The position numbers were made by a program, and so were the translations under genes. Shown piece after piece: positions 1 through 40,653 of a DNA stretch of 40,653 nt (position 1 is the stretch's first letter; each line of letters opens with the position of its first letter). Below the pieces are notes generated by a model, which searched no databases, was not told where the DNA came from, and saw only the letters and a program-made list of their open reading frames with translations. Origin of the DNA: an uncultured Chloracidobacterium sp. (GTDB lineage Bacteria; Acidobacteriota; Blastocatellia; Chloracidobacteriales; Chloracidobacteriaceae); NCBI GenBank assembly GCA_937966115.1, contig CALCKX010000017.1, positions 1 to 40,653 of the forward strand. The letters run 5' to 3'.

Positions 1-1
1 G

Positions 2-502
2 CTGCCGAAACGGGTTGACCAATACCCCGAACTCAAGGATTTCTACAACCAGTATGACGAGCTGGACGTTACCGATGCCGACCGCGAGGCGTACCGGAAG
101 TTTCTGGAAACGCTGACCGACCGCGAGAAGGAAATCCTGAATGCCGGGCTGAATTTCTACTTTGTGGACTTCAAGAATATCGGCGGGTTGGTCATGCCGA
201 TCATTCTAGAAATCGCCTACGCGGACGGCACGAAGGAAGAGATGCGCTTTCCGGCCGAAATCTGGCGGCTCAACAACTTTGAAGTCTCAAAGCTCATTGT
301 GACGCCAAAGGAGATTGCGAGCGTCACGCTCGATCCGCGGCTTGAAACCGCTGATGCCGACTTGACGAACAACTTTTTCCCGCGCCGCCCGGTCAAGTCG
401 CGGTTTCAGACGTTCAAGGAGCAGCGGCAGGGGCCGCCCAATCCGATGCAACTCGAGCGCAAGCGGCAATCGCTGCCGCAGAGCGATAACCCGCGCCGGT
501 AG
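2..502 (+). CDS. C-terminal part of M1-family metallopeptidase-like protein (5' truncated by window edge)
   Basis: Reading frame is open from base 2 (LPKRVDQYPELKDFYNQYDELDVTDADREAYRKFLETL...) and continues into ORF 164..502; FKNIGGLVMPIILEIAYADGTKEEMRFPAEIWR...V.TLDP...TADADLTNNFFPRR resembles C-terminal regions of M1-like peptidases. Confidence 0.6.
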   Translation: MPKRVDQYPELKDFYNQYDELDVTDADREAYRKFLETLTDREKEILNAGLNFYFVDFKNIGGLVMPIILEIAYADGTKEEMRFPAEIWRLNNFEVSKLIVTPKEIASVTLDPRLETADADLTNNFFPRRPVKSRFQTFKEQRQGPPNPMQLERKRQSLPQSDNPRR

Positions 503-620
503 CATAGGTCCGCGCGTCCTGGTCGGGCGCTTTCCGCTAGGCTATTGGCGGCTCAGGGGCGCGAAACCCTCCCGCCCGGCTTCGGCTCGCCCTGGGCGGA
601 CCGCCGTCCCCGGCCAAGCC

Positions 621-1709
621 CTACCCTTTCTTGAAGTTTTGCTTGAGCAGGGCATTGAGCTGGCTGCGGGTCATCTGCACGGTCGCCGCCAGGCGCTTGC
701 CGTCGGCTTTGATGCTGGCGTTGTTCAAGAACGCCGCCGTATCCGGTCGGCGGGGAATGAGCGCGAGCCCGCCGCCAATCAGGTTTTGCAGGGCGGCGGC
801 TTCAAGGGGCGAGCTGGCGAAGCCGCCGATGCGCAGCGTCATAAACTGCGGGCCGACATCGAGCGTCAGGGTGGTTGAAGTCAGAATGTGCAGCGGCCCG
901 AGGGCTTGCGAGGCGCTGACCGCGCGGGCAATGTTGAGCGCCGCTTCATCCACGGCGTCAATGCCGGATGACTTCACAATGCGAATGCCGGACAGCCGCC
1001 CGCTCGGCTCGACGCGAAAGGACAGCGTGATGACAAAGGTTTCCTGCTCGATATCCAGCGCGCCCGACTCGCTCAGGTTGTACAGCTTGGTGACAACCGC
1101 CTTGATGGGGCCGATATCCACCTTGCCAAACCCAAGCGGGCGATTGGGGGCCGCGGGATCCGGCTCATCCGCCGGCGCGGCGCGGATGTCTCGCGCCCGC
1201 TCTGGCGCTTCGTTGTCTCGCTCGCGCTGGCGGCGCTCGGCTTCGGCGCGGCGGCGGGCTTCTTCTTCCGCGCGCCGGCGCCGGCGGGCTTCTTCCGCGG
1301 CGGCGCGGCGGGCGGCGGACTGCTCCGCCGCGCCGCTGGCATCGCTGGGGGCGACCAGCCCCTCCGGGTTTGGGAGCGGCTTGTAGCGGGGGTCGGCGAG
1401 CGTCACCCAATCCACGTTGTATTCATTCTCGACGACATCCACTTCAAACGGCGCGATGAACGTCCGGTAGAGCTGATACCCCAGGAACGGCAGGTGCAGC
1501 GCCAGCGCCACGGCCAGCCCGAGCGCGAGACCCTGCCGAATCCAAAAGGGCGACGGCCCTTCAAAGCCGAGCGTGCGCGGCGCGGCGTAAATGAAGCCGC
1601 GCAGGATGTAGGCGCGCGGGTCAGGGGCTTCGGCGGCTTGGTCAGTCGTGGCTTTGGGCGCTCGTTCGTCGGGCATGGGGCGGTTGGACGCGCTTCCGGC
1701 GCGGATCAA
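621..1709 (-). CDS. TonB-family energy transducer-like protein (single TM, charged Ala/Arg/Glu linker, TonB C-terminal domain)
   Basis: N-terminal TM helix (LALGLAVALALHLPFLGYQLY), RRAEEEARRRAEAERRQ linker, C-terminal FRVEPSGRLSGIRIVKSSGIDAVDEAALNIARAV. Confidence 0.65.
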   Translation of the reverse strand: MIRAGSASNRPMPDERAPKATTDQAAEAPDPRAYILRGFIYAAPRTLGFEGPSPFWIRQGLALGLAVALALHLPFLGYQLYRTFIAPFEVDVVENEYNVDWVTLADPRYKPLPNPEGLVAPSDASGAAEQSAARRAAAEEARRRRRAEEEARRRAEAERRQRERDNEAPERARDIRAAPADEPDPAAPNRPLGFGKVDIGPIKAVVTKLYNLSESGALDIEQETFVITLSFRVEPSGRLSGIRIVKSSGIDAVDEAALNIARAVSASQALGPLHILTSTTLTLDVGPQFMTLRIGGFASSPLEAAALQNLIGGGLALIPRRPDTAAFLNNASIKADGKRLAATVQMTRSQLNALLKQNFKKG

Positions 1710-1884
1710 GACGCTTCATCGTGGAGAAAAGTTGCGCCGGTTGCAAGGAGCCGCGCTCGTCGTCGGGCGAGCGCCGAGCCGCTCATTCGCGGTTGGCTTG
1801 TCACGCTTCGCCCGCTTTCGTACTATCCGAGCGCCAGCGGCTTTGAGAAGTCTGCGTCAATCGCGCATTCGACTGTAATGTCAT

Positions 1885-3405
1885 TTGCCTCTGACCAAAG
1901 GATCGACTATCCGCTCTGCCATTTTGCCCGACGTGACGCTTCAGGAGTCCATAACAAACGCGGCGCCGCCCGACTTCGCTGCCGGGTCGCTCAGCCAATC
2001 GGTGACTGGGCGTTATCAGGTCGCTCGCCGAGCGGCGCAAGTGGTTGGCGCGGCGACGCCGTTGCTCCTGGGGTATTGGCGGGATGAGCAGCGGTTTTTC
2101 TTCTTTGGCGGCGCGCGGCGCGTGACCGACGCGACGCATGCGGATCGCGCGCGGCGCCTCCGGTCGGAAATCGAGCGCTTGGGCGTTGGCTTTATCAAAG
2201 TGGGGCAGGTGGTCAGCACGCGCGGCGACCTCTTGCCGAAACCTTACCTTGACCAACTGCGTCAGCTTCAGGACAGCCTTACGCCGTTGACCTTCGACGA
2301 GGTGCGGGCGGCCCTGGAAGCGACTTACGGCTGCTCGTTGGAAGATGTGTTCGAGGACTTCGAGCCGACGCCCCTGGCCACCGCCAGCATTGGGCAGGTG
2401 CATCGCGCGCGGTATGCGGGACAGCCGGTCGTCGTCAAGCTCATCCGTCCCGGCATCGAGCATCAGTTGGCCACGGACTTTCGGATTGTGAGCGCGCTTC
2501 TGCGCTTCCTCGATCAGCAGCTCGTGCGCTTTCGACAGGAAAACTCCGATGTGCATGTGCTGACGCGGCTGTTCTCGCAGATTGTGACCGAAGTCAACGC
2601 TGGCCTGCGCGAGGAAATGGATTTCGTGTTTGAGCGCGCCAACGCCGAGCGATTGGGCGCGCTGCTGGCGGATAACCCGCTGGTTGTCGTGCCCAAGGTC
2701 ATTGGCGAGCTGTGCCGACCGAACGCGCTCGCGCTGGAGTACCGACCCGGCATCAAGATCAGCGATGGAGACGCGCTGCGCGCCGCGGGCTTTGAGCCGC
2801 TGCGGATCGTCGAGCGGCTAGTGGAAGTGTATCTGGAGATGATTTTGGTGCATGGCGTTTATCACGCCGACCCGCATCCGGGGAATGTCGCCGTGGACGA
2901 GCGCGGACGCATCATTTTGTATGACTTTGGCATCGTGCGGACGCTTTCGGCGCGCCTTCGGGATAGCTTGCTCAAAATGACGCTGGATGGGCTGCGCGGC
3001 GATGTGCCGGCAATCGTGGACGAGCTTTACCGGATGGGCGTGGTTGATCCGGCGGCGGACCGGTCCATCGCGCTGCAGGTCGGCGAGCGGTTTCGGGAGC
3101 TTTATCTGCGGGATATGCCGACGGCGGAACGCATTGAAGGGGTCGGGCGCTACATGCGCGATGCGTTCGGCTATGTTCCGCTGCGGATGCCGAAGGAAAT
3201 GGTGTATGTCTTTCGCGTCGTTTCCATGCTGGAAGGCTTGGGAACCTGCTTCAAGCCTGGATGGAACATCATGGCGGACGCTTCGCCCGCAGTTCAGCGG
3301 GGCATTCGTAAAATGATGATGGCAAATGAAACAGTCAAGTGGCCGGAACTGCTTGCCCAATGGGTCGGGCGGTGGATTCGGACGCTCTTTGCACGCCCGG
3401 CCTGA
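1885..3405 (+). CDS. ABC1/UbiB (AarF)-family atypical kinase
   Basis: FIKVGQVVSTRGDLLP (KxGQ motif), LATASIGQVHRARY..VVVKLIRPG, HADPHPGN, YDFGIVR. Confidence 0.9.
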   Translation: MPLTKGSTIRSAILPDVTLQESITNAAPPDFAAGSLSQSVTGRYQVARRAAQVVGAATPLLLGYWRDEQRFFFFGGARRVTDATHADRARRLRSEIERLGVGFIKVGQVVSTRGDLLPKPYLDQLRQLQDSLTPLTFDEVRAALEATYGCSLEDVFEDFEPTPLATASIGQVHRARYAGQPVVVKLIRPGIEHQLATDFRIVSALLRFLDQQLVRFRQENSDVHVLTRLFSQIVTEVNAGLREEMDFVFERANAERLGALLADNPLVVVPKVIGELCRPNALALEYRPGIKISDGDALRAAGFEPLRIVERLVEVYLEMILVHGVYHADPHPGNVAVDERGRIILYDFGIVRTLSARLRDSLLKMTLDGLRGDVPAIVDELYRMGVVDPAADRSIALQVGERFRELYLRDMPTAERIEGVGRYMRDAFGYVPLRMPKEMVYVFRVVSMLEGLGTCFKPGWNIMADASPAVQRGIRKMMMANETVKWPELLAQWVGRWIRTLFARPA

Positions 3406-3448
3406 GCGCCCCTGGCGCTGATCGGCGGCGGTGAGGAGGATTTTTCTT

Positions 3449-4711
3449 ATGCGGCACCATGCACGGCGGCTTTTGTATGGCGGCGCGCGGCTCGCGAGCC
3501 TTTCGCTCTGCCTGGGTTTGCTAGGGTCTATCGCTTGGGCGCAGAACGGAGCGATTCGCGGCACGGTCTTTTACCAAGCGTCGCCCGACGCCAAGCCGGA
3601 GCCGCGGCCTGGCGTTGAAATCATCATCCTGCGCCAGGACATCAAAGGCCGGCTGACGACGAAGACGGACAAGAAGGGCGGCTATTTTTACACGGTGCAG
3701 GCCTTTGGGACCTATGTCGTGGTCGCTCACGGGCCGGGGCTGAAGTATCAAGTCAAGCCGCCGGCGCGCATCGTCAGCGCCGAGCCGGTGACGATTGACA
3801 TCACCGTCACGCCGGGCGACGGGACCTTGCCGCCGGATGCCCAGCTACTCGCCGAGGCCAAGGAGGGCGGCACGCCTGAAGCGCCGGCCGCGCCGCCGGA
3901 AATGACGGCGGAGGAAAAGGAAGCCGAGACCAAGCTCAAGGCTGAGCGCGAGCGCATTGAAAAGGAAAACGAGCGCGCCCGCAACATCAACGACAAGCTC
4001 CGAGTCCTCATGGAGGCTGGGAACGCCGCCTTCAATCGCAAGGATTTCGAAACCGCAGCCAATGAGTATCGGAAGGCTTTGGAGCTCGATGAGAATCAGC
4101 CCGGCTTTCTTGGCAACCTCGCTTCAGCGACGCTCGAGATTGCGGTCAGGCGCTACAACGCCAAGCAGCGCGACGAAGCGAAACAAGCCTTCCGGGAGTC
4201 TGGCGATGCCGCCGCCCGCGCCGTGGCGCTCAATGACGCGCAGCCGGCTGAGAAGCGCGATCCAGTTTATCGCAGCAAGGCGGCTGAAGCCTACCGCTTC
4301 CTGGCGGAACTCTACGCTGATACGGAAGCCGGCGAAAAAGCCGGGCGGCTCTACAGCGAGCTTGCCGACATCCAAACCGACCAGAAGAAGCGTCAGGAGA
4401 TGAAGGTGCGGGCGGGCGATTCCTATCGGTTCGCCGGGAAGTTCAAGCAAGCCGATGAGTTTTACCGCGCCGTCCTCCAGGAAGACGCCAACAATATTCT
4501 GGCGATGAATGGTCTGGCGTTGTCGCTGTTGTCGGCGGACCCGGAACTCCTCGACCCAAATAAGGCCGGCGAAGCAGTTGCCCTATTTGAAATGGTGGCT
4601 GCCAAGGCGCCGGACGCTAACCTGAGGCAAGCCGCTCAGAATAATGCCGAATACATTCGGACGACGGCAAAGGAGATCGTCCGGCCCAAGCCGGCGCGGA
4701 AGAAAAACTAA
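3449..4711 (+). CDS. Secreted TPR protein with carboxypeptidase-regulatory-like N-terminal domain
   Basis: Signal peptide; IRGTVFYQASP...KGGYFYTVQAFGTYVVVAHGPG; later TPR repeats. ATG at 3449 preceded by a GGAGG-like RBS; the supplied ORF starts at GTG 3431. Confidence 0.75.
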   Translation: MRHHARRLLYGGARLASLSLCLGLLGSIAWAQNGAIRGTVFYQASPDAKPEPRPGVEIIILRQDIKGRLTTKTDKKGGYFYTVQAFGTYVVVAHGPGLKYQVKPPARIVSAEPVTIDITVTPGDGTLPPDAQLLAEAKEGGTPEAPAAPPEMTAEEKEAETKLKAERERIEKENERARNINDKLRVLMEAGNAAFNRKDFETAANEYRKALELDENQPGFLGNLASATLEIAVRRYNAKQRDEAKQAFRESGDAAARAVALNDAQPAEKRDPVYRSKAAEAYRFLAELYADTEAGEKAGRLYSELADIQTDQKKRQEMKVRAGDSYRFAGKFKQADEFYRAVLQEDANNILAMNGLALSLLSADPELLDPNKAGEAVALFEMVAAKAPDANLRQAAQNNAEYIRTTAKEIVRPKPARKKN

Positions 4712-4785
4712 CGGCGCGCAATAAAAACCCAATGCTAAAGGGGCGCGCCGCCTGAGTCGCGCCTCGCCCTAGGACTAAGATATCT

Positions 4786-6009
4786 ATGGCTATTGCTCCT
4801 CGTCGTCATTCAGTCCCGGTCAATGTCGGCGGCGTCGTCATTGGCGGCGGCGCGCCGGTGGTCGTGCAGTCCATGACCAATACCGACACGGCCGATGTCG
4901 CTGCTACCGTTGAGCAAGTTGCCGCGCTGCATGCGGCTGGCTCGGAAATCGTCCGCATCACCGTCAACGACCGAAACGCGGCGGCCGCCGTGCCGGATAT
5001 CGTCTCGGGCCTGCGCGCCCGCGGCGCGGATGTTCCGCTGGTCGGCGATTTTCATTACAACGGTCATACGCTGTTGCGCGACTTTCCCGAAACGGCGCGG
5101 CTGCTGGCCAAGTATCGCATCAATCCTGGCAACGTCGGCTTTGGCAAAAAGCACGACGAGAACTTTAGGGCCATTGTCGAGCTGGCCATTCGGTATGAGA
5201 AGCCGGTTCGCATCGGCGTCAACTGGGGATCGCTCGACCAGGCGATGCTGGCCCGGATGATGGATGAAAACGCGCGGCGCGATCCGCCGCTTTCAGCCCG
5301 CGAGGTCATGCTGGAAGCCATGTGCGCCAGCGCGCTGGAATCGGCGCAGATGGCGGAAGAGCTTGGGCTGCCGCGCAATTGCATTGTCATCAGCGCGAAA
5401 ATCTCGGAAGTGCAGGATTTGGTCGAAGTCTATCGGGCGCTCGCCGTCCGGTGCGACTATCCGCTCCACGTGGGCTTGACCGAAGCCGGGATGGGTTCAA
5501 AGGGCATCGTCGCCAGCGCCATTGGCATCGGGCTGCTTTTGCAGGATGGCATCGGCGATACGATTCGCGTCTCGCTGACCCCAACGCCCGGCGGCGACCG
5601 CGCCGAGGAGGTGCGCGTGGCGCAGACAATCCTGCAAACCATGGGAATTCGCAGCTTCACGCCCCTGGTGACGGCCTGCCCGGGCTGCGGGCGCACGACG
5701 AGCACGCTGTTTCAGGAAATGGCCCAGGATATCCAGACGTACCTGCGCGAGCAGATGCCCGTATGGAAGCCGCGCTATCCGGGCGTGGAGACGCTCAAGG
5801 TGGCCGTTATGGGCTGTATCGTCAACGGACCGGGCGAGTCCAAGCACGCCGACCTTGGCATCTCGCTCCCCGGCACGGGCGAGGATCCCAAAGCGCCAGT
5901 CTTCATGGATGGCGTGAAAGTCGCCACCCTGGAAGGCGACCAGATTGTGCCGGCGTTCATCGAGATGCTGAACGGTTACGTCGAGCGGCGGTTTGGGGCG
6001 TCAAGCTGA
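4786..6009 (+). CDS. ispG: (E)-4-hydroxy-3-methylbut-2-enyl-diphosphate synthase (MEP pathway)
   Basis: [63 protein letters not shown]: IspG/GcpE signatures with Fe-S cysteines. Confidence 0.97.
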
Positions 6010-6144
6010 TTGCTTGCCACCCGACCTAGCGAAAGTCGCCCTGACTTTTCAGGCCCCGAGCGGAATGCTTTTTTCGAGAAGGAAGGCTCCAGAGGGGAGT
6101 CTGCTCAAGCTTCTGGCCAGTCTCCTGCCCAGCGAGGAGCGCCG

Positions 6145-6996
6145 ATGATTCGGAGCCCGCTTCGCTATCCGGGCGGGAAATCGCGCGGAATAAAAAGCCT
6201 GATTCGCTTTATTCCTCCAGCTTTCAGCGAATACCGCGAGCCATTCATCGGCGGCGGCTCCTTTTTTGTTTATCTGCGACAGCTATATCCAGACCTGAGG
6301 ATGTGGATTAACGACCTCAATCCTGAGCTCTTTTGCTTCTGGAAGTGCGCGCAGGAAGATGCCGTCAAATTGATGCGCGAAATCCTGAAGCTAAAGTTAG
6401 AGAGAGTGGACGGCAGAGGGCTTTTTTATGAACTGCTCCAAATGGAAACGTCAAAGATGAGCCAGTTTGAGCGGGCGGTGCGGTTTTTCGTTCTCAATCG
6501 GATAACCTTCTCCGGCGTGGTCGAGGCCGGCGGCTACTCCGAAGGGGCTTTTATCGGAAGATTTACAAAGTCATCAATCGAGCGGATCGCTCCATTGGGG
6601 GAAATCCTGGACGGCGTTGAAATTACCAACTTGGACTACAAGAGCTTGCTGATGGATGGAGATGGGCGAGTTTTTACTTTTCTCGATCCTCCGTATCGCT
6701 CGGCGAAAAAATTATATGGCAAGCATGGCAGGCTTCACGAAGTTTTCGATCACGTCGAGTTTTCAGAAAGAATGAGGGAGTGCAGACATCGCTGGCTGAT
6801 CACTTACGATGACTCTCCTGAAATTCGAGAGAGCTTTCGCTTCGCGAATCTTTATTGTTGGAAGCTTCAGTATGGGATGAACAACTACAAGCGGGGCAAG
6901 GCTGAAAAAGGCTCTGAATTATTCATCTCCAGCCATCCGCTGCCAATGGGCGAGCAAGCCGGCGGCGCGGATGATCCGATCCAGCGCGCATTTTAG
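6145..6996 (+). CDS. D12-class (Dam-like) N6-adenine DNA methyltransferase
   Basis: PLRYPGGKSR, EPFIGGGSFFVYL, DPPY catalytic motif (FLDPPYRSAKK), alpha-class order. ATG 6145 preceded by GAGGAG; the supplied ORF starts upstream at 6010. Confidence 0.9.
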   Translation: MIRSPLRYPGGKSRGIKSLIRFIPPAFSEYREPFIGGGSFFVYLRQLYPDLRMWINDLNPELFCFWKCAQEDAVKLMREILKLKLERVDGRGLFYELLQMETSKMSQFERAVRFFVLNRITFSGVVEAGGYSEGAFIGRFTKSSIERIAPLGEILDGVEITNLDYKSLLMDGDGRVFTFLDPPYRSAKKLYGKHGRLHEVFDHVEFSERMRECRHRWLITYDDSPEIRESFRFANLYCWKLQYGMNNYKRGKAEKGSELFISSHPLPMGEQAGGADDPIQRAF

Positions 6997-7063
6997 CGAC
7001 AGCCGGGCTGGCGAGGGCTGCGCGGCGGGCGCAGGCGCATCGCCGATGGGTCTGATTCAGGCG

Positions 7064-8422
7064 CTAAATGACTGATGCGTCGGCGCGGCTCAGCCGGTGA
7101 AAGCGCGCCAGAAACAGTCCGGCCGCCAGGGCGAGGCCCGCGACATAGCCCGTCCAAATGCCGGCCTCGCGCCAGCCGAGCGGAAATGCCAGCGCATAGC
7201 TCGTTGGCAGGGCTACCAGCAGGTAAGCGATGAACGCCAGCGCGGTTGGCGCGGCGGCGTCGGTTAGCGCGCGCAGGGCGGCGAGCATCACCACTTGCAA
7301 GCCGTCAACCAGCTGGAAGGCGGCCGCGAACAGCAGCAGCTTCGCCGCCAGGCCAATGACGGCCGAATCTCTGGTGTAGAGCCGCGGTAGCTCTGAGCGC
7401 AGCGCCAAAATCGCCAGGGCCGTCAAGCTCATATAAGCCAAGACAATGCGCGCTGCGGCAAATCCGGCCGCGCGCATCGCCGCTCGCTCGCCCGCGCCAA
7501 AGTAGTAGCTAACCCGGATGGTCGCCGCGGCGGCGATGCCGGACGCGCCCATGAAAGTCAGCGATGCAATGCCGATGGCAATTTGGTGAGCGGCCTGCTC
7601 GGTTTCGCCCAGCCATCCCATCATCAGCGCGCCGGCGGCAAAGGCGCTGACTTCGAGCGTGAACTGTCCGCCCAGCGGCAGGCCAAGCCTGAGGTAACGT
7701 TGCGCGACGGCGCGGCTCCAGGGCGCGGCTCGCAGCGCCGAGCGGTAGGGCGCGAAGAGCCGCAGCTTGATGAAAAAGATCGCGAAGGCGACCGGCAGGG
7801 CGAGCCTGACGAGGAGCGTCGCCAGCCCCGCGCCGGCGAGTCCAAGGCGGGGAAAGCCCCAGTGACCGAAGATCAGCGCGTAGTTCAGGATGACATTGAG
7901 CAGCGTTTCCAGGACCGTGATGGCGGCGGCAATCCGAGTGTTGCCAATGCCTTCGGTAAACTGCCGAAACGTCTGAAAGGCGATGACCGGCGCGAGGGAC
8001 GCGACCAGGAGCAAGTAGTAGGCGCCGGCTGCCGTCGCGACGGGCGGCGCTTGCCCCAGGCGGCCGAGCCAAGGATAAAGCGCCAACAGGGCGAGCGCGA
8101 CCAGCAACGCGACCGCCAGATTGACGGCTGCGCCATTTTTGAGCCATTGCGCCGCGCCGGCGACATCGTTGGCGCCGCGCGCCGCGCTGACCAACGGCGT
8201 CAGGGCGACGGTGAAGCCGACCGCGAACACCAGGCCCACGATGAAAACGCTCTGCGCGAACGACGAGGCGGCCAGGGCCGTCGTGTCATAATGGCCCAGC
8301 ATGATGCTGTCCGTCACCTGCACGACGAGGTGCCCCATCTGCGAGAGCATGATGGGGATGGCCAGCTTGATATGCGCCGCATAGTGGCCGGATGGGCGGC
8401 GCAGGGAAGCGTCTGCCGACAT
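7064..8422 (-). CDS. MATE-family multidrug/metabolite exporter
   Basis: About 12 TM segments; IPIMLSQMGHLVVQVTDSIMLGHYDTTALAASSFAQSVF; second-half repeat LPLGGQFTLEVSAFAAGALMMGWLG. Confidence 0.9.
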   Translation of the reverse strand: MSADASLRRPSGHYAAHIKLAIPIMLSQMGHLVVQVTDSIMLGHYDTTALAASSFAQSVFIVGLVFAVGFTVALTPLVSAARGANDVAGAAQWLKNGAAVNLAVALLVALALLALYPWLGRLGQAPPVATAAGAYYLLLVASLAPVIAFQTFRQFTEGIGNTRIAAAITVLETLLNVILNYALIFGHWGFPRLGLAGAGLATLLVRLALPVAFAIFFIKLRLFAPYRSALRAAPWSRAVAQRYLRLGLPLGGQFTLEVSAFAAGALMMGWLGETEQAAHQIAIGIASLTFMGASGIAAAATIRVSYYFGAGERAAMRAAGFAAARIVLAYMSLTALAILALRSELPRLYTRDSAVIGLAAKLLLFAAAFQLVDGLQVVMLAALRALTDAAAPTALAFIAYLLVALPTSYALAFPLGWREAGIWTGYVAGLALAAGLFLARFHRLSRADASVI

Positions 8423-8437
8423 CGCGTGACGCGCGCG

Positions 8438-10213
8438 CTAGCCAACCGTCGTGGGCAGGTAACGATGCGTCTCGGCTGGCGCCCTGGCTGCGGCGGCGCC
8501 CGCCGGCGCGGGCGAAACGCTGGCGGCGCGAACCGCCGCCATCAAGCTTGGGTCGAGTTCCCGACCAATGACGACCAGCGAGCTTTCCGATGCCGCCCCG
8601 CACGGGTTGAGGCTCAATGACTGCCCGGCATACTCCAGGCGCAGCCAGCCGCCCGCCGTCTTGAAGACGCCTTTGGCGCGGGCGACATCGCCAAAGCGCC
8701 CGGCGGCAATGGACTCAAAGAGGCGCTGCAAGGCGGCGGCGTCGAAGGCGGCGGCGAAAGTTTCCGCGCGTTGCTCGAAGTTCAGCCGGGGCGGCAGGCT
8801 TTCGCCCATACAGGCGTCTTCCTGCGTGTCGCTGAGGTCGCGCAGGCGAATTCGCCCGAAGCTAGTGCGGATGACGCGGGCCGTCGGGTTGCAGCCAGCG
8901 ATCCGGTCGTCAATCCGGTTCAGCTCGGCTTGCGATAGCCCATCGCACTTGTTGACGACAACCGTGGCGGCTGCCTCGACGTAGGCTTCAATCGCCGCCT
9001 GAACGGCCCGGTCGGCAGTCAGCCACTGCTTGCCGTCCACCACCGCTACGACGCGAATTGGCCCAAGCAATTCGCGGCAACCTGGCTGATGCAGCGTGCC
9101 AAGCAGGTCGCCGAGCGCCGCCGCGCCGGACGGCTCGATAAGAATCCGCTCTGGCGCATGCTCGCGGATGAGCCGGGACAAGGTCGCCGCGACGTTACGC
9201 GAAAGCGTGCAGCACAAGCACCCGCCGGCCAGCTCGACCACCGGCGCGACCTCGGCGCCGCTTTCGCTGTCTCCGGCGCTTTCTCGGAGCCGCGCGCCGT
9301 CCAGCCCGACATCGGCGAGTTCATTGACTAGCACGATGGTTTTCGGATCGAGCTGGGGGATGAGGTTGCGCAGCAAGCTGGTCTTGCCGGAGCCGAGAAA
9401 GCCGCCGATGACATCCACGGTTGGCTTGACTTCAGGCAACTGGCGCGAAAGCAAGCCCCAGGCCCAGACGCCGACCGGCTGCGGCAAAATGAGCCACCAG
9501 TGTTCGAGAATCGCCAGCGCCATGAGCGCGCAGGAGAGTCCGTTGGCCGTGGCTGTGAAGGCGTCGGGCGCCTGCATGGCGCGGTAGAAAAGCCAGTGCG
9601 CCACGGCCGTCGAGATGGTGACCGAGAACGGGAAGAACCAGTTGATGGGCCGCTTGGAGAAAAACTGTGTCATTCGGCGCAGGTGCTCCGGCAGGTATTC
9701 CTCGTTGAGGTTGCGGACGCCAAAAAACACGTTGAGCTTGGCGGATTGATGCATCCACCAGTGGATGGCGAATGTCCACAGCGCGACCTGATTTGGCCCC
9801 GGGGTCGCCGCCCAAACCAGCGCGAAGCCGATGAAGATAGATAACTCGTGGAAGAGATTGGCCTTGACGCCGTGCGCGAAGTGCCGCCAGCCGCCGCAGT
9901 TCGGCGGACAGGGGCGAACCGCCAGCCCGACGACATAGCCGGTGTAATAGCTCGTCTCGAACCAGCCCCACGCCACAATCCCAAGGAGAAAGCCCAGCGC
10001 CGCGCCCAGCGGCGTTGCCCAGCGGCTGACGCTGGGCATGAGGAGCAGCGCCGCGATGGCAAGCAGCGAGGAAGTCGCCATGACTGGTCGGCGCCAGCTT
10101 TGACGCCCGCAGGCGAAGATGATCGCGACGGTCGCGGCCCACCATACGGCGACGGCGAGCAACGGAAGCCCAAGCCAAAGCAGCCACGGGCTTTGCAAAC
10201 TGGTGTCAGGCAT
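8438..10213 (-). CDS. Fusion protein: N-terminal PuhE-like (DUF3623) photosynthetic complex assembly domain + C-terminal COG0523/CobW-P47K GTPase (metallochaperone family)
   Basis: aa ~1-257: polytopic, PGPNQVALWTFAIHWWMHQSAKLNVFFGVRNLNEEYLPEHLRRMTQFFSKRPINWFFPFSV...LAILEHWWLILPQP (PuhE hallmark block). aa ~264-591: DVIGGFLGSGKTSLL (Walker A), VELAGGCLCC (CxCC), ILIEPSG, NKCDGLS, CobW_C-like end. Uninterrupted ORF. Confidence 0.88.
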   Translation of the reverse strand: MPDTSLQSPWLLWLGLPLLAVAVWWAATVAIIFACGRQSWRRPVMATSSLLAIAALLLMPSVSRWATPLGAALGFLLGIVAWGWFETSYYTGYVVGLAVRPCPPNCGGWRHFAHGVKANLFHELSIFIGFALVWAATPGPNQVALWTFAIHWWMHQSAKLNVFFGVRNLNEEYLPEHLRRMTQFFSKRPINWFFPFSVTISTAVAHWLFYRAMQAPDAFTATANGLSCALMALAILEHWWLILPQPVGVWAWGLLSRQLPEVKPTVDVIGGFLGSGKTSLLRNLIPQLDPKTIVLVNELADVGLDGARLRESAGDSESGAEVAPVVELAGGCLCCTLSRNVAATLSRLIREHAPERILIEPSGAAALGDLLGTLHQPGCRELLGPIRVVAVVDGKQWLTADRAVQAAIEAYVEAAATVVVNKCDGLSQAELNRIDDRIAGCNPTARVIRTSFGRIRLRDLSDTQEDACMGESLPPRLNFEQRAETFAAAFDAAALQRLFESIAAGRFGDVARAKGVFKTAGGWLRLEYAGQSLSLNPCGAASESSLVVIGRELDPSLMAAVRAASVSPAPAGAAAARAPAETHRYLPTTVG

Positions 10214-10352
10214 CGCTGAAGCGGGGGCGCAGGAAATTGGCCGGCGCGAGTGGCGCGTGCGCGCCCGGCCCAGCCTGCCACCAACCTACTCTGCGTCGAG
10301 CGCGCCTGCAATCAAATCCCGGATGCGGGGAAAGCGCTCGCGGACGCTCTTT

Positions 10353-10380
10353 CCGCTGACTCCTGACCGCTGACTCCTGG
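10353..10380. repeat. 14-bp tandem duplication (ccgctgactcctga / ccgctgactcctgg)
   Basis: Two adjacent copies, 13/14 identical, in the intergenic region between the dehalogenase 3' end and the PuhE-CobW 5' end. Confidence 0.9.
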
Positions 10381-10474
10381 CGCTATCCCGTGAACGCCCC
10401 TGCGTCGCCCGAAAGCGCCGGCGCCCCAGGCCGCGCGCTGGCGGGAAACTCGCGCCGCCCGTTAGTCCTGGGCG

Positions 10475-11407
10475 TCAGTCGCGGGCGCGCGGCGTTTGCG
10501 CGATGAATGTCGCAATGACCTGCGCCAGCTCTTCGCCTTTGTCTTCCTGCAGGAAATGACCGGCGCCGCGGATCGTGACATGCGGCTGACCCTGCGCGCC
10601 GGGGATGAGTTTCTGAAAAGTCGCGTCGCCGCCTTTCGTGACCGGATCGCTGTCGCTGAAGGCGGTCAGAAAAGGCTTTTCCCACGCCTGGAGCGCCTGC
10701 CAGGCCCGCCGGTTGGCAGGCGCTTCCGGGTCGTCGGGCGTGGTCGGCACCAGCATCGGAAACGCCCGCGCGCCAGCCTGGTAGCGTTCATCGGGAAACG
10801 GCGCGTCATACGCGGCGACGATCTCCGGGGCAAGGTCGGTCACGCAGGCGCCTTTGACAATGCCGCCGGCGTGAAAGACCGGGACGGACTGGGAATACTC
10901 GCGCCACCGAAGAAAGGCCTCGGTCAGCGGATGATCGCCGGTTGGCAGCCCGGTGTTGCTCGCGACGATGCGCGCAAAGCGGTCATCCAGCGCGACGGCG
11001 ACGCGCAGCCCGATCAGCCCGCCCCAGTCCTGCCCGAAGAGCGTGACGCCCCGAAGGTCGAGCGCCTCGACGAAGCGCGTCATCATCGTCACGTGCAAGC
11101 GGTAGCTATAGTCCGCGCGCGCAGGCAGCTTGTCGGAACGCCCGAAGCCGATGAGGTCCGGCGCGACGGCGCGGTAGCCAGCCGCCGCGATGACCGGAAT
11201 CAGCTTGCGGTAAAGAAAACACCACGACGGCTCGCCGTGCAGCAACAAGACCGTTTCCGGCGCGTCGCGCGGGCCGGCGTCGAGGTAGTGCATCCGCAGT
11301 CCGTCAATCTCGACGTAGTTCGGCGCGAACGGAAAATCCGGCAAATCGACGAACCGCTCGTCAGGCGAGCGTAAAGCTGACGAGCGTAAAGCTAAATCGC
11401 GGGGCAT
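10475..11407 (-). CDS. Haloalkane dehalogenase, DhlA-like alpha/beta hydrolase (subfamily HLD-I)
   Basis: HGEPSWCFLYRKLIPV (DhlA HGEPTW), GQDWGG nucleophile Asp-Trp, SDSDPVT, GAGHFLQEDKG catalytic His; YAAPFP-like YDAPFPDERYQAGARAFPMLVP. Confidence 0.88.
   Translation of the reverse strand: MPRDLALRSSALRSPDERFVDLPDFPFAPNYVEIDGLRMHYLDAGPRDAPETVLLLHGEPSWCFLYRKLIPVIAAAGYRAVAPDLIGFGRSDKLPARADYSYRLHVTMMTRFVEALDLRGVTLFGQDWGGLIGLRVAVALDDRFARIVASNTGLPTGDHPLTEAFLRWREYSQSVPVFHAGGIVKGACVTDLAPEIVAAYDAPFPDERYQAGARAFPMLVPTTPDDPEAPANRRAWQALQAWEKPFLTAFSDSDPVTKGGDATFQKLIPGAQGQPHVTIRGAGHFLQEDKGEELAQVIATFIAQTPRARD
11364..11393. repeat. 15-bp tandem duplication (ggcgagcgtaaagct / gacgagcgtaaagct)
   Basis: 14/15 identity; in frame at the N-terminus of the dehalogenase ORF (ALRSS-ALRSP). 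Confidence 0.9.
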
Positions 11408-11645
11408 GGGCGTCAGGCGTCTCCGGTCGAGCGAGCGCGATGGGGCTGAGCGCGCCGCCGGCGCGCGGCGGCAGGGCCTTCATAGCAATCCGTGGGCGAA
11501 AGCGCAAAGACGGCGAGAGACGCTTTCGAGCGTCAGGCTTGGACGGCGCGCCGGGCTTGACGGGCGCGGGCGCCTAGGTTATACGAGCGCTTCAAACAGT
11601 TGTTTGAATTTCGTATTTTTCCGCACGAATTCCTGAGCGACGCTT

Positions 11646-12773
11646 ATGTGGCGTATTGGCTTGAAGATGCTCATGGGCGACCGCGCCAAGTACCTCACCC
11701 TGGTCGGCGGGGTGTCGGTGGTCGTCTTTCTCTTCATTCAGCAAGGCTCGGTGTTTTGCGGTCTTATCGGGCGCACCGCCAAGCCGGTCGAAGCCATTGG
11801 CGCGCCGATCTGGGTCGTGGACCGCAACCTGCAAGTCGTGGATGAGTTCAAGGGGCTGCTTGATACCGACTTGTTGCGGGTGCGGAGCGTCGAGGGCGTC
11901 AAGTGGGCCGTTCCGCTATTTATCCGGCAGGCGCAGGTTCGGCTGCCCAGCGGCAAGTTTCAGGCGGTGCGGCTGGTCGGCATTGACGGGGCGACGCTTG
12001 TGGGCCGCCCGCCGCGCCTGCTCGAAGGGCGCATCGAGGACCTCAACGCGCCGGACGCCGTCATTGTCGGGCGAGCTGAGATGGAGCGCCTGGGCAGCCC
12101 CCAAATTGGCGACACGTTCGAGATCAATGACCGCCGCGCGCGGGTCGTCGGGATTGCCGACGTGCCGCGCGATTTTCTTTCCAACCCATACCTCTACACG
12201 ACCTTCGAGCGGGCGGTGCAGTACGTGCCGCGCGAGCGAAAGCTGATGAACTACATCCTCGCCGCGCCGAAAGAGGGGTATGCCGCGCAGCAGGTCATCG
12301 CCGACATCGAGCGAGTGACCGGGCTAGCCGCCTATGACGAGGACGGCATGCGCTGGCTGACGATGAACTACTACCTGCGCAACACCGGCATCCCGGTCAA
12401 TATCGGCATTTCGGTGGCGCTGGTCTTTCTGGTCGGCATGGCCATCATTGGGCAGACCTTTTACGCCTTCGCGCTACAAAACGAAAAGTACTTCGGCGCG
12501 CTCAAGGCGATGGGCGCCGGGAGCTTGACGCTGGTTGGAATGATCATGCTGCAAAGCGTCATCATCGGGTTGATCGGCTACGGCATCGGGGTCGGCGGCG
12601 GCGCGCTGATTGGCTATCTCGGCGGGCAGGGCAAGGGCAAGCTGGCTTTTTACACGCCCTACCAGCTTTTGGTCATCAGCTTCATCGCCACGATGCTCAT
12701 TTGCGTGTTATCCAGCCTGCTGAGCATTCAGCGCGTGTTGCGCCTGGAGCCGGCGGTCGTCTTCCGGGGGTAA
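11646..12773 (+). CDS. ABC transporter permease (MacB/FtsX/DevC-like)
   Basis: N-terminal TM, extracytoplasmic MacB-like domain, three C-terminal TMs; followed by ATPase and HlyD-family adaptor genes. Confidence 0.88.
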   Translation: MWRIGLKMLMGDRAKYLTLVGGVSVVVFLFIQQGSVFCGLIGRTAKPVEAIGAPIWVVDRNLQVVDEFKGLLDTDLLRVRSVEGVKWAVPLFIRQAQVRLPSGKFQAVRLVGIDGATLVGRPPRLLEGRIEDLNAPDAVIVGRAEMERLGSPQIGDTFEINDRRARVVGIADVPRDFLSNPYLYTTFERAVQYVPRERKLMNYILAAPKEGYAAQQVIADIERVTGLAAYDEDGMRWLTMNYYLRNTGIPVNIGISVALVFLVGMAIIGQTFYAFALQNEKYFGALKAMGAGSLTLVGMIMLQSVIIGLIGYGIGVGGGALIGYLGGQGKGKLAFYTPYQLLVISFIATMLICVLSSLLSIQRVLRLEPAVVFRG

Positions 12774-12778
12774 GCTTC

Positions 12779-13531
12779 ATGGTCAAGCCTTCGCTGGCTG
12801 TAGCGACCTCGCCCGCCGCGGCCGCGCCAGGCGGGCTGGCCGTGTCGCTCCAGGGGGTCAACAAAAGCTTCGGGATGGGGAACACCTACCTGCCGGTGCT
12901 CAAGGACATTAATCTCGACGTCCGGCGCGGGGAGCTGATGCTGTTGGTCGGGCCATCGGGGTGCGGCAAGACCACGCTCCTGTCGGTGATGGCGGGGATT
13001 CTCGACGTGGACAACGGCGTGGTGGATGTCTTCGGCGCCCGCGTGGACAAACTCTCCCAGTCAAAAAAGACGCGCTTTCGGCAAGCCAACATTGGCTTTA
13101 TTTTTCAGCAGTTCAACCTCATTCCGACGCTTACGGCGACAGAAAACGTCGCTGTGCCGCTCATCATCGCCGGGCAGCCTTACCGCGCGGCGCTCGAGCG
13201 GGCGCGGCATTACCTGTCGCTGGTCGGGCTGGGCGAGCGGCTGGAACACTTTCCGCCACAGCTTTCCGGCGGGCAGCAGCAGCGGGTGGCGATTGCGCGG
13301 GCCCTGGTCGCCGAGCCGCGCCTAGTCGTGTGCGATGAGCCGACGGCGGCGCTGGACAGCTCGACCGGGCAGCTCGTCATGGAAATGTTTCGGAATGTGG
13401 CGCTCAGCGCCGAGCGGGCAATTGTCGTCGTGACGCACGATAACCGCATTTTCTCCTATGGCGACCGCATTGCGGAAATGCTCGACGGGCGCATCGTGGA
13501 CATTCACGACAACCCCGACCGTGTGAAGTGA
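12779..13531 (+). CDS. ABC transporter ATP-binding protein (LolD/MacB/DevA-like)
   Basis: GPSGCGKTT (Walker A), [47 protein letters not shown] 12779 chosen because the upstream extension overlaps the permease gene. Confidence 0.95.
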
Positions 13532-13553
13532 AGCCGCCGCGCGGGAAAAGCGA

Positions 13554-14696
13554 GTGCCGCGCGAGAAAAGCAACGAGAAAAGCGAGAAAAGAGGCGCGAC
13601 CGTGATCAAGAAGGCGTTATCCATCTTCCTGCCCATCCTTGGACTTAGCTTTGCCATCTGGTGGGTCATCACGACGGCGCGGCAGCCGATGGCCGCGCCG
13701 CCGGTGTCGCCGCCCGCCGAAAGCCGCTTCGACCGCCGGATTGCCGGCGCCGGGATCGTCGAGGCGGCGACGCGCAACATCAATGTCGCGCCGCCGCTGC
13801 CGGGGCTGGTGACGGCGGTGTTCGTCCGGGAAAATGACCTCGTCAGGGCCGGCGACCGGCTGTACCAGATTGACGACCGCGAGCAGCGCGCCCGCTTGGC
13901 CAGCGCAGACGCCAGCATCGCGCGCGCTGAGGCGTCTGTGGCGACGGCGCGGGCCGATGTCGCCAACGCGCAGGAAGCCATCCGCGCCGCGCAAGCGAAT
14001 CTCAAAAGCGCCCGCGCCAATGTCGCGGCCCTCGAAGCGCAGCTTGCCGACGCCGAGCAAATCGTGACGCGCAATGAAAGGCTCTTCGCCGCCGGCGACA
14101 TTGCGGAGCGAGCTTTGATCTCGAGCCGCGCGGCGCGCGACGCGGCGCAGGCGCGCGTCGCGCAGGCGCAGGCGCAGGCGCAAGCGGCGCAGGCGCAGGC
14201 GACCCAGGCTGAAGCGCAGGCGCGCACTGCTGAAGCTCGCTTGCAGGAAGCCGAAGCGCAGGTCGGCGTCCTGCGCGCCCAGCGGGCGGAGCTTGCCGTG
14301 ACCCTGTCGCGGCTGACCGTGACCGCGCCGCAGGGCGGAAAAGTCCTCCAGGTCAACACGCGCGTGGGGGAGACGCTTTCCATGACGCCCGCGACGCCGC
14401 CGGTGCTGCTGGGCGATACCGAGTATCTCCAACTGCGCGTGGACGTGGACGAAATCAACGCCCCGCGCATCAAGCCCAACCTCAAGGCGACGGCGAGTCT
14501 CAAAGGAGACGCCACGAAGACCGTGGAGCTGGAGTTTGCGCGCATCGATCCCTACATCCTTCCCAAGCGCAGCCTCACCGGCGACAACGCCGAGCGCGTG
14601 GATGTGCGCGTCTTGCAGGTGATTTACCGCTTCAGTCCGCCGGCCTTTCCGGTCTATGTCGGACAGCAGATGGATGTCTTCATTGACGCGGAATGA
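13554..14696 (+). CDS. HlyD/DevB-family periplasmic adaptor of ABC efflux system
   Basis: Single N-terminal TM; biotinyl-lipoyl halves flanking long Ala/Gln coiled coil (ARVAQAQAQAQAAQAQATQAEAQARTAEARL); start may be downstream (e.g. near VIKKALSIF). Confidence 0.87.
   Translation: MPREKSNEKSEKRGATVIKKALSIFLPILGLSFAIWWVITTARQPMAAPPVSPPAESRFDRRIAGAGIVEAATRNINVAPPLPGLVTAVFVRENDLVRAGDRLYQIDDREQRARLASADASIARAEASVATARADVANAQEAIRAAQANLKSARANVAALEAQLADAEQIVTRNERLFAAGDIAERALISSRAARDAAQARVAQAQAQAQAAQAQATQAEAQARTAEARLQEAEAQVGVLRAQRAELAVTLSRLTVTAPQGGKVLQVNTRVGETLSMTPATPPVLLGDTEYLQLRVDVDEINAPRIKPNLKATASLKGDATKTVELEFARIDPYILPKRSLTGDNAERVDVRVLQVIYRFSPPAFPVYVGQQMDVFIDAE
13563..13594. repeat. Clustered gagaaaag(c) short direct repeats
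   Basis: gagaaaagc aac gagaaaagc gagaaaag agg at the 5' end of the HlyD-like ORF; contains potential Shine-Dalgarno. Confidence 0.75.
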
Positions 14697-14829
14697 TGCG
14701 GCCGGCGCCGCGTCCTCCGCGCGTCAACCGCCGCGCTAGCCCGCGACGGGGCGGCATGCCATAGTTGGAAACGGCTTCGCCCCGCGCCGATCGGAGCGGC
14801 GCAACTTCACTTTTCTGAGGACCAACGCA

Positions 14830-17022
14830 ATGTTCAAGCGACGGGCGTCATTGCTACGCTCACTGATGGCCGGCGCGGCGGCGCTCGCCCTGACCGCCCC
14901 GTTGACGCTTTCCGCCCAAAGCTTCTCCAACAACATGAAAGCCTCGAAATCGCCCATTGCCTATCCGCCGTCGAAAAAGGTCGAGCAGACGGACGATTAC
15001 CACGGCGTCAAAGTCGCCGATCCCTATCGCTGGCTGGAAGATGCCGACGCTGAAGACACCAAGGCGTGGGTCGAGGCGCAAAACAAAGTGACCTTCGGCT
15101 TTCTGGAAGCCATTCCCGAGCGCGCCCGCATCCGCAAGCGGCTGACCAAGCTGTGGAACTACGAAAAGTTCGGCATCCCTTTCCGCGAGGGCGGCAAGTA
15201 TTTCTTCACGCGCAATGACGGGCTGCAAAACCAGAGCGTGCTGTATGTCGGCCAGGCGCCCGACGATCCGCAGGCGCGCGCGTTACTCGACCCCAACAAG
15301 CTGTCGGCGGACGGCACCGTGGCGCTGACGGGCTACGCTGTCAGCGCCAACGGCAAGCGGCTGGCCTATGGCTTGGCGACCGCCGGCTCGGATTGGAACG
15401 AATGGCGGGTGCGCGACATCGAGACCGGCGAAGACCTGCCGGACCGTCTTCAGTGGGTCAAATTCTCCGGCGCGTCCTGGACAAAGGATTCCGAGGGCTT
15501 TTTCTACAGCCGCTATGACGAGCCAAAGGAAGGCAACCTGCTCCAATCCGCCAACTACTACCAGAAGCTGTATTACCATCGGGCGGGAACGCCGCAGTCC
15601 GCGGATCAGCTTGTTTATGAGCGCAAGGATCACAAGGACTGGGGCTTTGGCGGCTATGTCACGGATGACGGGCGCTATCTCGGCATTGTCGTCACGATGG
15701 GGACCAGTCCGAAGAACCTGTTTTTCTACAAGGATTTGACGCAGCCCGAAGGGCCAGTCGTCGAGCTGATTGCCGACTTCATCGCCGACTTCACGCCAGT
15801 CGGCAACGACGGGACGACGTTCTACTTCCGCACCGACTGGGAAGCGCCGCGCGGCCGCCTCATCGCGATTGACGCCCAGCGCCCCGAGCCGGCAAGCTGG
15901 CGCGAGATCATCCCGCGGAGCGCTGACACGCTCGAAGGCGTCCGTTTCGTCGGCGGACGGTTCATCGCCCTTTACTTGGCCGACGCCAAAACGCTGGTCA
16001 AGACCTTCGCGCCCGATGGCCGGCCGCTTGGCGAGGTGTCCCTGCCCGGCATTGGCACCGCCGCCGGCTTCGGCGGCAAGCCGACTGACACGGAAACCTT
16101 CTATGCCTTCACGAGCTTCACCCAGCCGACGAGCATTTACCGGTACGACCTGGAAACCGGCAAGAGCGCGCTGATCAAGCAGCCCGCGGTGACGTTCAAT
16201 CCGGCGGACTATGAAACCAAGCAGGTTTTTTACGCGAGCAAGGACGGCACGCGAGTCCCGATGTTTATCACCCACCGCAAGGGTCTCAAGCGCGATGGCA
16301 AGCATCCGACGCTGCTGTACGGCTACGGCGGCTTCAACATCTCGCTGACGCCGACCTTTTCGCCGGCGCGAATCGCCTGGCTGGAGATGGGCGGCGTTTT
16401 GGCGATTCCCAACTTGCGCGGCGGCGGCGAGTATGGCGAGGCGTGGCATCAGGCCGGCACGAAGCTCAACAAGCAGAATGTGTTTGATGACTTCATCGCG
16501 GCGGCCGAGTGGCTTATCCGGGAAAAATACACCGCGCCGGCCAAGCTGGCCATTCAGGGCGGAAGCAACGGCGGGCTGCTCGTCGGCGCCTGCATGACGC
16601 AGCGCCCGGAACTCTTTGGCGCGGCGCTGCCGGCGGTGGGCGTGATGGACATGCTGCGCTTTAACAAGTTCACGATTGGCTGGGCGTGGGAGTCGGATTA
16701 CGGCTCGCCGCAGAATCCAGAGGAGTTCAAGGCGCTGTACGCCTATTCGCCGCTGCACAATCTTAAGCCGGGAACGCGCTATCCGGCGACGCTCATCACG
16801 ACCGCCGACCATGACGACCGGGTTGTGCCGGCGCACAGCTTCAAATTCGCGGCGGCCTTGCAGGCGGCGCACAAGGGCGCCGCGCCGACGCTAATTCGCA
16901 TCGAGACCAAGGCCGGCCACGGCGCGGGCAAGCCGACGGCGAAGCTGATTGAGGAAGCCGCCGACATCTGGGCGTTTCTGGTGAAGACGCTTGGGATGAA
17001 GGCGATGCTTCCAGCGGGGTAA
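14830..17022 (+). CDS. Prolyl oligopeptidase family serine peptidase (S9A)
   Basis: Signal peptide; YPPSKKVEQTDDYHGVKVADPYRWLED; GGSNGGLLVGA nucleophile elbow; DHDDRVVPAHSFKF; AGHGAGKP. Confidence 0.95.
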   Translation: MFKRRASLLRSLMAGAAALALTAPLTLSAQSFSNNMKASKSPIAYPPSKKVEQTDDYHGVKVADPYRWLEDADAEDTKAWVEAQNKVTFGFLEAIPERARIRKRLTKLWNYEKFGIPFREGGKYFFTRNDGLQNQSVLYVGQAPDDPQARALLDPNKLSADGTVALTGYAVSANGKRLAYGLATAGSDWNEWRVRDIETGEDLPDRLQWVKFSGASWTKDSEGFFYSRYDEPKEGNLLQSANYYQKLYYHRAGTPQSADQLVYERKDHKDWGFGGYVTDDGRYLGIVVTMGTSPKNLFFYKDLTQPEGPVVELIADFIADFTPVGNDGTTFYFRTDWEAPRGRLIAIDAQRPEPASWREIIPRSADTLEGVRFVGGRFIALYLADAKTLVKTFAPDGRPLGEVSLPGIGTAAGFGGKPTDTETFYAFTSFTQPTSIYRYDLETGKSALIKQPAVTFNPADYETKQVFYASKDGTRVPMFITHRKGLKRDGKHPTLLYGYGGFNISLTPTFSPARIAWLEMGGVLAIPNLRGGGEYGEAWHQAGTKLNKQNVFDDFIAAAEWLIREKYTAPAKLAIQGGSNGGLLVGACMTQRPELFGAALPAVGVMDMLRFNKFTIGWAWESDYGSPQNPEEFKALYAYSPLHNLKPGTRYPATLITTADHDDRVVPAHSFKFAAALQAAHKGAAPTLIRIETKAGHGAGKPTAKLIEEAADIWAFLVKTLGMKAMLPAG

Positions 17023-17034
17023 GTGGGCGCGCCG

Positions 17035-17970
17035 CTACGCTTCGGCGGGCGGCGCGTCCTCGGGAAGCTCGCCTGGAAACTCGCCGGCGCCCGGGGGATG
17101 ATCCATCGGCAGCGGCTTGCCGTCGCCCAGCGCCCGGATCGCTTCCACCACGCGGGACGCGATGGCGCGATAAAGGTCGTGCCGCTGCCGCTCGTCTTCC
17201 GGGAGCGGGCGGTCGATCAGCTCGCTCAGGTCGAGCGGCTTGCCGATGATGATGCGCACCGTGCGGAAAAAGCTCGGAATGAGCTTGCCGACGCCAAGCA
17301 CTTCGTCGGTGCCAATCAGCCGCACGGGGATGACCGTCGGGCGCGCGTCGTAGATGAGCTTGCCGACGCCGGCGCGCCCGCGCCCGATTTCGCCGGTTCG
17401 CGAGCGCGTGCCCTCCGGAAACACGATGACGATGTTTTGCCGGAGCATTTCCACCCACTGGTCAACTTGCTCCAGGCCGGCGCTGCGCCGGTCAACCGGA
17501 AAGGTGCGCAGGTTCTTGAAAAAGTACTCGCCCAGCATCCGCAGCACGCGATCCTTGAGCCGCCGCGAGGACGGGTCGCCGAAAAAGTTTTTCCGGTCGG
17601 CCAGGTTGATGGGAATGTACTCGGGCCGGAAGAGCATGCGCGGGATGTAAAGCCCGACGCCTAGGGCGAAGTTATCCAGCAGCGACGAATGGTTAGGGCA
17701 ATAGAGCACGTTTTCATGCGAGTCGGGGATGTTTTCCAGTCCCTCGACTTTCATGCGATTGAGCAGGCGGAATAACAGAAAGCTCCCGGCCGTGGCGATG
17801 CCGAGCGCGATCCCTACCCCGGCGCTCGCCTTGAGGAGCGAGGTGTGCTTTTCCGGCGGCTTGACATCCGACTTGGGGGCGGGCGGCGCCGGGCGGTCGC
17901 CGTTGGCGCTGCCGGGCGCCGTCTGGGGCGCAACGCGCATGGGCGAGTCAGGAAGGCGACGATTTGGCAT
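17035..17970 (-). CDS. 1-acyl-sn-glycerol-3-phosphate acyltransferase family (PlsC-like)
   Basis: NHSSLLD (Hx4D), FPEGTRSRTGEI, VIPVRLIGTDEVL. Confidence 0.88.
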   Translation of the reverse strand: MPNRRLPDSPMRVAPQTAPGSANGDRPAPPAPKSDVKPPEKHTSLLKASAGVGIALGIATAGSFLLFRLLNRMKVEGLENIPDSHENVLYCPNHSSLLDNFALGVGLYIPRMLFRPEYIPINLADRKNFFGDPSSRRLKDRVLRMLGEYFFKNLRTFPVDRRSAGLEQVDQWVEMLRQNIVIVFPEGTRSRTGEIGRGRAGVGKLIYDARPTVIPVRLIGTDEVLGVGKLIPSFFRTVRIIIGKPLDLSELIDRPLPEDERQRHDLYRAIASRVVEAIRALGDGKPLPMDHPPGAGEFPGELPEDAPPAEA

Positions 17971-18119
17971 GGCTGCAGAAGTCAGTCAACGTATGAAGGT
18001 AACGCTCCAGAGCGGCGTCAGGAACACTTTACACGCGCCATTCAAGCGGAAACAACCGGATGCGTGCCGCCCGCTTTTCAAGTTCCGAGCTTTTCGCCAA
18101 GATGCGCCCCGCGCATTTC

Positions 18120-18147
18120 TTCGCGCAAGCGTCTTTGCGCAAGCATC
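18120..18147. repeat. 14-bp tandem duplication (ttcgcgcaagcgtc / tttgcgcaagcatc)
   Basis: 12/14 identity, directly upstream of the 2Fe-2S ferredoxin gene. Confidence 0.85.
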
Positions 18148-18174
18148 TTCGACCTAAGCAAAGGAAGTCGCTCG

Positions 18175-18486
18175 ATGAGTGTTTTTGAAAAGCATGCGTT
18201 TGTGTGCGTCTATGGCAAAACTTGTCCGACGCAGGGCAGCGAGGCGGTCTGGCAGGCGCTGCGCGACGAAGTCAAGGCCTGCGGCAGGCTCGATTCGATT
18301 CGCGTGAACAAGTCGGGTTGTTTGGCGCAGTGCGGCAATGGCCCGATGGTTGTCGTTTACCCTGAGCAGGTCTGGTATGGGCGCGTCGCGCCCGAGGACG
18401 CCCCGACTATTGTGAAAGCGCACCTTCTCGGCGAACAGCCGGTCGAGCGTCTCCGCTACGAAAAAGCCAAGCCCGCTGCGTCCTGA
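18175..18486 (+). CDS. (2Fe-2S) thioredoxin-like ferredoxin domain protein
   Basis: FVCVYGKTCPTQGSEAVWQALRDEV...RVNKSGCLAQCGNGPMVVVYPEQVWYGRV; ATG 18175 with upstream AGGAAG; overlaps next CDS by one base (TGATGA). Confidence 0.88.
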   Translation: MSVFEKHAFVCVYGKTCPTQGSEAVWQALRDEVKACGRLDSIRVNKSGCLAQCGNGPMVVVYPEQVWYGRVAPEDAPTIVKAHLLGEQPVERLRYEKAKPAAS

Positions 18487-19511
18487 TGAAAAAAATCCCG
18501 ATGAGGAAAATCGCGGCGGCCGCGCCGACGCGGGTTGATCTGGCGGGCGGCACGCTTGACCTGCCGCCGCTGCATCTGTTTCATCCCGGCGCGGTGACGA
18601 TCAATGTCGCGCTCGATCTGCTGGCGACCTGCGAGGTCGCCGCCCGCGATGACGCGGCCATCGTTCTTGAATCGCGCGACATCGGGCGGCGCGAGGTCTA
18701 TCGGTCGCCTGCCGAGCTGCGGTTCGACACGCCGCTCCAGCTTCTCGCCCGGCTGGTCGCCTTCTTCGCGCCTGGGGGCGGCGTCGAAGTCGTCACCGCC
18801 TGCGCCGCGCCGCAGGGGTCGGGGCTGGGCGGCTCGTCGGCGCTGGTCGTAGCGCTGGCCGGGGCGCTCAATCGGCTCGCCAATGCCGGGCATGCGTCGG
18901 ACCGCTTGCTCGCTTTCGCGCCAGACATCGAGACGCAGGTGATTCGCTCGCCGGCCGGCGTGCAGGACTACTACCCGGCAATGTACGGCGGGATCAATGC
19001 GATTCACCTCGGCATCGGCGGCGCATCCCGCGAAGCGCTGTCCGCTGACTGGCTGCCGACGCTCGACGCCCGCCTGGTCGTGTGCCATACCGGGCAGGCG
19101 CATTTTTCCGGCGCGAACAACTGGGACATCTTCAAGCGCCATATTGACGGCGACGCGGCGACGCAAGCCGCGCTCGCCCGCATTCGAGACCTAGCGCGCG
19201 CGCTGTATGCCGCCATCGGCGCGCGCGACATCGCGGCGGTCGCGGAGTGCCTCGACGAAGAATGGCGCCACCGGCGACAACTGGCGGAAGGCGTCTCCAC
19301 GCCGACCATCGAGCGCCTCCTGGCGACGGCGCGGGAAGCCGGGGCGCTGGCCGGCAAGGTGTGCGGCGCGGGCGGCGGCGGATGCGTGGTCTTTATCGTC
19401 GCCGAGGGACGGCGCGAGGAAGTGCGCGCCGCGCTCGCGGCGGCCGGCGGCGAGCCGCTCGATGCGCGCCTCACCGCGCGCGGCTTGACGCTGACGGAAG
19501 CGACTGACTGA
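18486..19511 (+). CDS. GHMP-family sugar kinase
   Basis: APTRVDLAGGTLDLPP; APQGSGLGGSSALVVALAGAL; C-terminal KVCGAGGGGCVVFIV. Confidence 0.85.
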   Translation: MKKIPMRKIAAAAPTRVDLAGGTLDLPPLHLFHPGAVTINVALDLLATCEVAARDDAAIVLESRDIGRREVYRSPAELRFDTPLQLLARLVAFFAPGGGVEVVTACAAPQGSGLGGSSALVVALAGALNRLANAGHASDRLLAFAPDIETQVIRSPAGVQDYYPAMYGGINAIHLGIGGASREALSADWLPTLDARLVVCHTGQAHFSGANNWDIFKRHIDGDAATQAALARIRDLARALYAAIGARDIAAVAECLDEEWRHRRQLAEGVSTPTIERLLATAREAGALAGKVCGAGGGGCVVFIVAEGRREEVRAALAAAGGEPLDARLTARGLTLTEATD

Positions 19512-20139
19512 GTCGCGCCGTCACGGCTTCCCAGACCAGCGCCTGAAGGGCGTCCGGCGGCTGCGCGGCGTCGAGCTTGTAAATGCGCGCCGGATGCGCC
19601 CGCGCCAGGGCGAGAAACGTCGCCCGGACGCGCTCGTAAAAAGCCGGTCTCTCCATTTCAAAGCGGTCGCCCGCTCGCCCTGGCGCGGCGCGTAGCCGGG
19701 CGCCGGCGGCCGCGACTGGCAAGTCGAGCAGAAAGGTCAAGCCCGGCTCTAGTCCGCCCGTCGCCAGGCGGATGGAGGTTTCAATGAAGTCGGCCGAAAG
19801 CTGGCGCCCGCCGCCCTGGTAAGCGCGGGTCGAGTCGGCGAAGCGGTCGCAAACGACAATGTCGCCGCGCGCGAGCGCCGGGCGAATGACTTCGGCGACG
19901 TGCTGGGCGCGGTCGGCGGCAAAGAGCAGCGTTTCGGCTTCGGGCGTCCGCGGCGCATCCGCGAGCAAGATTTCCCGGAGTTGTCGTCCCAGGGGCGTCC
20001 CGCCCGGCTCGCGGGTCTCGACGACGCAGTGGCCGGCATCCGCCAGCGCTCTCGCTAGCCAAGCGGTCTGAGTCGTTTTTCCGCTGCCGTCAATCCCCTC
20101 GAAGCTAATGAATAAGCTGGTCGAAGCTAGGGGCGTCAT
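19471..20139 (-). CDS. tmk: Thymidylate kinase
   Basis: FISFEGIDGSGKTTQ, ETREPGGTPLG, DRFADSTRAYQGGGR; 3' end overlaps GHMP kinase convergently by about 41 bp. Confidence 0.96.
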   Translation of the reverse strand: MTPLASTSLFISFEGIDGSGKTTQTAWLARALADAGHCVVETREPGGTPLGRQLREILLADAPRTPEAETLLFAADRAQHVAEVIRPALARGDIVVCDRFADSTRAYQGGGRQLSADFIETSIRLATGGLEPGLTFLLDLPVAAAGARLRAAPGRAGDRFEMERPAFYERVRATFLALARAHPARIYKLDAAQPPDALQALVWEAVTARLSQSLPSASSRAR

Positions 20140-20142
20140 GCT

Positions 20143-20475
20143 TTAGGACGCCGCCGCGCCAGCGTCGCCACCGGCTGGCTTGTCATCGGACGGCGCTTCG
20201 GGCGCGTTCCCGGCCGGCGGCGCGGCGGCGCGGCTGTGTCCGCTCCGCAGAGCGGAAATGGTTGAAATGGCGTGCTTGAAAATGAGCTGCTCTTGATTAC
20301 CGGCTTCTAAAATCACGGAATACTTGTCAAATCCGCGGATGCGACCGGTCAGCTTGACGCCGCTGACCAAATAAATTGCCACCGTCGCTCGCTCGCGGCG
20401 CACTTGATTGAGAAAGGTGTCCTGGAGATTTTGTGAAGACGCCCCTGCGGGCGGCGTTGGCAATTTGGCATCCAT
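20143..20475 (-). CDS. hfq: RNA chaperone Hfq
   Basis: [41 protein letters not shown]...[11 protein letters not shown] (Sm1 and Sm2 motifs), Ala/Pro-rich C-terminal tail. Confidence 0.95.
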
Positions 20476-20701
20476 GGTTTTGTTTCCGGGACTCTTACCA
20501 AGCTACTGCGGCTTGACTTGCGATTCGGTCGAAGTAGAAAAAAATGAAAAGCTGCCGCTCAACCTAGCACTGCTTATCCAAAATTTCCAACCTCGGCGCG
20601 CTTGCGGCTTGACGGCGACGGTCGCCAAGGTCAACGTTTGCTAGCTATTGACGACTCGCTGCGCGCCTGGCGGCCTGGCGCGCAGGGGCAGGAGGGCGCT
20701 C

Positions 20702-21565
20702 ATGGCGCGGATGATCCCGGAAATCGGATCGAAGGAGTCTTTTCAGGCGCTGGTGGAAGTCATGGCGCGGTTGCGCGCGCCGGACGGCTGTCCGTGGGAT
20801 CGGGAGCAAACCCACCAGACGCTCAAGCCCTACCTGCTTGAAGAAGCCTACGAGGTTTTGCACGCCATCGATGAAGGCGATGACGCCGAGCTGTGCAAGG
20901 AGCTGGGCGATGTGCTGCTTCAGGTCGTCTTTCACGCGCAAATCGCGGCTGAAGCGCGCCGGTTCGACATTGACGACGTGGTTGAAGCCCTGCGCGAGAA
21001 GCTCATTCGCCGGCATCCGCACGTGTTTGGCGAGGTCCGCGCGCAGGATGCCCGCGAGGTGACGCGCAACTGGGAAGTCATCAAGGCGCAGGAAAAAGCC
21101 GCGGCCGGCAAGGCGCAGGCGTCGCCTTCGGCGCTCGATGGCGTATCGCCCAAGATGCCGGCGCTGATTGAAGCCAGGCAACTGACCGAGCGGGCGGCCT
21201 ATTATGATTTCGACTGGCCCGATGCGGCCGCCGTCCTTGACAAGCTCGACGAGGAAGCCCGCGAGCTGCGCGCCGCGCTGGGCGCGCCTGCGCCCAGCGC
21301 GCGCGACATCGCCGAGGAAGTCGGCGATCTGTTGTTTGTCGCGGTCAATGTGGCGCGCAAGCTGCGCCTTGACCCGGAAGCGACGCTCAAGGCGGCGAAT
21401 CACAAGTTTCGCCGCCGCTTCGCCGCCGTCGAGGAAGCGCTGGCGGCGCAGGGGAAAACCCTCTCCGGCAGTCGCCCCGAAGAACTCAATGCCATTTGGG
21501 ACGCCGTCAAGCGCGCCGGCGCTCAAAGCCAATCGCCTGCCGATCCCGACGCCCATGCCAGCTAG
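20702..21565 (+). CDS. mazG: Nucleoside triphosphate pyrophosphohydrolase MazG
   Basis: LRAPDGCPWDREQTHQTLKPYLLEEAYEVLHAI...ELGDVLLQVVFHA and C-terminal EEVGDLLFVAVNVARKL repeat. Confidence 0.95.
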   Translation: MARMIPEIGSKESFQALVEVMARLRAPDGCPWDREQTHQTLKPYLLEEAYEVLHAIDEGDDAELCKELGDVLLQVVFHAQIAAEARRFDIDDVVEALREKLIRRHPHVFGEVRAQDAREVTRNWEVIKAQEKAAAGKAQASPSALDGVSPKMPALIEARQLTERAAYYDFDWPDAAAVLDKLDEEARELRAALGAPAPSARDIAEEVGDLLFVAVNVARKLRLDPEATLKAANHKFRRRFAAVEEALAAQGKTLSGSRPEELNAIWDAVKRAGAQSQSPADPDAHAS

Positions 21566-22688
21566 CGCCCGCGCCGACCTCGCGGACTGGCTTCGCCTAT
21601 TGCTGACGCCTGGCGTCGGGCCGGTCACGGGGCGAAAGCTGCTGGAGCGCTTTGAGACGCCGACGGCGGCGCTGGCGGCGACGCCCGCCGAATGGCGCGC
21701 CCTCGGACTGTCGGAGGAAGCGACGACGGCGTTGGCGCAGGGGCGCTCGGCAGGCGAGGCGGCGCGGCAACTGGCGGCATTGGCAAGCGCCGGCGGGCGG
21801 GCAATCACGCTGGCGGACGATGACTACCCAGCCCTGTTGCGGGAGATTCATGGCGCGCCGCTGGCGCTGTTTGTCAAGGGCGATTGGACGGGCGCCCTGG
21901 GGCAGCCCTGCGTCGCCGTGGTTGGGTCGCGCGCTTGCTCGACCTATGGGCGCAACGTCGCCGCCAAGCTGTCCCGCGATCTGGCCGCGGTTGGCGTGAC
22001 GATTGTTTCGGGGTTGGCGCGCGGCATTGACGCCGCCGCGCACGAAGCCGCGCTGGAAGCGCGCGGACGCACCATCGCCGTCCTAGGCACGGGGCTGGAT
22101 GACGTTTACCCAAAGGAAAACGCCAAGCTCGCCGACCGAATTGCCGAAACCGGCGCGCTGGTAACGGAGTTTCCGTTTGAAAAGCCGCCGACGCCTAAAA
22201 ACTTTCCCTATCGCAATCGCGTGATTGCCGGACTCTGCCTGGGCGTGTTGGTCGTCGAGGCGGCGGAGCAGTCCGGCTCGCTCATTACGGCGCGGCTGGC
22301 GCTGGAACAGGGGCGCGAGGTGTTCGCCGTGCCGGGGAACATCACCTCGGGCAAGTCAGCAGGGACAAACCGGCTGATTCAGGATGGCGCGAAGCTCGTC
22401 ATGGATTGGCGGGATGTGGCGGAGGAGTTTTCCTACGAGTTGCGCCGCCGCCTGCGGCAGGGAAGCCTGCCGGAGACGCCAGCGCAGCGCCCGCTGCTCC
22501 CTGAGCCGACGGAAGATGAGCGCGCCTTGCTGGCGCTGGTCGGCTTCGACCAGCCGGCGCATGTGGATGCGCTCATCGCGCAGAGCGGCATCGGGCAGTC
22601 GCGCGTCATGGCGGCGCTGCTCAGCTTGACGCTCAGCGGCGCGCTGCGCGAGTTGCCTGGCAAGCGCTATGCGCGGGCGTTGCGCTGA
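21555..22688 (+). CDS. dprA: DNA-processing protein DprA
   Basis: GVGPVTGRKLLERF HhH; VSGLARGIDAAAHEAAL, TIAVLGTGLDDVYPKEN, FPYRNRVIAGL, VFAVPGNITSGKSAGTNRLIQDGA. Translation likely starts at 21555, overlapping mazG; the supplied ORF extends upstream. Confidence 0.95.
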   Translation: MPASARADLADWLRLLLTPGVGPVTGRKLLERFETPTAALAATPAEWRALGLSEEATTALAQGRSAGEAARQLAALASAGGRAITLADDDYPALLREIHGAPLALFVKGDWTGALGQPCVAVVGSRACSTYGRNVAAKLSRDLAAVGVTIVSGLARGIDAAAHEAALEARGRTIAVLGTGLDDVYPKENAKLADRIAETGALVTEFPFEKPPTPKNFPYRNRVIAGLCLGVLVVEAAEQSGSLITARLALEQGREVFAVPGNITSGKSAGTNRLIQDGAKLVMDWRDVAEEFSYELRRRLRQGSLPETPAQRPLLPEPTEDERALLALVGFDQPAHVDALIAQSGIGQSRVMAALLSLTLSGALRELPGKRYARALR

Positions 22689-22747
22689 GCCGGCGCTGGT
22701 CAGCGGCGGCTTGCGCCGGGCGTTCCGCGTCAGCCTCGCCCGAGCGG

Positions 22748-23227
22748 TCAATTGCGAATGACATGCCGGATTGAGCCGCCTTCCGTGTCAAGCAGCGGCG
22801 ACTGGTAGCGCCGGCGCTGAATGAGGCTCGGACGACCGGCCGCCCGCGGCGACAGGCGGACGGCAAGCTCCGCGGACGGCCAGGAGCGAATGACGACATC
22901 GGTAATTTCCACGGTGATGAAGTCCGGGTGCGCAAAGCGCACCCGATAGACGCCTTCCGGCACGCCGACATGCGCGCCCAAGCCGTGGCGGTCGGTTTCA
23001 AACGTCAGCCCTGGCCCGGGCTGCGCCGGGTAAAGCTCAACCTTGACATTGGCAATCGGGCGCTCGGCTGCCTGCTGAGAGCCAGCGGCGGCCCGCGCGC
23101 TGACCCGCAGCTTGCCGCAGCACTGTCCCTGGCGGGCGCTGGCGGGCGGCGCGCCACCGACGACCAGCCAGAACGCGACCCACGCGGCGAGAAACCGCGT
23201 GCTTCGCGCCGCCCCGTGCAGTAGCAT
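22748..23227 (-). CDS. Small secreted protein with carboxypeptidase-regulatory-like/prealbumin-like fold
   Basis: Signal peptide (MLLHGAARSTRFLAAWVAFWLVVGGAPPASA), KLRVSARA...IANVKVELYPAQPGPGLTFETDRHGLGAHVGVPEGVYRVRFAHPDF. Start at 23227 is a judgement call. Confidence 0.55.
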   Translation of the reverse strand: MLLHGAARSTRFLAAWVAFWLVVGGAPPASARQGQCCGKLRVSARAAAGSQQAAERPIANVKVELYPAQPGPGLTFETDRHGLGAHVGVPEGVYRVRFAHPDFITVEITDVVIRSWPSAELAVRLSPRAAGRPSLIQRRRYQSPLLDTEGGSIRHVIRN

Positions 23228-23282
23228 CGCGGCCCCGGCGCGCCCCGCCGGACACTCCGCCTTGACGTTTCTGACGCTTTCA

Positions 23283-24134
23283 ATGTCCATTTTGCAAGCC
23301 ATCCTCCTCGGCATCGTTCAGGGGCTGACCGAGTTTTTGCCCATCAGCAGCACCGCCCACCTGATTCTGGTCAGCAAGCTGCTCCAGCTTGATCAAAAGC
23401 TGACGCCCGAGCAACTGACCGGCTTTGTCGCCGTCATTCAGCTCGGCACCGTCGTGGCGCTGATCATTTACTTTTTTCCCGATCTGTGGAACATCGGGCG
23501 CGGCTTTCTCGTCGACAACCTCGCCTGGATGCAGGGCGCCGGCCGCCTTGGCGACCCGGCCCGCATGGGCTGGCTGATTGTCATTGGCTCGCTGCCAGTC
23601 GTGATCTTCGGCTTTGGCTTCAAGAAAGTCATCGAGGGCGCGCTGACGAAAAATCTTTATGTCATCGCCAGCGCGCTGGTTGGCTTGGCGCTGGTCTTGA
23701 TCGTGGCGGAGCGCTTTGGCTCGCGACGTCTCAAGCTCGAGGATCTCACGTGGGTTCATGCGCTCGTCATCGGCTTTGGACAGGCGCTGGCGCTCATTCC
23801 CGGCGCGTCCCGTTCCGGGACGACCATCACGGCCGGCCTGCTGCTGGGGCTTGACCGGGCGACGGCGGCGCGGTTTTCGTTCCTGTTGTGCGTGCCGGCG
23901 CTGGCCGGGGCCGGGCTGCTCCAGTTTGTCCGGGAAGTCAAGGACTTCGACGCCTCGCTGCTCGCGACGACGGCGATTGCCACCGTCGTATCGGGGCTGA
24001 CCGGCTACGCCGCCATCGCCTTCCTGCTCTACTTTCTCAAGACGCACAGCATGTTCGCGTTTGTGGCCTATCGGCTCCTCCTCGGCGGGCTGATTTTCGC
24101 GCTCTTAGCGACCAATCGCCTATCGCCGGCTTGA
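23283..24134 (+). CDS. uppP: Undecaprenyl-diphosphatase (BacA family)
   Basis: AILLGIVQGLTEFLPISSTAHLIL; IPGASRSGTTITAGLLLGLDR; multiple TMs; ATG 23283. Confidence 0.95.
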   Translation: MSILQAILLGIVQGLTEFLPISSTAHLILVSKLLQLDQKLTPEQLTGFVAVIQLGTVVALIIYFFPDLWNIGRGFLVDNLAWMQGAGRLGDPARMGWLIVIGSLPVVIFGFGFKKVIEGALTKNLYVIASALVGLALVLIVAERFGSRRLKLEDLTWVHALVIGFGQALALIPGASRSGTTITAGLLLGLDRATAARFSFLLCVPALAGAGLLQFVREVKDFDASLLATTAIATVVSGLTGYAAIAFLLYFLKTHSMFAFVAYRLLLGGLIFALLATNRLSPA

Positions 24135-24175
24135 CGGCCGCCGGCGTGACAGCGATCGCGAGTCGCTCGTCGCAG

Positions 24176-24199
24176 CTTCAATCCTGTACTTCAATCCTG
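24176..24199. repeat. 13-bp-period tandem duplication (cttcaatcctgta / cttcaatcctg)
   Basis: Spans the stop codon of the minus-strand lytic transglycosylase. Confidence 0.85.
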
Positions 24200-26449
24200 G
24201 CGGTCGCCGCCGTACAGTCGGCGGTAGTGCGCCGCATTGCGCGTGACGCCCAGCACATAGAGCCGGGTTTCCGTAATCGGGATGGCGTCAACCCACGTCG
24301 CCAAGTCATCGGTCGGGAGCGTTTTGAGCCAAGCGGCGACGCGTCCGGGACCAGCGTTGTAGGCCGCGAAGGCGTATTCATCGCGTCCAAACTGCCGGCG
24401 CATGTCGGCAAGGTAAGTTGTCCCCAGCCTGATGTTGAGCTGCGGGTCGTAGAGCTGCTCGGCCGTGATCAGCCCGTCCCCTTTCTTGTTAGCGACCAGC
24501 CGCCCGGTGGAAGGCAGAAGCTGCATTAGCCCGATGGCGTTGGCGCGCGAGCGAGCGCTGGCGTCGAAGATGGATTCCTGGCGAATGAGGCCGGCGACAA
24601 TGAATGGATCCAAGCCATTGGCTTTGGCTTCCCGCTGAATCGTCTCCCATTCGCGCAGCGGAAAGAAGATTTCCCATTCCTCGCGGCTGATTTCGTCGCC
24701 TTGGTAAACTGAATAGTCCGGGTGCGCTCGCTGGAGCGCCTGCGCGGCTTGGCGCGGCTGTCCGAGATCGCGGTACACGCGCGCGATCTCCAGCGCCACT
24801 TTGGGCGAAGCGGGGGCTGTTTGGCGGGCCGCTTCCAATTCGGCGAGCGACATCTCCATGAGGCCGATGATGCGCAGTTGCGACGCTCGCTCCAGCCAGG
24901 CGTCGCCTTCCGGGCCAATGGTTTCGGACAGGGGGCTGCCCAACGGCAGGCCCGCCACGGCACGCATGACCGGGTGCGCCGCCGGAAGCTGCGCCGCCGG
25001 CGTCGAGCGCAGGGCGCGCAGCCGGTCCGCCGCCTGTTGTCCGTAGTAGGCATAGCGATACCGACGAACAATCGCTTCATAGAGCGGCTTGGCTTCGGCG
25101 GCGCGTCCGGCGCGCTCCAGGTTGCGCCCCGCCCAGTAGGCAGCCCGGCCCTTGTTGTCTGAAAAGGGGAAAATGGCGACGTGTTCGAGCAGGAGCGGAA
25201 TGGCCGCCGCCGGCGGCCCCTGTTGATGAGCCGTCCAAGCCCGCTTGAAGTGCCATTGCTGACCGGCCTTGCGCTCAGGATACTTCCGAATGAGCTGGTC
25301 GTAATAGCCGCCGCCATAGCCGCCGCGCTTTTCAGCCCATTGGGCGAGGCTTTCAAGGGCTTCGCCCGCCCGGGGCGAGGTTGGGTAAAGCGCGATCAGC
25401 CGCTCCGCAGTCGCCGGGTAGCCGGCCGCGCCGGCGCGCCGCTGGGCTTCGGAAAGGTAAAACAAGGCCTCGGCGTGCAGGGCTTTGTCCCGGCTGCCAA
25501 CGGCGGCGAGCTGGGTTGCCGCCAGCGCCGGCTTCTGCGCAAAGAAAAGGCTCGCGCCGTAGCGGAAGCGGGCGACGTCGCTTTGCAGGGCGGCGGGGTC
25601 CAGGGCCGCCAGTTGCGCGAAGTCTTCCGCGGCCGCGGCATATTGTTTCGCCTCGTAGAGCCGATTGACCCGCAGGCGCAGTCCGGGGGCGTCGGTCACG
25701 CGGACGGAAGCCGCCGCCGCAGCCGGATCGGGAAAAAGCGCCTGCTGAGCGTTTTTGACTTCATCGCGGGAAAGGCTATCCGGCGCTTCCGTGACGATGC
25801 GCCGCCAGGCTCGGCGGGCGTCGTCCGAGCGACCGGCCTCGTGGCAGGCGAGCGCCAGAATCGCAAGGGCGTTGCCGTCGCCCGCTTCGAGCAATGGCTT
25901 TAGCGCCCGCTCGACAGCGGCGACATCGCGTCGAACGGCCGCGGCCCGACCGGCTTGGAGCGTCGCGTCGCGGGCGAAGCGCGATTGCGGATACCGCGCG
26001 GCCACCTGGGCCAGCGTCGCTTGGGCGGCCTCGAGCTTGCCGCTGTCAAACTGAGCTTTGCCAAGGTAATACAGCCCATAGTCGCCCAGCTGGCTGAACT
26101 CGCCGATGAGCGGGGTGTCGAGCAGGCTCGCCGCCGTCGCGTAGTTGCGTCCCTGGTAGCTGTCATAGCCGCGCCGAAACCGCGCCAGCGCCGCCGCTTC
26201 CGAGTTCGGATAGCGCCGCTCGAAGCTAGCGAGCGCGCCTTCCGACGGCTGGTTGCCGGCGCGAGCGACGCTTTGCCGGAGTTCCGTCAGGGCGGCGGTT
26301 TTCTCCCGCGGCGTCGCGGCATGCAGACAGTGCCGCGTGGCGCAGAAGCCGCCCGCCATCGAGCCGATGACGAGCAGCGGCAGGCCAAAGCCGACGACAA
26401 GCCGCATGTGGCGCGAAGGCGTCCAGTGAAGCGAGAGCGGTAGTTTCAT
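24191..26449 (-). CDS. Soluble lytic murein transglycosylase-like protein (superhelical repeats + SLT domain)
   Basis: PFIVAGLIRQESIFDASARSRANAIGLMQLLPSTGR ... AFAAYNAGPGRVAAWL; long N-terminal TPR-like region. Confidence 0.93.
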   Translation of the reverse strand: MKLPLSLHWTPSRHMRLVVGFGLPLLVIGSMAGGFCATRHCLHAATPREKTAALTELRQSVARAGNQPSEGALASFERRYPNSEAAALARFRRGYDSYQGRNYATAASLLDTPLIGEFSQLGDYGLYYLGKAQFDSGKLEAAQATLAQVAARYPQSRFARDATLQAGRAAAVRRDVAAVERALKPLLEAGDGNALAILALACHEAGRSDDARRAWRRIVTEAPDSLSRDEVKNAQQALFPDPAAAAASVRVTDAPGLRLRVNRLYEAKQYAAAAEDFAQLAALDPAALQSDVARFRYGASLFFAQKPALAATQLAAVGSRDKALHAEALFYLSEAQRRAGAAGYPATAERLIALYPTSPRAGEALESLAQWAEKRGGYGGGYYDQLIRKYPERKAGQQWHFKRAWTAHQQGPPAAAIPLLLEHVAIFPFSDNKGRAAYWAGRNLERAGRAAEAKPLYEAIVRRYRYAYYGQQAADRLRALRSTPAAQLPAAHPVMRAVAGLPLGSPLSETIGPEGDAWLERASQLRIIGLMEMSLAELEAARQTAPASPKVALEIARVYRDLGQPRQAAQALQRAHPDYSVYQGDEISREEWEIFFPLREWETIQREAKANGLDPFIVAGLIRQESIFDASARSRANAIGLMQLLPSTGRLVANKKGDGLITAEQLYDPQLNIRLGTTYLADMRRQFGRDEYAFAAYNAGPGRVAAWLKTLPTDDLATWVDAIPITETRLYVLGVTRNAAHYRRLYGGDRQD

Positions 26450-26531
26450 GACAGCGATGCCAGGTCAGAAAAGTGGACGAGCGCGAGCTCTCCGCCCGTC
26501 CGCTCGATGCGCGCGAACGCTCTGACGTGGC

Positions 26532-28448
26532 TTATTCAGGCTGAACCAAGATCGGGCCAGGGCAGTCGCCGCCAAGCCGCGATGAGTCGCCTTCCGCCAG
26601 CGAGGAGACTAGCTCATCGTAAAAGTAATCGAACTTCGCCGCCACAATCGGGTTGACCCGCTTGTCATACATTTGCCGCGAGCGGTCAATGTCCTCTTTC
26701 AGGCGATCATACAGGTCGCGGTTGATGCGCCCTTCAGTGACTTTCGCCTCGTTGTAGAGCTTGATTTCCGAAACCAGCAGCCGGGCGAAGCGGCGGGCGT
26801 CATTGTGCGCCTTGACTTCCTCATCCGTGGCGGGCTTTGGCGGGGCGCTCAGCGTTGCCTTCGTCTCCGCCGGGGCAGTCGCCGCCAACGGAGCGAGCGG
26901 CTTCACGTCAAAGCCATTGGCATGGTCATGGTCGGGCGCAGGGTCGGCGGTCGCGGCTTTTGGCGTCGGGTCCGCCTCCCGGCTCAGGTCAAACACCGGC
27001 GACGCGAAGCTTTGCCCCGGCGCCGCCGGTTCCGCTTGCCAGGACGCCGCCTCGGCGGCGGGCGGTTCGGCCCGGTCGGCGGCCGGCTCTGGAAAAGCGG
27101 CCAAGGTCGGCGTAACCGGGGTTTGGACCAGTGGCTCCAGGGGCACGGTCGGCGGGATTGGCTGCGGCTCGAAGGTTGGCTCGGGCTTAGCCGCTTCGGT
27201 TGGCGTCACGATGAACTCCGGCATAGCGGAGGATGCGACCGGCTCCTGAACGGGCGCGGCTTCCGCCGTGACGCCGTTGGCGTAATCGGCCGCCGGCGGC
27301 GCCTCGCTCGCCGGCGCTTCGGCTGGGACGAACGCCGCCGCTTCGGCGGGCGGCGCGGCGACTTCAGCCTGGGCTTCCTCAGCCTGGGCTTCCAGCGTTC
27401 CGCTCGACGCGGCTTCCGTCTCCGCCGCGGCAGGCGCTTCCGCCGCCTGGGGCGGCTCGGCTTGGGGCGGCTCTGAGGTCGCTTTGGCGGCGGGCGCCGC
27501 GACCGCGGCGCCCGCTTGAGCCGGTTGCGGCTCCGCCGGCGCGGCGACCTGATGGGCGATGGTGGCGAGGCGGTTGCGCGTGTTGATCAGCTCGACCGTC
27601 AGCCCGGCGACATTAACTAAAATCTGGAGCGGCGCGAGCGCGACGCTCGCCACGGACTGGTCGCTGGTATCGGCATACAAAACGGCCGCCGCCTTGCCGC
27701 GCACGAGCAGCGGGATGCCCGCCATCGCCTCCGGCGCGCTGCCGAGGCGGTCGAGCAGGAGCTGGTTCTCGGCGTAGGCGTAGGGGCTTTCCAGGACGGC
27801 GGTTTGGCGTTCGAGCGCCGCAAGAAGCGTGGTTTGCGCCTGGAGCGGAATGGCAAGCCCGCGCAGGGAGACGCCGGCGGTCTCGAAGCCGCGCTCCGCC
27901 CACGCCGTGATGCTCCCGGCTTTGACGACAAACAAGGCGACGCGCGGGGCGTATTCCGCGGCCCGCGCGACCAGCAGGTTGAGCGCCTCAGCCTGAGCTG
28001 GCTGACATTGAATCTCGACCATGTAGTAATAAAGCGCTTGGAGATCGATGCCGGCGGGAAGCGGCGCTTGATCGGGCAGCGCGGCCTGCGTCCCGTCCGC
28101 AACCGCGCCCGCCGCCTGGGCGGGAACCGCGTCCGCCGCCGGGGCCGCCGCCTCGGCCGGAGCTTCGGCAGGCGGGGGCGGGGCGGTCGCCGCCGCTGGC
28201 GCGGCTGGCGCGGTCGCCGCCGTCGAAACGGCCGCCATGTGCGCCAGGACGCGCTCGGCGAAGTCAGCGATCGCCGCGTCATGACTGACGGCCGCCAGGC
28301 GCGCCGCCGACTGCGACAGCAGATGAGTGAAGGACTGCTCGACCTGGTGGTGCATTCGGGCGATTTCGGATTCCATCTTGCCCAGTTCCGCGCGAACGAT
28401 GGCTTCGACTTCCGCCCGCCAGCTTGCCTTTAGGTGTTCGTATGACAC
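26532..28448 (-). CDS. GAF-like domain protein with long Ala/Pro/Glu low-complexity linker and conserved basic C-terminal module
   Basis: N-terminal coiled-coil; GAF-like VALFVVKAGSITAWAERGFE...LRGLAIPLQ...IPLLVRGKAAAVLYADTS; ~200-aa Ala/Pro/Glu linker; C-terminal AHNDARRFARLLVSEIKLYNEAKVTEGRINRDLYDRLKEDIDRSRQMYDKRV. Confidence 0.7.
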   Translation of the reverse strand: MSYEHLKASWRAEVEAIVRAELGKMESEIARMHHQVEQSFTHLLSQSAARLAAVSHDAAIADFAERVLAHMAAVSTAATAPAAPAAATAPPPPAEAPAEAAAPAADAVPAQAAGAVADGTQAALPDQAPLPAGIDLQALYYYMVEIQCQPAQAEALNLLVARAAEYAPRVALFVVKAGSITAWAERGFETAGVSLRGLAIPLQAQTTLLAALERQTAVLESPYAYAENQLLLDRLGSAPEAMAGIPLLVRGKAAAVLYADTSDQSVASVALAPLQILVNVAGLTVELINTRNRLATIAHQVAAPAEPQPAQAGAAVAAPAAKATSEPPQAEPPQAAEAPAAAETEAASSGTLEAQAEEAQAEVAAPPAEAAAFVPAEAPASEAPPAADYANGVTAEAAPVQEPVASSAMPEFIVTPTEAAKPEPTFEPQPIPPTVPLEPLVQTPVTPTLAAFPEPAADRAEPPAAEAASWQAEPAAPGQSFASPVFDLSREADPTPKAATADPAPDHDHANGFDVKPLAPLAATAPAETKATLSAPPKPATDEEVKAHNDARRFARLLVSEIKLYNEAKVTEGRINRDLYDRLKEDIDRSRQMYDKRVNPIVAAKFDYFYDELVSSLAEGDSSRLGGDCPGPILVQPE

Positions 28449-28552
28449 GGGTTCCTCTCCGCTCGATGAGATGCCTGGCGCCTGTTTGAATCAATCACGG
28501 CATCCGAGTTGCGTTGATGGTTTCACTAGCGCCGCCGTCTTGCGAGGCACCC

Positions 28553-30208
28553 TCACGCCGAAGGCACGGCGGCCAGTGGCAAGTGAATCGTAAACGTTGT
28601 GCCTTGTCCAAGGACGCTATGACAGGCGATGTCGCCGTCGTGACCCTCGATGATTCGCCGACAGATGCCTAGCCCAAGCCCGGTGCCTTCGCTCCCCTTG
28701 GTCGTAAAAAAAGGTTCCCAGATTCGTTGCAGGTTTTCTGGCGAAATGCCGCAGCCAGTGTCCGATACCGTGATTCTGGCACTTCCTTCGACTTCGTCAA
28801 CCCGTACCGTAAGCTCGCCCGGCTGCCCCTGCATCGCCTGCGCGCCATTGCGAAGCAGATTGAGCAACACCTGCATCATCTTGTCGCGGTTCAGGCTGAC
28901 ATAGGGCGTGGCGTCGGCGTGAAGCGTGGCGCGACAGGCTTTCACAAGCGGGTCGTAGCGGGCGAAATTGAGCGCCTCGGTGACGATGGGAACTAGCGGC
29001 TGCACGGTTTTCTCATAGGCCTTGGCCTCCGGGCGCGCAAAGTCCCGAATCTCGTTGACCATGGATACCATGCGTTGCTGGGCGTTGAGAATGAGCTGGA
29101 TAAGCTGGCGCTGGCGCTGGTCCTCGGCGTCGCTCATGAGAATTTCGGCGGCGGTGAGCGCCGAAAGCTGGTTCTTCAGCTCATGCGCGATGCCGCTGGC
29201 AAACTGCCCCAGCGTGGCCAGTTTCTCGCTGTTGATGAGGCGTTCCTGAGTGGCGCGCAGCTCCTCGATGAGGCGCAAGTTCTCGATGACAAACCCGGCC
29301 TGCTGCGTCAGGGCGAGAAAGTATTCCAGCTCTTCATCGCTGAACTGGGTTTCGGCCAGCAGATTATCCACGTAGCACACGCCGCGCACGTGCTGCGGAG
29401 AGCCAATCGGCGCGCACATGACCGAGTGGATGGATTGTTGGATGACGCTCGAAGTGGAGGCGAAGCGCGTGTCGGAAAGAGCGTCAAAGCTGCTTATGGC
29501 GACGTTTTGCTCGAAGGACTTAAGGGCGATGGTGAGGCTTGGCTGCGCCTGCGTCCCGCCCTCCCGCGTTTGCGACAGGCGAACTTCAAGCGCGCCAGTC
29601 GTCGGATCGCGCATCATGATGAAGCACCGCTCGGCCGGGAGCGTCTCCATCGCCGCGTTCAGCAAGCACTCCAGCAGGGCGTGGGTGCTGCTGGCCGCGA
29701 GCATCTGCCGGTTGAAGTCGTTGAGCGCCTTGAGCCGGTTGAGGGTGAAGTCCGTGATGTTTTCGGCGCTGTCGAGCAGCGCAGTGTTAAGAAAGCGCGA
29801 CCGCGGGCTAGCAATGACCGTCGTCAGCCGATCCGTCGTGCGCTGTTCCTCGTGCGTTCTGGACGCGCCATCGCTTTCCGGCGAAATCGCATGCGTCTCG
29901 AAGAGAAACGTCACGGGATGGACATCGCCCAGTTGGAACTGATCGCCCGATTGCAAGACATGGGTGGTCACGCGCTCGCCGTTGAGCAAAATCCCGCCGG
30001 TGCTCTGATTGTCGCGCAGGATGAATTGGCCATCCTCGTAGATAATCTCGGCATGTCGCCGCGAGACATAAGAGTTGTTGATCTGGAGGTCATTGGTCCG
30101 TAGTCGGCCGATGCTAAACACGGGGCGATTGATTCGCGCGGTTCGCTGAAACCCCTGGCTGTCGAGGTAGCTCAGCGTGGCATAGGTAGTGACCGGGACT
30201 TCCGACAT
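28553..30208 (-). CDS. Sensor histidine kinase: FHA + GAF + HisKA + HATPase_c
   Basis: FSIGRLRTNDLQINNSYVSRRHAEI (FHA), GAF region, FASGIAHELKNQLSALTA (H box), NLLRNGAQAM (N box), DTGCGI, GTGLGLGICRRIIEGHDG. Confidence 0.92.
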   Translation of the reverse strand: MSEVPVTTYATLSYLDSQGFQRTARINRPVFSIGRLRTNDLQINNSYVSRRHAEIIYEDGQFILRDNQSTGGILLNGERVTTHVLQSGDQFQLGDVHPVTFLFETHAISPESDGASRTHEEQRTTDRLTTVIASPRSRFLNTALLDSAENITDFTLNRLKALNDFNRQMLAASSTHALLECLLNAAMETLPAERCFIMMRDPTTGALEVRLSQTREGGTQAQPSLTIALKSFEQNVAISSFDALSDTRFASTSSVIQQSIHSVMCAPIGSPQHVRGVCYVDNLLAETQFSDEELEYFLALTQQAGFVIENLRLIEELRATQERLINSEKLATLGQFASGIAHELKNQLSALTAAEILMSDAEDQRQRQLIQLILNAQQRMVSMVNEIRDFARPEAKAYEKTVQPLVPIVTEALNFARYDPLVKACRATLHADATPYVSLNRDKMMQVLLNLLRNGAQAMQGQPGELTVRVDEVEGSARITVSDTGCGISPENLQRIWEPFFTTKGSEGTGLGLGICRRIIEGHDGDIACHSVLGQGTTFTIHLPLAAVPSA

Positions 30209-30370
30209 GACGACTTTGAAACCACGCGCGGCGCGGCTTGGGCGACAACGATTTCCAGTAAGCGAGAAACTAGCGACGGCTAGCGCGGCAATATAGCATA
30301 GCCGCGCGCGGGATAGCCATGCCCGTCGAGGCGCCCCGGCGGGATGCCCGCCCGCAGCTCGCGTCAGCGG

Positions 30371-31411
30371 CTATGATTCCGTCAGCGGCGGGCGCGCCGG
30401 TCGGGGGCGTCGCCGCCGGGCGACGGCGTCGCTTTCCTCGGTCTCCGCGGCAGACGCAAGGCGTCGCCGAATCGAGCGCAGGGCTTTGTGCAGCGAGAAG
30501 CGGGGCTTGAACCCAAACGCTTCCCGGAAGCGGCTCCCGTCAATGACGCAGGGGAACATCAGAAAGTCGTACTGCGGCGTCGGAAAGGGAACGAGACCGG
30601 CCGCCCAGCCCAGCTTCATCAGCGGCGCGGCCAGTTGGTAAATCACCGGAATGGCGAATCCGCCGGCTTCCCGAATGGCGGCGGAGAGCGGCAGCTCGCC
30701 GGGTCCGGTCACGTTATAGACGCCGCCCTGTTTTTTCTCCAGCGCCAGCAGGAGCGCTTGTACCATGTCGCGCTCGTCAATGACCTGGATCATCGGGTCG
30801 TAGCCGAGCGGCACCGGAACGACGCCAAAGCGCAGATAGGTGGTGAGGAAGTTCTGCACATGCGGGCCGACGATGTGGCAGGGGCGAAGGAGCGTCGTGA
30901 CGGTGGACTTGGCCTGATGCATCCAGGAGCGGCAGTACGTGTCGAACTCGACTTTGTCGCCCATGTCGGCGTACCGCTGAATGGCTTTGAGCGGATGATC
31001 CTCCGTTAGGAAGGTCGGATTCGTCGGGTCCGCGCCATACACATCGGCGCTGCTCAGTAAAATCGTCTGCGGAACCCCCTGCCGCTCGCAAGCGGCCAGC
31101 AACCGCATGGTGGCGATGACGTTGACGGTGTGCCGAACTTGCATCGGCAGTCGGGCGTCATTGGCGACCGCCAGGTGAATGACCGCGTCAAATCGCTCGT
31201 TGCGAAACAGGTTTTCCAGGGCTTTTTTGCGAATGTCGAGCTGCCGATAAGCGATGTCGCGGCGGATGGGGAGCTGTGGCGGCCGCCGCCCGATGCCAAT
31301 CACTTCCCAGTCGGGCGGGATGGCCGAGGCAAGCTGGGTGGCAAGCCCGCCGGCAATGCCGGTAATCAGAAGCCGCTTGCGCTGGGACGCGGCGGAAGCC
31401 TTCTTGGTCAT
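30371..31411 (-). CDS. NAD(P)-dependent epimerase/dehydratase (extended SDR)
   Basis: KRLLITGIAGGLATQLASAI (Rossmann), YRQLDIR, SSADVYGADP, YCRSWMHQAK; ATG 31411 preferred over 31459. Confidence 0.85.
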   Translation of the reverse strand: MTKKASAASQRKRLLITGIAGGLATQLASAIPPDWEVIGIGRRPPQLPIRRDIAYRQLDIRKKALENLFRNERFDAVIHLAVANDARLPMQVRHTVNVIATMRLLAACERQGVPQTILLSSADVYGADPTNPTFLTEDHPLKAIQRYADMGDKVEFDTYCRSWMHQAKSTVTTLLRPCHIVGPHVQNFLTTYLRFGVVPVPLGYDPMIQVIDERDMVQALLLALEKKQGGVYNVTGPGELPLSAAIREAGGFAIPVIYQLAAPLMKLGWAAGLVPFPTPQYDFLMFPCVIDGSRFREAFGFKPRFSLHKALRSIRRRLASAAETEESDAVARRRRPRPARPPLTES

Positions 31412-31505
31412 CGGGATATGCCCGGCCGCCCGAGCCGCGCTGACGGCGCGGGCGGCCACCTGGGGGCTGCGTCGAGCGGAGTCGCCGCCACTCGGCCATT
31501 TCCTC

Positions 31506-31535
31506 TACTCGTTCCCCTGCTACTCGTTCCTCTGC
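31506..31535. repeat. 15-bp tandem duplication (tactcgttcccctgc / tactcgttcctctgc)
   Basis: 14/15 identity, immediately 3' of atpD (minus strand reads GCAGAGGAACGAGTA GCAGGGGAACGAGTA). Confidence 0.9.
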
Positions 31536-31543
31536 TCGCGCTT

Positions 31544-33061
<1,518 letters not shown>

Positions 33062-33326
33062 TCATTTTGGCGCGACGCTACCACACCGGCGATTCCTTTG
33101 ACCACCGCCCTCGGCCGTCTCCAGGGCTTGCGCGCCCTGGTCGGACTTTCTCCCGATAAGCCATCGCAATCCGGTTGCAATCGGCTCCGGCATGACACAA
33201 GCTAATGCGAGCGCCTAAGCGCGCGTCAGGCGGTCGGAGCTTGGGAGGCTGCCTCCGGGTCGCCGACACTGAGTAGGGACGGGCGAGGGGGGCAGGTTTT
33301 CTCCGAGGAGGACAGCCGCCAGCGCC

Positions 33327-34751
33327 ATGACGGATCAGACTGTGACGCCTGTACTTGACCAGTCCGCCCCGCGCGCCGCCGCGAGGTTGCCTGAGAGCCA
33401 GTTACAAAGCTTGTTCGAGCAGGGCCGGCGACTGTGGGAGCGGGGCGAGCTAGAGGCCGCCCAAGCGGCCTTTCGCCAGGCCGTCCGCTGCGACGCCGAG
33501 CATGCGCCCTCCTACCAATGGCTTGGCGCGGTCTTGCGCGACCTGGGCGAGTTGCGGGCGGCGGTGCGCATGTGGCGAACCGCCGAAGCGCTCGCGCCGG
33601 ATGACCCGCGCGCGCTCCTCAACCTGGGCGTCGGCTTATTCGAGTTGGGCAAGTTCTTCGTCGCCAACCGCACCGCGGAGCCGCTCCAGCTTTTGCGCCG
33701 CGCCGTCGCCTGCGCGACAGCGCCCTATGCCAAGGCGTGGTTTAACCTTGGCAATGTGCTCTATGTGCACGGCGACTATGCGGCGGCGCGCGAGGCTTAT
33801 GCCGCCGCGCTCGCCGCCGATGCCGGCTTGGCCGTCGCGTATCGGAATCTGGGCAACGCGTTGCTGCGCCTGGAGCAGCCCGCTGCGGCGCTCGACGCTT
33901 ATCGGCAGGGAGTGGCGGCGGGCGATACGGATGTCGCCGCGCATCACAACCTGGGCTTGGCCGCGTTGCGCTTGCGCGACGCCCAAACGGCCGAGGAGGC
34001 GTTTCAAGCGGCCGTGACCCTGCGCCCGACCGATGGCGAGTGCTGGCTTGGGCTGGGCAACGCCCAGGCGCTGCGCGGGGACTTTCAGGCGGCCGGCGCG
34101 GCTTTCGCCGAGGCCCGGGCGAGTCGCGGCGGGCAGTATCCGGAAGCGGCCCTCGATCTGGGCAAGGCCCTGCTCGCGATGGGCCAGTCGCAAGCGGCCG
34201 CTGAGCTTTTGTCGCGCCAGCTCGCCGAGACTCCGTTGCCGGGCTTCTATCGCCAGTTGAGCCGCGCTTATGTCAAGCTCGGGCAGCTTGCGGAAGCGGC
34301 GCGCGTCCTGCGGAGCTTTGTCGCGACATCATCTGGAAATACGGCGCAGGGGCACTATGAGCTGGGCCTGGTCCTGGCGCAGTGCGAGCCGCCCCACGTT
34401 GCCGAGCTGGCCTTTCGATCAGCCATCGAGAAAAGCCAGGGCGTTTTCCCGGAGGCCTGGCACCGCCTAGGGCGAGCGCTGATGCGCCAGAACAAGTCCG
34501 CCCTGGCGGTCGAGGCTTTCCGTTACGCCATCGAGCAGCGCCCGGATTTCGCCGAGGCGCTCAAGGACCTCGGGCAGGCGCTCTATCGGTCAAGCGACCT
34601 CCATGCCGCCGACGCCGCGCTCAACGCCGCCCTTCGCGTCGAGCGCGCGACCGGGCAGCTCAACCTGCGAGACCTCTGGGCGATTGAAGACGAGCTGCTG
34701 TCTGGATTGCGTCAGGCAGCTTGCCTGTACGACTTGCCGCCAAGCCCGTAA
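33327..34751 (+). CDS. Tetratricopeptide-repeat protein
   Basis: Successive TPR units (e.g. AWFNLGNVLYVHGDYAAAREAYAAALAADAG, AYRNLGNALLRLEQPAAALDAYRQGVAAG). Confidence 0.88.
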   Translation: MTDQTVTPVLDQSAPRAAARLPESQLQSLFEQGRRLWERGELEAAQAAFRQAVRCDAEHAPSYQWLGAVLRDLGELRAAVRMWRTAEALAPDDPRALLNLGVGLFELGKFFVANRTAEPLQLLRRAVACATAPYAKAWFNLGNVLYVHGDYAAAREAYAAALAADAGLAVAYRNLGNALLRLEQPAAALDAYRQGVAAGDTDVAAHHNLGLAALRLRDAQTAEEAFQAAVTLRPTDGECWLGLGNAQALRGDFQAAGAAFAEARASRGGQYPEAALDLGKALLAMGQSQAAAELLSRQLAETPLPGFYRQLSRAYVKLGQLAEAARVLRSFVATSSGNTAQGHYELGLVLAQCEPPHVAELAFRSAIEKSQGVFPEAWHRLGRALMRQNKSALAVEAFRYAIEQRPDFAEALKDLGQALYRSSDLHAADAALNAALRVERATGQLNLRDLWAIEDELLSGLRQAACLYDLPPSP

Positions 34752-34791
34752 GCTCAGCGGCGTTGAGCATTCCCAATCTCGCGAGTCGCTT

Positions 34792-35250
34792 ATGCTGGAT
34801 ACCCTCTGTGTCGCTTTGAAAGGCGCGCCGCGCGTTGTCGTCCAAACCCTCAAGGAGAAAGGCCCGCTCTCCGCCGCCCAGCTCGTGGCGGAAACCGGCT
34901 ACCCGGAAAAGTCGGTCAATATGGCGCTAGGCGAGCTTGAAAAGGCGCGCCTGGTCAAGCGCGCTGGCGAGGCTTACGCCTACGCCTGCCGGGATGAAAT
35001 GGCCCCGATGAGCCGCGTCCCCTTCAACACGGACTTGGGGCGTAAGGTCCATGCCGCCGCCTGCGCCGAGTGCTGGAAGAAGTGGCAAGCCCAGCAGCTC
35101 GTGTTGATGAATCACTTCGGCTTGAACCCGCTCGACCCCCAGGCGCAGAAGTTTCTCTTTGGCGCGATGGAGTCGTTTTTCTTCGGCGACGGCACGCCGC
35201 CAATGATGATTGACACGACGCTCCAGGGGAAAATCAGTCACCTCGAATAG
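34792..35250 (+). CDS. Winged-helix domain fused to YggX-like Fe(2+)-trafficking/oxidative-protection domain
   Basis: N-term LKEKGPLSAAQLVAETGYPEKSVNMALGELEKARLVKRAGEAYAY (wHTH); C-term DLGRKVHAAACAECWKKWQAQQLVLMNHFGLNPLDPQAQKFLFGAMESFFFGDG resembles YggX [31 protein letters not shown]..... ATG 34792. Confidence 0.7.
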   Translation: MLDTLCVALKGAPRVVVQTLKEKGPLSAAQLVAETGYPEKSVNMALGELEKARLVKRAGEAYAYACRDEMAPMSRVPFNTDLGRKVHAAACAECWKKWQAQQLVLMNHFGLNPLDPQAQKFLFGAMESFFFGDGTPPMMIDTTLQGKISHLE

Positions 35251-36586
35251 CCCTGAGCGCCGGGATGCCGGGCAAGATGCGCGCCTCCAGCGCGGCGACC
35301 GCCGCCGCCGCGGCGCCGGTTTCCGCCGACCACGTCGCCCTGGCGCGCGCGCCAAGCGCCGCGGCCCGCGCCGGATCGGTCAGGAGCCTCTCGAGCGCCG
35401 TCGCCAGCGCGGACAGCAGCTCCGCCGGCGCTCCCGGCGCGAGCTGCCACACGGCGTCGGCGGCGCGGAAGCGGGCGAGAATGGCGCGGAAGTTCTCCGT
35501 GTGGTGGCCCGTCACGATGGGACGACCTTCAGCGGCCGGCTCCAGGATGTTGTGTCCGCCGCGCGGCGCGAGGCTTCCGCCGACCAAGGCGACCGCCGCC
35601 CAGCGGTAGGCCGCGGCCAGCTCGCCAATCGTGTCGAGCAGCAGGACGGCGGCCTGGCGGTCCTCGGGCCTGGGCTGCGAGCGCCGCGCGACTGTCCATC
35701 CAAGCCGCTGAAGCTCGCGGCCAACCTCGGCAAACCGCTCCGGGTGGCGCGGCGCGAGCAACAAGCGGCAGGCGCGCAGCTCAGGTTTCGCCCGCAGGCG
35801 AGCGAACGCTTCGGCGATGATCCGCTCCTCGCCGCCAACGGTGCTGCCTGCGACGATGCAGGGGCGACCGTCGCCGAGGCCGAATTGCCGCTGGAGGTCG
35901 GTGGCGATTCGGTCGCGGCGCGCCCGCTCCGCGGCGTCGGGCGGCGCGTACTTGAGGTTGCCCGTCACGAGCACGCGCTCCGCTGGCGCGCCGAGATGCC
36001 GGATGCGCTCCGCGTCCGCGTCCGATTGCATGAGGCAGAGCGCGAAATGACTCAGCAAGTCGCCCATGCCGCGGCCGAGGCGGCGATACCGCGCGAAGGA
36101 GCGATCGGAGAGCCGGCCGTTTGCCAGGACGACCGGGACGCCTTGCCGGGCGCAAGCGCGTATAAAGTTTGGCCAAATCTCCGTTTCGAGAATGATCGCC
36201 AGGGACGGCTTCAGGCTCGCCACCGCCCGCCGCGCCACCCACGGGAAATCGAGCGGGAAGTGAAAGTGGGCGTCCATCCAGGCGAGCTGCTCGCGGGCGC
36301 GCGCCTGTCCAGTGTCGGTAGTAGTCGAGATGGCGAAGCGAGCGCCCGGAAGCCGCTCCCGGAGCGCCTGAGCCAGCGGCTGTCCGGCCAGGGCCTCGCC
36401 GACGGAAACGCAGTGCAGCCAGATGACGGGCGGCGGCGGGCAGGGAAGCCGGAGGGCAAGGCGCTCGCGCAGGCTGCTCCAGCTTGCGCGGCGGCGCAGG
36501 GCGCGCGCGCCATAGTAGCTCAGCCACAGGGGCGCGCCGCCGGTCAGCGCCGCATTGTAAAGCCAGAATGGAAAACGCGAAAACAC
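35234..36586 (-). CDS. waaA: 3-deoxy-D-manno-octulosonic acid (Kdo) transferase
   Basis: IWLHCVSVGEALAGQPLAQALRERLPGARFAISTTTDTGQARA, PLDFPWVARRAVASLKPSLAIILETEIWPNFI, GGSLAPRGGHNILEPAAEGRPIVTGHHTENF. Confidence 0.95.
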   Translation of the reverse strand: MFSRFPFWLYNAALTGGAPLWLSYYGARALRRRASWSSLRERLALRLPCPPPPVIWLHCVSVGEALAGQPLAQALRERLPGARFAISTTTDTGQARAREQLAWMDAHFHFPLDFPWVARRAVASLKPSLAIILETEIWPNFIRACARQGVPVVLANGRLSDRSFARYRRLGRGMGDLLSHFALCLMQSDADAERIRHLGAPAERVLVTGNLKYAPPDAAERARRDRIATDLQRQFGLGDGRPCIVAGSTVGGEERIIAEAFARLRAKPELRACRLLLAPRHPERFAEVGRELQRLGWTVARRSQPRPEDRQAAVLLLDTIGELAAAYRWAAVALVGGSLAPRGGHNILEPAAEGRPIVTGHHTENFRAILARFRAADAVWQLAPGAPAELLSALATALERLLTDPARAAALGARARATWSAETGAAAAAVAALEARILPGIPALRAIRGD

Positions 36587-36667
36587 GCCAAAGCGCGGGG
36601 CGGGGCGGCAGACCGCGCCGCCGCCTGATAGCGGCCTGGCCGCGGCGGGCGCAGGGTGATGGCGCGC

Positions 36668-37225
36668 CTACTTGGCGCGCTCGATATACTTGCCTTCGCT
36701 CGTGTCCACCCGGATGACATCGCCTTCCCGGATGAAGCCGGGGACGTTGATTTGCAGCCCGGTTTCGAGCTTGGCCGGCTTGCTCGAGCCGGTCACCGTC
36801 GCGCCCTTGAGCTCCGGCTCGGTCTCGACCACTTTCAGCTCGACGACGACTGGCAACTGAATGGCGACTGGCTGCCCTTCATAAACTTCGACTTGGATGG
36901 TCATGTCAGCTGTCAGGTAGTCGAGGGCGTCGCCGAGGATTTCCTCGTCCAGCCCAATCTGCTCGTAAGTCGCCACATCCATGAAGTAATGCGTCGGGCC
37001 TTCCTGGTAGAGGTATTGCATCTCGTGCTGCTCGAGCGTCGCGCGCTCCACATCCTCCGTGGCGCTGAAGCGGTGCTCGAACGTCGTGCCGGTGATGATG
37101 TTCTTGAGCTTGGTCTGCATCATCGCCCGCAGGTTGCCGGGCGTGTGGTGGCGACATTCGAGAACGCGATGGGGCTGCTTCTCGAACAGGACGATCATCC
37201 CGCGCCGAATCTGGTTGGCTCGCAT
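36668..37225 (-). CDS. efp: Elongation factor P
   Basis: [40 protein letters not shown]... [30 protein letters not shown] at 37225 (supplied ORF longer). Confidence 0.96.
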
Positions 37226-37339
37226 GACGTAAGGAGACTCCTCGCTGGGTGAAATGACCGCCGCCGCAAAGCCGGCTTGGCCGGGATGCCGCCGACGGAC
37301 GGCAAAAGGCAAAATTCTACCGGACGTTGTCGCGCTCGG

Positions 37340-38329
37340 TCAAGCTGATGGGCCGCTGTCGGACGCGTTGCCGTCAGGCGGGTCGGAGGGGCGATAAGGG
37401 ATGCCATAGGCGCGAAGCTTCTCGTAGAGATTCTTGCGGCTGATGCCCAGAATCCGCGCCGCTTCGGCCTTGCGCCAGCCCACCTGCTGGAGAATTTCGC
37501 GCACGTAGGCGGTTTCGAGTTCCGCCAGGGTCGGCTTGCGGGTCGGATGCCGCATCAGCGTCGCCGCGGAGGTCAGGCGGGGCGGCAGGTGCTCAGGATG
37601 GATGACCTTGCCGCCGGTCGTCAGCGCCGCCCGCTCCATCGCATGACGCAGCTCGCGGACGTTGCCCGGAAAGTCATAGCGCTCCAGGATGCGAGCGGTT
37701 TCCGGCGCGAGAGTCAGCAAGGGGAGCTGATGACGCGCCGCAATCTGCGTCAAAAAATGACGCGCGAGGGGCGCGATGTCGCCGGGACGCGCCCGGAGCG
37801 GCGGCGCTTCGAGCGTCACGACATTGAGCCGGTGAAACAAGTCAGCCCGAAAGGCTTGCCGCGCCACCGCGCCAGCCAGGTCGAGGTTGGTCACGGCAAT
37901 GAGCCGGACGTCAAGCTTCGTCGGGCGCGTTCCGCCTAAGCGCATGACGCGCCGCTCCTCAATGACGCGCAACAGCTTGGCTTGGGCGCTCGGCGAGAGC
38001 GCGGCGACTTCATCCAGGACGAGCGTTCCCCGCTGCGCCGCTTCGAGGCGGCCGACCTTGGCGGCGGACGCGCCCGTGAACGCCCCGCGCTCGAAGCCGA
38101 AGAGTTCCGCTTCGAGCAGCGTTTCTGGCAGCGCGCCGCAGTCAATGACGACGAAGGGACCGGCCGCCCGGCGGCTGTGGTCATGAAGCCAGTGCGCGAG
38201 CAGGCTTTTGCCCGTCCCGCTTTCGCCGGTAATAACGACGGTCGCGTCGGTGGGGGCTACGCGCGCGGCGTCGCGCAGCAGCGCCTGCAACTCCGGCGAC
38301 GCGCAGATGAAAAGCTCCAGAGCGTCCAT
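37340..38329 (-). CDS. Sigma-54-dependent transcriptional activator (AAA+ and Fis-type HTH, no receiver domain)
   Basis: GESGTGKSLLAHWLHDHS, LFGFERGAFTGA (GAFTGA loop), VRLIAVTN, FPGNVRELRH, C-term AEAARILGISRKNLYEKLRAYGI. Confidence 0.95.
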   Translation of the reverse strand: MDALELFICASPELQALLRDAARVAPTDATVVITGESGTGKSLLAHWLHDHSRRAAGPFVVIDCGALPETLLEAELFGFERGAFTGASAAKVGRLEAAQRGTLVLDEVAALSPSAQAKLLRVIEERRVMRLGGTRPTKLDVRLIAVTNLDLAGAVARQAFRADLFHRLNVVTLEAPPLRARPGDIAPLARHFLTQIAARHQLPLLTLAPETARILERYDFPGNVRELRHAMERAALTTGGKVIHPEHLPPRLTSAATLMRHPTRKPTLAELETAYVREILQQVGWRKAEAARILGISRKNLYEKLRAYGIPYRPSDPPDGNASDSGPSA

Positions 38330-38343
38330 GCGGCCAACGTCCC

Positions 38344-39675
38344 TCAGCTCCGCAGGCTGATGCCCAGCGCCTTGATGCGGCGGTAAAGGTAGCTGCGGTC
38401 GATGCCCAGCGCTTCGGCCGCTTGGCTCACGTTGCCGTCGAACTCCGCCAGCTTGCGGCGCACCAGCTCCCGCTCGAAGGCTTCGCTGCCTTCGCGCAGC
38501 GAGCCGAATTGAAAGCTGGTCCAGATGGAGCTAGGCGCCGGCGCGAGCGGAATGTGCTCGGCGGTGACCAGCGCGGTGACGCCGGTAATGACCAGCCGCT
38601 CGACGAGGTTGCGCAACTCGCGAACGTTGCCGGGCCAGTCGTGGCGGCGCAGCTTTTCGTAGGCGTCCTCCGTCAGAGACAGCGGCGGACGCCCATGTTG
38701 CTGGCTGAACTGGCTGGCGAAGTGGGCGACCAGCGCCGGAATGTCCTCCAGGCGCTCGCGCAGCGGCGGCGCTTGAAACGGAACGACGTTGAGGCGGTAA
38801 AACAAATCCGCTCGGAACTGTCCGCGCTCGATGGCTTCGTCCAGGCGCTTGTTGGTGGCGGCAATCACGCGCACGTTCACCTGGCGCGCGCGCTGGCTGC
38901 CGACCGGCTCGATCAGCCCGGTCTCGAGCGCGCGCAGCAGTTTCGCCTGCATCCGTAGACTCATATCGCCGATTTCATCGAGGAACAGCGTCCCCCCGTC
39001 AGCCTGCTCAAACTTCCCGCGCCGCGAATCGGTCGCGCCAGTGAACGACCCTTTGACGTGGCCGAACAGCTCCGACTCAATCAGGTCTTCCGGGACGGCG
39101 GCGCAGTTGATGGCGACAAACGGGCAGTCGGCGCGTTTGGAGGCCGCATGCAAGGCGAGGGCGACGAGCTCCTTGCCGGTTCCCGATTCACCGTAAATGA
39201 GAACCCGCCCATCGGTCGGACCCGTGAGCGCGATCTGCTGCCGGAGCGCCCGCATCGGAACGCTGTCGCCGACAATTCGACTGTCGCCGACCGTCGTGGT
39301 CGGACGGCGCGTGAGGATGGCGTGGCGGACAGCCTGCAACGTCCGCTCGATATTGAGCGGCTTTTCGATGAAGTCGCTAGCGCCGAGCCGAATGGCGCGC
39401 ACCGCCGTGTCAATCGTGCCGTGGCCGGAAATCATGACCACGGGAAGGTGCGGATGCCGACGCCGGATTTGCTCCAGCGTCGCCATGCCGTCGAGCTGGC
39501 TATTCGGCATGTAGATGTCGAGCAGAACGCAGTCAATCGGCGCGGAGTCCAGCCGGCGCAGCGCCGCGTCGCCGCTTTCGGCTTTTTCGACCGCAAAGCC
39601 TTCGTCTTCGAGCACGCCGCGCAGCGACTCCCGAATGCCGCGCTCGTCATCCACAATCAGAACCGTTTCCGCCAT
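38344..39675 (-). CDS. Sigma-54-dependent response regulator (NtrC/NtrX-like: receiver, AAA+, Fis HTH)
   Basis: ILIVDDE-type receiver (VLIVDDERGIRESLRGVLEDEGF..LLDIYMP..VVMISGHGTIDTAVRAIRLGASDFIEKPL), GESGTGKE, GSFTGA, WPGNVRELRN, HTH QAAEALGIDRSYLYRRIKALGI; ATG 39675. Confidence 0.95.
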   Translation of the reverse strand: MAETVLIVDDERGIRESLRGVLEDEGFAVEKAESGDAALRRLDSAPIDCVLLDIYMPNSQLDGMATLEQIRRRHPHLPVVMISGHGTIDTAVRAIRLGASDFIEKPLNIERTLQAVRHAILTRRPTTTVGDSRIVGDSVPMRALRQQIALTGPTDGRVLIYGESGTGKELVALALHAASKRADCPFVAINCAAVPEDLIESELFGHVKGSFTGATDSRRGKFEQADGGTLFLDEIGDMSLRMQAKLLRALETGLIEPVGSQRARQVNVRVIAATNKRLDEAIERGQFRADLFYRLNVVPFQAPPLRERLEDIPALVAHFASQFSQQHGRPPLSLTEDAYEKLRRHDWPGNVRELRNLVERLVITGVTALVTAEHIPLAPAPSSIWTSFQFGSLREGSEAFERELVRRKLAEFDGNVSQAAEALGIDRSYLYRRIKALGISLRS

Positions 39676-39725
39676 AGCGTTATGATGATGCCGCCGAGAG
39701 ACGAAAAATGCCACGGGGACGCGCC

Positions 39726-40178
39726 ATGCACGTTGTTTTGGTCGAGCCGGAAATTCATGTCAACACCGGCAATATCGCCCGCACCTGCGTTTGTACCGGC
39801 ACGCCGCTGCATTTGGTGCATCCGCTGGGCTTTTCCATTGACGAGCGCGCCCTGCGGCGCGCAGGCCTGGATTACTGGCAGTGGCTGACCTTACACGAAT
39901 GGCAGCGTTTCGACGATTTGCGGGCGGCATATCCGACCAGCCGCTTTGTGTTCATCGAGACCGCGGGAGAGCGGCGCTACGACGAAATCGCCTACGGCCG
40001 GGAGGATTTCCTGGTGTTTGGAAGCGAGACGAAAGGGTTGTCGCCGCGCCTGCTGGAAGGGCAGACCGTGGCGCGCATTCCGATGGCGTCCGACGCGCGG
40101 TCGCTCAACCTGTCGAACGCGGTGGCGCTAGCGCTGTATGAAGCGTTGCGCCAGGTTGGCTTTCCGGGTCTTCGGTGA
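39726..40178 (+). CDS. trmL: tRNA (cytidine(34)-2'-O)-methyltransferase, SpoU family
   Basis: MHVVLVEPEIHVNTGNIARTCVCTGTPLHLVHPLGFSID, FGSETKGLSPRLLEG, IPMASDARSLNLSNAVALALYEALRQ. Confidence 0.95.
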   Translation: MHVVLVEPEIHVNTGNIARTCVCTGTPLHLVHPLGFSIDERALRRAGLDYWQWLTLHEWQRFDDLRAAYPTSRFVFIETAGERRYDEIAYGREDFLVFGSETKGLSPRLLEGQTVARIPMASDARSLNLSNAVALALYEALRQVGFPGLR

Positions 40179-40410
40179 GCTTCTTTCCCCCGGCTTTTCC
40201 CCTAGGCTTGCGATTCGCCGCCAGTTTGAGGCTCTGGAGCTTGGCCTCGGCGGCAATGCGAGCCAATGACGCGCTGCGCGACGCGGTGACTCAAGCCAAG
40301 CGCTGGCTAGCGATGGCGCGACGGCAAAAGAAATTTCAGAAAAGCTAAAAATGCCGCTTAGCGGGCGCAGCGCTATCTTTATATGCTGCATTTGGCGGGG
40401 AAGGCGACGC

Positions 40411-40451
40411 TGGCGCGCGGGCGCTCGCCGCAAGCGAGCGCCTGCGCGCCG
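40411..40451. promoter_or_regulatory. Strong stem-loop (17-bp stem with two G-T pairs, 7-nt loop) upstream of the last CDS
   Basis: TGGCGCGCGGGCGCTCG-CCGCAAG-CGAGCGCCTGCGCGCCG; base-by-base complementarity checked. Confidence 0.75.
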
Positions 40452-40478
40452 GCTGACGACCAAAGCGCCATCGTTTCT

Positions 40479-40493
40479 TTGCATGATAAGCAA
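40479..40493. promoter_or_regulatory. Short palindrome TTGC-N7-GCAA upstream of the last CDS
   Basis: ttgcatgataagcaa, 22 bp before the ATG at 40515, in a locally AT-rich leader. Confidence 0.35.
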
Positions 40494-40514
40494 TCTTTTG
40501 CAATGGAGACCGTT

Positions 40515-40653
40515 ATGACGTTTGACAGAGTTTTTTTCGCTGAGCTTTCAAAGCAAGTGCTGGGCCAGCTTCCGCCGGAGGACCGCGTTTCGGAAGCAGA
40601 TGGCAAGCTCATCCAAGCCAACGCCGACCGTCTCATCGCCATGTCGGACGATT
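40515..40653 (+). CDS. 5' end of an unidentified CDS truncated by window edge
   Basis: ATG at 40515, open to window end: MTFDRVFFAELSKQVLGQLPPEDRVSEADGKLIQANADRLIAMSDD; too short to assign. Confidence 0.55.
   Translation, partial: MTFDRVFFAELSKQVLGQLPPEDRVSEADGKLIQANADRLIAMSDD

Follow-up and report, generated by a model that had tools for sequence, protein, structure and literature searches.

In Chloracidobacterium, a photosynthetic bacterium of hot springs and, to our knowledge, the sole known phototrophic genus of the phylum Acidobacteriota, a PuhE (DUF3623) membrane domain and a complete COG0523 GTPase are joined in one protein, whose gene carries a promoter-proximal element common to late bacteriochlorophyll (BChl) a genes. 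Both halves belong to known families, and it is their combination in one protein that appears to be new. This fusion very probably acts in the BChl a pathway, and it is tentatively explained here as a membrane-tethered, GTP-gated delivery factor for a metal, probably Zn, late in that pathway, possibly supplying the Zn of Zn-BChl a'. The gene lies in a window of 40,653 nucleotides, which is the whole stretch of DNA that was analysed, on a contig belonging to a 2.8-Mb draft genome. An earlier note, made from the letters of this DNA, had claimed one uninterrupted 591-aa ORF, and this was borne out on the minus strand, which is open across all 591 aa, whereas the plus-strand reading of 8438-10213 contains stops. 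The features of the fusion are given below.

8438..10213, minus strand: PuhE-COG0523 fusion, a single 591-aa ORF with a stop-free reading
9440..10162, minus strand: DUF3623/PuhE domain, residues 18-258, matched by PF12291 and TIGR03055, with seven predicted membrane helices
9749..9763, minus strand: HWWMH, residues 151-155, an HxxxH motif that falls within predicted helix five and is the same in all fusions
8870..9418, minus strand: COG0523/cobW G domain, residues 266-448 (PF02492, 119.7 bits, E 1.4e-34)
9377..9406, minus strand: Walker A motif GGFLGSGKTS, residues 270-279, conserved in every fusion
9209..9220, minus strand: CxCC metal motif, C332-L-C334-C335, which is C-[LF]-C-C in every fusion
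8540..8758, minus strand: CobW_C domain, residues 486-558 (PF07683, 36.2 bits, E 5.6e-9, cut-off 22)

Profile searches of both halves agreed with the domain assignments of the earlier note. The N-terminal half is PuhE/DUF3623, as had been proposed, with Pfam PF12291 reaching 226.7 bits over residues 18-258 (E 3.8e-67, cut-off 27) and NCBIfam TIGR03055 (PuhE) reaching 206.9 bits where its curated cut-off is 164.05. Likewise, the C-terminal half is the complete COG0523 GTPase that had been described, since cobW and CobW_C both matched and all the quoted motifs were found, with Walker A, CxCC at 332-335, E360PSG363 and N421KCD424 intact. Only a few residues link the last PuhE segment to the G domain.

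The chance that assembly or gene calling joined two separate genes is negligible, because the same ORF recurs across genomes under purifying selection. The fusion was found as one ORF in 6/6 Chloracidobacterium genomes examined, comprising the source, two independent MAGs (CP2_5A, 88% identical in its best segment, and one labelled Blastocatellia, 80%) and three genomes of the genus in 2 contigs each. Cross-genome comparison gave a dN of about 0.03-0.25 against a dS of about 0.4-1.6 in both domains, with dN/dS staying near 0.1 across the PuhE and G domains and rising to as much as about 0.28 in CobW_C, the last 30 or so residues alone being loose. Both domains are thus under strong purifying selection. 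Among 396 Acidobacteriota genomes, DUF3623 was above cut-off in no other genus, a single partial sub-threshold match elsewhere in the phylum (E 4.6e-4) being regarded as chance, and the viral contigs searched held no relatives.

The assignment to the BChl a pathway comes from the region upstream of the gene, where a generic sigma-70 scan called no promoter and an alignment of five species left one conserved block, roughly TTTgATTGC..(14-16)..AAGTAGGTTGGTGGCAGG. The corresponding sites are as follows.

10274..10291, minus strand: promoter-proximal element GAGTAGGTTGGTGGCAGG (WGTAGGYTGRWRDYAGR), about 17-18 bp, some 60 bp before the fusion start codon
10306..10318, minus strand: conserved upstream block TTTGATTGC/TTGCAG, -35-like, from the five-species alignment
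L119, L116, L146 and L115: other sites of the element, at PUCC-bchP, bchX, bchY and the DUF92/phytol-kinase-like gene, respectively

When three genomes were scanned for the 18-mer with up to 3 mismatches, 16 matches were obtained against 11 for the reversed control, a number that is uninformative alone, and the matches recurring at orthologous positions lay 5' of a PUCC gene (followed by bchP), of bchX and of a gene for a DUF92/phytol-kinase-like protein. A degenerate pattern allowing at most one mismatch gave 32 matches in six genomes against 10 for its reversed control, although the four families other than bchY had in part supplied its training sites, so that their counts are not independent; the bchY site was found out of sample. 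All of the zero-mismatch copies in the six genomes (21/21) were located upstream of the fusion, PUCC(-bchP), bchX, bchY or the DUF92 phytol-kinase-like gene, with a nearly fixed spacing to the gene within each of the five families, whereas the chance expectation of the exact element is about 0.09 per genome. It is on these gene identities and on cross-species conservation, not on counts, that the evidence for the element rests. The identities were established by profiles for bchP (TIGR02023, 465.6 bits) and bchX (TIGR02016, above cut-off), and bchY scored 394.9 bits with TIGR02015, just under the cut-off of 425. In the stretches searched, no element was detected upstream of acsF or pscA at up to 4 mismatches.

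The element is therefore a candidate mark of a BChl a regulon in Chloracidobacterium, and the TTTG-like block found 16-18 bp upstream of it suggests a dedicated promoter class, so that a candidate BChl a promoter class has been uncovered in this genus. Since the element is common to these genes, the fusion is grouped with the conversion of chlorophyllide a to BChl a, the addition and recycling of the phytyl tail, and BChl delivery. The earlier note had suggested that the fusion delivers metal from the membrane, gated by GTP, during (bacterio)chlorophyll or reaction-centre assembly; the pathway part of that proposal is supported by the element, which the fusion has in common with bchX, bchY, PUCC-bchP and the phytol-kinase-like gene, whereas the metal and its delivery stay conditional.

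Such co-regulation with bchX, bchY and PUCC-bchP would fit a regulator equally well, in which PuhE modulates BChl production and the GTPase is a nucleotide or metal sensor tuning BChl a synthesis or delivery. We consider this rather unlikely. It agrees with a 2005 paper by Aklujkar et al., listed among the references of PMC11762602, in whose title the puhE gene of R. capsulatus is called a putative negative modulator of BChl production. On the other hand, the complete, conserved CxCC motif and CobW_C domain under purifying selection argue for metal handling, although a sensor would need both too.

Other observations concern the genes that carry the element. The DUF92 protein (L115:1270-2625, L118:1289-2653, L126, L142, L143, L145) has an N-terminal region with RRRLVHVGMG, presumably resembling phytol kinase, followed by a VTE6-like DUF92 region, and judging from this arrangement it may unite phytol kinase and phytyl-phosphate kinase in a single polypeptide that serves tail salvage. 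One-mismatch copies of the element were also seen in one genome each about 9 bp upstream of hemD, encoding uroporphyrinogen-III synthase (L138:1501, minus strand), and about 690 bp upstream of bchI (L150:1501-2203), the latter being doubtful given the distance.

The photosynthetic setting of the fusion departs from that of purple bacteria. The reaction centre of Chloracidobacterium is a homodimeric type-1 centre, and a type-1 reaction-centre protein of the PsaA/PscA type was found in 6/6 genomes, as was acsF, both sited elsewhere in the genome than the fusion; each of the six genomes also encodes one full PUCC-family protein. The absence of puhABC from the window, as had been stated, was confirmed and extends further, since neither the PRCH/puhA nor the PuhC family was detected in any of the six genomes by searches in which a purple plasmid served as positive control. 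With a type-1 centre and no puhA or puhC detected, PuhE thus has a setting here unlike the one in which it works in purple bacteria. In purple bacteria it is a stand-alone protein of about 260-280 aa, found in type-2 organisms in puhABC-(acsF)-puhE clusters that have no neighbouring cobW, whereas in Chloracidobacterium it is fused, lies outside any puh cluster in a type-1 organism and has His in place of L151 and R155. What the two share is the full-length domain match above curated cut-offs and 23 residues that never vary among 5 fusions and 11 stand-alone PuhE proteins, including E86, H122, E123, S157, K159, E237 and H238. Additionally, the puhE cluster of the gammaproteobacterium Thiodictyon has bchE and no acsF. 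PuhE is thus not bound to acsF or to type-2 centres, and BChl a would be the common denominator of its occurrence. Its presence in a type-1 phototroph indicates that its function is probably the handling of BChl a, not the assembly of type-2 reaction centres as such.

Positions 151 and 155 are His/His in all fusions and Leu/Arg in all 11 stand-alone PuhE proteins, and H206 is likewise specific to the fusions. The gain of histidines in the fused PuhE half is not significant with 11 stand-alone sequences (P 0.08); the test had looked stronger with 7 (three of 16 sites) and weakened at 11, when H111 was also found in one stand-alone protein. As a functional hint, the gained histidines are at most suggestive. 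DUF3623 has been described as having seven TM helices and as lacking the TmAT fold, so that it was taken out of the TmAT acyltransferase clan, its former Pfam clan (PMC12423673). In the fusion, seven long helices appeared in low-confidence AlphaFold2 models and six were clear by hydropathy in the PuhE half, the mean pLDDT of 36 for the full protein and 46 for the PuhE half, from a three-sequence input, being too poor for geometry. An odd number of helices with the N-terminus out and the C-terminus in would place the GTPase half in the cytosol, which is consistent with the positive-inside rule when charges are counted by eye.

The conserved residues of this half bear on another explanation, in which the client is a protein, so that the COG0523 domain would metallate either the PuhE half itself, whose helices carry the conserved E86, H122, E123, E237 and H238, or a pathway metalloenzyme, for instance the di-iron AcsF. 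COG0523/G3E proteins usually serve protein clients (PMC2770081, PMC7895991), none of the 16 PuhE sequences varies at the acidic and His positions, and the fusions have the extra HxxxH, and puhE of purple bacteria commonly adjoins acsF. Nevertheless, PuhE needs no fused chaperone to work where it stands alone, acsF lacks the promoter element of the fusion, and the Thiodictyon cluster has puhE without acsF; a protein client is accordingly judged improbable, to about the same degree as a regulator. The regulatory evidence is fitted by both of these readings as well as by Zn insertion.

Regarding the GTPase half, CobW, ZigA, YjiA and YeiR share Walker A, CxCC, ExxG, NKxD and CobW_C with the fusion, which differs from them in being membrane-anchored. 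The fusion scored below the curated cut-offs of CobW (TIGR02475, 91.3 against 332.1 bits), ZigA (NF038288, 77.1 against 600) and YjiA (NF008578, 45.1 against 361). Each complete assembly encodes four full COG0523 proteins, namely a ZigA equivalog (631.8 bits, cut-off 600), a YjiA-like protein, a third near acsF, and the fusion. In a 28-row tree, the fused G domains formed their own long-branched, fully supported clade outside ZigA and YjiA, and the nearest stand-alone COG0523 protein found was only about 30% identical to the fused domain. Among solved structures, the sequence search found YjiA (1nij/4ixm/4ixn) as the sole relative (E 9.5e-10), its H114 aligning with H375. The third, unclassified COG0523 gene lies 3-4 kb from acsF in 6/6 genomes (L055:13178-14269, L058:6977-7981, L060:7908-9017); this linkage was set aside as evidence, since rpsR-like and TPR genes intervene and the block is merely syntenic.

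COG0523 proteins are ubiquitous and often tied to Zn starvation (PMC2770081), so the fusion might be one of convenience, that is, a GTPase of general Zn (or Co) homeostasis anchored in the membrane by chance and unrelated to pigments. This is highly improbable. General Zn chores are otherwise covered, because the genus already has separate ZigA (above cut-off) and YjiA-like paralogues; the fused domain forms a separate long branch, and its gene has the promoter element in common with BChl a genes. As for Co, no B12 genes were found beside the fusion, the window contains no Rfam element, cobalamin riboswitches included, and strains have been described as B12-nonproducing (PMC8245765), hence with little use for CobW.

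The metal of the fused GTPase can be approached by comparison with its relatives. A His stretch is a criterion for CobW (PMC2770081), and an extra cysteine pair is present in CobW and absent from YeiR and YjiA, which are both predicted to take Zn (PMC7895991). The fused domain has neither a His stretch nor, between switch I and CxCC, where the residue numbers of PMC7895991 as we read them place the CobW pair, any cysteine. Because it resembles YeiR and YjiA in these respects, Zn would be its likeliest metal. CobW offers a functional parallel to the model proposed here in being a GTP-gated metal delivery protein at a tetrapyrrole chelation step, the late insertion of Co(II) into cobalamin (PMC7895991), although the fusion differs from it in the His stretch, the extra Cys pair and the B12 gene context, and fails CobW membership. 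The PUCC/BCD-family (LhaA-like) BChl delivery proteins are also membrane factors of BChl supply, with the promoter element in common with the fusion, and differ in having an MFS-type transporter fold and no GTPase.

A Zn step in this pathway would have an obvious pigment. Zn-BChl aP' is a minor pigment throughout the genus (PMC12816986), and in C. thermophilum Zn-BChl a' forms the P840 special pair, accounting for two of 28 (B)Chls (PMC9751088). A 2020 review called the replacement of Mg by Zn unexplained, and 'especially perplexing' in an organism with mostly Mg pigments (PMC7242693). In Acidiphilium, the swap was proposed to occur late in the pathway, after Mg dechelation (PMC4944227). Against a dedicated factor, unbound BChl can also exchange its Mg for Zn, possibly with no enzyme involved (PMC4944227). 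A search for a Staygreen-family Mg-dechelatase gave no match, its control being equally silent. The fusion is a natural candidate for the Zn step because it tethers a COG0523 domain to a membrane protein that handles BChl, and because its gene shares the element of late BChl a genes. PuhE alone is no Zn factor, since stand-alone PuhE occurs in purple bacteria with ordinarily Mg-BChl.

In the mechanism proposed, whose topology, metal, pigment (rather than protein) client and Zn-BChl a' product are all inferred, the PuhE half would be a seven-helix membrane protein (predicted N-out/C-in) handling BChl a or late intermediates, and the COG0523 half, held on the cytosolic face by the short linker, would load a divalent metal, most likely Zn, at CxCC in its Mg-GTP form and release it upon GTP hydrolysis. 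In the most specific version, the Zn2+ supplied would take the place of Mg2+ in the minor share of BChl a that ends up as the Zn-BChl a' special pair. These elements do not deserve equal confidence. That the fusion delivers a metal in the BChl a pathway is somewhat favoured on balance; that its product is Zn-BChl a' is possible and rather doubtful; and that it is a dedicated Zn-insertion (transmetallation) factor, acting in a GTP-gated manner on Mg-free or labile membrane BChl a, is a little more doubtful still. Moreover, binding by PscA alone might select the Zn pigment, which counts against the metal-delivery explanation, and the co-occurrence of the fusion with Zn-BChl a' amounts to one lineage.

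We know of no protein step for a natural Zn-chlorophyll and of no COG0523 protein with a chlorophyll client before this; if the proposed mechanism is true, the fusion would be the first of each. It offers a single-gene handle on the replacement of Mg by Zn in the Chloracidobacterium reaction centre. In the open-access literature searched, no paper was found that pairs PuhE with COG0523/CobW or discusses the fusion in Chloracidobacterium, and the papers on the genus found there do not name the protein.

The genes around the fusion are also conserved, with the following gene lying downstream on the same strand.

7064..8422, minus strand: MATE-family transporter, adjoining the fusion in 6/6 genomes

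In all six genomes (6/6), ispG stands in opposite orientation beside the fusion and the MATE gene. Between ispG and the MATE gene, the window additionally holds a gene for a D12-class N6-adenine DNA methyltransferase (6010-6996, plus strand), which has no counterpart in the same interval of the five relatives and is therefore probably a recent insertion. An upstream a/b hydrolase, considered as BchO, was rejected as a haloalkane-dehalogenase-family protein. Elsewhere in the window are a kinase with FHA, GAF and HisKA domains (28553-30208) and two adjoining sigma-54 activator genes (37340-39714, minus strand), one of which has a receiver domain.
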